Position numbers and translations under genes: made by a program
Part shown: positions 1-64,000 of the stretch, in pieces
Numbering within the stretch: position 1 is the stretch's first letter
Layout of the letters: every line of letters begins with the position of its first letter
Source of the DNA: Aquila chrysaetos chrysaetos
Lineage: Eukaryota; Chordata; Aves; Accipitriformes; Accipitridae
Reading direction: 5' to 3'
DNA: 64,000 bases
NCBI RefSeq assembly: GCF_900496995.4
Contig: NC_044027.1
Span: 7,960,743-8,024,742 of the forward strand
The notes under the pieces: model-generated
Database searches by the model: none
Told to the model about the DNA's origin: nothing
What the model saw: the letters and a program-made list of their open reading frames with translations, nothing else

Positions 1-475
1 CCGGGGACAGAGGATGTGCCCAGGGAGGAGGAGGGACAGGGTGGGGCTGAGCCCCGAGGTAACGGTGGTGCCCGAGGTGGCGCAGGGGTTGGGCAGTACA
101 AGGCTGATGCCGGGGCAGGGGTGATGCCCCGGGGGGGCGGGATGGGGCTGACTCCGGGGTCAAGGACCATGCTGGGCAGGGGGGCGGGGGGGGCGGGTAG
201 ATGGGGCTGATCCCGGGGCAGGGGCGATGCCCGGGGCGGGGGCGGGCAGGATGGAGCCGAGCCCGGGGCAGGGCCAGCCGTGGGCCCCGCAGCCCGGGGC
301 CGGCCCCCCGCAGCCCGGCGGAGCCCCGTGTCCCGCCCGGGTGGGCCGGGGCGGCGGTGACTCAGCCGGGAGAGGCGGGCGAGGAGGAGGAGGAGGCGGC
401 GGGGGAGGAGGAGCAGCAGCAGGAGCCGCAGCAGCCGCCGCGGAGCCACTCACCTGCCCCCGCTCCGGCCCCGCC
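1..475 (+). promoter_or_regulatory. CpG-rich 5' flank of ENTPD2
   Basis: This stretch is extremely GC-rich, with many CpG dinucleotides and G-runs, and leads directly to the ENTPD2 start codon at 476. It has no recognisable upstream exon and no TATA box near the start. It ends in a GAG/GCA-rich purine stretch (about 370-440) that is probably 5' UTR. The open frames that cross it on both strands are low-complexity products of the GC content. Taken together it looks like a CpG-island promoter plus 5' UTR. The exact transcription start cannot be read from the sequence. Confidence 0.6.
358..366 (+). promoter_or_regulatory. AP-1 / NF-E2-type site (TGACTCAGC)
   Basis: A perfect AP-1 core, TGACTCA, is extended by GC into the half-MARE/NF-E2 form. 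It lies 110-118 bp upstream of the ENTPD2 start codon, inside the CpG-rich leader. A match of this length could be chance, and occupancy is inferred, not shown. Confidence 0.35.
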
Positions 476-3400
476 ATGGCCCGCCGGGTCGCCGCCATCC
501 TCCTGCTCCTCGCCCTCGGCTGCCTCCTGGGCATCCTCCTGCTCTGCCTCGGCTCCGGGGACACGCGGGGCCCGCCGGGCTTCAAGGTGAGCGGGGCCGG
601 CGCGGGGGGCACCGGGCACGGAGGGGACGGGGACGGCGGGCACCGGGGGGGGGGACCCGGGCTACCGGGTACCGGGGGAGCCGCAGCGGGCACCCCGATC
701 TGCGGGATGCGCGGTGCGGGAGGGGCTCCGGCATCCAGGGGATCCCCAGCATCAGGGGAGGCCGCCGGAGCTGCGGGGGGCCCGAGCTGCGGGCTGGGGG
801 TCGCAGGGAGCAGCCCCCCCCGCCGGGCCGTGCAGGGACGGGGCGGCCGCTGCCGCCGGGCCAGCAGGGAGAGCCCCGCCGGCGGAGACCCCCAGCCGCC
901 CATCCCCGGCACCTCAGACCCGCGCTTCGGGAGAGGAGGCTTTTGGCCACACTAAAAACTAGCGGGGACGTGTCTGGATGAGGCCCCCCCAGGCTAGAGC
1001 TGCCGCATCAGCATCTGCTCCCGCGGCCCGGTCGGGGTCGGGGAACCCCTGCGCACCGCAGCATCGCCCGGCACGCTGGGACTCCAGCGGCATCGCCTAA
1101 GCCATCGCTGCCGGCCAAGAAATGCGCTTCCCTGTGGAAACGAGCTGCTTTTTTTTTTTTCTTTTTCATTGTAAATTCAGATGCTGAAAGAAGTTCCCCA
1201 AAAAATTCTGGTTGGCCAAGTCCCCCAGTTGACTCTTTTGTTTTAAAAAAGTCATCTTTTTGTTGGTGACAGACGGAGCTATTCCGTGGAGACCAGGCTC
1301 TCGTCCTGGAAAATGGTTCATCCAATACCCACTTTTTCTCATCCCAAGCAATTTGCTTGGAAACTTTCTGAGCCAGCCTGAATGCCAGATGTGTTGCCTT
1401 CTCTCCGGGTTTGTCAGGTGTAATGAAGATGAGGCTGAGAAAAGGAGCTGGCTTAGCCAAGATGATACTCGCTGCTGTTAGTATACCTAGCAATGATGAA
1501 CTCCTTCCCTGTGGCACCTTTCTTTGCTACCCATCACCACGTGCTGAGGCATCTTGGGCAGTACCCTTAGCTGGTTTCAGAATGGATTTTTTCTCTTCGG
1601 ACATGGGGGAATTAGACAGATTGGTACCAAGAGCCCCATGCGCAGCACTTAGGTCACCCTGGAAAGCCTTTTCTCCTCCTGGTTCCAAGCTGGAGCTTTG
1701 GTTTTAAGCCAGATGCATTCCCAGAAATTTAAATTTTGTGCTTTGTTGTGCTTTTTCTCTCTCTGGGTGGTAGCACCTTCCAGTCTGCAGGTAGTGCTGT
1801 GGTTTGGGGCTGAGCATCCCTGAACATTCATGTGGGTCCTGGCTCTGCTCTGCCCGAGGCCATGCCGCCTGGCCCGGGGACTTGGGCTCTTGCACCATTC
1901 CTGGATGTGCCAAGCACACACGAGGTCCAGCACAGTGTGCGCAGTGAGGCACTGCCCACCAGAGCTGAGCACCGGTGTCCCGGCGGTACCTGTTCCCATG
2001 GGGCTGGTGTCATGCAGGCACCAAGGGGTTTGCTTTTGCACAAAGCTCAGGGCTGTTTTGGGGATGCAAAGCTTTGTCTTAGTCTAACTCAGCCCAAGAT
2101 ATGCCAACACGATTTAGAGGAGGTTGGTCCTGCTGTGGGGGATCCCAGGCATGTCCTCCCCACCTACGTGGGCAAGACATGGTCCTTGCTGGCTCAGTCC
2201 ACATTAGCAGCAGCTGCTGGGTGCTAGTGCAGTTCACTGCTGAGCTACAGCTCATCTTCCCTTTCTAGCTACTTTGCTTGGAATATAGCCCTAAAAAGAC
2301 CCTGGATTAGCTATCCCGCTGCTGGAGGGACTGACCCCAGGAGCGCGGTGTTGCCCTTCCCTCGTTGATCTGCAGCGGGGCTTATGGCATCACCGCCTGA
2401 CACCTCGGAGCTGTTGCCTTCTCTTGACAACCCTTTTTTTCCTTCTTTTGGCAAATCTCTTCACTGGCTGTTACAAAGCCCGCTGGGTTCTTCCCCTGCC
2501 AGCCGTCCCGGGGAAGCTGCGGCTCCCGTGGCAGGAAGGAAACCCATCGTAACCCACTGCAGACCTGGGGGCCCATGGGTCTCGACACCCTTGAGGGAGG
2601 TGGGATGTTGTGGGGCAGGCCTGAGCCCCTGCTGCACTGTGGGGCAGCCCAGAGAGCCTGTAGAGTGGGGGCTGGAGGCCTGAGCACGGCCATGAGGCAT
2701 GGTGCTGGGCTGCAGCGAGTAGGGCAGTTCTCAGCATCCCCCTCCACCTCCTCCCCTGGCGTGTGGGATGTTTCTGGGCAGAGCCATGCACTCACCAGGA
2801 CCCCTAAGCTCTACCTGTGACCTCGCTGCCCTGAGGCCTTTGGGGACATCACTGCCCTCTGCGTCCCCTCTGCAGGGTCTTTGTGACTGAGCAGCCCTGG
2901 CTCAGGCTGGGTTGAGCGATGCTGCAGTGGGACAGAGCCCGCAGGGCCATGGATGACCCAGGAGGCAGCGGGGCCAGGGGTGGCATGAGGACACTGTCCC
3001 AGTGTGAGGCCAAGCTGGGGACCTCCATGTCCCCCTGCCCTGCGGCATCACCAGGGTCTGGTCAGAGGGTCCTGTTGTTAGAAAAATCCATCATCCCTGT
3101 GCCACCAGGAGATGCTGGGGTTGGGGGCTGTCCCACGGGCTGGAGCCAGGGCCACGAACACGTGTGCGAGGCCCCGCCAAGCCCCGGGGTGCTGACAGCC
3201 GGGCATGCTAGGGCAGATGAGAGGGATGATGGGAGACATGCACCAGCACAGGAGCGTGCCAGGGCATCCCTGTGTCCCTCCAGCCTGCATGTTGGCAGGC
3301 ACAGGACACCTCGACTGGAAGAGCTGAGAGCAGTGCTTATGCTGCAAATCTAGCGTAAGCCCAACGAGATGGTCTTTCAGCTGGGTTTCTCCCTCCTGGG

Positions 3401-6400
3401 GCTTTCCATCTGCAGGGCCCCTGCAGGTGACCTGCCTGTGCCCCCCACGTGGCTGTGAGCCCACAGCTCAGCCATGGCTGGTGCCTGCACAGTGGCTCGC
3501 TCTGCACTGGGTGATGGCTCCGATGCCCAGGTACAGGGGCTGGGACAGGGACAGGGTCTGGGGCAGGGACAGGGACAGTGGCTGGTGCCATCACAGCCCT
3601 GCTGTGTGTGACCCCATCCCCAATTCCCATGCAGGTGTGTACCCTCAGGTCTGGAGGAGGGGACGGGACCTCTCTTTCATCCCTGGGGACCCTCTTGGCC
3701 ATCCAGGTCTGCCTTGGCCCCTCTGTGTGCACATGCCTGTGCATGTGGCTTCCGCCCCTGCTCACCACCACCAGCGCTGCCGGGGAGGATGCCTCCTCTG
3801 CAGGGATAGGCTGGGGTGCAAAACCCTGTGCCCCCCAGGAGCGGGTCAGAGGGGGCTGGCGTGAGGCTGCAGTGGCTCCTCTCATGCCGGGGAGGCCACG
3901 GAGCGAGCCATGGTGTCAGCGGCTGGCTGGGCGCCGGGCACTCCCTGTGGCTGGCAGCGCCCACCATGCTGCAGTGGTTCGTGTTGCCGCATGTCGTTAC
4001 CTCGGCTGAGCCTGAGCGCTGCTGCCTTTGCTGCTAGGGCTGGGTCACCGTCGATCGGGGGGGTCCCACAGACCATCCCTCACCCACGAGTCCTGGGGCT
4101 GCTGCTCATCTTTGCCTCCCTGCACCTGGGAGCGATGGGCTCTGCCCGTGTGGACAACGGGATCTGAGAGGAGAGCTCCCCACCCTGACCCACAGGTGCT
4201 GGCAGCAAAGGACACCAGGATGCACCTGCGTGGGGCAGCTGGTTCTGCAACCTACCCCAGTGGTGTCACTGTTATGCCCAACAAGACACCTCCCCACGGG
4301 GCTTGCCCTGGGTGTGGGATCAGTGCTGCCTCTCACTGTTGGCCTCCCTGTGCGGGCAGCAGAGCTGCAGTTGCAGCCACGTGTGCTCCGCTTCCCTGGG
4401 CCTGCACAGGCAGCATGGCTGTCCCAGGCACACACACGTGCCCGCATGGGCACACACTCACATGCAAGCCCATGCACACCCACACATGCACACCCACCTA
4501 AATGCATGTAACGCACACACATGCACACAAACATGTGCATGTACACCTTACCCGTGCACACCCATGTGCATGCACCCCCACACCTAAATTTGCACACACC
4601 TGCATATGTCCATGCAACCCCTGCCACGTGCACAGCTGCAGGCATGCACACATAGATGCATGCACATCCATGTACATGTGCACCTACATGTGTGCATCTC
4701 CACACACGTGCAACCCCCCTGCCACATGTGCAACCCCACGTGTACCATGTGTGCCAGCTCTCTGTGGGGCTGGAAGCAGGGCACAGCCGAGACAGCCCTG
4801 GTGAAGGCAGGACACAATCCCCTGAGCCAGGTTTCCCCCCACCACAGGCACATGGGCCTTTCCCTGCCCATCCCGGATCCAGCTGTGCGTCCAAGCTCGT
4901 GTGGCCATGTCTGTTCCTGCCACGGGGTAGATCTAGCATCCCCAGCGCTGCTCCTTCTGGGCTGTCCCCATTCCTGGTGTGTGGCACCAGGTGTTGCCAC
5001 CACTGCAGGTCATCCTTGCTGCCTCCTGCTCCGGTATTTCTTAGCCCCTGCCACCCCATAGATATCTCCGTCTCCAGCCTCATCCCCCTCGGCAGGCTGC
5101 AGCCCACCCTGTGTCATCCTGGGGCTGGAAACTGCTCCCGGGGTCCCAGCCATGCTCAGCCTCAGGTTTGGGGGTAATCTGTTGATGCTTTCCCTTTGAG
5201 GACAGCGTTGTCACCTTGTCACCATGCTAATGTCACTCCAGGTGATATCTGGGGTGGCGTGGTGCCCTGTGAGGTCACCGGGGACATCTGCATGGTAGCC
5301 ACAAGGCGTGTGGGCACACATGTGGGCAGAGGGATCCGCTGGGGTTGGACCCTCCTTGGGGACCCCTCATGGGGATGCCAGCACCCGCTCGCGAGGGCTG
5401 GGACAGTGAAGGGGATGTGCCGAGGGGACTGTGGGGCTGGGAGCCAGTGGTGACATGCCAGCAGGCGTCCCCTGGGACAGGCAGCTTTGCTGGGGCAGAC
5501 TCAGCATCATTTATTGCTTGTGCCTGGCAGGTGATTGCCTGTCTGGAGGTGCAGGGGGTGCCCATGGAGCCCCAGGGCGGGCAGGCAAGGCAGTGGGTGC
5601 TATGGTGAGGAGCGACTGGGGGGGATGCTTAGTGCCAGGGGGTGCATGGCCCATGGCACGCTGGGCAGAGGAGGGGCCTGAGACCTGCCCCAAGGCTGCC
5701 CGGGGCGCTGACCCCAGCACCCAGCCCAGAAATGGCCCAAACTGGGGGTCTTGCTCCCCAGCTTTGTGCTTTGGAGCAGCAGCTGGGTGGGGGTCGCTGT
5801 CAGAGCCCCGCTCCTCCTCAGCACTGCCAGGAGCTGCTCCCCCACACCAGTGCCGTGGCACACCAGCCCCAGTCTGGCCGCAGAAGGGTGTTCTCCGCTG
5901 GCTCGTAGCTTTTGGCCCAGGCCATGTGGCAAGCCACTGGCAGTTAATGGGAGCCAGGGGAGGCTGGCAGGGGGTCACCCATTGGAAATGGTTCCCTGAG
6001 GGAGCAGGGGGTGCCACTGGTGTGGGGCCATGAGTTCACGTGGGAATGGGGGTTGCCTATAAGCAGGAACCCCAGGCATCCCTGTCTGCGCCCTGACACT
6101 TTATTTCTTCTGCCTGAGCTGGCCAAAACCCAACTGTGCAGCCACTCAGGCTGGAGCCCACTCTGGCTGGCAGGGACAGGGATGGGACCAGGGGCACCCA
6201 CCAGGCAGGGCTGGGATGGCTGCCGGGTGCTGGGCAGGGAGAGAAGCTGCCTGCCCCAGCCTGGGGGCTGCACCTGGGCCCGGGCAGGGCAGGCAGCAGA
6301 CAGAGCCTTTGTACAAGCCAGGTTTAAGCCTGAAGTGGTTTCACCCCAGAGATGCTCAGCTGGGCCAGCACTGGATCCTGCCTTGCTTCCCCCCCCGCCA

Positions 6401-9400
6401 AGACTCACAGCCTCCTCTCCATCAGCAAAGCAGCTCTGGCAGGGGCACAGAGGGGGCCAGCTCAGGCTGCCCCAAGCCTGCAGGCAGTGCGGAGGGTAAA
6501 GCAGAGGGGGGTCTGCCTGGGGAGGCTGAAGGCAGCATGGGGCGGCCCCTCTGTGGGAGCTGGGTAACCTTGTTTGGCAGGAGGGAACGGGGTTATTTAT
6601 AGCCAGAGAATGGCCAAGCCATACAAGGGCAGGAGGGATGAGGTGCCTGGCAGCCCTTCTTTGGTGAGCTGCATCCCAGAGGGGCTTCTCCCAGGTGTCC
6701 CCCCTACCACTGGCCCCAGGGACCTGCTGGCACAGCTCACCATGGATGCCCACTGGCGAGGAGCAATGCTGTGGGGAGATGGGAGCAAGCAGTGGGGGAA
6801 GAGCCTCTCAGTCTGTGCTCAAGGGGGGTCCCAATGCCCAAAAGACCAGAGTCCCTGTGCTGTGCCAACCGGCATCCTGGGGCGGCCAGTATCCCTGGCT
6901 GGGGAGAGCACCCGCTCCCAGTCCCATGCAGGCAGGTGTGGGCAAGGCCATGCCCATGCTGGGCTAAGCAGCGCTCACCTCTGCCAGACAATGCTCCTCC
7001 GGGCGCTGCCAGGGCAGGACCGGCCAGCCACCATGGGTTGTTGAGCCCCAGTGCCTTCCTTCAGGATGGCCTGGGGCAGCTGGGAGTCTCCTGCCTCCGG
7101 GTCTGACCCACTGCCTCCCCCCTGCAGTATGGCATCGTGCTGGACGCCGGGTCCTCCCACACAGCCATGTTCATCTACAAGTGGCCTGCAGACAAGGAGA
7201 ATGACACTGGGGTGGTCAGCGAGCACAGCATGTGCGATGTGGAGGGTAAGGACTGTCCCAGTCCCCAGGGGCCAGTGCCTGGTGGAAGGGTCTCTCGTGT
7301 CCCCTGTGGGCAGGGCACCGCGATGGTGCGAATGCCCCTGCCATGCCCAGCTGCCTCCCTGTGTGTTCACCAGTGCAGTGAGGTGTTATGAGGAGTCCAG
7401 CTCTGTTCCCAAAACCTCCCCATCTCCCTCCCCAGGTTTGCATGCCTGTGGTTTATCTTTTCCTGGCATGCATTGAACCACCAGGAAACAATTCAGCTCC
7501 CTGCCTAGCCCATTGAGGAGTGAGGGATGGTTTTCCACTCTCCATTTAAGCAACCTTTCCCAGGCTGTCAGCCAGCGGGGGATGCAGCATGGGCAGGGAG
7601 ATGTGGCTGGACTCTGAAGGACTCCATGCCCACAGAAACCTGCAGCACCTGCCTCTTGAACAGCCTGGGAAGGGCAAAGCTGCCCACCAAGCATCTTCCC
7701 ACCGAGCATCTTCCCACCACCTGCAGGGAGCAATGCTCTTTCCTCTTCACAGGTCCTGGCATCTCCAGCTACAGCTCCAACCCTCCAGCTGCCGGGACAA
7801 GCTTGGTGCCCTGCCTGAACCAGGCTCTGAGAGATGTGCCTACGGAGAAACATGCAGGCACCCCACTCTACCTGGGTGCCACAGCTGGCATGCGCCTGCT
7901 CAAGTGAGTGCTTATTCTGGCCATGCCAGCTGCCTGGCCTCAAATGCTGCCTGGGGGGGCCCTGCCATGCCACCCTGCTGTCTCGCCACCCATGGCAGGG
8001 GTGGAGATGGCGAAGGACAGCTGTGATCTTGCCCCCTTGCCAGGTGAATCTCCTAAATCTCCCAGCTGCCTGGCTTCGTGTCCCTTGCAGAGGTGTTCCT
8101 GCCTTTCAGAGCAGATGCTCTGCAGGGCACAGCCAGCACATCCCTGGCTGAAAAGCGGCTGGTGTGGAGCCAGCACCGGGATAACCCAACCAGTCTTTTT
8201 GGCTAGCCAGGAGGAAAGGCCCCCTGCACCCATTGCCAGCCTGATGGGATGCAGTGAAAGTAATTACACCCTGAAAACAACACAGAGGAGTGAGTCGTGC
8301 CCCCCTCGCCCAGCCACAGGGTATGGCTCAGAAGGAGGGAGCACACCTCCATCCCTGCCACCTGCCTCCTTCTCTGGCAGAGACAAGAGGAATTAGCTGG
8401 GCTTTTTTGGGGACATCCCTACAGGTACCCGGGTGAGGACCCACCTGCCGCCTGCCCCATGTGCCGTGGCGGGGCTGGGCCCTGAGGGCTGTGCAGGCAG
8501 CAGGGTTCCGCTTGTGGCACCCAAGTGCAGCCCTGCCACTCTGCCCTCTTGCCTGGCCCGCAGCATCACGAATGTGCAGGCTTCAGACGCCGTCCTCAGC
8601 ACCGTGGCAGCCATGCTGAAGTCGTACCCCTTCGATTTCCGGGGGGCAAAGATCCTGTCGGGGGAAGAGGAAGGGGTCTTTGGCTGGGTCACTGCAAACT
8701 ACCTCCTGGAGAACTTCATCAAGGTGGGCAGGGGATCGTGGTGCCCAGCGGGGACAGCCGTGGTGGCCAGGCTGTCCTGCAGCTCATCACATCCCCACTC
8801 TTGTCTTCCTTGCTCAGCGTGGGTGGCTCGGGGAATGGATCCAGCCCCAGAAGAAGACCCTGGGTGCCATGGACTTCGGGGGTGCTTCCACACAGATCAC
8901 CTTTGAAACCAGGGACTCCATTGAAGACCCCAGAAACGAGGTGATGCTGAAGCTGTACGGCCAGGTGTACAAAGTGTACACCCACAGCTTCCTCTGCTAT
9001 GGAAGGGACCAGGTGCTCAAGAGGCTGCTCTCAAAGCTCCTCCAGGTACCAGCGTGTGCTCAACAGGGATGCTGGCTGTCATTACCCTGTAGTTGCCCCC
9101 TCACCCTGGTGTTTATACAGGGGTGTCCCCCAGCCCTGGCTCTAGGGCAGCCCCGCAGGGCCAGCTGCACACCTTTCCCAGCCAACTCTTGGGTTTTGCC
9201 CCAAACCCTCTCCCATGGTCGCAGGGCTTCCTCCCACCTTCTCCATAAGGTGTTGTACCCCTCAGCCAGAGCCAAGACGTCCCAAGTCATCTCAAGATGC
9301 CTGTGGCAACTGCCAGCTCTGCGTACCACTGCCCACGCTCCTCTGCATCTCCCCAGCAGGGAAACAGAGGCAGGCAGGCAGCGGTGCTGGGGCTGCCGCA

Positions 9401-11267
9401 CAGCACCAGGAAGCTGGGGCTACAGCACAGCTCACACATCCCATGTGTCGCTTCTTTGGCAGGCTGCAAGCTACCAAGCAACCATCACCCATCCCTGCTG
9501 GCCCACAGGCTACCACAAGAGCCTGTCACTGAGCAGTGTCTACAACAGCCCCTGCACAGAGAAGGAGAGGCCAAGCCTTGCCCTCAACACCACCGTCACC
9601 GTGGTCGGCACTGGGAATGGGAGCTTCTGCGCTCTGCATGTCAGCAAGCTCTTCGACTTCACCACCTGCTCCTTTTCCCGCTGCTCCTTTGATGGCATTT
9701 TCCAGCCAGAGGTTTCAGGAAACTTCATCGTAAGTCCTGGCATGGAGTGGGCTGGTGGCCCGGTTGCGAGGTGGGCAGGTGTCCCCAGCATCACATGGCA
9801 GCAAAGCCAGCCCCCCCAGCTCTGGAAGGGCAGTCACTTGTGCCCACCACACTGGTCAGAGCAGCTGTTCATGGCGAGAGGGTTTGCTCCCAGCCTGTCC
9901 CACAGCTGCCTCCTTTCCTCCATCAGGCCTTCTCTGCCTTCTTCTACACGGTAGACTTCATCCAGGCAGTGATGGGGACACCCGTGCACTTGCCCAGTGA
10001 CCTGAAGGATGCTGCTGAGACCGTGTGTGCCACCAGCTGGAGTGAGGTGGGCTCCTTGGGCATGGCGGGGAGGAGAGGGCTGCTTCATGTGGGGCATCAT
10101 CTGGGCTCTGAGAGCAGCCCTTGGAGGGGGCTGGGTGTCCTGGCACCCAGGGAGTAGGGGGAGGGTAGGTGATGACTCCCATATGGGACCAGGAGAGGCT
10201 CAGGTGGGTATTGGCAGTGCCTTAGCCAGCCAGATGCAACCACCCAGAGCTTCAGGCAACAGAAAGAAAGCCTGGACCCTGTTGCCTTGACCCCTTTTCT
10301 CTCCCTCCATGCATCCCATCCAGCTGCTCCAGAAAGCCCCCAAGCTGGAGAAGAGGCTGCCGGATTACTGTGCTGTCAGCACGTTCGTTTATTTGCTCAC
10401 CACCAAAGGCTATAACTTCAACAACCGTTCCTTCCCCAACATTGCCTTCCAGAAGAAGGTGGGTAACACCAGAGTACATACCCATCCCGTGGTATCTGTT
10501 TGGAGTTAGGCCAAAAAGCCCTGCAGGAGAGATGATCCCACAACAAGAAAGATCCAAGCAATGTGAGGGAAGATCTCGGGGAACAGGGGCAGGCTGTGAC
10601 TGCCAGGTTTTGGGTGGATCTTCTGGGAGATGGAAAAAAAAATTAGCTGAGCTGACTGTAGGGTGGTCATGGAGTCATGAATTGCAAGGTCCTTCCTTGG
10701 CCCTCAAGACACCATCCATCTCAAAAAACATTTTGATCTAGTTTGTTGGGAAGTTATCTCAGGGCAGGATCCCACCTTTGCCAAGTCCCCTCACCTGCAC
10801 AAGCCATGGGATGGGCAGCAAGATCAGGACTGGCCTGAGCGGATGAGATCCTGCTCCCGTTGGATGAGCCCAGCTCAGCATGGGACAGTCACGGCTTTGT
10901 CCCAGGGCTGGCTGGACCAGCGGGCAAGTGAGGGCTCACGGTGCTGTGGACTGCCCCAAACCCCTCTCCTCCATTGGGCTGACAGTGAGGTAGTCCTTGG
11001 AAGGTCTTTTGAGGGCCATGGTGCTGGGTTGACTAGGGTGGTGACAATGCCATGATGTTTCCACAGGCAGGAGAAACCTCCATTGGCTGGGCCTTGGGCT
11101 ACATGCTGAACCTCACCAACATGATCCCAGCAGAGAAGCCCTCTTCCCATAAAAGCATGCTGTACAACTACTGGGTCATCCTCATCTTGCTCTTTGTGGT
11201 CACCACCCTGACGTCTCTGGTGACTGCCGTCTGCCTGCTCCGGCACAGCAAGTCCCTCACAATCTAA
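476..11267 (+). CDS. ENTPD2: ENTPD2, ectonucleoside triphosphate diphosphohydrolase 2 (9 coding exons)
   Basis: This plasma-membrane ecto-nucleotidase hydrolyses extracellular ATP (family preference ATP over ADP) and so shapes purinergic signalling. Exons: 476-586, 7128-7245, 7753-7903, 8564-8723, 8818-9045, 9463-9729, 9927-10046, 10324-10458, 11067-11267. All introns are GT-AG and the phases join into 496 aa (human is about 495). Visible parts are an N-terminal membrane helix (about residues 6-25), ACR1 DAGSSHT (43-49), ACR2 GATAGMRLL (118-126), ACR3 EEGVFGW (162-168) with the catalytic Glu, ACR4 DFGGAST (199-205), ACR5 GWALG (437-441), and a C-terminal helix (about 466-488) before a short basic tail ending LTI. 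The start has a good context (GCCATGG) and places the helix as in the family. ENTPD8 is the main alternative, but the segment after ACR1 ([14 protein letters not shown]) and the tail fit ENTPD2 better. Intron 1 (6.5 kb) is far larger than the rest. Confidence 0.95.
3534..3578 (+). repeat. GGGACA short tandem repeat
   Basis: This is a short imperfect array of GGGACA/GGGGCA hexamers inside ENTPD2 intron 1. It makes a valine-proline alternating pseudo-ORF on the minus strand, which is not a gene. Confidence 0.6.
4429..4755 (+). repeat. Degenerate CA/ATGCAC repeat, about 330 bp
   Basis: This low-complexity tract is dominated by CACACA, ACATGCAC and CACGTG words, i.e. nearly alternating purine-pyrimidine over about 330 bp. 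It reads open in several frames on both strands as Cys/His/Thr-rich strings, a repeat artefact. It is a decayed microsatellite in ENTPD2 intron 1, and tracts of this composition can adopt Z-DNA. Confidence 0.8.
6593..6602 (+). promoter_or_regulatory. MEF2-like site (TTATTTATAG)
   Basis: This 10-mer fits the MEF2 consensus YTA(A/T)4TAR and sits about 525 bp upstream of ENTPD2 exon 2, within a more GC-rich background. It is a sequence match only. Confidence 0.3.
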
Positions 11268-12240
11268 CAGCAGGGACAGGGTGGGCCTTGTCTGCAGGAA
11301 CCAGCACCATCCTTCCTGCTGGAGTCTCCATGGCCTGAACACGTGGGATGTGGCAAGTGCTCGGAGATGTCCTCCTATGATACCCAACGCTGCCTGTCCC
11401 AGAAGGAAAGCTGTGCCTTTTTGCCCTCCCCTTGCTTTCAAGCTGCAGAAAGGGGGGACAGAAGAGGACCGCTGGCCCTGCAGAAGAATAGCTTAAGGGT
11501 TTCCCAGTGCTACTTGGGGACGGACCCCAGAGCAGGCTCAGGATTTCGATGTCCAGACCTGGGGCATCTTTCTGCCACCAGACCTGTGCTGGACTGGGCC
11601 AGCGAGTCCAGACAACAGCAGGATTTATTCTCATGTGCATAGGGTGGGTGGGAAGTATTACTTATGCTAGTCCTTATAGCTGAGCTTGCTAGCCTGTCCC
11701 TGGAGCATCAGCCCTGCCTCCTGGGGAGCTCTGGGCATCACCCAGAGCCCATGCTGTCTTTCTGGCCAATGCACAAACCCCACTGACCTTCCTGAGGGCC
11801 AGATCTTGGCCTGGACTTCCACCAGCCTCAGCACAGGGGCTTTGGGTAGGGGCTTAGCAACAACCAGAAGTGGGCTGTAGGCAGCATGTCCCCCTTCAGC
11901 AACCAGATGGGGTGCTTTCCCCATTCCTGCAGTTCCTAAGTCAGTCTTGCCTTTGCCACAGCCAGAGCCTCCTCTGTCCCCACAGCAATGGCACAAAAAG
12001 CCCCTGTGGCTCCCTGGTGCATGGCTGTGCCATCACAGAGGTGATGGGCTCACTGCGGGAGTGGGGCTTTGCACTGCCTTAGGATTTGAGCCCTGCATCA
12101 CCCCACACCAGGCAGCTGGGAGGATGTACCTCCATTTCCAAATGAGTAAAAACAGGGACATGCGAACGTGCAGAAGTTTTGATTTTGTTTGTTTTGGGTT
12201 TTTTTTTATAATCAGAAATAAATCTTTGTAACCACTCTTA
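11268..12240 (+). other. ENTPD2 3' UTR
   Basis: This is non-coding sequence from the TAA stop to just past an AATAAA signal at 12217-12222. No further ENTPD2 exon or other gene is seen. The last part before the signal becomes T-rich, as is typical of 3' ends. Confidence 0.75.
12217..12222 (+). terminator. ENTPD2 polyadenylation signal AATAAA
   Basis: A canonical hexamer about 950 bp after the ENTPD2 stop, followed by TCTTTGTAACC and a T/G-rich stretch. It is the first clear plus-strand signal after the gene. Confidence 0.75.
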
Positions 12241-13929
12241 TGGCTCTGTGGCTCTTGATCAGAAACAGGCTGATCAAGCCTGGCTGTCCTGCAGGGGTAG
12301 AGCCACTTACGGGGTCTACTCATACACAGCCACAGGTCAGGCTCTGCCTGAAGGTCTCGATCCCTTGCAGCCTGCCCAGTGCTGAGACACCATCATGGCT
12401 TTGTATGCTCTACCAGCCTGGAGAATCCTCCAAGATGGACCAAGACGGGCTTGAAACCTCACTCCAGACTCAGGCCCACGTGGAAGTGGAAGAGTTTCAA
12501 CCAGCTATGGTGGCAAAGTCCAGGTTTCCCAAGGTCCAGTCACCCCAAAGGCACGAGCAGGCAGCGCTCAAGCTGAGTCTGTCCTGTGCATTCACCGCTG
12601 CACTCACGACCGCAGCCTCGACGCAAGGAAAACATGTAGGGAGCCTCGGCACCCCAGGAACCGGGTCTGGTACCCAAGCAGGGCATGAGAGCAGCCCACA
12701 GGGTTGGCAATTTGTTTATGCAGTCACTGGCAGCTCAGAGCAACCATGGCATGCATCCAGCCGCCCGACAGCTTTGCGGGGCCAGTCGCAACTCATCAAG
12801 CCCATCTTGAAAGAGCCTCCCACCCCAGCACGTTCCTCTGCACGCCCCAGGAGAGGAGCGGCTTTAGTAAGAGTTGCAGTTTCTCACTGCCCTCCTTGCT
12901 CTCGCAGGCGGCACGAGCTTCATGGGTTTGCTCACTTAGCAACACCCTTCCCTGCTCCAGCTGAGTTCCCAGTACGCTGTGCTTGGCTTAACCCACCTGT
13001 TCCCCACAGCCACTTTGCTTTTAGCTCTTCTGCTGGCTGCTCCCCAACTCTCTGCACAGGGCAAATGTGATTCCAGTTCAGATGATGCTCTGAGCCCCCA
13101 AACCCAGCTTCCTCCCCGGGCCCTTCATGTCCCCAGCACAGGGACTCCCTCCTGTGCCAAGGCTCAGGGACCGTCTCCAGCTCTCCCAGGGCAGGAGGCA
13201 TTTTTGATCTCTGAAGCTGAAACGCTGCTGCTCTGGTCTAAGAAACCAGCTAGCTTCCAGATCCCAGGCTGGGATTCCCCTTCAAAGAAATTCAGCTGCA
13301 GCTGAATCAGAGCTGGACATCCACCAAGAGCAGCCAGTTTGCCCTAGCCATGACTTGGAATTTGCTGTTAGGAAAAAAGGAAGTAAAAGAGGCTTCTTAA
13401 TCTTCCCACGTGCACCTCTGGGTGTGCAGGATTCGAGACAGTACCATTCCCTTGCCAGTTGCTTACGGATCTGGATGGAAAGTCTGGGACTGGCCAGGTG
13501 ACTGCCCCGAGAACAAGGCAGGCACCGCACAGAGGGGCTCTAGGCACACATGCACCCCCTTTGTGGGGGCAGAAAGAACACCCCCAGAGGCCACGCAGCT
13601 GCAGGGCTCAGCTCCATTCAGGCAGGCGAGAAAAGCTTTGCTGCTACAGGGGCAGGGATGCTGTGACCAGCTAGGCTCAAGAACAGAGAGCACACGGCAG
13701 CAGCTCTGCCCTCTCACTGCTTAGCCCAGACCCCTCCATGCCTGTCATCATTTCACAGCCCTGTGCTGTTGGAGTGCAAGCACCATGGCCTCAGAGGGAC
13801 CAGCGCTCTCTGCTCCAGTGTTTACTGCAGGGGCTGCCTCAGGGTGACATTTATCACCTGCACCCCAGCTCTTCCTGTCCCACCGCCAGCCTTTGCTTCA
13901 TCCACAATGTGCACTTTAAGCTCTTGACT
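12241..13929. other. Intergenic gap between the convergent ENTPD2 and TMEM141 3' ends
   Basis: About 1.7 kb lies between the two opposing polyadenylation signals. The open frames here (the longest about 276 codons, plus strand) have no recognisable domain and no splice-consistent continuation. I see no gene, RNA or repeat that I can support. Confidence 0.6.
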
Positions 13930-13935
13930 TTTATT
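13930..13935 (-). terminator. Candidate TMEM141 polyadenylation signal
   Basis: TTTATT on the plus strand gives AATAAA on the minus strand, about 860 bp after the TMEM141 read-through stop. It is the first canonical minus-strand hexamer I found downstream of the gene. Confidence 0.5.
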
Positions 13936-14792
13936 GTACCCCCATGTGCGATGCTCAGAGGTCACCTGGGAGGCAGCAATCCCTATGGTGCCTCCACCAC
14001 GCTCTCACTGGATCGACTCATCTGAGTTCCTGGGCAGTGCCACAGAGCCCACCAGTCTCACAGGCAGCACAGGTGCAGGCAGGCTTGGCAGACAGGAAGG
14101 GGTGAAGCAGGACATGGGCATGGTGTGCTGTGCTCTCCTAGCTACTCCACAACGTCCCCGTACTTGTTCCTTCTCACCAGTGGTGCCACACTCTCTCTGT
14201 CCTCTGGGCTGGGCAGATTTTCTGCAACAGAAAGAACAAGCTCCCTGGACCCCTGACTATCCTTGAGTGTTTGCCAGGGGCAGGCAGAGAACCACAGAGC
14301 CCTGGTGAAGCGTTTAAACCCCCTTCAGCTAGGCCCAGCTTTGGGAGCTCAGGGTACCAGTGGGAGAAAGCAGCTGGCAGCTGCAGGAACCGTCCACTCC
14401 AGCTCTGCCCACTGCACGGAGCAACTGGGGTGCGGAGTGGTTTACTGCCTCCCTCCATCCCTTACCCTCTTCTTCTTCTTCCAGCAAGCAAGCCCTTCAC
14501 GCAGGCTCTTGTGAACCCACAAAGCAGGCAGGGTAGCAGGCAGAAGCAAGTGCTCCCACCCCACACTGCCAGCCCTGCTCAGGTACCTGCAGCGCAGGTG
14601 ATGGGGCTGGGGCACGAGGAACATGGGAGCCATGAGACCAGGCAGGGTGCTCCAGCCACCCTAGCACTGCTGCCACACCAGGTGCCTGCTCCTATCCCTC
14701 GGCTGCGGGGTGCCACTGTAGGACTTCTATGGGGATTTTGGCAATGACACAAACCGTCACCACCTTAATTATGAGTCAGGAGCAGCAAATTG
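13930..14792 (-). other. Probable TMEM141 3' UTR (or downstream exon region)
   Basis: This region runs from the TMEM141 read-through stop down to an AATAAA on the minus strand at 13930-13935. If the strong donor at 14857 is used instead of read-through, a final small coding exon should lie here. I could not identify one by eye. Confidence 0.45.
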
Positions 14793-15710
14793 TCACAGGA
14801 GGGAAGAAACAGGCATGACAAGCCCAGGGAAAGCAGCAGGGAGAGATGTGAACATACCTGCAGGCTGAGACACCCTACCAGCCACGGCAAGCTCCTGTGG
14901 GGACTTGCCTGTCTCCAGGTAAATCCAGAAGTCGGCGCATTTCCGCGTCTCGGCCCGGGTTACCACGTAGCTGGCGAGGGACCCTGCGGCTGAAGAGACC
15001 AAGATGCTCCCGACAGCACCAGCAGCAAGGGCATTTGCTAAGGGCAGTGGTGGGCAAAGAACCTGCCAGCGTATGAGCTGCTGCAGCTGCCTTCGAGCCG
15101 TCCCCGACCCCCCCCCAGGGCCGTGAGGCGCAGGGCCGTGACAGGAGCCAGGGGAGAAAATCCCCCAGGCCGAGGACGAACAGCCCTTCTGGCCGCGGCA
15201 CGGCCCCGCTCAGAGCGGGGTCCCGCCACCTTGCCTGGGCAGGGCTGGGCAGGACGCTCACCCCCGGCCAGCAGCAGGCTCCACTGCAGGCTGTACGGCA
15301 GCTTCTTGTTCACCAGCTTCTGCACGGCGAAGGCGGCTCCGCTGCCTGCCGAAAGCCGGGGGCCGGGCGTCGTTACCGGCCACGGCCCCGTCCGGGCCAC
15401 CCCCCTCCCGCTGCCCGCGGCCCCCGGGGAGCGGCCGGGAGGAGCCGGGGGGGGGGGGCACGGGGAGAGCCGGGCCAGGCCGTACCTGCCAGGAAGGTAC
15501 CGATGCCCTTCATGAAGGCGTGGGACTGGCAGGCCGCGTACTGCTGCAGCGCCTGCGGAGGCACACTCAGCGCGGGGCGCCGGCTCCGGCCCCCCCGGCA
15601 CCCGCCCCCAGCCCCCTCCCGCCCGCCCCAGCGCCCCCGACCCCGGCAGGCCGCACCGGGTGCTTGGCGGCTACGCTGTCCTCCACCCGCCGCAGCCCCA
15701 GGTTGACCAT
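14793..15710 (-). CDS. TMEM141: TMEM141, small transmembrane protein (4 exons seen)
   Basis: This is a short integral membrane protein with no established biochemical role. Exons in transcript order: 15657-15710, 15486-15552, 15262-15345, 14793-14989. They give MVNLGLRRVEDSVAAKHP, then a segment with YAACQSHAFMKG, then KKLPYSLQWSLLLAG, then SLASYVVTRAETRKCADFW, all matching the family in order. The phases join correctly. Reading the last exon to its TGA gives 133 aa, longer than the remembered human length of about 108. The extra residues after LETGKSPQE are unlike the family and include a strong donor (CAG then GTATGT at 14857), so the true C-terminus may come from another exon. The start codon lies 69 bp from the PAXX start on the other strand. 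Confidence 0.88.
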
Positions 15711-15779
15711 GGCGGGGCTGGCTGCCCTAGTGCCGGGGAGGGCCCGCAGGCCTCGCCCGCCCCTTCCGGCGCTGCCGCC
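15711..15779. promoter_or_regulatory. Shared bidirectional TMEM141/PAXX promoter
   Basis: Only 69 bp separate the two start codons. The gap is CpG-rich and TATA-less and contains a GC-box-like CCCGCCCC followed by an ETS core, CTTCCGG, at 15763-15769, close to the PAXX ATG. This composition is typical of housekeeping bidirectional promoters. The transcription starts must lie inside this gap or within the opposing gene's first exon, so the 5' UTRs are very short or overlap. Confidence 0.7.
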
Positions 15780-17827
15780 ATGGCGGAGCCGGCCGGGCCG
15801 TTCCAGCTGCTGCAGGCCGGGCCGGGCCGGTACCTCTGCTATTGCCGCCCCGGCCCCGGCCCCGGCGGCACCGTCTAGTGAGTGCGGGGCCGGGGCCGGG
15901 GCTGGGGCAGGGGCCGAGCGGCCCCGGCACGGCCTGAGCTGCTGCCTCCCGCAGTGTGACCGACGCGCTGGAGGTCTGGGCCGGGGAGCTCGGCGTCCGC
16001 CCGCCGCTCGGCTGCGTAGGTAGCGGGGCTGGGGCAGCGGGAAAGGCCCGGGCCTGGGCGGCTGTGGGGCCCGGGCCGGGGGCCGGGGAAGGCCGTGTCG
16101 AGACGTGCCCCCTCTCTTCCGCAGCGGTGCCGGCCAGAGGAGCACGGCACGAAGCTCAGGTGGGTGCCACAGCTGCGGGGACCAGGCCCCTCTGTCGAGG
16201 GCCCCACTCACCCCGGTCTCGCCCACGCAGGGAGGCCTTGGGGCGGCGGGCCGCCTCGCTGAGCCTGGGCGAGGGGAAGGCTACGCTGCAGCCGCGGGAC
16301 GAGGCCCAGTGCTCGGCCCTGGATCTCTTCAAGCTGCCCGTCGCCGAGGCAAGGAGCCAGCTCCAGGCACTGGTGTTTGGCATGGCGGAGCATGTGGAAA
16401 GCCTGGAGAGACGCCTGGAAGGTCTGTGGGGGGTTTTGGAAGGGGGTAAAGGTGGGAGGAGGGTGGGTAGCTCCCTGCCACCTCTGCGGTATTGTCCCCC
16501 CACCCAAAAGTGCCCCAGGTGATCCAGCTCGGCTAGCAACAGGAGAAGGCTGTGCCTCCCTGGCCTCGCCCCAGGTGGTTTCTCCTCACCGGTCCTGGGT
16601 GGACTGGCCAGGAGAGCTGGACAGCAGGGCTGCTTCCTTATTTTTCCTATATGCGCTGGCCAGTTCCCAAAGCTGGCCAGGGTCTGCACTTGGCCACCTC
16701 GGGCAGAAGAGATCCGACGTGGGACCAGAGGACGCAGTGTTGTGTCTCTGTGCAGAAATACAGCCTTGTCCCCGTGGCTAGCACCACACCATCATCTCTG
16801 TGTGTGGGAGTCGCCTTACAGAGGTTTCTGGTTTAGGGGTCTAGGAAGATCCTGGGGCGGCAGCAGCCTGGGTGGGAGTGCTGGGAGAAGAATGTGGCTC
16901 AGTTTGGCTGTGGAGGGGAGGGAGCTTGCTGGGGAGGCTTGGGGTGCTGCATGCCACATTGGGGTGTGTTGTAATAAGCTCTGGCTCTGGTTCCTGTCTC
17001 AGCAGTGGTGGAGACACTAGCGTCTTCCTGCAGCCCTGAGAAGAACGCTGCCTGGAGCCAGCAGCTCTTCCTACCAGGTAGGCAATTGCCAGGGGGCACA
17101 TCCCCTGGTCCCACTGCTTGTTTGCCTTCTTTTCCCCAGGAGGCTGCTGGTCCTGTGTCCATGTGCTCTCCAGGACACTCTGAGTCCCCTCAGCTGTGGC
17201 TGCTGTCAGCCGCCCCACTCTTCTGGTGCCCTTCCTAGCACAGAAGGGTCCAGGGCTCAGCGCGGTGGCTCTCGGGGTGTCTGGGATGCACTCTGCTCAG
17301 GTCACATGCCAGGCATCATCAGGCAGGTTGCTTGCTAGCTTCCAGGAGGAGGTCAGGCTTCGCTGCTCTTCCAGACAGGGGACCGTGGCAGGTCCATGGC
17401 TCCCTCCTCCTTTGGGAGAGGAGACCAGGTTTGGCCCTTCTTCACCCACCATGAAGTTGGGCCTGCCAGGCTGGGCTGCTGGAAGCTCACCCTGGGCTTG
17501 CAGGACTGCCAAAGCAACTAGCTGACCTTTTGCAATCCCTGTCCTGCCTGTCCCTGACCGAGGCAGACCCCAGCCCCAGGAAGAACAGGGGTGCTGGCTC
17601 AGTTTTGTCAGCCAAGAGGAAGATCCCAGGAGAGTCTCTCATTAACCCTGGCTTCAAAAGGTAAGTGCTGCTCCCAGGCCTAGTGCTGTGGCTGGGCTTC
17701 ACGGAGATCTCGTGGCCTTTGCTCTGTAGCTGCATGGGAGCAAGGTGTGGGGCTTTGGGCTGTGATGCTCCCTCCATCTCCTTCTAGCAAGAGGGCACCA
17801 TCTGGAGTGGATTTTGAGGACTCCTGA
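15780..17827 (+). CDS. PAXX: PAXX, XRCC4/XLF paralogue of non-homologous end joining (7 exons)
   Basis: PAXX is a nuclear scaffold that binds Ku at DNA breaks and stabilises end-joining complexes. Exons: 15780-15877, 15955-16015, 16125-16159, 16231-16421, 17003-17077, 17504-17660, 17788-17827; together 218 aa (human is about 204). The N-terminal part (FQLLQAGPGRYLCYC, then YVTDALEVW) and the middle part (AASLSLGEG, then GMAEHVESLERRL) match the XRCC4-like head and the start of the coiled coil. The C-terminal Ku-binding tail is intact: GESLINPGF and GVDFEDS, with the Val and Phe needed for Ku contact in the human protein. The start has a strong context (GCCGCCATGG). Exon 5 has a CAGCAG tandem acceptor. 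The linker is weakly conserved, so exon 5 and 6 boundaries rest on splice signals and frame. Confidence 0.93.
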
Positions 17828-18240
17828 CCTGTGCTGTCCCGTCCCCTGATGACAGTCCTACCGGAGCCTTGTCAGCCGTGTGTTTGGCTGGTGGAGGAGG
17901 TTTCGCTGCACCCTGGGCCTGCTGAGCCCCTTGCGCCCAGGGAGGTGGACGGGGCAAGCAGGACCCAGAGGGCTGGAGCCAGCACCTGGCAGGCCTGAGC
18001 AGGCAGCAGATCCTCAGCTGGTGCAGCGGCAGGGCCTTTGGTGGGGACAGATCGGGTAGGGGTGACAGAAGCGGTGGCTTTTTTCCCTGCAGCTCTTCCC
18101 TGCTGGCAGGGGCCACCTCTCTACCTTGCTTGCCATGAATTGGTAGGGTTTTTAAAGAACTTTTATATCGCTATGTAACAAAAAGATTGCCTGTGCTTAA
18201 CTGATTGCTAGTAAAGGTGGTTTTAGCCAGCTGGTGTCTG
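17828..18240 (+). other. PAXX 3' UTR
   Basis: Non-coding sequence after the TGA. It has no canonical AATAAA. An AGTAAA variant at 18210-18215 is followed at once by a G/T-rich stretch, which makes it the best cleavage-signal candidate. Confidence 0.5.
18210..18215 (+). terminator. Candidate variant poly(A) signal AGTAAA for PAXX
   Basis: AGTAAA is a known weaker variant of AATAAA. Here it is followed by GGTGGTTTTAG and GGTGTCTGGGG, which fit a downstream GU-rich element. There is no better signal between the PAXX stop and the convergent CLIC3 end. Confidence 0.4.
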
Positions 18241-18545
18241 GGGACTGGGACAATGCAGATGTGTCTGTCCATTCTGCCTTTCCCTTGCTCAGGAACCGTG
18301 TGGCCAATTTCAGCTGAACCTGGAGTGTCAGGGGCTCAGAGGAATTCACTTTCCTGCCAGCTTTGTGCCAGTGGGCTGGTGGGTGAGTGGTTAGAGCCTC
18401 CCCAGCCCCCTGGAGAACTGGGAGAATGAGCCCAGCCTTTGGTAGGCACTGGGAGAGGACTGGGAGGCCGGTGCGAAGTCCTGCAAGGGTGGAGAGCTGC
18501 TGGGGCTGGTCACTCCAGACTCATGCTTGTCTCACTTGCAAAGCC

Positions 18546-18551
18546 TTTATT
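18546..18551 (-). terminator. CLIC3 polyadenylation signal
   Basis: TTTATT on the plus strand reads AATAAA on the minus strand, about 735 bp past the CLIC3 stop. It lies about 330 bp from the candidate PAXX signal, so the two 3' ends converge closely. Confidence 0.7.
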
Positions 18552-19285
18552 GATTTCCGGGAGCTCTGATATGTGGCTTGGACTTTCCCCACTTCACCCC
18601 CATCCCTCTCCCAAATCTGCTCCTGAGAGCTTCCTAACAGGAGGTTCTGGGGGGACAGTGCCCTCTGCTCCCCTCACTCAGGGTGATAGGCGCTGGGCCA
18701 TGTCCACCACCCGCACCATCCCCCCGGCTCTGTTCCCGGGGCTCTGCCGTGGCTGTGCCAGTTCCCCGCACCCAGTGCAGCTCCTTGGGGGCATCCTGTG
18801 GTGCCTGCTGCCCTGGCACAGCCCTGCCTCGGGTCACTCCAGAGGAGGCTGCAGGGATGCCCGCTGCAGTGCGCTGCCCTGTCTGTAGCCCGCAGCCCTC
18901 TGCTCTGGGCAGCTTTTCCTCCCCAGCTCCTTCCCTTGCCCTTAGCATTGCCCAGCTTTGGTATAGATGGTGCCCATGGCTGTGGGCACTTTCCACCCAT
19001 CCTGATGCTTGAGGGACTGCAGGGCAGGTTGAGGGGTTCCTGGCCGAGCAGGAACAAGAGCAGCACAAGAGCTGAGAACGCATTTGCAGGCTTGGTGTGA
19101 TGCAGATTGCTGCCGGCACCTTGGGCAGGGGTGCCACCTGAGGGAATTTGAGTGCGAGGGGCACAGCTCATGCTCTCTGCCCTCCTGAGTGCGTGCAGGC
19201 AGGACTGGTGGTCGTGGCAGGACTGGGGCAGACGCTGGCCTGCTGCCCGACCCTGGCCCTGCACCCACCTGGGCGCGTGCCCGGC
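18552..19285 (-). other. CLIC3 3' UTR
   Basis: GC-rich non-coding sequence between the CLIC3 stop codon (19286-19288) and its polyadenylation signal. Frames open on both strands here show no family resemblance. Nothing else is seen. Confidence 0.65.
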
Positions 19286-22057
19286 TCACTGCGGCGACCG
19301 GACCACGGAGTGATAGGCTTGTACAATCTCCTCGCTGTTGGGGCAGGTGTATTTGAACTCCTTGGTTTCGCTGGCACTGTTGAGGTAGCGCCACACGCCC
19401 CGCAGGTCCTTTGGGATCCCGAAGCGGCGGTAATGCTGGCACACAACCTGCGGGCAGAAACAGGGTGAGTCCTTGCCCAGCCCTGTGTGCCTGTGGTGTA
19501 CCAAGGAGGGCCCCGTGGCCAGGGGCTGGTATTCACAGGCAGGAGCCAGCCAGGAAGGGTGGCAGGGGGCCAGGGGACATCCCTGGCATTGCACCCTGGC
19601 GGCACCTGGCAGGGGATGCGGAGGAGATTGAGATCTGTGGGAAGGCAGCATGCAGGCAGGGGTCATGGGGAGGGGGGTGCATTGGGATGCACCCAGGGGG
19701 ACATTGGGATGATACAGGGGTTGGCAAAGGAGCAGGGGGTTGCTGCAGGCACCAAGGGGGAGATGAGAGCATGGGGCCGGTGACATCAAGAAGCCAGGGA
19801 GAGAAGGGCACAGCGCCAGGGTGCCCACACTCGCCTGAACGATGTTGAGCTTGGGCAGCAGGTTGCAGTCGGCTAACGTGAGCTGGTCCCCGTCAAGGAA
19901 GCGGCGCTGGGAGGCCCGGAGGTGGGGGTTGTGGGCCAGCTCGTACTCCAGGGGGGCACTCAGGTACTCGTCCAGCTTCAGCAGGGCCCGCAGCAGGCTC
20001 CGCTGCAGCACTGTGGGGAGGGCGGCAGTGCCGCTGGCTCAGGGCATGGCCCTGCTGTGGGCACGGGGCCCTGCAGCTGTGCCGTGGCCTCCTGCCAGCC
20101 CACCCCTGTGCCCAGGCAATGCCTGCCCATGCTCTTCCCGCCTTGCCCAGGATGGCATTTGCCCCTGCCCTCCCAAGAGGGCCCTGGCATGGCCATGCTG
20201 AGCTGCACGGGGAGGGGCAGTGCCTGGAGAGACCCAGCTGTGGCCTGGGGCAGGGGAGGGCTGGAAAGGCTCAGGGTGACCTGACCAGGCTTCAGGGTAG
20301 TGTCCCCCCACCCAGCTCCTCACCCTCGTCCTGGGCAGGCACTGGGTTCTTGATGAAGGTGGAGAACTTGTGAAAGATGTCATTCCCAGCCAGGCTGGAC
20401 TCCCTGTACCGTGGGACCAGGCTGGGGAACCTGCAGGGACACAGGCACAGCTGAGGAAAGAGGCAGGGGCCAGTAGGCTCATGTGCTGCCTGCCCGCCTC
20501 CCCTCTCTCAGCCTGTCCTGCCCCTCTTTGGCCCCTCGCCCCCTCTCAGGGCAGTGCCGGACACTGACATGGGGGGGGCCAGCTTGTCCTCCAGGAAGTC
20601 CTCAATGGTGATGGTGTCGGTCTTGGGCTCGCCATTGTAGAGCAAAACGGGCAGCTGGGCACCCGGTGCGAAGTCCTTCAGCACGTCCAGTGCCCTGCAG
20701 GAGATGGGGATGGATGCTGACACCTGGCAGTGCCCAGGGCTCTGCAGGGCACCACACGCTTGTGTGTGTGTGTTTGTATGCACAGGTGTGTCCTGTGCAA
20801 AGGGTTGAAGTGGTGCCCCCAGGCTACTCTTGCCTCACTGTGTGCCCATGGCAGCTCTGCCCTGGGAAATGCCTACCGACCTCCCTCAGGCAGCAGTGGG
20901 CAGCTGGCGGGGGGTACAACAGGCTCTATGCATCCCACAGCGCCCACCCTTCGTGTCCCTTTGCAAGGGGTTTGGGACCTACCAACTCCCCCATCGGTGT
21001 GTCGGGGCAAGGCTGTCCCACCCAGCCCATGGCCCTGACCCCATGGCTGGCAACCCCCATGGTGAGTGGGGGGGCATGACTCACCTCTTCACATCCACAG
21101 TGGTGAGGGTGAAGGGCACCCCTTTGAGCAGTAGCACCATGAAAAGCCGCTGGCAGAAGGGGCAGTGGCCCATGCTCTCCCCGTCCTCGCTTGCCTGCAG
21201 GCAGAGAGGGAGAGCTCAGCTGCCCCTTCGCCCCAGCACAGCTGCAGCGGGGGCAGCGCTGGCCGGGCAGCCCTGGTGGGTGCAGAGGGAGGGTGGCAGG
21301 CCACATGCCACCCACCCTGGCCAAGCCCAGGCTGGCTGCAGGCTGGCGAGCAGTGCTGGCAGTCCATGGCACCTGCTATGCTGTGCAGGGTGCCAGCCCC
21401 TGGCCCCTGCCTGCTCCTGGGGCCTCTGCACCCCACCCCAGAGCAGCCTGCGTGGCACAGCAGGTGCTGGCCCTGGCACCCCCAGAAGAGCAGGGGGCCC
21501 CAGGCTACCCCAGCCCCACAGTGCTGAGGGGGTTGGGGCCTGGGGGCAGCGACCGTGGTGGCACCGGGTACGGCGGTGGCAGGCGACAGCCCAGAGTGGC
21601 AGGGGCTGAGCTGGAGGAAGGTGATGGCGATGCTGGTGGCCCTGTCACCCCCAGGTGTGATCCCAGGTGGGCCCTGTCCTGCCCTGTGTAGCCAGACAAA
21701 CTGCCCTGGCCAGGCAGTGGCTGGGAAGGGCTGGGCAGGTGCAGGCAGATGCTGTGGTGGCTAGGCTGCTGGGCAGGGGGCCCAGTTTTGGGGGAGGCAT
21801 CCCAGTCCAACACCCCATGCTGAGCACCCACAGCCCCCCATGCCCGTGGGGCAGGCAGCAGCATGCCGTGCCATGGAGATGAGCCCCGAGCTGCCCACTG
21901 CCTGCCCAGGGCCCCACGTCTGCGCACTGCAGTGGGCAGGGGTGGCCAGGCCACACCAGCCCAGTGATGCCAGAGGTGCCCGCCAGCCCGGGGCACCCCT
22001 GGCCCCTGTGACCCCTCTCACCTTGACGAAGAGCTGGATTTGGGGTTTCTCGGCCAT
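19286..22057 (-). CDS. CLIC3: CLIC3, chloride intracellular channel family protein 3 (6 exons)
   Basis: CLIC proteins are soluble GST-fold proteins with glutaredoxin-like activity that can associate with membranes. Exons in transcript order: 22022-22057, 21085-21194, 20569-20694, 20324-20430, 19835-20010, 19286-19447; 238 aa (human is about 236). The N-terminal thioredoxin-like domain starts [12 protein letters not shown] and carries the redox motif CPFC at residues 23-26, then [18 protein letters not shown] and [19 protein letters not shown]. The helical C-terminal domain includes [26 protein letters not shown] and EFKYTCP. All introns are GT-AG except intron 5, where only a GC donor (CAG then GCGAGT at 19834) keeps frame and family length. 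I recall human CLIC3 having CPSC at this motif, so CPFC is a small difference. It converges on PAXX, as in mammals. Confidence 0.95.
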
Positions 22058-22551
22058 GCTGGGTGGTGGCTGCTGGCTGAGTGGTGGCTGTGGTGTGAGT
22101 GCCGGTGCTGGAGCACGGCCCCTCCCAGCCCACATTCCTCCCCAGGGTGCACCCGCTCCCACCCACGCCTGGCCCCACGGCGCAACCGGGGACGCCCTGC
22201 CATGGGGCCCCGGCCACCGCTGCTGCTGCCACGCCGAGTCCGGCAAGGGCAGCTCACAGCATTGCCAGCTGCAGCGGCTCCTGCCTGGGCACCCTGCCTG
22301 CGCTGCCTGTGCCTGCAGGGCTTCGTGCCCCCAGCCAGCCCCACCACCAACCCTGGAAGATGCCAAGTGCTGGGCACAGGCCTGTGTTGTGCCCAGCTCC
22401 CTTTGCCCATAGCAGGCTCTTGCACCCCCACCCCAGGGCACTATGAACCCCCTCCTTAGCCCTTGCCCAGCCCGGTCCCTCCCTGGGCACCCAGCCCTGG
22501 CACTCCTCCCCACCAGTAACCATGCAGCCTTGCTGGCTCCAGTTACTATTT
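22058..22551 (-). promoter_or_regulatory. CLIC3 5' flank
   Basis: Fewer than 500 bp separate the CLIC3 start codon from the ABCA2 polyadenylation signal on the same strand, so the CLIC3 promoter and 5' UTR must lie here. The stretch is GC-rich with no TATA box I can place. No gene is seen. Confidence 0.5.
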
Positions 22552-22557
22552 TTTATT
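22552..22557 (-). terminator. ABCA2 polyadenylation signal
   Basis: The minus strand reads TTTTAAATAAAAAATAG here, with AATAAA at 22552-22557. It is preceded in the transcript by an A-rich stretch. It is the last canonical signal before CLIC3 and marks the likely ABCA2 3' end. Confidence 0.65.
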
Positions 22558-25296
22558 TAAAACGATCATTATTTTCACATTTCATCTTTTTTTTTTTCTT
22601 TTGCTAGCAATGTACAGGCTCCTCCAAGCCATCCCCCCACCCCTCAGGGTGTCCCGTGCCCGGGGACGTGTGTGGCACTGGCACTGTGCCCGTGGCTGGT
22701 GGCCAAGGACGTGCAGAGGGAGGCGAAGCAGGAAGTGGGGCCAAACTCAACGAAGCGAATGGTGTTAAGGCAGCGGCCACCCCTGCCCGGGGGCAATGCC
22801 CTCCCATTCCCACCCTGCTGCCACCCTCAGGGTGCCCCCAGCAGTGTTTGTGCCTGGGCAGCCCCGAGCTCAGGGCAGGGAGGCCACCGCAGCCACCCAG
22901 GCTGTGCTGGCAAGTGTGCCCTGGGAGCACAAAAGCATCTCCATTGACCACTGAAAGCCACAGGGCATGGGGACCCGGCCTGGGGACAGTGGCACAGCAG
23001 TGGGTGGTGGCAGCTCTGCAGATGGGAGGGTTGGGGTGGGGGGGTGGCAGGGTCTGTGCCTGGGGTGCTGGTGCCCTCCTGCAGCCCTGAGGGGCAGGGC
23101 AGCTGGGTGGGCATGGTGCAAGGACAAAGCCCTGGCCAGAGCATAGAGCAGGACACCATGCCCACCCTGAGGTGCCACGACCGAGGTCACATCTGAGGAC
23201 CCAAAAGTTACACCATCCCCTCTCTCCCTGGTGGCACAGGGCTAACCCCAAGCTGGCTTATCCCCCAGTTCTCACCCAGGAAGGCAGAGTGGGCCCAGCA
23301 GTGGAGCAGGGGACACCCCAAGTGAGGGCCTGCCCACCCATGCCATCCACCCCACCCCAGGACCAGCCAGTTTCCAGTATGCCGTTAAAAAAAATATGGT
23401 CTGAAAAATCTGAAAATAGAGCTTATCTCCCCCCCATTTTTCCCCTATTGAAAATACTGTATATTGTATCACAATCTATAGCAGGTGGCATACAGGACTG
23501 GCAAGATCGGGGGGCACGGGGACAGCAGACAGCTGCCACCTGGGTGTGCCCCTGCTTCTGTGCCCTTGAGTGGGGCCAGGGCTGGCCCCAATCCACCTCC
23601 CCACATGGTGTGCTGTCCCATGGCAGTGAGCTGGGGTGCCCAGTGCTGCCTGCTTGCCGGTGGGCTGGAGCCAGCCCAGGGCCTCCAGCCGAGCCTGTGC
23701 CAGGGAGGCAGAAAGGGCAGTGGGGACACACACGGGTAGCTTGGCCCTGGGTGCTCCCCAGGAAGGAGGGGGGACTGTGCACGGCCACCCTGGGGTGCTG
23801 TAAAAGCCTGGGGCACCTACAGGGTGGGTGGCTGGGGTCAGCATCATGGGCCCTGCCATCACCCTGCCTCTGGGCACCACTGTGGGTTGCTGGGGAGCTG
23901 TGCACTGGGGAGTACTGCTGGGCTGTGGGTGCCAGGCACAGCCCCCATGGGTGACAAGGCAGCAGGACCCTCTGCAGAAAGGAGGGACACTGCTGGCCAA
24001 GGGGGTGCCCACAGCCAGCCCTGGTGGCACTGCCAGCTCCAGGTGACGCTGCCAGCTCTAGGTGATGATGCCGGCCCACCACTGCAGTCCATCCTTCCCC
24101 TTTCCACCACCCCAGGCACCACTGTCCGGTTGCACCAGCACCCAGCTGGGTTGTCTTGTCCTCATACCTCAAAGCCACCCCACTCACAGCTTCAGAAGGC
24201 ATCCCGGGGCACAGCAACCGCTCTCCCAGTACCACCACTGACCCAACAATAAGAAACCAGTGCAGGTGGCTCCTGTACAGGGGCAGACGCTGAGCAATGA
24301 GTGCCAGGGCAAGGGGGAAAAGGAGGGGGACACAGTGGAAAGGTGGCACAGCCGCAGCGATGCCCTGTGGTGGGGAAGTGAGGGCAGGCAGGAGGCAGGG
24401 TGAGGGGCTCTGGGGGGAGGAATGTGGTGGGGGCAGAGGGGAGAAACAGCTGGTGCCAGCATGTGAAATACCCTGTGAAATACCCCTCTGCCCCACCACT
24501 TGCCCCTCTGCAGGGGTGCCACTGCCCAGCCCCAGGGACAGTGCCGAGTGCCCAGCGCACACGTGGCAAGGCCAGGCAGGGCCGGGGCGGCCGGACCCCT
24601 CGGCTGGCAGCAGCGTGGGCAGGGAGGACACACCAGCAGGGCTGAGGTCCCCGTCTCAGGGAGGCTGGAGGTTGCCGGTGACATCCTGTCGTGACAGAAA
24701 TGAATCGTGGGTGAAGCACCAGAGCTCCTGCCCCCATGGCGCCGGACCCAGAGCCTCCCACACTGCCAAGGGCAAATGCTAAGCCAGGGGTGATGGAAAC
24801 AAGGCGAAAGCAGATGCCCATCCTCCTGCCCTGCCAGGGCCAGGCTGGGGTGGCGCCAATGCCAGGATGGTGGTGGGGGTGGACGTGTCCCTGTGGCCAG
24901 GGGTCCCCAGGGTGGGTGAAACGGGTGTCCAACCAAAGGCACCGCTCACAGGCCTTGTCCCTGCCACAAAGCGTGCAGGGCCAGCTGCACTGGCACCAAG
25001 CCGTGTCCTTCTCTTCACAGTCTCTGTCCGTTGGCACACACTGGCTGGGCGAGCCAGCTGGGGACGGTTGTGGCCCCCAGCACCACGCAGTGACACTGCC
25101 CCGAAGCTGAAAGGGACAAAGGCCACCTGGCGGGCGATGGCTCATGAGGTCTGCCCAGGCCAGCGCCGCACCCGCCGTGTCCTCCCTGGCACACGCCTGC
25201 AGCCGCACCAGCTCCGCTTGATGGGCAAAGGGAGGGGAGAGGCCAAAAGGGTTCGGTGGCTTCACAGCCAGGGGACGTGGCGGCCCCCGGGGGGTC
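22558..25296 (-). other. ABCA2 3' UTR
   Basis: About 2.7 kb of non-coding sequence between the ABCA2 stop and its polyadenylation signal. It is mostly GC-rich. Two AT-rich islands stand out: one at about 22550-22610 next to the poly(A) signal and one at about 23380-23480 in the middle of the UTR. Long open frames here (up to about 400 codons, minus strand) show no known family. An unrecognised gene inside it cannot be excluded. Confidence 0.6.
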
Positions 25297-28200
25297 TCAG
25301 CACAGGGTGTCCGTGTTGAATGAGAGCTGAGCCTGTGGGCACAGAGACAGGCAGGGCTCAGGGGCTGGGCAGGAGCTGCCCGCTCTGCCCAGCACACCCA
25401 GCGCTGCTGGGGCCACGATCCAGCCTGGGTGGGGAGCAGCCACCCCTCCCAGAGAGCCCTCTCTGGTCCACCCCTGGTCCCACCATGTCCCCTTCTCTGG
25501 ACGAGACCTAGTGCCGCAGAACCCAGCCCCAGTGCCCTGTGGCAGGGACACAGCTGGGACCAGGGACACCCAGATCTGGGGACAACCTCTCACCCTCTCC
25601 TCCTCAAAGCTGATGAGGCCTTCGTCATCAGTCTCCAGGTCCTCCTGCTCCTCCACCACAAGAGCCCGCAGCTCCGTGGGGGCGGCCCTGGGGCGCAGCA
25701 GGCTCAGCACACGCTCCAGGGGCGACTGCAAGGCGCAGCTGGGGCTCGTCTCCTGCTGCTCCAGGTTGTCACTTTGCTTCTTGGCAAAATTCACAAACAC
25801 CTGCAGGGGAAGGGGCAGGATGCTGCAAGGGCCTGTGGGCCTGCACCTCCACCCCCTGGTCACCTCTCACCTGCCATCTGTGCTGCTGGAGATGGGCCCC
25901 AGTGCATCCCACTGGGCTGTGGCTGCCACTGTGCCCCCCACCTAGCTCTACCTCCCATCCCAAAGGTGGCTTCTGCCAGGCACTTTGGCACAGCCACCCT
26001 CCCTGGGGACAAGCATCCAGCCACCCATGCTGTCCCCAGTCTCACATTGTCCAGCGTGGTTTGGCTGACAGAGTAGTCTTCGATGCCCAGGACGTCCACC
26101 ACCTGCTCCATCTTGCTGAAGACCTGTGCCAGCGAGATCTGGTCCGACTTCAGCTGGTACTGGGCCTTGGTGTGGTGCCGCTCCTGCAGGGGACACAGAG
26201 GTGACACCCAAGCCCTCACTCCCAGGCACTCTCCCATCACCCTGTGGGGGGTCCCGCAGAGGTGTCCCTTGGGGAATGAAGGCTGCTTGCACCCCGAGGC
26301 GGGGGGTAGCAGGGGACAGCACCGCCACTGCAGGGAGCTCACCTTGAGGACGGCCTCAGGGAAGTTGCGGTTGAAGAACCTCACCACCTCCTTGACGTTG
26401 AGGCTGGACTTGGTGCGCACTGTGATCATGTAGCCATCTCCGAACCTGTGCGGGGACAAGGGACCCTGTGAGGACGTGGCCCCCACCTGTACCTCTGCGA
26501 GGAAGGACTGAGCCCATGGAAGGGGACGATGGTCTCCAGCAGCCACTGCACCCACCAGGACAGTGACGGTGCCAGGACGGTCAAGTGAGCCCATCCCCTT
26601 CCCACCCTCCAAAGCAGCACCCACACAAAGGGCTGAGATGTTGCTGCAGGTGCCTCACCATCACCCTGCCGTGGGGGCCCAGCCCCCTCCCACCCCACAG
26701 CACACACAGGGTGCTGGACCCGCCAACGGGATCTTACCGGTTCTTCAGGTGCTGGATGCTGCCGAGACACTTGAGCCGCCCATTTACCATGATGGCCAGT
26801 CGGGTACAGAGTGCCTCACACTCCTCCATGCTGGGAAGACAGGGCAGGCTTCAGCAGGGTGGCATGGGGGGACAGTGCCAGGGGCCGTGGCTGGGGCAGG
26901 CAGGGAGCCAGGCTACCCAGGCCATCACCCGGGTGCTGTGGCCCCACCACCAGGGATGGGAGAAGGCAACAGAGGGTGTCCAGGGTTCCCTCTGCTCCCC
27001 GTACCCCTGCCAGACACCATCCCCTGGCATCCAAAGAGCCCCCTCCCACCCATGCAGCACCCCAGGTGCCCGGAGGCATCATGGGCACAGCTAGAAGCCC
27101 CCCCAGACCTGTGGGATGTGAGGACCACAGAGCGACCCGTTTTGATGACATCCAGGATGAGGTTCCAGAGGAAGCGCCGTGCCTTGGGGTCCATCCCTGT
27201 GGTGGGCTCATCCTGTGGGATGGACAGCACCCTCAGACATGCCAGCCCCTGGGGGAACCCTACCACCCCTTCCTGTCCTGAGCCCAGCTCAGGGCACCAT
27301 CCCATACCCCAGGACACTCATGGCGGAGCCAGGGGCAGGCAGCTCACACCCAGGGTCATTTCTCCACCCTAGCCTAGCGCCAGCCCCAGGGACACGGTGG
27401 GTGGGAGGAGGACCCCATGGGCAGGGTGTTGGAGCCCAGGACGCACCAGGAAGATGAAGGCTGGGTATCCGATCAGCGCAATGGCTGTGGACAGCTTCCT
27501 CTTGTTGCCTCCGCTGTAGGTGCTGGCAGGCTTGTCGGCATACTTGGTCAGCTCCAGCTTCTTCAGTGCCCACTTGACGACCTGCAAGGTGTGGGGAGCT
27601 GCGGTCACCCTGCCAAGGCCACGGGGCTGGCAGAGCTGGCAGTGGGCAAGCAGTTGGGCTCCGCAGCATGGGGCAGCTGCCAAGGGGACCACAAGCAATG
27701 TTGCCAGTCAGGGGAGCCCCGTGGCAGCTCCTGGCATGGCCATGAGCCATCGGTGGGGCCTGTGAGCGCATGTGCCTGGCCCCGGCACCCCACACAGGCA
27801 TAGCACCAGGGCAGCACTGCCATGAGGGTAGTAGCACTGGCTTGGGTGCCCGCTGGTGCCTGGTGAGATGTCATCCCCATAGCACAGCACCAGCCCATTG
27901 CTAGCATGGGCGCTAGAAATCACCCACCCAGAGCCCTACCCGATCCTCGTCCTTCCAGGGGATGCCACGCAGGCGGGTGTAGAGTTCCAGGTGCTCCTGG
28001 GCTGTCAGCTCATCAAAGAGTGCATCAAACTGGGGGCAGTAGCCCAAGCTCTGCTGGACCTGCAGGAGCTCCTTCAGGATGCTGCAGGAGAGGATGGAGG
28101 GGCCGTGGGGAGAAGGAATCACTTTTCAGGAGCACCCTGTCACTCACTCCCCTTTCGCACGCCTTTATACTGGAGCATCTTCTACCAGGTAACCCACAAC

Positions 28201-28829
28201 AGGCAGCCTTGGCCAAGAGCCGGTGTCACTTGCCACCCCCCAGGTGATGGTCAGCCCAGCAGGACACAGGGCTGCAGAGTCCCACGGACCCACACGGGCA
28301 CACTCACGCTGCTTCATCCTGGGAGACCCCCAAGCAGACCCCATCCCGACCCCAGGACGGTGGGCAGTCCCCACCTCCCACCCAACCTGTGCCCCCTGAC
28401 CTGTGTCCGTTAACAAAGGCCTCTCCACCCGTGGTGCTCTCGTCCCCTGTCAGCATCTTGAAGGTGGTCGTCTTGCCCGCGCCATTGACGCCCAGCAGCC
28501 CAAAACACTCCCCGGGTCGCACACCCACACACAGCCGGTCCACAGCCAGGATGCGCCCAATCTTGCGGGACTTATACACCTGGTGGGGCACAGGATGGGG
28601 GCTCAGCCTGCCAGGAGGCAACCTGGACCCCCAGCCCACATCCCTCAGATGGAATGGCTGTCTCCTTGCAGCCCCGGTGCATCCCCCACTGCTGTCACCC
28701 TGCTGCTGCACCTTGGTGAGGTTTTCAATCTTCAGCATGTCGTTGTCGGCATCACCGCGCAGTACACGGTGCCGCTCATTGGCCACATCGATGTCATCCT
28801 CGATGGGTTTGGTGGAGACGGGCAGCCGC
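25297..28829 (-). CDS. ABCA2: ABCA2 exons 40-49: nucleotide-binding domain 2 and C-terminal tail
   Basis: Exons 28712-28829, 28401-28579, 27940-28081, 27447-27581, 27109-27212, 26738-26830, 26343-26445, 26046-26183, 25594-25800 and 25297-25332 encode about residues 2093-2510. Walker A is [12 protein letters not shown], the Q-loop lies in [13 protein letters not shown], the signature is [10 protein letters not shown], Walker B is [13 protein letters not shown] (across exons 43-44) and the H-loop is [12 protein letters not shown] (across exons 44-45). The tail has VFVNFAKKQ, an acidic [20 protein letters not shown] segment and LSFNTDTLC. Nothing is missing. Confidence 0.96.
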
Positions 28830-31800
28830 CTGCAAGAAAGTGCACAGGACAGGGTGGGACTACAGGCACGGGAGCCACCTGCCCGCATCCCTGCTGGGGA
28901 TGGGCAGCTCCCCAGCTCACCCCCACCGGAGGGACAGCCTTGAGCTAAGGGGTCCTGACAGCAAAGCCATGCCTAGCCTGCCCCCCACTCCCCCGCCACA
29001 CTCACTGGGGCTTCCGGAAGAAGTTGTACTGGCACATGATGGTGATGAAGAAGCCAACGAAGCCTTCGATTGTCATGGCAACGAGCCCCCGCGTCACGAT
29101 GTCCCATTCAAAGGGTGATTTCATTTTATCGAACTGCCCTGAGTGAGAGGAAGAGGAGAAAGTGGCTGGGGACACCTTCCTGTGGGGACAACCTGGTCGT
29201 ACATCTTGAGCTAGCCTGTGACAATGACAGTGTCCTGCTCCCATGTCCCCTCCTCTGCCAGTCTGTTAGTGCTAGTGGCACCAGGGCTGGTCACAACAAG
29301 GCTTTCCATTCACAGCGTGTGTGCCGTTGAAATCGTCTTGCAACTTTTCAACCTCAGTAGGATGAATCAACCCAACTGAGAGTGTGCATTGGATGGATTT
29401 GTCAGATCCTGCCCTAAAAGTACCCCTCATGATGCCAGCAGCACTTGGGTTATATACGGAAGCTGCCTGAAAAGCAGAGAGCAGCAAGAGGTTTTTCTGA
29501 GGCCAAGGTTAAGCTGTGAGCAGCAAAAGGCTCATTTTGGCTGGGCAGCTCAGCCCTGCAAGCAAGAGGCCACGTCTGGAAGGAAGGAGCCCTTGCAGTC
29601 CCCATCCCTCACATCACAGCACGGCCCCACCATGGCTCCACCACGGCCCACCACAGCTCCACCATGTCCACACCACAGGCAGTGTGCAACAGCAGCAGAA
29701 ACGCACAACCTTGCCAGGGCTCACAACCTCCTCTCCCCATGGGGCTGCTATTCAGGATGGCCCAAGGAACCATTTTCAGCACCACTGGCACCACGCCACG
29801 GCTGACCCTCAACTGTGCCCCTTCCTGCACCTCAGTCTAGTTCACGTCCCCTAGCTTTTTGCTCCAGGTTGCTCTGGGGCTTGGGAAGCTTCATAGGGCA
29901 GGCAGAGGGGATGTGCCAGCACCATAGTCCCCCCAAGCCCCACATGCCCTGGAGCAAGGGAGGGAGGGAATGAGAGGCCATACCGATCTTGGCATAGTAT
30001 TCGTTGATGTACTCATTGTAGGCCATCTCCATCAAGCCGTGGCCCAGGTTGTAGTTAGGGAATACAAGAAAGCAGCTCTTCAGGTAGCTGTTCACCACTT
30101 TCAGATCCTGTGGTGATGGGCAGAGAGGACACGACCATCAGAAACACCCCTGAGGACCACGAGTGCATGGTAGAATCAGGATCCCCACCAAGATACAGCC
30201 TGGTCAGGTCTCACAGCTGACCCTGCTGGGAGCAGGAGTTTGGAGCAGAGACCTCCTGAGGTCTCTCCCAGCCTGAGCTGTCCCACAACCTGATGGCAGC
30301 TTCTCCTTTCCTGGTGGCCCCAGGCAGAGCTGTGAATCTCATACCTTGTCATGCTCAAAGAGCTGCAGCAGGAACGTGGCGACCGTAGCTGTGATGCCAA
30401 TGAAGAGGTTGATGACAATGAGGAACACGTAGGCGGAGCTGGGCACCTCAAACCAGAAGGAGGCAGGGTACATGATGGGGGTGATGGACCAGCTGGGAAG
30501 GTGAGCGGCAAGAGCACACATCAGTGTGGCAGGAGAGGGACCGGGCAGCACCAACCATCAAGCCTTAGGATCACCCATGTCCCAGCCCTGTCCTCCCTGG
30601 GCTCTCCCACCCCAGCCCTCACAGCCCACCAGCTATGGGAGCTGCAGAACATCAGCCAGATGGGCAGCCCGGAGGCTAGATCCTGCCTGCGTAGCCACGG
30701 TGCAGATGGGGCATTGGAGGGACCCATCAGTGCATCGTGACCACCCCTCTGAGCAACGTACCCATAGAGCAGAAAGAGGGAGAGGACAGCGGGGAAGTTG
30801 GTGGGAGACGTGTATGCCGGGAGGTCGAACACAAACAGGATGATGATGCAGCACGTGGCCGGCACTAGGTAGTTCAGCTGGAGAAGACAGAAACTTGTGT
30901 GACTGCCCATCCACCCACCTGGCCCAGGGAACTCGGCCGGTGGGGCCATGCACCCCACTCACCATGTCCCACACGTAGTTGGCCAACCAGTAGATGACAG
31001 GGTCGCAGCCGCTCACGAACTGCAGGTGTTTGGCCTTGGTGGCCTTTTCAGCCACCAGGAACACCACGAAGCTCGCTGGCACGAAGGACATGGCCACGAT
31101 AATGAAGATGGCAATCACCACGTCTGTGCCTTGCAGGCTGCATGGGGAGCAAGGAGGAGAGCAGGGACCCCGTCACCCTCAGCTGCCTGGGGAAGGGCCA
31201 CCCACACTGGCGTGGGACAGTCATTGTCCACAGGGCAGGTCACAGCACAGGGACCCCCACATCACCACCACCTGGTGCCCCCACCCCAGCCTGCAGGGCA
31301 GAAGCCTCAGCATTCCCCTCCAAACTGCGGTGGGGAGCTCCCTCCCTTCCACAGGACGGCCATCCTCCCTCAAACCCACTCCCCAGACCTACAGGTAATC
31401 CAGGGACAGGCTGGCACTTGTCTTGTTCATGGGGTGGTTGGTGACCGTGATGCCTGTAGGAAGGCCCAAGAAGAAACATGGGAGTGTGAAAGCTGGCTCA
31501 GGACAGAAAATCTTGCCCCCAGCCTGTCTGGTCCTGGCTCTGAGTGAGAGGACAGGTTTCTTCCCTGCAGCTCAGCTGAGCTGCCTGAAGCAACCAAGCA
31601 CCTCGAGGCCAAGCCCTCCCTCACCAGCTGGCAGAGACCATCCTCAGACACACTGCAAGTCCAAGTGCCAGTAGGCAGCACCTCAGGAGGTTCTGCCCCA
31701 GCCCTCGCTCTGCCTAGGTCAGACAAGGTGAGTGAACCCCCTGCCTCAACTAGGCACGAGCCTCCTTGCTCCAAGGTGGGACATTGCACTTTAGAGCCTG

Positions 31801-34800
31801 GTTGGACCACACCCTAAAGCTGTTCCTGATGTGCTTCTGCCCTTAAAAGCCTCTAGGTCCTCACCGTAGGCAGCAGGGTTGCCTTTGCTCTTGGGCAAGT
31901 TGGCTCGCAGGATGGCGTTGTTGAGAGCGTTGAGGTAGGTGGGCATGCTGTGGTAGCCCTTGTTGTTGTAGAAGACCTGGAAGAGCAGAGAAGAGTGGTG
32001 GGAGGTGGCAAGAGAGCTGGGCCCATAGCAGATGTACTGGAAGGGAGGGATGGGACGGGATGGGACAGCCACAGGGCAGGCTTCCTGTGCTCGCAGCTGT
32101 GGAGAGAGCAGGCCACTGCCGACCATGCTGGGCCAGACCTGCTGGGGTGGGAAGCTGCAAAGCGCCCCATGGGGCAAGAGCCCCACCAGATTCCTCTGTG
32201 GAGAGCACTGCTGCAGAGCAGTTGGCGAGGGGTCCCTGCCGTGCAGGAAGTGCCGCCTGCCCGCTTCTCCCCACCTGTGCCATGGCTGCCACTGCCCACC
32301 CATCTCCCAGCTGCCATGGGGCGCAGCGCAGTCCCACCTGGGCCGTTCTCCGGACAGCGATCTTGCGCACCGTGGCAGGAGCCCTGGCCCCGAAGGAGGC
32401 CGGGATGGATTTCTGGACGTTGCCAAAGGTGAGTGCCCCATACCTGTGGGACAAGGCACCGCCAAGAAGCTGTGACCACTGTCCCCCCGCTCTGGGAGCG
32501 GGGCCACGCTCAAGCATGCTCCTGGCTCCCATCAGCACCCTGGGCAGGTGTGCCCAAGTCCCGAGTCCTCCACCCCTGCTCCACGGCACAGCGCTGACCC
32601 TCCCAGCCTTCCCTCTTGCCTGTGCAGCCGGAAGCGGTCCGAGGTGTAGAGCAGATACTCGGAGACATTGCGCCCTGTGATGTCTGCCAGGATGTCCCCC
32701 GTCACCACCTTCATCTGCGGAGGGTGGCCCCCCACACCGCTGGGGCAGGAGAAGCCGGTCCCCTGCATGGAGCACGTGCACTTGATGGGCTCGTGGATGA
32801 TGTGGGGCAGGGCAGGGGCCGAGGTCACGGTCTCTGAGGAGCAGAGAGGGCAGCTTACAGCCAGGCTCCTGGCTGCCTGGGACAATGTGGGGGCGGCAGA
32901 GGGCTCAGCTAAGAAGTCCTGGCTGGGCAGGGAGGGAGCACTCTGCCCCACTGATGTCAGCTCCCGCTGGGCCAGAGCCTGGTCTGTGAGAGGGCTTTTG
33001 TGTCCTGGTGACCAAGAGGGACCAAGAGATGGACGTGGGGAAAACCTCTGGGGGACAGAAATGGTTCCAAGAGAGGGCATGAAGTGTGGCTGGAGAAGGC
33101 AATGGCTGGGGACCAAGCAGCCAGCCCAGTGAGGGTGACACAAGGCTGGCCACAGGGCTCTCAATGGTGTCACTGCCCCAGGGAGCTCCACCAGCACTGC
33201 CAGGGCTGAATGGGGAGCAGTGCTCCTGGGCCAGCACTGGCCCTGAGCCAGAAGTTCAGCCCAGCAGTGCTCTGCTGTGGCCAGGCCAAACTGATAGGCA
33301 TTTCCAGGGGTGCCTGGAGCTGCTTCTGCAGGGGACACATGTCATCTCCCTGCTGGAGATGAATCCCAGGCCTGGACAGACTCAGGCACCAAGCACAGGC
33401 GATACCTTTGACGGCAGAGGAGAAGGTTGTGGAGTTCCAGGCATGGGGCAGGTCCTCATCCACCGAGACGGGGTAGTCGGAGGGGGCCGGGGATGGAGGT
33501 GGTGGCACAAAGTTGGAGAGTGGCAGGCCCTGGGTGAAGGAGTCAATGCACATGGCATCGAAGTACTTGGCCGCCAGCATCTTGGACTCATTGCTGTTGA
33601 GGTTGAGGGTCTGCATGGGCTGGTCCAGAGTGTTGTTGAAGGCCATCTTGAGCACGCAGGTGGCCCCCACACCGGAGGGCAGGTGGAAGGTGTTCACCAG
33701 CTGCTGGGGGCTGGCATCAGGAGACAGCCTGATGCTGCGGGGAGAGGAGCGGGTGAGGAGGGGCAAGGAGCAGGAGACATGAGTCTCATCATCTTGGCCA
33801 TCTTCTGCTGGGACTTCCCCGAGGCCTTGGCACGTATCATGACTAAATGGGCATGGGCACCGCGGTGGCATACACAGCCCAGGCCTGGCATGACCCAAGC
33901 TGCTGATCACAGCCAGCATCGGGGCTGGCACCTCTCCCAGAGACACCCTGGGGAGGATGGAGGCTGCTTTCTGCAAGAGGACATGCCACTGGCCAGGCTC
34001 TGCTCCAAGCCTGAGCCAGCCCCGGTGCCAGCCCTGCTGTGGGCTGCCCTCCCTGCTGCCTCCCACCACAGTCCCAGGGATGGAGACAGGGATGGGGAAG
34101 GGGCATGGGACGCTGGTCACCAGCGAGCAGTGGCTCTCACCGGTACTCACGCCGCTCCTCATTGGCGTAAGGAATGAAGTTGCCCTTGGGTTGGGTGTAG
34201 TTGTGGTACTGCGATGGCGAGAGGATGAGGGGCGGCAGGTCACCTGTGGGGACAAGGACAGGAACCCGCTTGCACCTGCAGCACTGTTGCGCACAGGCAG
34301 ACTGGTCAAGCACCTATAAGCCTTGTCCTCCCCCCCCACCCCAAGCTAGTGTCCCCACCGGCCACACTGGGGCAGGCAGATGAGGCCACCAGCAGCCGCC
34401 AGCGTGCAGGTGGGTGGCTTGCAGGCACCTATTTCGGGCACAGAGAGCGCCACTGTCATGGCCACGCAGACGAAGAAGGCAGGCAGGAGGATCTGCGAGA
34501 AGAGGGCCTTGGTGTTGCGCTTGGCACAGTGGAAGCGTTTCACAATCAGCCCGTGGAACTGGCGCAGCTTCAGCCATGAGCCCTCCAGCTTGAAGCTCCC
34601 CTGCCCGGCCAGGTCATGGTCCTCCGCCTCCACCTCTGCCTCTTGCTCTGCGAGGGGAGAAGGATGTCAGCCCCCTGGCACGGCCTCTCCCACACACACC
34701 TTGGCCTCCAGGGAGCTGAGCTGGGTACTGAGCCAGCCACAGCCACCCCAAGGGACAGGGCAGCACCCAACCCTGATGGCCACCGAGCCACAGCAGCACC

Positions 34801-37800
34801 ACAACATGAAGCGAGGCAGCTGGCTAGAGGGTTCCTCTTGGCCCAAAATGGGAAATTTAGACAACAGTTTTAAAAAACCAACCCAAATTGGTGCTTTTTG
34901 GCAGCACCCCTCCATTTTCCCATCAGCTCTCCCAGCTGGCGAGGGGTCAGCGCAGTCAGGAACAGAGGATGGGACATGGGTGGGGGGACCCAGCAGGCAT
35001 GGGGCTGGGGCTCAGGGAGCTCTGCAACTGCACTGTCCAGAGACAGTGCCTCCCACAACCCAAGTCATCACACTCAGAGCAGCCCCGGCCGGGGAGGCAG
35101 GGTGGCGCATCCCTGAGTTAATCACCAGAGGTGCCGAAATAACCCAGAAAAGGATTTGTGAATAAAACAGCAGCCTCAGGGCACCTGCCTGCAACCACCA
35201 TCCTTCGGCAATCCCAGCATCTGGGTAGAGAGAGCACCGAGCCCGAGTCAGGGCATGGAGGGCAAAGCCACCAGCCAGAAGACAACTCCATGCCCAAGGG
35301 TCAAGAGGAGACAACCCGACTGGGTGTCAGCGCGAGGAGTGAGCACGTTAGTGGGGTGAGTCTGCAAGGTCGCACCCGTGGGATCCAAGGGAGGCAAAGC
35401 GCAGAGCTAACACCAGCTACGCCCACTGGCTCCGTGTCTCAGCACAGGACCCTCCCACGCACACTCTACCAGTTTGGGCGTGCAAACTGGTGGAAGCACC
35501 CATTCCCAGCCCTCCCACCCAGCCTGCGGTTCTCTGGGCGCAGGATCGGTGGATGAATCATCAGACTCCCTGTGGGGTCTCACCCCAGCATCGTCTCGCC
35601 CCCCACCCCTGGCACACCCACATGCCCCAGCAGGGCCAGCTCTGCTCTGCCCAGGTGCAGGGACAGGTGCTGCCACTGCCCTGGCCACCCTCTGTGTCCC
35701 AGCCGAGTGCCTCCCCCAGCCCCTGCTGCTGGTCAGGCACTGGTGGCACAAACCTTGCAGACTGATGTTATCGGGGTCCTGCCGGTTATCGAACAGGGGT
35801 GCATAATCCCCAAAGAATTCGGAATAAGCCCCACCTTCATCGCCCCGCACGGAGCCCACCGAGGAGGCCGAGTGCAGGGATGCCTGTGATTGCGCCAGCT
35901 TGGAGCAGGTCACCAGGTTGCTGAGCTCCACCTCGGGCTTCTCTGGCACAGTGGCTTCAGCAAGGGGCTCCCCGTTGGCCTCGGGTTTCGGGCCCAGCTC
36001 AGGGGCAGGTGGCTGCAGAGCATCCTTCTTGGACTCCTTCATGTCTGGGGAGACAAGGGGTTGCCACTGGGTATGCCATCCTTCACCATGGTGTGGCACA
36101 GAGCGGGGACAGATCTGCTCTGCAAACCCAGACCAGAGCACAAGCTGGCTGCCCTTGGCCAGGATAGGCTCCACTGGAGACCACCCCTCCCTTTGGGAAA
36201 GGAGACTCCTGTGGCCACGTGAAATGGGAGAGGAGCCACCAAGCCCACGCAAAGGCACACAGCCCCTCACCAGCCCAAGCAGCACCATGTGCCCCCCCAA
36301 CGCCCATACCCACGTCGCTGTTCTCCAGAGACTGGTCCTCCTCAGACACCTTCAGGAAGACCTCCTCCAGCGTGGTGTCCATCAGCCCGAAACTGGTGAG
36401 GTCCAGTTCCTCCAGGCTCTGCTCCAAGTGCTGCAGAGGCAAAGTGCTGCGTGAGGAGGGCAGGAGGTACCTGTAGTGCCACGGCCCCCCATGACCACCT
36501 GCCTGCCCACCTCACCAGCCCTTGCAGGTACCTGGAAGAGCCTCTCGAAGCAGCCCTTCTTGACAGCCTCGCTGGGCAGGATGTAGGAGAGCTCAGTGTT
36601 GGTGTCCGAGATGAGGAGGCAGGAGGCCACATACTTCTTGATGAACTGGGAGACACGAGGCTCAGAGCAGGGGCTGATGGAGGAGTGGGTGGGGGGGCTG
36701 TGCGGCTGGCCTGGCTCTGTGGCAGAGGGGCAGCACTGGTCGGTCACTTCACACCTGGCTTCCCACCAGGACCCACCATGTCCACCCTATGCCCCAGTGC
36801 CACAGGGGCTCCTCCAGCCTCCATTGTGGGGTGCTGGTGGCTTCCTGGCTTCCCTGCCTGGCCTGGGGACGATGCTCTGCACCATGGCCCATGCTGGACG
36901 TCTCCATGGGCAGCCTACGGGCCAGACAGAACCAGCACCTGGAGGCAAATGTCACCACACAGGGTCTAACCCGGGACCCAGGCGGGAGAAATCAAGGCTG
37001 AGAGATGCCACCTCCTACAGCCCTGCCCCGTCCCCCTCCACCCTCCACATGGCCTAAGGAGACTCGGGGTGGGAGCACTTGGGTGTTAACCTCTCGTTTC
37101 TTTCCTGGACTGAAGAAGGGCTGGTCCCATCTACTCCTCTAAACACAGGGTCCCGCTGCCCCCCAGACCTGTGCCATTCCTGGTGTCCGACTGCTTTTTC
37201 ACCACTGTCAGCTTGTAGCCGTCACCGTAGGTGCTCTTGAGGAAGAGTGGGGAGCCACAGCACTTGAGCTTGCCATGGGAGATGATGGCAATGCGGTCAC
37301 CCAGCAGGTCGGCCTCATCCATGTGGTGCGTGGAGAGCAGAATGGTCCTCCCTGATGGTGGCACAGAGCCTCAGTGGAGGGGCCAGGGCCACTGCAGCCA
37401 GAGGAGCAACGCTGGGCTCTGCCCACCTCCGCTCACCTGGCTTGTACTTGAGGATGAGGTCCCAGATGGCCCTGCGTGCGTACGGGTCCACACCAGCTGT
37501 GGGCTCATCCAAGATCACGGCCCGTGACCCACCCACGAAGGCGATGGCCACTGACAGCTTCCTCTTCATGCCCCCTGAGAGAGTCTGCACCAAGGAGTGG
37601 CGTTTGTTGGAGAGCTCCAGGTCCTCAATCATCCTGGGGACAGGGGAGAAGCACCAGGGATGCTGGGGGGGGGGCCGTACTGGCACCCAGTGCCTGCGGG
37701 GGAGCACATGACACCTCTTCCCCCCACCTATGGCCCTCGGCCACTGGGACAGCCCAGCTGCAGCCAGGCTACAGAAGCATCTTATTCTGGCTTCCACAGC

Positions 37801-40800
37801 CTGATACCCCAAGCTTTGGAAAACACTTGGTGGAGCTGCTCCAGGGGACATCTCTGCTACCAGATCACACACCACAACTCAGCCAGCAGGAAGGGGACCC
37901 ACTCATGCAAAAGGCACAGATGGGGCAAAAGGAGCTGGAGGGTGCCTACTTGTCCATCTCCTTGCGGATCTCCTCCTCTGCCATGCTCTTGAGCTGTGAG
38001 TAGAACCAGAGGTGCTCCTCCACCGTCAGCCTGTCAAAGAGCACGTTGTGCTGGGGACACATGCCCAGGTTCTTCCGGATCTCATCCATCTCTGTCCGGA
38101 TATCGTGGCCGTAGATGGTAGCGGAGCCCGAGGTTGGAGGGAACAAGCCAGTGAGGATGGACCTGGATGGATGGAGAAAGGCAACAAGATGAGGGACCTC
38201 ATATGCATCTACCTGGTCCCAAATCCAACCACCACCTCCAGGAGCATCTGCTGGGCCCCAGGCAGAGCAACGTCTGTGCAGGGCCATGCACCTGCTGCCT
38301 GTCCCCCTTTTGTGCCACCCCCAGATCCACACTGCTGCCCTTTGGGCATGGCACCAGCTGCCACAGGGCCCTGCAAGGCCATCACACAGCACCTTCCCCA
38401 CCCATTGCAGCTGGCTAGAATGACATGGCCCATGTCTGCCCTGACGGGCACTCACATGGTCGTGGTTTTGCCCGCGCCGTTGTGCCCCAGGAAGGACACC
38501 ACCTGGTTCTCATAGAGGTTGAGGCTCAGCTTGTTCAGTGCCAGCTTCTTGTCCGTCTTGTAGACCTTGGTGAGCTTGTCAATGCAGACAACCAAGGGGA
38601 GGTGGGTTGGCTCCTCCTCAATGCCCCGTGTCTCCTCTGCCATGAGAGAAGGATGGTGAGGAGCCGGGGGGTGGCAGGAAGGCCGGGCTTGCAGGGGGGC
38701 TCCCCAGGGGATGAACCTCCCCGCCTCCATCCCATAGTGGCTGTGCTGGCCCATGGCCCCTTTCCCTCTGCTTCTCACCAGCTTCTCCCCTCCCATTCCC
38801 AGACCAGCAGCAGCACCTGGCCCAGGATCCTGCCCCAACAAGGGCATAGGGGACACACAGGGGTCCATGCAGGACCCTGCAGCAGAGCCAGGGCCATCCC
38901 CGGACCACCTCCCACTGCCCCTGTCTGCCCTTACCCAGCCTCCGGCTCTCCATGGCACAGGCCTGATCCTCCTCCATGATGCTGAGGCGGGTGGTGCGGG
39001 ACCAGGGCCAGGTCCACTCCCAGGTCTCCACTCGCCCATTGCCCAGCCAGTAGGACTTCTGGAAGGGGAAGTACCAGGGCCGCGGCAAGCCAAACATGCC
39101 TGCAAGCACAACCCCTATGGAGTGAGGACCAACCCTGCACCCATGTCTGTGCAGAAGCTGGCCAAGGACTGGGGCAGAGCTCAGCGTGGGTATGGGACTT
39201 GGAAGTTTCCCCAGCTCAGGGACATCACTGCAGGATGGGGACTGCAAGCACCTCAGCCAACTGGGCTCAGGGCAACGCTGCTGGGCTGTGCAAGGAAGCA
39301 AAGTCCTTTGGGCTTTGGGTTGGGCCTGGCTCACGCTTCAGTTTTACCAGGAAAGCAAAGGATGCATGCGAGACCCCTCCCCAAGCAGCCAATAAAGGGG
39401 AATAGTGCTCCAGCCACCGACACCTTGCTTTGCTACAGTTGGCCAGTGAACTGAGACACACAACTAAAGATCTCCAAGGAACCTGCTGGTGTCACCAGTG
39501 GGTCAGGGCATGTGGGCAGGTGTCCCCAACAGGGCAGACACAGGGGACCCTGAAGGCACACTTTGCCAAATCCCACCATGTCAGGGCGGAGCACTGCCAA
39601 GAACCAGCAGGAACTCAGTGAGGAGGCTCCCGTAAGATCAGAGGTGCCCTCATGCCCCACCGCCCACACGTACCCGGGTGCACAGCCTCAATATACCACG
39701 TGAGCACCCCGTACACCACGGCATCCACGATCAGCATCATCATGGACAGCAGGAGGTTGAAGTCATCTCCTTCTACAGGCGACTGGCTGAAGGTGTGCCA
39801 CTGGATGCCCACGCCAGCCACCTCATACAGCGCAAAGTACTTGGAGCCCAGCCCAAAGGCTGTGGTGGACATGAGGGACTGCGGAGACGTGGAGGGAAGG
39901 GAAGGGGACGTCAGCAGGAACCACGGGCCAGCTCTGGAGGAACAGGTTGGGGCAAATTCCTACCCAGTGCTACCCCACCCAGCCCTGTGGAGATGGTCCC
40001 TGCCCTAGGAGGTCCCAAACCTTCTGGAGATCCCTCCAAAGCCGCATGGGGAGTTGGTTCATACAGGCAGAGGTTTGCCCAGGGCTTGGTGACAGCTTGG
40101 TGGACTGTGTACTGGGCATGAGGTGCCTGGAGCAAACCTGGGGCCAAGCACCTCCCCAGCAGCTGTAGCCAACTCACCGCTATGCACTTTTCAAAGGCCG
40201 TGATCTTGTCATGTGCCACCTCCTCCCTGATGGCCACGTACATGTAGGGCACGTAACTGAGGAAATAGATGATGCCGCCGCAGGCAGAGGCCAGCTTGGC
40301 CTTGGAGTAGAGCACCGACACCAGGAAGCTGCAGGGAGGATAGCATCACCTCAGATCCTACCCCACCAGGGCTTTCCCCACACCATCTGATTTTGTTGGT
40401 GTTGAGGTGATAAATTGGCCTCTCAAATCAGCTGGCTGGGGGGACCTGTGCCATTCCACTGGCCCTTGGCCTTGCCCACACAGCTCCCAGCACCCTCGCC
40501 CCATGGCACAAGGATCCCGGCACTACCCGTGCCCCCTCACCCCATGGAGTGGACCAGGCACTCACCAGAACATGATGGTAGCCACTGCGTAGATGGCAAG
40601 AAAGAGCCAGATGATGAGGACATCACTGTGCATCAGGACCTTGCCGTACTTCAGGATGGCAGTGAGCGCCGTGACAGAGATGGAGAGCTGGACGAAGCCG
40701 GTGATGAACCAAGCCACCCAATGCACCGCATTGTTCAAGCCCATCATCTTCATCACCTGCAAGGACAACACTGCTCAGTGAGGCTGTCCCCTGCCCTGCA

Positions 40801-43800
40801 CATCCTTGCTGCCTCACTCACTGGGGCTGGGAGAGCAACGGGAAGCACCGAGGGGTCCCTGAGGGCTGCTGGGAGTGGGCAGGCCACAGCACCCTGTGCC
40901 AGGGTGCCAACGGGCTCAGCTCCCTCCGGTGCTGGGCAGGGCTTGTGCCAGGGACACTCGGAAGGACTGGCCCAGCCCAGGGATGTGGCATCTGTGCCCG
41001 CACCAGCTCATGCAACCCAGAAGCATGGGGAAGGTGCCCATGGATGCAGCACAGGACTCAGAGCTCAGAGGTGCCAGCTCCTCCTCAGGGATCTCTCCCA
41101 CCATCCCCACCTCTTTCAGGCGATGCTCCTTCTCTGTCACAATGTGCTGGATCATCATGGCCACTGAGTAGACCCAGGAGATCACCATGCACAGGGGCAT
41201 CATGTGCTCAATGACGAAGAGGAAGCTGGTGGCGTAGAGGAAGAGAGGGGAGAGCTGGATGGTGGCACCACCACACAGACCCAGGGAGACCTTGAGGCAC
41301 AGGGAAGCGGAATGGCTCTCCTACCACCCAGGGACAACCAGCCCTCTGGTCCGGCAGCTGTTTAGTGCCCTAAAAGAGCTTCTCCAATGAGCCCATAGGA
41401 CAGTCTGGTGTCCTGGCAGGCAGGCGGGCAGCAGCCATGGGCTCAGCCCAGTGCCCTACCTACCTGGTGTGGATGGGGCCCTATCCACCCTCCTGCCCTG
41501 GAGGGCCAGTGGCTCTGGGACTTCTCCGGGTGCTTCCTCCAGACCACTGTGTTCAATAACCACTGACAGACCCATGTGGCATCCATTCACCACACTCCTC
41601 TTGTTCCCCCCAAGTCTTTCAGCCTCCAAGACACCCTGCAGCCATGAGTTTCTCACTTCAGCTGCAAACTGGGCACAAAATCCTTCCCCTGCTTGCCTAG
41701 CCTGCTGGTCCAAGGAACAGAGCTTAACTGGTTGCTCATCACTCCCAATGTCACCAACCTCTCTCAAGCCCCCAAACTTGTCCCCTTTTCCCAGCTGAAG
41801 TGTCCTGGCCTGCAAAGAGGAAGAGGGAAGGTCCTGCCCCTGCCCACCCTGACCATGCGGGTGTTACTCACTCATCCCGGGTATAACACGGGTACGGGAA
41901 CATCTGCACATAGTTGCCGGGCTCCACCACATCATGGCCAACAAACGTGTTGATGAGGGCACGCTCCATCATGTCTGGGGAGGAGGAGAAGCCAGGCTGA
42001 GCGGGAAGTGCGGGCAGGGGCTGGGTATATGGGCAGCTGTGGCAGGGAGCTGGCACTCACCCTGGATCCAAACGAAGCCGTAAAGGAAGTAGAAGCGGCC
42101 GCCGGTGTTGGGGCCAGGCCGCCAGTACGCCCGCCGGATCTCATTGGTCTTCTCCGTGAAGCTGGAGTTCTGCCTGATCTTGTACATGACATGTGGGGGC
42201 AGCGAGCCATCCCTGTTGGTCTGGAAGATGACGCCTGCAGGCAGCAGGAGAGGCACCATGGGAGATGGCCACACCAGCTGGCCCGCAGCAACGGGCAGGG
42301 ACATGGAGGGGTTCAGTGCATCCCAGCCAAGGGCACCACAAGGGCTGCCATGGATGAGGAGGGTGGGCATGGCCCTGGCATGGGATGCAAGGGCACGTGG
42401 ACTGCAGGCAGCGGCAGTGGGAAAGCCAGGACAGTGGCAGGGTGTTGCGCCTGGCAGGGCTTGGCCAGGGGCAGAGGACGGGTACCATGAGATGGTTGGT
42501 CCGCTCATCCACCCAATGCATGCACCAAGGGAGCCACGTCCCAAAGCCAGTGGTCCCAGCCTGGGGCACAGCTGGAGAAGGACATGGCTTCAGGGACCCC
42601 TGCGAAGGGGCTGGTTCCCAGGGACATACTGGCAAAGACCGTGACGTTGTCCTGGTAGGCCTGGTTCAGCGTGTAGTTGACAATGCTCTCCTCATCCGGG
42701 AAGCCTTTGAAGATGTCCACGCTGACCTGGTAGGAGGGGAAGGCTGGTGAGACCCCACTGGCCCTGACAGGTCTGGTAAGCAGACCCTGCTCACAGTGCA
42801 ACAAGTACCACCCACAGCCACCCCGCGAGCCCCCGAACCCAACAGTGGATGGGCACCTCCACCATTGACATCTACCCCAAAGCTCCTGACACTGCAGAAG
42901 CCATTATCTCCTCCAAGGCTCCTGTCCCATGGCCTTAAGGAGGTCTCAGTGGACCTGACCCCTCTCCAGTCCTACAGAGCCCAGCTGTGGGTAGTGGGTG
43001 CCACTCCAGCACCTGTGTTCCCACAGGCAAGCACAACCTCACCTTGGCCATGAAGTGGACCCAGCCGCAGGCGGCATTGTCGATGGTGTCCAGCTGCTGG
43101 AGCAGGACGCTGGCATTGGGCAGGGAGAAGTTGCCGTTGAGAAAGTTGTGGAGAACATCACTATCAGAGACGTTCAGGATCTCTGGGTGCTTGTGAAGGT
43201 CGGCAGTGAACTGGGACAGGAAGGGAGACACAGGAGGGAGAAGTTGGGGTACCCCCTGCCTCTCAGCCCCCTTCTCCTCCCCATGGACACCGACAGGACC
43301 CAACGTTCCTCCTGGGGATAGGGGGACAGCATCCACCCTGCACAGGGAACCAGCCTGGTCGTCACAAGAGCAGGCTGGGCACCAAGGAGCACCTGAGATC
43401 TTCACATGAAGAAGCTATGAGGTGCCTGGGGGCAGGACACCCCCTTCTCCCACCCCTGGGGCAGTAAAGCCCAGGCAGGCTCGGTCCCCACCGCGCTATC
43501 CTACCTGCTGCAGCCAGCGGATGCGTCTCTGCAGCCTGCCCTCCTCCAGGTAGGCACGGATCTCGGGGGAGATGTTCAGCCACGCCTTGGCGTAGTGGGT
43601 GACGTTGCCCACGAAGGCAAAGGTCTCGTTGGCCTGGTGGGGAGGGAGGTCACACAGCGGGAAGAGGCAGAGGCTCCCCTGCTCTCCAGGACAGCTAGCG
43701 GCCATGGAGGCAACTGCCCACTTGCCAGCAGGCATCGCTACCCCAACAAGGGCCAGGGCAGCTGCCTGCTTCTGGCAGCACTGGCGGCTGGCAGCTGGCC

Positions 43801-46800
43801 CTTCCTCCCCACTCAGCCTTGGCCCTGCTCCTCTGGGCAAGGAGGTCCCTGCAGAGCAGGGCTGGTGGGAGAGGAGGGACGGGGGTTCCAGCCTCTGCAC
43901 CCTCACCTTCAGGATGACCTTGTCCACTTCGGTGCCCACTGGTGCATACAAGATTTTGGGATTGCTGGTCATCAGATGCACAAGGAGGCCCAGGTTTCGC
44001 TGCTCCTTGCTGGTGAAGCCCAGCGAGCTCATGTTGCCCTGCTTCAGCGCCTCAGGCTCGATTGTCCTGCAAAAGGGGCTCAGGCTGCCCATGCCACTCC
44101 AGCCTCAGCACCCCTCACTGCAGGCAGTCCCCACCCCAACCCATGAGGGGATTTCACGCCAACTTCCATGCCAGCACGGTGCTGGCCAGCACAGGGAGCT
44201 TTCCTCAGCCATGGCACAAGGATGCAGTGCAGCATCCATCTCCCATGTGCTCATCAAGTAATGACCAGGGGCCCTTGATGGCTGGCAGAGGCAGGATGGG
44301 CTCTCCCACACCCCTGTCCTGACCAGAGAGCACCTGGATCTGGCCCTCTCCATCCCCTCGGGCTCCTACCGGTTGTTGCCGCAGAGGATGGGCTGCAGCC
44401 CAGCCCAGAGCTGCACGAATGCCGAGAACTGCCCCTGGGGGTTGTCGCCACCAGCTGGGCCCCTGCCGGCGCTCTCCTCTTCCGCCGTGGCATTGCTGGC
44501 CGTGGCATTGGCGCCGGCCCAGCCGGTGCTGTTGGCAGTGGGTGTCGGGGCCTTGCTGGCGCAGGCTCCCCTGGGCAGCAGCTTGGCCAATGCCGAGAGG
44601 ATGTCCACATCGCGGAGAACCTTCTCCATCTCCACCAGATCCTCCAGGAAGGCGCGGAGGCGGTGCTGGGCAGCTGTGCTGTTCACCTCGTCCAGCTTCA
44701 GCTGTGAGGATGAGTGGGCAAGGGGTTACTGATGGCTGGGACAACAGGGCCCTGCTTACCAGCGGGAAGGGACCAAGGCGGACCCCAAGCAGTGGCATGT
44801 CCGCTTTCTTGATTAAAAGGTAGGAGCTGTGCCCAGCTGGGGCCCCAGACTCATTGCAATGCATCCGTGGCTATCAGGCAGCGGGAGTGCAGGCAAATGC
44901 TGGCAGGGTCTTGTTGGGGGACAGAAGATGTCCCTCAGGCAAGAAGAGTGGTCCTCCGTGACCGCAAGGGACACATCAGACTTGGGTGGGACAAGAAACG
45001 GGATCTCAGAGCCAGACTTGAGGAGCTGTGCCACCAGGGACATTGCAGTCCTGGGGAGAGAAGCCTGTGGGGGGACACTTGGCAGATGCTGAGGACAGCC
45101 AGCCCCACCCAATGGGCAGCATCCGAGCAGGTGCCAGGAGGGGGAATCATCCGGGGGTCCCACCATGGGGCTGAGCAGGGAGTGCCCATGTGGGGTAAAG
45201 AGGTGATCCGGAGGGGCCAGGCCATGTAATGGAGCCCCCTGTCCCCACACATCCCCTGGTGAGTAGGGAAACCCTGCCCAGGACTTGTCCCTGCCCCACA
45301 GCCCACCCCACGGCTGATGGGAGGCACGTCCCGCAGCCCCGCTCTCACCCTGCTGATGATCTTGGGGGTGTCCAGCTGGTCCCGGAGCTCAGCAGCCAGC
45401 TGGGCGAAGCGCTCCCGGCGGGCAGCCCGGCTGCCATTGCAGGCTAGCGCCCGGTATGCCGGCAGCAGCGGCTGCTGCCCAGGGGCCACGCGCAGGAGGC
45501 GGCGCAGCCCCCCTGGGCTCTGCTCGCACGTCAGCTGCTCCAGCACCGGCCCGGTGAAGAGGACACTCTACGGGACAGGGAGCCATAAGGGCACAGCCCC
45601 GGTCACAGGAGCACTGCAACAGTGCCCAACCTGGTACAGCAGCTGCCCGTGTGCCCTGGCTCGCCCCGCGAGGCACTCACCTCCATCTCGGTGACAAAGG
45701 CCTGGGAGCTGTCAGAGGTGGTGGGTGCCGGGGCAGTGCTGGCAAGGCCCAGGGCCTGGGAGAGCAGGTGGAGCAGCACCGGCTGGCGTGGGCCTGCCGC
45801 AGGGTCCCGCAGTGCCCTGTGGACCAGCCCTTCCCGCAGGCTCCTCCAGCTGCTGGGGAGGCTCTTCTGCAAGAGGACCAATGGGGGTGGCTGGTGGTGT
45901 GGGCGCTCCCTGGGGTCCCTCTGTGTGTGTCCCCAGGCACATGTGAATGGCCCCACAGCACCCACGTCCATGTTCTCCATGGGGAGGGGAAGAAAAGGTG
46001 ACATGCAGATGGGGGGAACATGGGTCCCCTGCACCCCAGCCACAGGAGAGAACAATCTCTCCCGCTCTCTCCACAGCCACCGTCCAGGTGGTGCCATCAC
46101 CCATTGCAATCAGAAAGCGAGACACAGGCATTGGTGTGCCTCAAAGCACTGGGGGAACTGGTGGCAGCATCGGTACAGGACCCAGCCATCCCTGCTGCTG
46201 CTCTGGCCACCTGACAGCATCCCATCACATTCCCTCCACCAGGATGGACACCCCCAGATCGCCCTGTGGCGGGACATGGAGGGGACATGGAGGATGAGCT
46301 CTGCCCCACCGTGTCCCCTGCATGTGGCACCGCTCACCTCCAGCTGCGCCATCTTCTCACCGGGGTCAAACCCATCCCACAGGTCTCGCTCATGGGTCTC
46401 ATCGGGTACCAAAGGAAAGGAACCGAAAAACAGGCGGTACACCTGCACCAGGGATGGAAGCGGGGCTGCTGAGCATGCCAGGAGCAGAGGCACCAGTTTG
46501 CCCAGCAATGCCCCAGCATGGGGTGGCAGGGCAGGATGAGTCCTGGCCAGCTGCCCACTGACTCCCACTCTGTGGGTCTGGTGGTCAGAGCTGTCTGGGT
46601 TGGGACATGTGACCATGTGCTGGGGCAGTGCAGACCCCTGCAAAGCCCGGCCCTGCAGTGCTGTACGGTCACCCACCTCCCACAGGTCATCACCCACCTC
46701 CTGCAGGTTGTCACCCACCTCCCGCAGGTCAACACTGGAGCCCAGGAGCAGCTCAGCCGTGCTGTTGGGGAGGGACAGGTTCTGCGTCAGGAAGCGGTGC

Positions 46801-49800
46801 AGCTCGCCCCGGTCCTTGGCTGCCCATGCCAGCGTGAAGCCGGGTCCTGGCAAGGAGCAAGGCAGAGGGGTCAGAGCGGCCCGCCAGCATCAGGGACACA
46901 GCATGGCCCCACAGCTGGCCCTGCCTGGCATGCAGCAATGTGGGACAGTGGCAGGGCACTGCCACATGCTGTCACAACACTGGGTGCCTGGCAGGTGGGC
47001 ATCTCCATCCCTGCCTGCACAGGCAGCGGGGGTCAGGCAGGACACAGCCTACCTGCTTGGTTGCTGAAGCGGGTCTCCATGGAGCTGGGCTCACTGCTGC
47101 TGAGTGCCTCCAGGCGCCGGCGCAGCGACTCCAGCTCCTCCTCCAGCCCCGGGTGCTGCGGGTCGAAGAGGCTGCTCTGTTCCACCACTTCACTGAGGTG
47201 CTCCAGGAGCTGTGTCACCCTGCAAGAGCCCAGCACCACCATGGCTTCAGGGACAGGGACAGAGGGATGGGGACACCTTTTATAGAGCTCTTGGGGGGAC
47301 AAACCCCTCGGGTGCACAGGGCAGCAGTGCTGCCTGCCATGGGGCACCGCAGCCCCAGGAGCTGCCCTTGCCTGCACACTGAATCCACTATGCCAGTGGT
47401 GCAGAGGAGAGCCCAAAAGCCTTGAGGCGTCCCTGGGGGCCACCGCCATCCTCCTCCCAGCACCAGGCACATGGGAGCCCACGGAGGAAACGGGCTGAGA
47501 TGTCCCCTGCACCCCAGGGACACAGCGCTCTGCACCCAAGCACTCTGGGGGACACAGGCTTGTGCCTTGTCCCCAGCAGGGCAGTGCCAGAGTGGGAAGG
47601 AGCAGGCTGCATGCAGAAGCGTGCAGGGCAGGAGGAGGAAGCGCATGGCGAGGGCACGACTCACGTGGAGTTGGAGTACTGCAGGAAGCCGAACTCGTCG
47701 CGCTGGCCGTCGGGGCACAGGGACTGCATGACGGGCAGGATCCCGGCTGAGGTGAGCGGGGCCGCCGTGTAGAAAGCTGGAGCCAGCGAGAGAGCGCAGA
47801 AGAGGCCGGGGAAGGTGCGGGCAGGGAGGGAGGAGAGGCAGGGGAGGCAGGAGGGAAGCAGGGGGCCACCGGAGAGACAGACACTCAGTTCAGAGAAGCA
47901 CACGCTGGACCTTGCAAGCCCCGTGGGAGGTTGGCGGCCAAGGGCAGAAGTCTGCAGCTATCCCACCATGGCTGTCCCCGGCTGGTGGCCCCTTGGGGCT
48001 GTGGGCAGCTCCTGCCACCCTGGCTCCTGCCCTCTTGCCGCTGCCCGCTCCCCCCTGGGTGACAGGTCCCTCCTGCCCCAGGATGATGCTGATTTTTGCC
48101 GCTTGCCCCAGGATGGCTGCCAACCTCCCCCGGCCTCTTGGCCCCTCTTGTTAGTAACCTCAGAGGCACCGCCGGATCTCCAGAGGAAGAAGAGGAGGAA
48201 GAATACGACAGGGAAAATAGAGTTGTCACCTGCAGCTCCCCAAGCCCCCAGCCTCCCCTCCGCCTGGCTGCCCCGAAGCGCGGCTGCTGGAGGTGGGTGG
48301 AAATGGAGACACGGTGCAGGGGAAATGGAAGAAATGAGGAGCAGCAAGGGGATGGCAAACCTTCCCTCCTCCACCGGCACTGAGCCATCCTCCCTGCCAG
48401 GGTCTTTCCATGTCCTTCTTGGGGGCAGGGCAAGCCCAGAAGGGCCCTGCCCAAAGGGGACCAGAGGTTGTCACTGGGCAACATAAGGCAGGGACCCTGC
48501 TCTCACTACCCCAGCCAGTGACCCCGTGGTTAGAGGCGGGTCAGTGCTGTTAGCACAGCCGCAATGGGCAGGGGCTGGTGAAGATAGGCTTCTGGCAGGG
48601 ACAAGGGACAGGCCGGGGCAGGGACGGGCATAGCATGGGATGGGCTAGCAGCCTGATGGAGTAGTGGGACAGATGGTGGTGGCCACACCAGGCTTTGGTG
48701 ACAAAGCCAGCGCATGGGTGGCATCTTGCTGGCCTCTAGGCTCCTAGTAGTGCCATGTCCCAGCTCGTCTCAGTTCCAAGGGGCCAGAACAGTGACCTGA
48801 CGCAGGGGTGGGAGCCATCTCCAGCCCCTTGGGGACCAGCCAGGGCAAGACAGGCAAGACTGGGTGACCACAGGCCACCACATGGGTGCCAGCACCCAGC
48901 AGGGCCTACCCCAGGAGGGAGGTGAGAAGAATCACAGAATCATTTAGGTTGGAAAAGACCTTTAAGATCATTGAGTCCAACCATTAAGAAGGGGTAGGAC
49001 AAGCCTCCACCTGGCCTTGAGAGCCCTCTGCAGCCCAAGGGACCAGGGACATTGCCACTGGCAGCCCCGGCACCTGGGGAACCCAGCACTGCTAACCCCA
49101 TGGGGACACCACCAACTCAGTGGGAAGAACACCACCAGGGGCTGGTCCTGGCTCGGCAGCCCCCAGGGAGGAGCAGGCAGGGGCCACGTTGTGCTGCCTA
49201 AGCTCATCTTCACCAGCCGCAGAGGAAGACAATGGGGTTACAGAGGTGTGGATTAGGCCAGAGTGAGCTGATCCAAACTGGGCTCTTTCTCCCCAAAATA
49301 TGTAGCTGGCACAGGCAGGGGAAGGGGGGAGGTGCCCACCCGCCCCACCAACTTACAGACTGGCGCATGCAGTAGAGGCATGGAGGGCAGGCGGGCAGGG
49401 GAGATGGTGGGAAAGAAAAAGAAAACGTGAGCAAACAGAAAGAAAAACCAAACTGAAAAACCACACAACACAGAGCACACGTCAGCGCCAGGGCAGGAAC
49501 CAGGGCAGTGTCCACCACCGCCCACAGCCAGACCCGTGCTCGCAGCTGGGCTCTCCCTCGCCGGCACGCGCTGAAACACAGGCTTAGACCATCATTACAC
49601 CAGGTCACCACTGGTGCCGGCTCCCAGCATCTGACCCTGGCCCCACCGCACCACCCGCGCAAGGGCACCCGCTCAGGCGGGCATCCCACGATCACCTCGA
49701 TGCCACATGGAGCCTTGGCAAGCCAACAGCTCTACTCCACTGCTCCTCCCAGCGGCACAGCCCATGGGGACAGGCACCCGTAGCTCCAGCTGCACATCTC

Positions 49801-52800
49801 CAGGATCCCCCAGCTCCAGTCCCATCCATTTGTCACCTTGCCAGGGCCCCAGAGCCCCCCCACAGCCAGGCACGGGGCTCCACGCAGTGCATTTCCCCCC
49901 CCCAGCATCACGAGGAGCTGGGGAGCCCTTCCCAGTGCTGCCTTGGCTGCTCCTTGAGCACTCGGGGGAGCCTGTGGCTGTCCCAGGACGATGGAGCTCC
50001 ATCTCCCCTTTCCCCCCACAGAATGTCCCTGCTGATGGCAGCCACAGGCTGGTTGGTGCTGCCACCCCCAGGGGAGCCCCCCCACTGCTGGGACTGACTC
50101 TGGCTCTCTGACCCCCCTGTGTCTGCCCCACCAGCCCCAGGCTGCAGCCCCTGCCCAGCACTATGTCCCCCAAAAGGCCCCTCTGGGTCACCGCCAGCTG
50201 CCGCAGCCCCCCCACCCCCAGGCTGTCCCCGGGGGGCTGGAGCAGCTCTCCAGAGCCTCGGGGTGGTCCCAAGTGCAGATGCCCCAGACACCACCCTACT
50301 GGCACTCACCTTCCTTCACAGGGATGGTTGGCTTCTTCTGCCGCAGCCCCAGGAGGATGAAGAAGAGCACCAGGGGGATGAAGATCTCAAAGGCCAGCAC
50401 CCACTGGGGATGAGACAAAGCAAAGGGATCGTGATGCCTGGGGACAGGACCCAGCTACCAAGGAGGAGTGTGGGCAGGATGGGGGTCCCTGGGGCACCAG
50501 TGCAGTGCAGCACCATGCCCATGCCTTTCAGGTGGCTGGTGGCACCATCACAGCTCAGCCAGAGGAAAACAGGTCCCTGGGCACCTGAGGATCTCCTGCT
50601 TGCCCCTGCCTGCACGTTGCCTGCTCCATCCTGCCTGGGGGCACCTTGGGACAGGAGAAGGTACCACAGAGGGGATGGATCCCTCCTCCAGCAACGCAAA
50701 CAGGGTGCTGGGGCTCAAGACCAGCCCCAAAGGGCCACCACAGCTGGGGATGTCCAGGGGAGATGACCCCAAGTCCTTAAGGCTGGCAAAGAGCTGCAGG
50801 CCTCCATCCTGGCAGTGCCCTCACAGCCTGTAGCTGCCCAGCATGATGTCCCCCTGCCATCCGTGCCACCACTGGGTCCCACCCACGGGGCTATGCAGGG
50901 GGCAGACCCTGACACCACTGGGGCAAGGTTCGGTTCAGCCAGGCCCTGGCACTAGCTCCAGGTGCAACTGGGGGACAGCATGGGGGGTCCTGGCACCCCC
51001 TCTGTGCCCTCCCAGAAGGCTACAGCTGCACGGGATTTCCACTGGTGGCATACAGCAAATCACAGCAAATCCCCCGGAATCCCTGACCCCAATCGCGCAG
51101 GCAGCCCAGCCTGGGCTCCATGCCCAGAGGCCCTGGGGATGGGCATCAGCACCTTCAGCCACCAACAGGAGCAGACACCCAGCATGCCCAGCACGCTGCC
51201 AGTGCAGCCGCTGCCTGTTTGCACCAGGCGTGCCCAGGCCATGTCACAGCCCCATTGCCCCTGCTGCCGAGTGGAGGGGAACTACTGTAGGTGGGGAAAC
51301 CGAGGCACAGGGTGAGGTGAGCCAACCTCAGTTCGCTTCAGGGCCAGATCAGACCCTGGGCCCTGCTGCCACCACGGGCAGGGGAAGCCACAGCTCCGCT
51401 GCCAGAAAGGTGCCCACTATAGTGCCAGCACCTCCCACGAGGCTCCCACACCAGCCCAATCACCGGCAGTGACCAGGTGCCAGAGGGGCTGGGAAGAGAA
51501 AGAGAGCTTTAATACAAAAGGGGCTGCCTGGTAGGATGCAGCCAGCAGCAGGTGAACAGGGTCAGACCCTCCTGTCTCCAACAGCATCACCTCCACACTG
51601 GCCTCACCCACGGGCTGCAAATGCTTTGCCAACAAGTCACTGCAGCCCAGCAAACGGCGGTGAGCAGAGGGACCCCCACACCCGGACCCCCGCTGGCACA
51701 TGGCTGCTGCACTCCTGCCAACTCCATGGTTGGCAGGGCTGTGGGATGGGCATGGCTGCACCCATGGGTGTCCCCCAGTGCTACCCCCCCCCCAAACCCA
51801 GAGCTGCTGATTTTGGGGGAGGCAAAGACTGGAGGAAAAAGGGCTGCAGGGGATGGGGACAGCAGATGCCCCAGGAGCAGTGCCAGGGCTGGGGGAATCC
51901 CCATCTTTCTGGCACCACCAGTCCCAGGCACAGTCCCTGGTGTCACTGTCCCTGTACAAGGGTGGTGGCAAGGAACACCCTGGCCCTCTCTGCCCACCCT
52001 GTGGCTCCTGCCCTGCCACTTGCTGCCTGCACCCGCCCCCCCGCCTGTTTACCAGGCACACAATCAGGCCTCTGTGCCCAGGCGCCTGTCTGACTGTCCC
52101 CCCACACCCACACCAGGCTGTACCAGCCTCCCTTAGGGACTGTTGGGTCCTTGGTGGCAACAGAAGGGACCTGCTTGTTGTTATTTTTTTAAAGCAGGTC
52201 ATTGACCTTTTGGTCATCTCCTTCCACAGAGACATCCCCTGTCCCTGACCCCTCCTGCACTGCCACATGTCACAGTGCTAGGGCAGGCTGTCCCCCCACC
52301 ACCAGCACCCACGTTCACATGGCAATGGGCAGACACAGCAGCAGAGCGGGGCTCACCAGCCCGTGCCTCTGGGACTGATCCTGCCCTTTGGCCTCCAGGG
52401 CTGCCCCTGCAGGGGCGTCCCAGGCATGGGGTGGGTCCAGGGCTGCCTCACACCCACAGTGGGGCAGAGGCACCAGCATGCAGCAGGGAGAAGGGGAAGG
52501 GAGGCTGTCCCAAGGGAGCCTTCGCCCCCCGGCATGGCACCCACCAGGGGCACCCAACACTGGCACAGCCTGGGTACTGTGGGGGACATTTTGGGATTGT
52601 GAGATAGCAAGAGGGGGAAAGGTCAGGATCCGGGCAGCTGGGAGGGAAATGCTGGGAGAAGGAGAAAGACAAGGAGAGGGGAAGGGCCAGTCCCTGCCAG
52701 CAGTTGGCCATGCCCTGCACCGACCAGTGTGGTCTGTCCTGTCCGCTCACCCACTCCCTTCCTCACTCCTTCCTTGGGAAGGGCTCTCACACATATGACT

Positions 52801-55800
52801 GGGGCGGGGGTGCAGGTGCAGCACTCAGGGTGGGATGCAGGTCCCAGGGGCCCTTGTGCCCAGGTGACAGTGGCTGGGCGGGGGGGGCAGGGGCAGCTCC
52901 TGGGCAGTGGCAGAGCTTGGCTGCCAGAGGGATCCACCCCATACACATGTGCATACATCCCCCGGCACATGTTCACCTCGACCTGCCAGAGAGGTGAGCA
53001 GGATGAGGCCATGGGTGCTGTTTGGATTTGCATGAGCGCTGGGTGTGTCTGCCTGCCATCCCTGCCACCACCACAGATGCTGGGGTACACGTGCGCCTGC
53101 TGGGAACCCACCTTCAGCCTCGCCACTGGCTGGGCGCAGGGGCAGTGGGATCCTGCCCGACTCCCCCAGCAAGGGAGGCAGAGGCTGGCGGGAGCTGCCA
53201 GCAGGGTGCTGGCCTCAGGCAGGCAGCTCCCTGGCAGGGTGATGCTCGGCTCCCCAGAGCACCGGGGTAGCGACTCGATGCCTGCACCTGCCCTCTGCAG
53301 CACCGGCGGATGGGAGCAAGGGGCTGTGAGGAAGAGGAGCAGGGTCAGGCGCCACACGGCCTGAGCACAAGGCAGCAGCGCCAGCTGGGGACACGCAGCT
53401 CCCACACTGCCAGGCCAAAAGCACCAACAAGCCCCATGGGATGCAGCGAGAGCAAGCAGTCCGGCCTGGTGCAGTGGTCCCATCGTGCCCACCCTCTGGC
53501 CAGCACCAGAGGCAGCTGGGAGACAAACGGAAGCCAGGGTTAGCATGGCCACAGGCGCTGGGCCATGGACTTTGGCAGGACAACTCCGCTGGCATCTCCT
53601 GGACACAGCAGCATGCATGCCCCGACGGCTGAGCTGGGCGCTCCCTGCGGGGGCAGCCACGCCAGGTGGAGGCAGCTCTCTACATCCATCGCCACCACCC
53701 AAAAGTCTGCTCCATCCCTCCTGCCTGCTCCCAGAAATGCCCTGAAGCCCACAGCCATCAACTTCAGCCAGCACAGCACAGGCACAGCCAGGGGCTGGGA
53801 GCCCCTGCCCAGAGACTCCCAAGCTGGCAACCCCAGTGATGCCCCTGCAGCCCAAACCTGCCGCATCAGCCCCCCTCTCCCCATGGCCTGGCACCTGTGA
53901 GGGGATTTACTGGCCCCGACACAGGTGAAGCAGCACCATGCACAGCCCAGGGCAAGCCGGGCCTCCAAAACCACTGTCCTGCACCCACCGGAGGGACAGG
54001 GCAGGATCTGCCTGAGCTCCTCCCTGGGGAGGAAGGAGAGCTGCTGCCCATGCCCTGCCAGCCTCTCCTGCAGGTCCCAACACTGCCCACATTGCCGGCA
54101 GCAGCAGGCAGCAGGTGCTGGCCTGCAGGAGCCCCAAGGGATGGGGCTCAGCTCCTGGAGAATCAACAGCCCAACTTTTCCAACAGTGTTTTAAGGCTGG
54201 TGGAAATATCTTTAACTTTTTGACGGCTCCAGACTCTAATTGTTCTTAAATACCCACTTACTTGCCCACAGCTGGGAAGCATAGGCAGGTGAAGCCCTCA
54301 CCCATGGGGACGGCCAAGCGTGGGCCCAGGGGCTGCTGACCCCTCACTGAGGCCTGCCTGCCATCACCCCGCCTCCAGTCACACTTTTGCTCAGAGCAAG
54401 TTGTGCCCATCAGCTCTTGACCCACTGCCACCTGCCCCCAGCAAGGGCACGTCCCCAACCCCTCTCACCCTGTCCTGTGGCCCTGGCATGGCAGCCTGGG
54501 GACATGTCTCAGGGAAGCTGGAGGAGGAGGAAATCGCCATTGGGGTTTGCCAACACCTCTCCTGAGCCTGGTCCCACTGTGCCAGAACCGGGAGCCCAGG
54601 GATAGCAGAGCATGGTTCTCCCCCGTGCCAGCCCCACAGTGCTGTGTCAGCTGGGCACCAGCATGCTGGGCCGAGGGGGACACACGACAGCAGCACCCTG
54701 TCCCAGGGCCACGCAGCAGCGCTCCCACACCGGCAACAGGACGTGACCACCCTCCCACTGGCCCCGCCAGCACAAAGTGCCCAGCCTGAGAGCAGGCAGG
54801 ATTGTGCTGGCGGCCGCCGTGTGGAGGAAGATGCTGGCTGCCCCACAGCCTCTCCCCGCTGGCAGGGAGTGAGGCAGAGCCCTACAGGCTGAGCGGCTCA
54901 TGGCTACCTGCCCTCTGGGCCACCAGTTGCTCTGCAACAAGTGCCCTCACAGCCATCCTGTGAGCAGGGATTCACAGGGACACTGCCTGGCACCGCTGCA
55001 CTGGCACCACCCTGCCAAGCCTGCATGTCCTCCCCGCCGCCTCCCCTATGCCAGCTGCAAACAGCGAGGGGGCAAAGAGCACCCTGAGCTGCGGCAGTGC
55101 CGGCCAATCAATTCCTGCTGCGGGATGCAGCACCAGCCCCCACCCAGCCCCGGCAGCAGGACCTGGCAGCACCTCCACAGGTGTGGGGTGCCTGTCCCCC
55201 AGGGATGCTGTGTCCCAGCACAGGTGCTGCTGCAGCAGGGCCCCGCCGGCAGGGCAAGCTCCCCCAGTACCCCATATATTTCAGCCTTTCTTATTTTGGA
55301 GGCATCGAGATCCCCCCAGCTCCACTCCCAGCAGCCAGGGAGGAAGGGGCAGACCTGTCAGGACAACTCCTTTCCATGGTGGGAGCTTCCCAGCTCTTGG
55401 CCAAGGAGCAGAAGGCACAAACTCTGCACAGGGTGCAGCAGCCACACCGCTGCCCGGCTCTCCCCCACCCCACATGCGTCCTCTCCCCACCCCAGGGCCC
55501 AGAGCCCCACTGACATGCTGTGACACTGAAGCAGCATCTGGAGCCTCAACTCCTTCTCACCATTCCTCTGAAACATCTGAACCACCAACACTTGCCCAGG
55601 GCCAGAAAAACCTGGCAGCCCACTTCCATCACTGGCACTTCAGAGACGGGAGCTCCAGCTGCGGTCACCTTCCTGCCCCAAACACATGGACACAGAGCCA
55701 CAGGGAAGGCAAACACCCTGAACTGTGCCTGTGGTAACTTTTGAGAAATCACCTGTTAATTTTACATCCAACGTAGGTTTAAACCAGCTACCAAAAGTCA

Positions 55801-58800
55801 TCAGGGAGCCCTTCCCTTAAGATACACACAGCTGAGCTCACCCCCCATCCCAGCAGAGCAAAGGTGACATAGACGATGGCACAGCCTGCACTGCCCAGGG
55901 CTGCCATCAGCACCCAGGGGACTGACTGCCCATCCTCAGGCACCCACAGCCCTGGCTTCCCTCCACAGAGAGCCGCTGATGCTGTTCTACTCAGATCCCC
56001 ACCGCCCCAGGGCTCCTGCCTGAATTTCTGCCCTGAGAAGAATAAAAATCACAGCCAAACCCCAGAGCAGTCCCCAGAACAGCTCAGGCGCACCAGGCAA
56101 AGTCCAACACTCCCACAGGCTGGGCATGAGACCTTACAGAGGCACCACGGGACAGTGCCCAGCCATCACCCTCACCAGGCTGCAGGTGAGCTCATCTGGT
56201 GACGGAAGCGGGTGACATGGGCCCTGTGGGTCAGGAGCACACCTCTCTTGAAGACCACCTGGTCACACAGCCTCCCTGTACCCACCACCGCTGCATCCTC
56301 AAGCAGACCAGCCAAGCCCTCACCAAGTGCCTGTGGACAAAGTCTGTGTCCAAACCACTGCTCCTCCCTGAACAGCCCCTGGTGCCAGGGATGACGGGGA
56401 CCCCCCCAGGGCCACCAGCATTCATGGGCAGCGCAAGGGACCGGCTCCAGCTCTCTTGAGTCCCAGCCCAGCACCCTCAGCCAAACGTGAGGCATCTGTT
56501 CCCCATCCCACCCCACGGCAGTGGGGCCACTGCTCTGCGTGTTGCCAGGAGGAAAGCGCACCATGGTGAGGCACTTACCCCAGGGCAGCACCCCACAGCA
56601 CAGGGCTGTGCCAACAGGCAGCTGCTGGCAGGGCAAGGGCAGGGCACACACCATGCTCCCTCTGTGAGGCTGGGAGAAGCCCAGCAACCCCCAGCTCCAA
56701 CCCCACCAGGGTGAAAGCCCAGCAGGGCAGGGGTCTCATGCTTACCTCCCTGCCTGCTCCAATCCCCCCAGCCTCTGCCTGCCGCAGCAGGATCAGCCCA
56801 GTAAGATACGGAGTTGGTTTCACTCGGTGAAACATCCAGCTCTGGATGGGGCCAGGGCAGACCTGTACTGGGGAACCCACCCATGGAGAGTAAGGCACAG
56901 GCTGGCGAGGGTGGGCTCTGGCACGGGGCCTGACTCTGCCCTGGGTGGCCAGTAACAGCACCTCTGTTCTCGGGCTGCTGGGATAGGGCAGCACTCCCCC
57001 AGGAGTGGGCAGGATGACGTCCCCTGCACACACAGGGAGCCCAAGGTGACTGTGGGACTTGGATGCAGCAGGAGCACGAGGAAGTAGGTGACATGCACAG
57101 GGCATGCACATCCTCAGGGCATGACTGCCCCAGGGGCTGCACCAAATCCATCCATGAGCACCCACGGCACCAGGGGCAACTCTTGCCCCAGCACACAGCT
57201 GGTCCTCCGCATGCCCCATCCATATGCGGCATCGCTGGGTGGGTGAGGAGGTGCTGGTCCTTCCCTTGCCACCCTGCCTGCAGCAAGCAGGGCACTCCAG
57301 TGACAGTCCCCACACTTGGGGGAGACTGGGCCTGGGCTCCTCATCCTCCTCCTTCCTCCTGCACTGCACCCCCTTGCTGCCCACAGGGCTGGGGAGTCAG
57401 GGAGAAGCAGGTCCCCAAAAGATGTGCACACCCCCAGTTTGTAACCCCACCAGCCACAGCAGTCATGTCCAGGTCAGTTGCCAAGGGCCAGTGGATGCCA
57501 GGGTGTAGCTGTGCCAGTCAGCTCACCCTTGCAGGCAGGGGTCCGTGGCACACTGGTGCCAGGCAGCCCCTTGCCGTGGCCAAGCAGCTCTACTCAGGGT
57601 AAGGAGCAGGGATGACTCAGCCAAAGAGCATCATCCCCCTCACCCATTTTGGGGGCACCAGGGCTGCCCATGCAGTGGGCACCTGCCTGCAACGCAGGCC
57701 TTAGCCCAGCCCTGCCCATGCCCTCCCCTGCCTGTCCCTGTCCCAGGTGGTCTCTGGTGCTCCAGCCACCGGGTCAGAGGAGGGCCTGATGCTCGCAGGC
57801 TGCTAGCAAGGGAAAGCAGGCAGGATCAGGCCTGCAGGATATTTGGGAGGGGGAAGAGGAGAGAGCACTGCCAGCTCGGGAGCAGCAGTTTGCTACCCTC
57901 CCCCACCCTCTAAAAATAACCAGCTCCCTCAGTGCCCAGTGCACCCATCCCCCTGCCTGCACCACTGCCCGGGGTCCCTCTGGGCCGGGGGACCCTCCTG
58001 CCCATCCAGCAGGACTTGGCAGGGAAGCCCTGCACAGGGGCAGCCAGGCAGGGGAGGCCGGGGCAGGGCTACGCCGGATTCGTGACCCCAGCAGGGAAGG
58101 TGCCATCCTGCCGCCTCCGCCACCCCCGGGAGGGGACCGGCCGCCCGGGAACCCCCCGTTCCTCAGCCTCATGCCCAGAAAGCAGGAGCAGCTCCTCTCC
58201 AGCCCACGGAGGAGAGGCAGCTCTGACCCACATATGATTTGGAAACCTATTTATAGCCTGCAGATACTGAGGGCTTGGGGAAAGCTCTCCCAGCCTGGAG
58301 AGGTGGCCCTGGGGACCAGGGACAGGGCTAGCAAGAGCCTGGGGCATTTGGGACAGAGAGCGGGCCGTGGCAGGGAGGGAGATGCTGCACAGGGCGGTGC
58401 ATTGGGTGGGAGACGGCGTCCAACCCACGGCCCTGGGCTCCTCCAGAAGTCACAGGGCCCGGACGGCTCCCACGGACACAGGGTGGGAGCGGGGCAGGAG
58501 AGACCCAACTGTTGCTGCCCCACGAGGGGAGCCGCCGGGCTGGGCCCAGGCCGGGGCTGGGGGGACGTGCCGGCAGCCGCGCACGGCGGGGCGCTCCCGG
58601 GCCGCTCCGTGGGCCCGTGCCCGGACGGCGCCCACGCTCCCTGGCCCCCCGCGAGCAGACATCGCTCGGCCCCAGGGTCCGGCCGGCGCGGGGAGAGGGC
58701 GGCGATGGGGAGGGCGGGGACCCAGGGGAGACCCCGACCCCGGGGGACGGGGCGGGGGGGCTGGCTCCACACCCCTCCTACGCCCCCGGCCTGCGGCTCC

Positions 58801-59038
58801 GCGGGCTCCCCTCCGGCCCACGCAGCCGCCCCGCGGAGCCTCTCCCCTGCGGGGCCTCGCCTCGTCCGTCCCCCCGCCCCGGCGGCTGCAGCTGCCCAGG
58901 GCTGCCGGGGAGCTCCAGCTGCCCGGGACCCCCCGCCGGGCCGGGGCCCGGGCCCGCCGCCCCCGCGCTCACCGGGCTGCGCCGCTTCAGCGTCACATTC
59001 TTCCAGAGCAGGAGATGGAGCTGGTGCAGGAACCCCAT
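25297..59038 (-). CDS. ABCA2: ABCA2, full-length ABC lipid transporter (49 coding exons)
   Basis: ABCA2 is a late-endosomal/lysosomal full ABC transporter, abundant in brain and oligodendrocytes, linked to sterol and sphingolipid handling. I joined 49 exons with consistent phases into about 2,510 aa (human is about 2,435). The order is TM1, a large luminal domain, TM2-6, nucleotide-binding domain 1, a linker, TM7, a second luminal domain, TM8-12, nucleotide-binding domain 2 and a C-terminal tail ending LSFNTDTLC. All Walker A, signature, Walker B and H-loop motifs are intact. The start [14 protein letters not shown] is the family N-terminus. Exon coordinates are in the seven block entries that follow. 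Odd points are a candidate 3-nt microexon in intron 2, a triplicated donor at exon 5 and a GC donor at exon 31. The extra length compared with human lies at least partly in the first luminal domain. Confidence 0.97.
29006..31137 (-). CDS. ABCA2: ABCA2 exons 35-39: TM8-TM12
   Basis: Exons 30963-31137, 30762-30877, 30345-30492, 29984-30107 and 29006-29138 encode about residues 1861-2092. Helices include [72 protein letters not shown] and the helix in [19 protein letters not shown]. This is the most conserved membrane block, almost unchanged from the remembered mammalian sequence. Confidence 0.96.
29627..29672 (+). repeat. Short CCACCATGGCT-type minisatellite
   Basis: About four imperfect copies of an 11-bp CCACCAYGGCY-like unit in ABCA2 intron 38. 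It is a small local repeat with no coding meaning. Confidence 0.45.
31393..34243 (-). CDS. ABCA2: ABCA2 exons 29-34: second luminal domain
   Basis: Exons 34141-34243, 33406-33734, 32620-32833, 32338-32443, 31865-31976 and 31393-31453 encode about residues 1553-1860. Conserved blocks are [64 protein letters not shown] and [19 protein letters not shown]. Exon 31 needs a GC donor (AG then GCAAGA at 32619). Exon 29 contains a perfect decoy donor 10 nt upstream of the one that keeps frame. Confidence 0.93.
34429..36044 (-). CDS. ABCA2: ABCA2 exons 27-28: cytosolic linker and TM7
   Basis: Exons 35754-36044 and 34429-34647 encode about residues 1383-1552. The linker is acidic, Pro- and Ser-rich (for example [20 protein letters not shown] and [15 protein letters not shown]) and is the most variable cytosolic part. 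TM7 is [18 protein letters not shown], preceded by [20 protein letters not shown]. The exon 28 acceptor was set to keep the E/Q-rich segment in frame with exon 27. Confidence 0.92.
36310..38636 (-). CDS. ABCA2: ABCA2 exons 21-26: nucleotide-binding domain 1
   Basis: Exons 38456-38636, 37950-38162, 37437-37633, 37169-37351, 36532-36716 and 36310-36430 encode about residues 1023-1382. Walker A is GHNGAGKTT (exon 21), the Q-loop lies in [13 protein letters not shown] (exon 22), the signature is [10 protein letters not shown] and Walker B is [12 protein letters not shown] (exon 23), and the H-loop is [14 protein letters not shown] (exon 24). All catalytic residues are present. The following regulatory segment has [20 protein letters not shown]. 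Confidence 0.96.
38935..41225 (-). CDS. ABCA2: ABCA2 exons 16-20: TM2-TM6
   Basis: Exons 41111-41225, 40566-40756, 40178-40328, 39674-39878 and 38935-39099 encode about residues 748-1022. Membrane helices are visible as [63 protein letters not shown] and [15 protein letters not shown]. The segment ends with a cytosolic stretch containing [15 protein letters not shown] and [12 protein letters not shown] that leads into nucleotide-binding domain 1. Confidence 0.95.
41872..59038 (-). CDS. ABCA2: ABCA2 exons 1-15: TM1 and first luminal domain
   Basis: Exons 58973-59038, 50310-50403, 47665-47776, 47053-47219, 46719-46846, 46338-46442, 45681-45866, 45349-45567, 44370-44701, 43907-44066, 43505-43633, 43043-43210, 42630-42726, 42061-42234 and 41872-41974 encode about residues 1-747. 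TM1 is [16 protein letters not shown] (exon 2). The luminal domain carries sequons such as [15 protein letters not shown] and NFSLPNAS, and conserved blocks [21 protein letters not shown] and [16 protein letters not shown]. Exons 6-9 are the least conserved part of the gene, so their calls rest more on splice sites and frame than on similarity. Confidence 0.9.
46672..46735 (-). repeat. Triplicated 21-bp unit at the ABCA2 exon 5 donor
   Basis: On the minus strand, a 21-bp unit containing CTGCRGGAGGTGGGTGA occurs three times in a row across the exon 5/intron 5 boundary. Each copy holds a GAG-then-GTGGGT donor, at 46718, 46697 and 46676. The first copy gives the family-like junction VDLRE to VYRLFFG. 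The second and third would insert 7 or 14 residues in frame ([14 protein letters not shown]). Confidence 0.85.
48930..48985 (+). mobile_element. CR1-like LINE fragment
   Basis: The words AATCACAGAATCATTTAGG, GGAAAAGACCTTTAAGATCA and TTGAGTCCAACCATT match the widespread CR1-derived repeat of birds and other sauropsids as I remember it. Only about 56 bp remain, with no coding part, inside ABCA2 intron 2. It is a dead fragment and the clearest taxonomic marker in the window. Confidence 0.8.
49357..49359 (-). CDS. ABCA2: Candidate 3-nt microexon of ABCA2 (TCT)
   Basis: The minus strand reads CGCCAG-TCT-GTAAGT. The acceptor is preceded by a long C/T-rich tract with no AG dinucleotide for about 92 nt, and by three TGC triplets within about 20 nt, two of them within 12 nt. 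This layout is known for SRRM4-dependent neural microexons. The donor GTAAGT is perfect. Exon 2 ends in phase with one G and exon 3 starts with CT, so skipping gives GCT (Ala: VKE-A-FYT) and inclusion gives GTC TCT (Val-Ser: VKE-VS-FYT) with frame kept. From memory, mammalian ABCA2 entries show both forms at this point. No transcript was examined. Confidence 0.65.
57910..57919 (+). promoter_or_regulatory. MEF2 consensus site CTAAAAATAA
   Basis: An exact canonical MEF2 site about 1.1 kb downstream of the ABCA2 start codon, in intron 1, standing in GC-rich surroundings where such an A/T core is rare. Confidence 0.45.
58247..58256 (+). promoter_or_regulatory. MEF2 consensus site CTATTTATAG with nearby E-box
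   Basis: A perfect and palindrome-like MEF2 site. An E-box, CATATG, lies 10 bp away at 58231-58236. It is about 780 bp inside ABCA2 from the start codon and about 330 bp from the other MEF2 site. The pairing with an E-box resembles neural or muscle enhancers, but function is inferred. Confidence 0.5.
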
Positions 59039-59620
59039 GGCCGGGCCGGGCCCAGCCCCGCCGCAGGGGCTCCCCTGCTCGGCTCCGCGGATCACCCGCC
59101 GCCCACCGCCATACCCCACCGGGCCGCCGCCTTTATCCGCAGCAGACTGGGAGGGAAGAAGGGAACGGGCCGAGCTCCGGCTCCGGCTCCGGCTCCAGCC
59201 ACGGCCCGGCCCGGCCTTGCGCAGCACCGCCCCCGGCCCGGGGCCGCCCGCCTGCCCGCCGCCCCTTAAAGGCACCGCCGGGCCGCGGTCGCTCCGCCCG
59301 CACCGCCCGGCCCGGCCTGGGGCAGGGCCTCGGGGCGCCCCTGCGGTCCAGGGCAGGCCGGAGCCCTGCGGCCCGGCCGCGGGGCGGCTTTGCCGGGCCC
59401 GGAGGGCACCGTCGTCCCGCGAGGGCCCCCGGGGATTTGCCGCCGGGCGGGAGCTTGCTGGTGGATCCTGCTCCTCGCTGGGCAACCGAGGCACGGAGCC
59501 CCCGGGGCACGGCGCGGGGGCGGCCGCTGCGGCAGCCGCATCTCTCCGGCTACGGCCGGGCCGGGAGCTGGGCTCCTGCCCCAGGGAGGTGCCGAGTCAG
59601 GGAAACCCCCAGGAGTTGCC
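58480..59620 (-). promoter_or_regulatory. ABCA2 CpG-island promoter
   Basis: About 1.1 kb of very CpG-dense sequence is centred on ABCA2 exon 1 (58973-59038), with repeated GC boxes and CGGCTC words upstream of the start codon. There is no TATA box. Long plus-strand open frames here, up to about 600 codons, are produced by the lack of stop codons in GC-rich DNA. Confidence 0.75.
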
Positions 59621-59979
59621 CTTGGAGCCGCCCCTGCTCCTCTCCACGCCAGAGACACAGAGAGGTCAGCCCCCACCGAGCCCCTCTGCGGTCGTTGTCC
59701 CTCCAGGACAGACTTGCTTCAGGGCAGCCCATCGCTGTGGAGGTCCGCATGCGAGGGTGGCACTGCTGTCCCCACACTCTGGCTGCTGCCTGCCCTGCTC
59801 GGGCCCAGTTGCCCGCAGCTTCTGCCCAACCGGACCCACGGACAAGTGGTGGGATGCCCACCTGTGTTCTTGGAGGGGACCAGCCTGCCTGCAACAAGCT
59901 GTACCCCCAGCCCAGCTGTGACTCTGAGGCTGGGAAGGATACCCTTAACAGCAGTAAGCATTGAACCAGGCCAGCTCTC

Positions 59980-60110
59980 TGTCCGTCCTTCCTTCCATCC
60001 ATTCTTCCATCTTTCCTTCCTTCTATCCTTCTTTCCATCCATCTCTCCCTCCCTTTTTCCATTCCTCTGGTTCTCTTCATTTCACGACCTGTCCCTCCCT
60101 CCCCCCCCCC
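59980..60110 (+). repeat. Polypyrimidine TTCC/CCAT tract
   Basis: About 130 bp of almost pure pyrimidine on the plus strand, built from CTTCC, CCATC and CCTTT words and ending near a run of ten C's. It is a decayed TTCC/ATCC microsatellite 1 kb upstream of ABCA2. Such tracts can form triplex DNA. Confidence 0.75.
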
Positions 60111-61784
60111 TGTCCATAGCCACTTCTCTCCTTCGCCCCCTCTCCTCTCCTGCAGCTATCTTTAACCATCTCCGTTTCCATGCTGCTTTCACGGCCAAGT
60201 GCAGCCGGGAGCTGTGAATAACTCGTTTGGCTGCCCCAGCCCCAAGTGGTGTTGCCAAGGGTGACTGAGTTTCGGGCAGGCTCTACAACAGCTGCCCAGG
60301 CTCTAACAAAAGCTCCCCTTGTCCTGCCACAAAGTGCCATTATTCAAAAAACTTCTGGGTGAAACATTGTGCCGAGGTGAGGGAGGACAAGGGATGCCCC
60401 GGGGGGACGGGGTGGTAGAGAGGCACCAAGTTGCCCTGGCTCCATGCCCTGGAGAGGGTGGCTGGTTTGGAAGGGCTGCAGGATGTGTGGGCAGGCGTGC
60501 AGGCAGCAGAGCTGCCTGGCGTCGAGAGGAGCTGAGCAGGGGGTGGCCAGGGCTGGCTCAGTGCCTTTCCACCTGCACCCCACTGACATGAGTAACTTGG
60601 GGGCTGCTGCACTGGGATGACCCTGAGGTTTGTTGGTGTTTCTCTGGCTTTGAAATACAGGGGAGATCTGGTGTGAAGGTCAGTGGGGGTTCAGCCCCCA
60701 GACCTCGCTCCAGCAGTGGCTTTTACTTGGTCCCTGGGGAAGGAAGGATGCATGCACCCTTGGCTTCTCCCAAGGGATTCCACATGGGTTGTCCCCAGCC
60801 CACACTGGAAACACCTCGAAAAACCCTGCCCTGCAGCAGAGTGGGTCCCCAGCTCGGGGGGGTGCGGTGGGGAGGGTCATGGATGGGGCTGTGGGTGACA
60901 TGGGCTCAAAGCCCTGACCTGGGTCTCCTGCCTCCCTCCCTCCTGCTGCCCCTGCGTGGGTCTTGGTGAGCTTTGCAGCTCCTCTTCTGCTTGGCATGAC
61001 CACAAAACCCTGTGAGGGACCAGCAAGAGACAGACTAAGCAGTGTGCCATGGGGCAGCACAGCCCCAAGGACCTGGTGGCCCATCTCCTCCAGGGACCTG
61101 GGGCCCTGAGCACCTCTCAGGGGACTTCCTTGCGGGTGACCAAGCTCCTCTGTCTGTGTGGGGTCATCTGCAGATGGCAGCACCCACCCACACAAATCTC
61201 CCTGCTCTGCGCTGGTGCTGATGGTCCGGTGGCCTGGCCCTGGGTGCTGGGGCCTTCTGCCCAGCCCACCCAGGCAGAGCTGGCCCTGGCTCCCAGCCTG
61301 ACTTGGAGTAATTAGGCAGCCCCAGCATCCGGCACTGTGCTGCCATGTCCCTGGCCCATGGGGGTCAGCGTGTCTGGACCCACTGGCTGCAAGTACCCCC
61401 CCAAGGCATCGTCCCTGCTGCTGGGGTGTCCTGGGGCAGCACTCAGGGGTGACGGCTACAAATGCCGGGGAAAAGCTCCCTCCTGCTCTGCCACCCATCC
61501 TGCATCCCCCATGGAAACCTTGTGGCTGATGCTGTCCCCGCTGCTGTCCTCCACAGAGGGGAACAACCCCATCCCATGTGGCCCTGGTACCTAGGGCTGT
61601 GTGGGGGGGAGACGGGGACAGCAGCTCTGACAATGCTGGCAGCTCCATCCAGGCAGGGAGCGCTGCCTGCAGCCAGTGGGGTTGGGGCAGGCCAGGCTGG
61701 GAACGGTGCCCCACGAGCTGTGCAGCGCCCTATATCTGGGCTCTCAATCATGCAGGGGAAGAAATGCAGAAAGGGAGTGAGAAA

Positions 61785-61798
61785 AGATAACAGGAAAT
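61785..61798 (+). promoter_or_regulatory. Adjacent GATA and ETS motifs (AGATAACAGGAAAT)
   Basis: AGATAA is followed without a gap by CAGGAAAT, an ETS-type core. The pairing is common in blood-cell enhancers. It lies about 2.7 kb upstream of the ABCA2 start. It is only a sequence match. Confidence 0.25.
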
Positions 61799-62445
61799 GG
61801 GGGACATGGCTGGGGAGGAAAAAACACCCAGCCCCAGAGCTGCAGTTGGCCTCTGAGGGCTCCCAGGGTGGCACTGAAACCACAGAGCCCTGCTACACCC
61901 TGGCGTGGTGGCACGGCATTGTGCCCAGCCACTGCCTGGCCCCTCGCCTCACTGCCAGGGCTGCAGCCATACTTGCTCCCAGGATTCAGGCAGCCAGTGG
62001 GAGCAAGGGTGCAGCAGGGGGTGCAGACCCCAGGGGTGCTCGAGCAGCCTGAGGACCCCCAGGGAGCAGTTTGGGGCCCTGCTCCCAGCTGTGTGTGTGC
62101 CAGGGCATGCCCCTGCCAGCTCCAGGGACAGCGTTGCACACCTTGGGGTTTTCCCTGCCCCCTCTGCCTTGGTTTCCCCATCTCTTTTTCCCCTGCCAGG
62201 GGTTTCAGGGAGACTTGGTGCCCAGACAGCAATGCCAGCAAAGAAAACAACCAAATGCATGGCCAGACCGGGAGAAGGGCAGGTCTGGAGCCTGGGCACG
62301 GGCAGCAGCCCTCTGTGCAGACGCTGCCAAGGCCACACACATGCCCACTTCCCTTTTTGGCAGAAAACAGCTTGGCCAGGGCAGGTGCCTGGGGTTTGGC
62401 AGCACCGAGGAGCTGCTGGTGGCGCTTTAGCTGATGGTTTCAAGA

Positions 62446-62452
62446 TGAGTCA
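62446..62452 (+). promoter_or_regulatory. AP-1 site TGAGTCA
   Basis: A perfect AP-1 heptamer about 3.4 kb upstream of the ABCA2 start. A single short match has low specificity. Confidence 0.2.
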
Positions 62453-62872
62453 GTGGGAGTCAAAGTCAGGCTGGCATCCTGTTTTCAACCAGGCTGTGGG
62501 TGGCAGATGGGACGCACCTTGGCGAGTCTGAGGGCAGGGCGCTGCTTGCACCCATCCCAGCACAGGCAGGGCATTCGAACCCCTAGCACAAGCACCTGGG
62601 CAAGGCACCGTCTCCTTCCCAGCACCCGCCAGGAGGGAATCGCCCATGGCCCTGTCGTGGCTACAGGCAGTGCCAGTGGCAGTGCCAGGCTGAGGCTGTG
62701 GGGCTGATGCCCCCCTCCATCCCTGCAAGCTCTGCCACAGGCAGCAGCAGACGCCGAAGTGCCTGGTTCCAGTCTGAGCCGAATGAGCATCTCGCTGTTC
62801 AGCTGCTCCTGGGTGATTTTGGAGGGAGCTGCATGTGCCAGGGGTAGGCAGCCAGACCCAACAATCCTGCTT

Positions 62873-62921
62873 TCAATAATAATGGTAATAATAACAACAG
62901 CATCAGCAACCATAATGTATT
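62873..62921 (+). repeat. AAT/AAC-rich simple repeat
   Basis: AATAATAATGGTAATAATAA followed by CAACAGCATCAGCAACC, an imperfect trinucleotide patch in otherwise GC-rich DNA. It has no coding role that I can support. Confidence 0.55.
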
Positions 62922-63727
62922 AGTGGTCTCAGCAAAAGAGTTTTTGTGGGATGTGCTTTGACACAAAGCTGCCAGCTAGCAGAGCTGCCCCATGGGCTCA
63001 GCACAGCCCCACTGGGCAGCTTTACCCCCTGCATGGCCATGGCTCCGGCAGGCAGCTGCGCAGGCAGGAGTGCCGTGGGCAGAGCAGCCTGCTGGGGTTC
63101 AGGACCCTGCCTCCATCCTGCCTCACAGGGCTGGGTGCCAAAGGACAGGGTGGGGTGGCAGGGCTCAGCATGGGTCGGGGATCTCTACCCGCTGTCCCCT
63201 CCTCCATGCCACCCCATGCCGCCTCCCGGTGCCCTGGCACCCCTCTGCCATTGGGGCAGAAACCCAGGAACCTGGCTGGGGAAGTTGCCCCCGGTCCCCA
63301 CTGGCTTGGGAGGGGACCCTTCCACACCATGGGGAATGCTGGAGAGCCATGGAGCAGTGCAGGAACACGAGGCTATCCCACAAACTTCAGACCAGGGACA
63401 GGTACCTTGGAAAACCACAGCCCAGCTGGGGCATCGGGGCTTTGGCTGGCAGCTGGGATGGGAGAGGTGTTGGGCAGAAAGGAGCCATGATTTGGCGTGT
63501 TTCAAACCTGGCACCTGGGAAACCCCTTTGGGGAACTGAAATTCCATACGGGGCCACATGCACCTTCTCCAAGGAGCTGCAGCCTGGCTGGAGAGTGGGA
63601 GGGAAGCACAAGGGGATAGGGCATGGTGCGCAGGCACAGAGCTATGAGCAGCACCTGCACCGGGAGCCTTTCCCAGGGGTGCCAGGGCACTGCTGTGGGG
63701 CATGCACTGAGCAACAGTGTCCCACCC

Positions 63728-63945
63728 TGGCATGGGGCATGCACCCAGCCATGGGCAGCACCCAGCCGTGGGGCAGTCACAGGGCATGCACAAGCCACGG
63801 GCACCTACCCAGCCACAAGACACCCACCCAGCCATGGGGCACCTACCCAGCTGTGAGGCACCCACCCAGTACCCACCCAGCCATGGAGCACCCACCTGGC
63901 CATGGGCATGCACTCGCTCCGAGGGCACACACCCAGCCATGGGTC
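63728..63945 (+). repeat. Minisatellite, about 20-bp unit CACCCACCCAGCCATGGGG
   Basis: About ten imperfect copies of a roughly 20-bp unit (consensus near GGCACCCACCCAGCCATGGG) run to within about 55 bp of the window end. Unit length varies from about 17 to 28 bp. It produces open frames on both strands that are repeat translations and not genes. The array may extend past the window. Confidence 0.75.
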
Positions 63946-64000
63946 ACATCACTGCCCACGCGGCACAGGGGAAGTGCTGGGAGTGGGCTGTGCCAGCTGC

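What the first reader, a model, noticed from the sequence alone, without database searches (positions are those of the whole stretch)
49351..49453. Candidate 3-nt microexon in ABCA2 intron 2 that switches Ala to Val-Ser beside TM1
Seen: on the minus strand the triplet TCT lies between CGCCAG and a perfect GTAAGT donor. Upstream there is no AG for about 92 nt, the tract is pyrimidine-rich, and TGC triplets sit 4 and 8 nt before the CAG, with a third further up. Exon 2 ends with one base (G) and exon 3 begins CT, so skipping gives VKE-A-FYT and inclusion gives VKE-VS-FYT, in frame. Known: 3-27 nt neural microexons controlled by SRRM4 (nSR100) use UGC motifs just before the acceptor and often sit next to structured domains; ABCA2 is a brain-rich protein. 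From memory, mammalian ABCA2 sequences carry either A or VS at exactly this place, which a microexon would explain. Inference: the microexon is real, conserved and neural-regulated. Standard ORF and gene prediction cannot find a 3-nt exon, so it is likely missing from annotations.
Basis: partly seen in the sequence, partly recalled or inferred. Interest (0 to 1): 0.9.

Follow-up and report, generated by a model that had tools for sequence, protein, structure and literature searches.

The report
A one-codon microexon in ABCA2
A bird ABCA2 gene carries a three-letter optional exon that swaps one amino acid for two next to the first membrane helix; the same swap appears in protein records from sharks to mammals, so it is very probably real and old, although whether nerve cells control it remains untested.

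Summary
TCT lies at window 49359-49357 (minus strand), between CAG and GTAAGT in intron 2 of ABCA2. It is the only YAG-NNN-GTRAGT in 64 kb on both strands, and of nine AG-NNN-GT sites in the intron the only one that can encode Val-Ser. The decisive evidence is independent of the window: public ABCA2 proteins carry VKE-A-FYT or VKE-VS-FYT at this junction. 22 of 159 junction-spanning records fetched have exactly VS, from 21 species: chicken, three ducks, 15 mammals, a carp, the whale shark. So the microexon is real, alternative and probably as old as jawed vertebrates. 'Missing from annotations' is half wrong: of the 146 records, 19 of 52 NCBI-type ones have VS, 0 of 91 UniRef-only ones do. Its surroundings resemble SRRM3/4 (eMIC) targets: 91-nt AG-free zone, five UGCs in 45 nt, long pyrimidine tract, weak acceptor. 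Neural regulation is likely but unproven; no RNA data were available. No held paper has ABCA2 together with microexon or micro-exon. A new member of a known kind.

The parts
50310..50403 (-). ABCA2 exon 2 (TM1; ends with one base G of the split codon)
47777..50309 (-). ABCA2 intron 2, 2533 nt, phase 1
49428..49428 (-). Branch-point-like A in TGCTCAC, 69 nt upstream of the microexon; the only yUnAy match in the 120 nt examined
   Evidence: motif only; inferred
49362..49452 (-). AG-free zone of 91 nt, pyrimidine-rich, with three TTCTTT motifs
49365..49397 (-). Cluster of five TGC motifs (starting at 49397, 49389, 49380, 49371, 49367), including TGCATG at 49371-49366
49360..49361 (-). Acceptor AG of the microexon (GCGCCAG; weak)
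49357..49359 (-). 3-nt microexon TCT; inclusion changes Ala54 to Val-Ser
49351..49356 (-). Donor GTAAGT of the microexon
47665..47776 (-). ABCA2 exon 3 (start of first extracellular domain; begins CT of the split codon)

Best explanation
TCT at 49359-49357 is a genuine, alternatively included 3-nt cassette exon of ABCA2. Skipping joins exon 2 (..GAA G) to exon 3 (CT TTC..) and gives VKE-A-FYT. Inclusion gives G TC|T CT, that is VKE-VS-FYT, one residue longer, at the residue equivalent to Cys54 of ABCA1/4/7, directly after TM1 where the first extracellular domain begins. Shown: the sequence, the frame, the uniqueness of the site, and both protein forms in public records (VS in 21 species). Inferred mechanism: the exon is too short for normal exon definition. 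A distant branch point, a long AG-free pyrimidine tract (a likely PTBP1 site) and a weak acceptor keep it skipped by default; SRRM3/4 acting through the UGC cluster promotes use of the acceptor, and the strong GTAAGT donor is then spliced to exon 3. The confidence given is for a real, alternatively spliced 3-nt exon; for SRRM3/4-driven neural inclusion I would say about 0.65.
For: VS is the one recurrent insertion: searches gave 146 distinct proteins, of which 125 have A, 19 VS, 1 GES, 1 AA. One search gave 21 more: 3 VS, 8 A, 1 AVS (lamprey), 1 misjoined, 8 not reaching exon 2. VS needs a T-N-T insert given G|...|CT; among nine AG-NNN-GT sites in the window's intron 2 only TCT fits, and it also scores best. 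Both forms are recorded in one species: Anas platyrhynchos (P0019 A, P0040 VS), Camelus bactrianus (P0054/P0055 A, P0087 VS), C. ferus (P0155 A, P0088 VS), Sinocyclocheilus anshuiensis (P0095/P0097 A, P0131 VS). Cis layout: AG-free zone 91 nt (2nd of 43); 5 TGC in 45 nt (the 42 others have 0-4; 69 of 4448 overlapping intron windows have 5 or more); acceptor score below 41 of 42; donor hexamer above all 42. This resembles the eMIC-exon architecture in PMC8797185 (passages). Two loci over the cut-off for PF15230 (SRRM_C) exist in the genome.
Against: No RNA reads, tissue data or DNA of other species could be examined. NCBI models might partly inherit VS by protein alignment rather than from their own transcripts, though each genome should still supply T-N-T between AG and GT. 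0 of 91 UniRef-only and 0 of 3 lgn records have VS. The 9-nt donor score (TCT|GTAAGT) exceeds only 10 of 42; the splice matrices were built from the same 42 sites, which favours those sites. A review says that microexons in general have shorter flanking introns and stronger splice sites on both sides (PMC8911335, passage); here intron 2 is the second longest of 42 modelled and the acceptor is weak. TGC and AG-free-zone enrichment was measured within one gene.
Confidence: 0.94

Rival explanations
1. The exon is real but is not an SRRM3/4 neural exon: it is controlled mainly by RBFOX and PTBP1, or follows a glial, lineage or developmental pattern.
For: TGCATG lies at 49371-49366, the only one in intron 2, and three TTCTTT motifs lie in the pyrimidine tract. 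Introns flanking microexons are enriched in RBFOX1, PTBP1 and SRRM4 motifs (PMC8911335, passages). ABCA2 is strong in oligodendrocytes (recalled).
Against: TGCATG is not rare: 16 in 24315 nt of modelled ABCA2 introns. Five UGCs, a weak acceptor and a long AG-free zone fit the eMIC layout best.
Confidence: 0.3
2. Chance decoy: a 3-nt pseudo-exon that is never spliced, and the VS records have another cause.
For: The bare 12-mer occurs 312 times in the genome, and some YAG-NNN-GTRAGT arises in 2.7% of resampled introns.
Against: VS is recorded at exactly this junction in 21 species and the best-scoring site in the intron encodes exactly VS.
Confidence: 0.03
3. The true exon is 96 nt long, from the acceptor TTTTTCAG ending at 49453 to the same donor; it is in frame and open ([33 protein letters not shown]).
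For: Open and in frame, behind a pyrimidine-rich CAG.
Against: None of 167 fetched proteins holds VWFFF or PLLHAPV. The frame is mostly a pyrimidine tract, and luck suffices for an open frame there.
Confidence: 0.02
4. VS arises by a shifted splice site of exon 2 or exon 3 (NAGNAG acceptor or donor slip), not by a separate exon.
For: Tandem-site shifts are a common cause of one-residue isoforms (recalled); single AA and GES records exist.
Against: Here a 3-nt donor slip adds GTG and a 3-nt acceptor shift adds CAG; neither yields VS, which needs T-N-T.
Confidence: 0.01

Closest known systems
Alternatively spliced 3-bp exon of NCAM (mouse, rat)
   Same: A 3-nt alternative exon in a vertebrate gene (cited in PMC7392893, passage).
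   Different: Different gene; lies in the muscle-specific region of NCAM (recalled).
RPS24 3-nt exon a
   Same: A 3-nt cassette exon with cell-type-specific inclusion, shown by single-cell PCR (PMC8563012, one passage).
   Different: Epithelial rather than neural; in a ribosomal protein.
SRRM3/4 (eMIC)-dependent neural microexons
   Same: Long AG-free zone, UGCs near the acceptor, long pyrimidine tract, weak 3' splice site (PMC8797185, passages).
   Different: SRRM dependence and neural inclusion untested here.
homothorax 3-bp micro-exon (Drosophila)
   Same: A conserved 3-nt alternative exon (PMC7392893, passages).
   Different: Spliced from within another exon; an insect transcription factor.

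Membership tests
Vertebrate microexon (3-27 nt) | 3-27 nt exon between AG and GT, in frame | tested here: met
   CAG-TCT-GTAAGT, 3 nt; A becomes VS in frame. Range 3-27 nt: PMC7935315, abstract passage.
Vertebrate microexon (3-27 nt) | Alternatively included | tested here: met
   A and VS records in the same species: Anas, two camels, one carp. Annotation-level evidence, not reads.
Vertebrate microexon (3-27 nt) | Evolutionary conservation | tested here: met
   VS in 22 of 159 junction-spanning records fetched, 21 species, shark to mammal. DNA conservation could not be tested.
[quoted passage not shown]
   5 TGC in the last 45 nt; 42 other acceptors have 0-4.
SRRM3/4 (eMIC)-dependent neural microexon | Long AG exclusion zone and long pyrimidine tract | tested here: met
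   91 nt, 2nd of 43; pyrimidine content 0.79 over 90 nt, 2nd of 43.
SRRM3/4 (eMIC)-dependent neural microexon | Weak 3' splice site | tested here: met
   Acceptor score below 41 of 42, matrix built from those same 42.
SRRM3/4 (eMIC)-dependent neural microexon | Strong branch point | tested here: inconclusive
   One yUnAy match (CTCAC) 69 nt upstream.
SRRM3/4 (eMIC)-dependent neural microexon | Included in neurons, lost without SRRM3/4 | not testable with these tools
   No RNA data. The genome has two SRRM_C loci.
Recursive (zero-length exon) splice site | Acceptor AG directly followed by donor GT | tested here: not met
   Three bases lie between AG and GT, and matching VS records exist.

The most novel reading that the evidence does not exclude
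A single-codon, SRRM3/4-controlled neural switch, unchanged in its protein outcome (A to VS) since the jawed-vertebrate ancestor or, if the lamprey AVS reflects the same exon, since the vertebrate ancestor. It lengthens the TM1-to-extracellular-domain hinge of a brain lipid transporter by one residue, at the residue equivalent to Cys54 of ABCA1/4/7.
Probability: 0.5. Interest if true: 0.68.

Novelty: new member of a known kind. Interest (0 to 1): 0.5.

Why it matters
It is the smallest whole-codon exon that preserves frame, and it appears to have kept the same two-residue outcome for over 400 million years (divergence time recalled). Standard aligners lose exons this small (STAR declines below 10 nt; PMC7821500, passage), so work on ABCA2 may have mixed two proteins. 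It gives a clean test of how a 3-nt exon is recognised and of whether a one-residue change at the TM1/extracellular hinge alters lipid handling in brain.

Tried and rejected
Rejected: chance decoy, 96-nt exon, tandem splice-site shift, recursive splice site (see rivals and membership rows).

Led nowhere or gave little: a 68-aa PDB search (0 hits at 1e-3; a 106-aa query with a looser cut-off worked). Literature: ABCA2 with isoform terms (8,091 papers hold 3 of 5 terms, the 20 listed have no ABCA2); five terms on ABCA2, SRRM4/nSR100 and microexons (190 papers hold two or more, 25 listed, none of those with ABCA2); 3-nt exon phrases (8 papers); ABCA2 with splice variant (39 papers, 15 listed, no title on this exon; passages of PMC8717091, show no ABCA2 splice form); ABCA2 with SRRM4 (3 papers, listing only, one or two mentions of each term). 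PMC7935315 and PMC12626424 hold no 'UGC', nor does PMC8911335; the UGC rule was found in PMC8797185. Viral contigs: 33 pattern matches, no relative. AlphaFold of P0148 (528 aa, VS form, 17-row alignment): mean pLDDT 44, 34 at the site, so nothing reliable. Rfam: no match in the window at gathering scores. Tandem repeats: two short ones, irrelevant.

Paralogue test: in two related genes of the same genome, which I take for ABCA4-like (L009) and ABCA7-like (L010), the intron splits codon 54 at the same phase. Each intron stretch has one AG-NNN-GT, a weak one (GAG-CTG-GTTGCC; GAG-TGT-GTGCGT, the latter also of T-N-T form), and no YAG-NNN-GTRAGT. The ABCA1 search did not complete.

Full report
What is there. 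On the minus strand, exon 2 of ABCA2 (50403-50310) ends ...CCT GTG AAG GAA G and exon 3 (47776-47665) begins CT TTC TAC. Between them lies a 2533-nt intron. At 49359-49357 stands TCT, preceded by GCATGCGCCAG and followed by GTAAGT. Direct joining gives VKE-A-FYT; inclusion gives VKE-VS-FYT. The window lies in a 1.23-Gb genome. Its ABCA2 N-terminal stretch (106 residues, joined by eye) is identical to that of two Phalacrocorax species, and a stretch resembling an avian CR1 tail lies in the same intron (recognised from memory), so this is very probably a bird.

Is it more than chance? YAG-NNN-GTRAGT occurs once in the 64-kb window, both strands. Of nine AG-NNN-GT sites in intron 2 this one has the best combined score and is the only one of form T-N-T. 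In 5000 order-1 Markov resamplings of the intron a YAG-NNN-GTRAGT appears in 2.7% and a YAG-TNT-GTRAGT in 0.16%. Genome-wide the exact 12-mer occurs 312 times against 229 for the reversed control, so the core by itself is weak evidence.

Independent evidence. Three protein searches fetched 167 distinct proteins (listed rows only: 120 of 205, 120 of 189, 21 of 21; the lists overlap). Of the 146 distinct ones from the first two, 125 have A at the junction, 19 VS, 1 GES, 1 AA. Of 21 from the third, 3 have VS, 8 A, 1 AVS (lamprey), 1 is misjoined and 8 do not reach exon 2. So 22 of 159 junction-spanning records have exactly VS, from 21 species: Gallus (XP_015135098.1, isoform X5; two records), Anas, Aythya, Oxyura; Camelus bactrianus and C. 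ferus, Condylura, Equus przewalskii, Colobus, Sagmatias, Meriones, Trichechus, Manis, two Phyllostomus, Marmota, Carlito, Galeopterus, Oryx; Sinocyclocheilus; Rhincodon (names). The second and third searches were run with a VS query, so the ratio says nothing about inclusion level. Because the split codon is G|CT, Val-Ser requires a T-N-T insert; in the window a 3-nt donor slip (GTG) or a 3-nt acceptor shift (CAG) cannot make it. The window's only suitable site therefore predicts what the databases show.

Annotation. Of the 146 records, 19 of 52 from ncbi/nr/eukprot have VS, against 0 of 91 UniRef-only and 0 of 3 lgn records. So the exon is in NCBI models but not in the UniRef-only ones. Clusters at 90% identity hide members, so absence of a species (human included) means nothing here. 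STAR loses sensitivity below 10 nt, whereas VAST-TOOLS detects microexons of 3 nt or longer and MicroExonator all sizes (PMC7821500, passages).

Surroundings. Against 42 modelled ABCA2 introns (some boundaries uncertain, one junction unresolved), the microexon has the second-longest AG-free zone (91 nt; others 10-105), the most TGCs in the last 45 nt (5; others 0-4; 69 of 4448 overlapping intron windows have 5 or more), the second-highest pyrimidine content over 90 nt (0.79), an acceptor weaker than 41 of 42, and a donor hexamer stronger than all 42, though with the exon bases counted the donor exceeds only 10 of 42 (matrices built from those same 42 sites). A branch-point-like TGCTCAC sits 69 nt upstream; TGCATG overlaps the two nearest UGCs and is the only one in intron 2 (16 in 24315 nt of all modelled introns). 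PMC8797185 (passages) describes eMIC-dependent exons of flies by very weak 3' splice sites, weak 5' splice sites, long AG exclusion zones, UGC close to the 3' splice site, longer pyrimidine tracts with alternating UCUC, and strong branch points, with an unusually strong downstream branch point; it says that all but the last and the weak 5' splice site also hold for mammalian eMIC targets. The match is good on the points tested, except that UCUC itself occurs only once in the AG-free zone. Against it, PMC8911335 (passage) says microexons in general have shorter flanking introns and stronger splice sites on both sides; here intron 2 is the second longest of the 42 modelled and the acceptor is weak. 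The genome has two SRRM_C loci, as expected for SRRM3 and SRRM4 (assignment from memory).

Protein position. Residue 54 of ABCA2 (A, or V of VS) aligns with Cys54 of ABCA1, ABCA4 and ABCA7, just after TM1 (residue number counted on the alignments). In ABCA4 this cysteine is disulfide-bonded (recalled). Two paralogues in the same genome, which I take for ABCA4-like and ABCA7-like, split the same codon at the same phase; each intron stretch has a single weak AG-NNN-GT and no YAG-NNN-GTRAGT. Of the three genes tested only ABCA2 has a convincing site; ABCA1 was not tested. An AlphaFold model was uninformative.

Mechanism. Shown: anatomy, frame, both isoforms in records. Inferred: default skipping through a weak acceptor with a distant branch point and a PTBP1-type tract; SRRM3/4 action through the UGC cluster; then use of the strong donor. 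RBFOX control is a serious rival. No RNA evidence was available.

Literature. No held paper has ABCA2 with microexon or micro-exon; three have ABCA2 with SRRM4, incidental by their listings. Supplementary tables and most subscription journals were not searchable, so event tables such as VastDB may already list it. 3-nt exons are known in NCAM, RPS24 and homothorax (passages).

Verdict. Real with high confidence, ancient and alternative; partly annotated already; neural control plausible but untested. A new member of a known kind.

Noticed in passing
P0159 (Petromyzon marinus ABCA2-like): Lamprey record reads VNE-AVS-YYS. G|CAGTNT|CT would give exactly A-V-S, as if the microexon were used with an acceptor 3 nt upstream. 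This would push the exon back to the vertebrate ancestor; the DNA was not seen.
   Followed up: partly
window 49452-49357 (-): From the upstream acceptor TTTTTCAG to the microexon donor lies a 96-nt in-frame open stretch with many hydrophobic residues; none of 167 fetched proteins holds its motifs VWFFF or PLLHAPV.
   Followed up: yes
window about 48983-48927 (-): Stretch resembling the 3' tail of an avian CR1 element (recalled) inside intron 2, between the microexon and exon 3.
   Followed up: no
P0041 (Anas) and P0043 (Anser): UniRef-only records with GES and AA at the same junction, probably gene-model artefacts (exon 2 read into its donor; possible NAGNAG acceptor in goose).
   Followed up: partly
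L009 and L010 (ABCA4-like and ABCA7-like genes of the same genome, my assignment): The intron that splits codon 54 has the same phase in these paralogues as in ABCA2, so it probably predates the gene duplications, while a convincing microexon is seen only in ABCA2 of the three. L010 has a weak GAG-TGT-GTGCGT, also of T-N-T form.
   Followed up: yes
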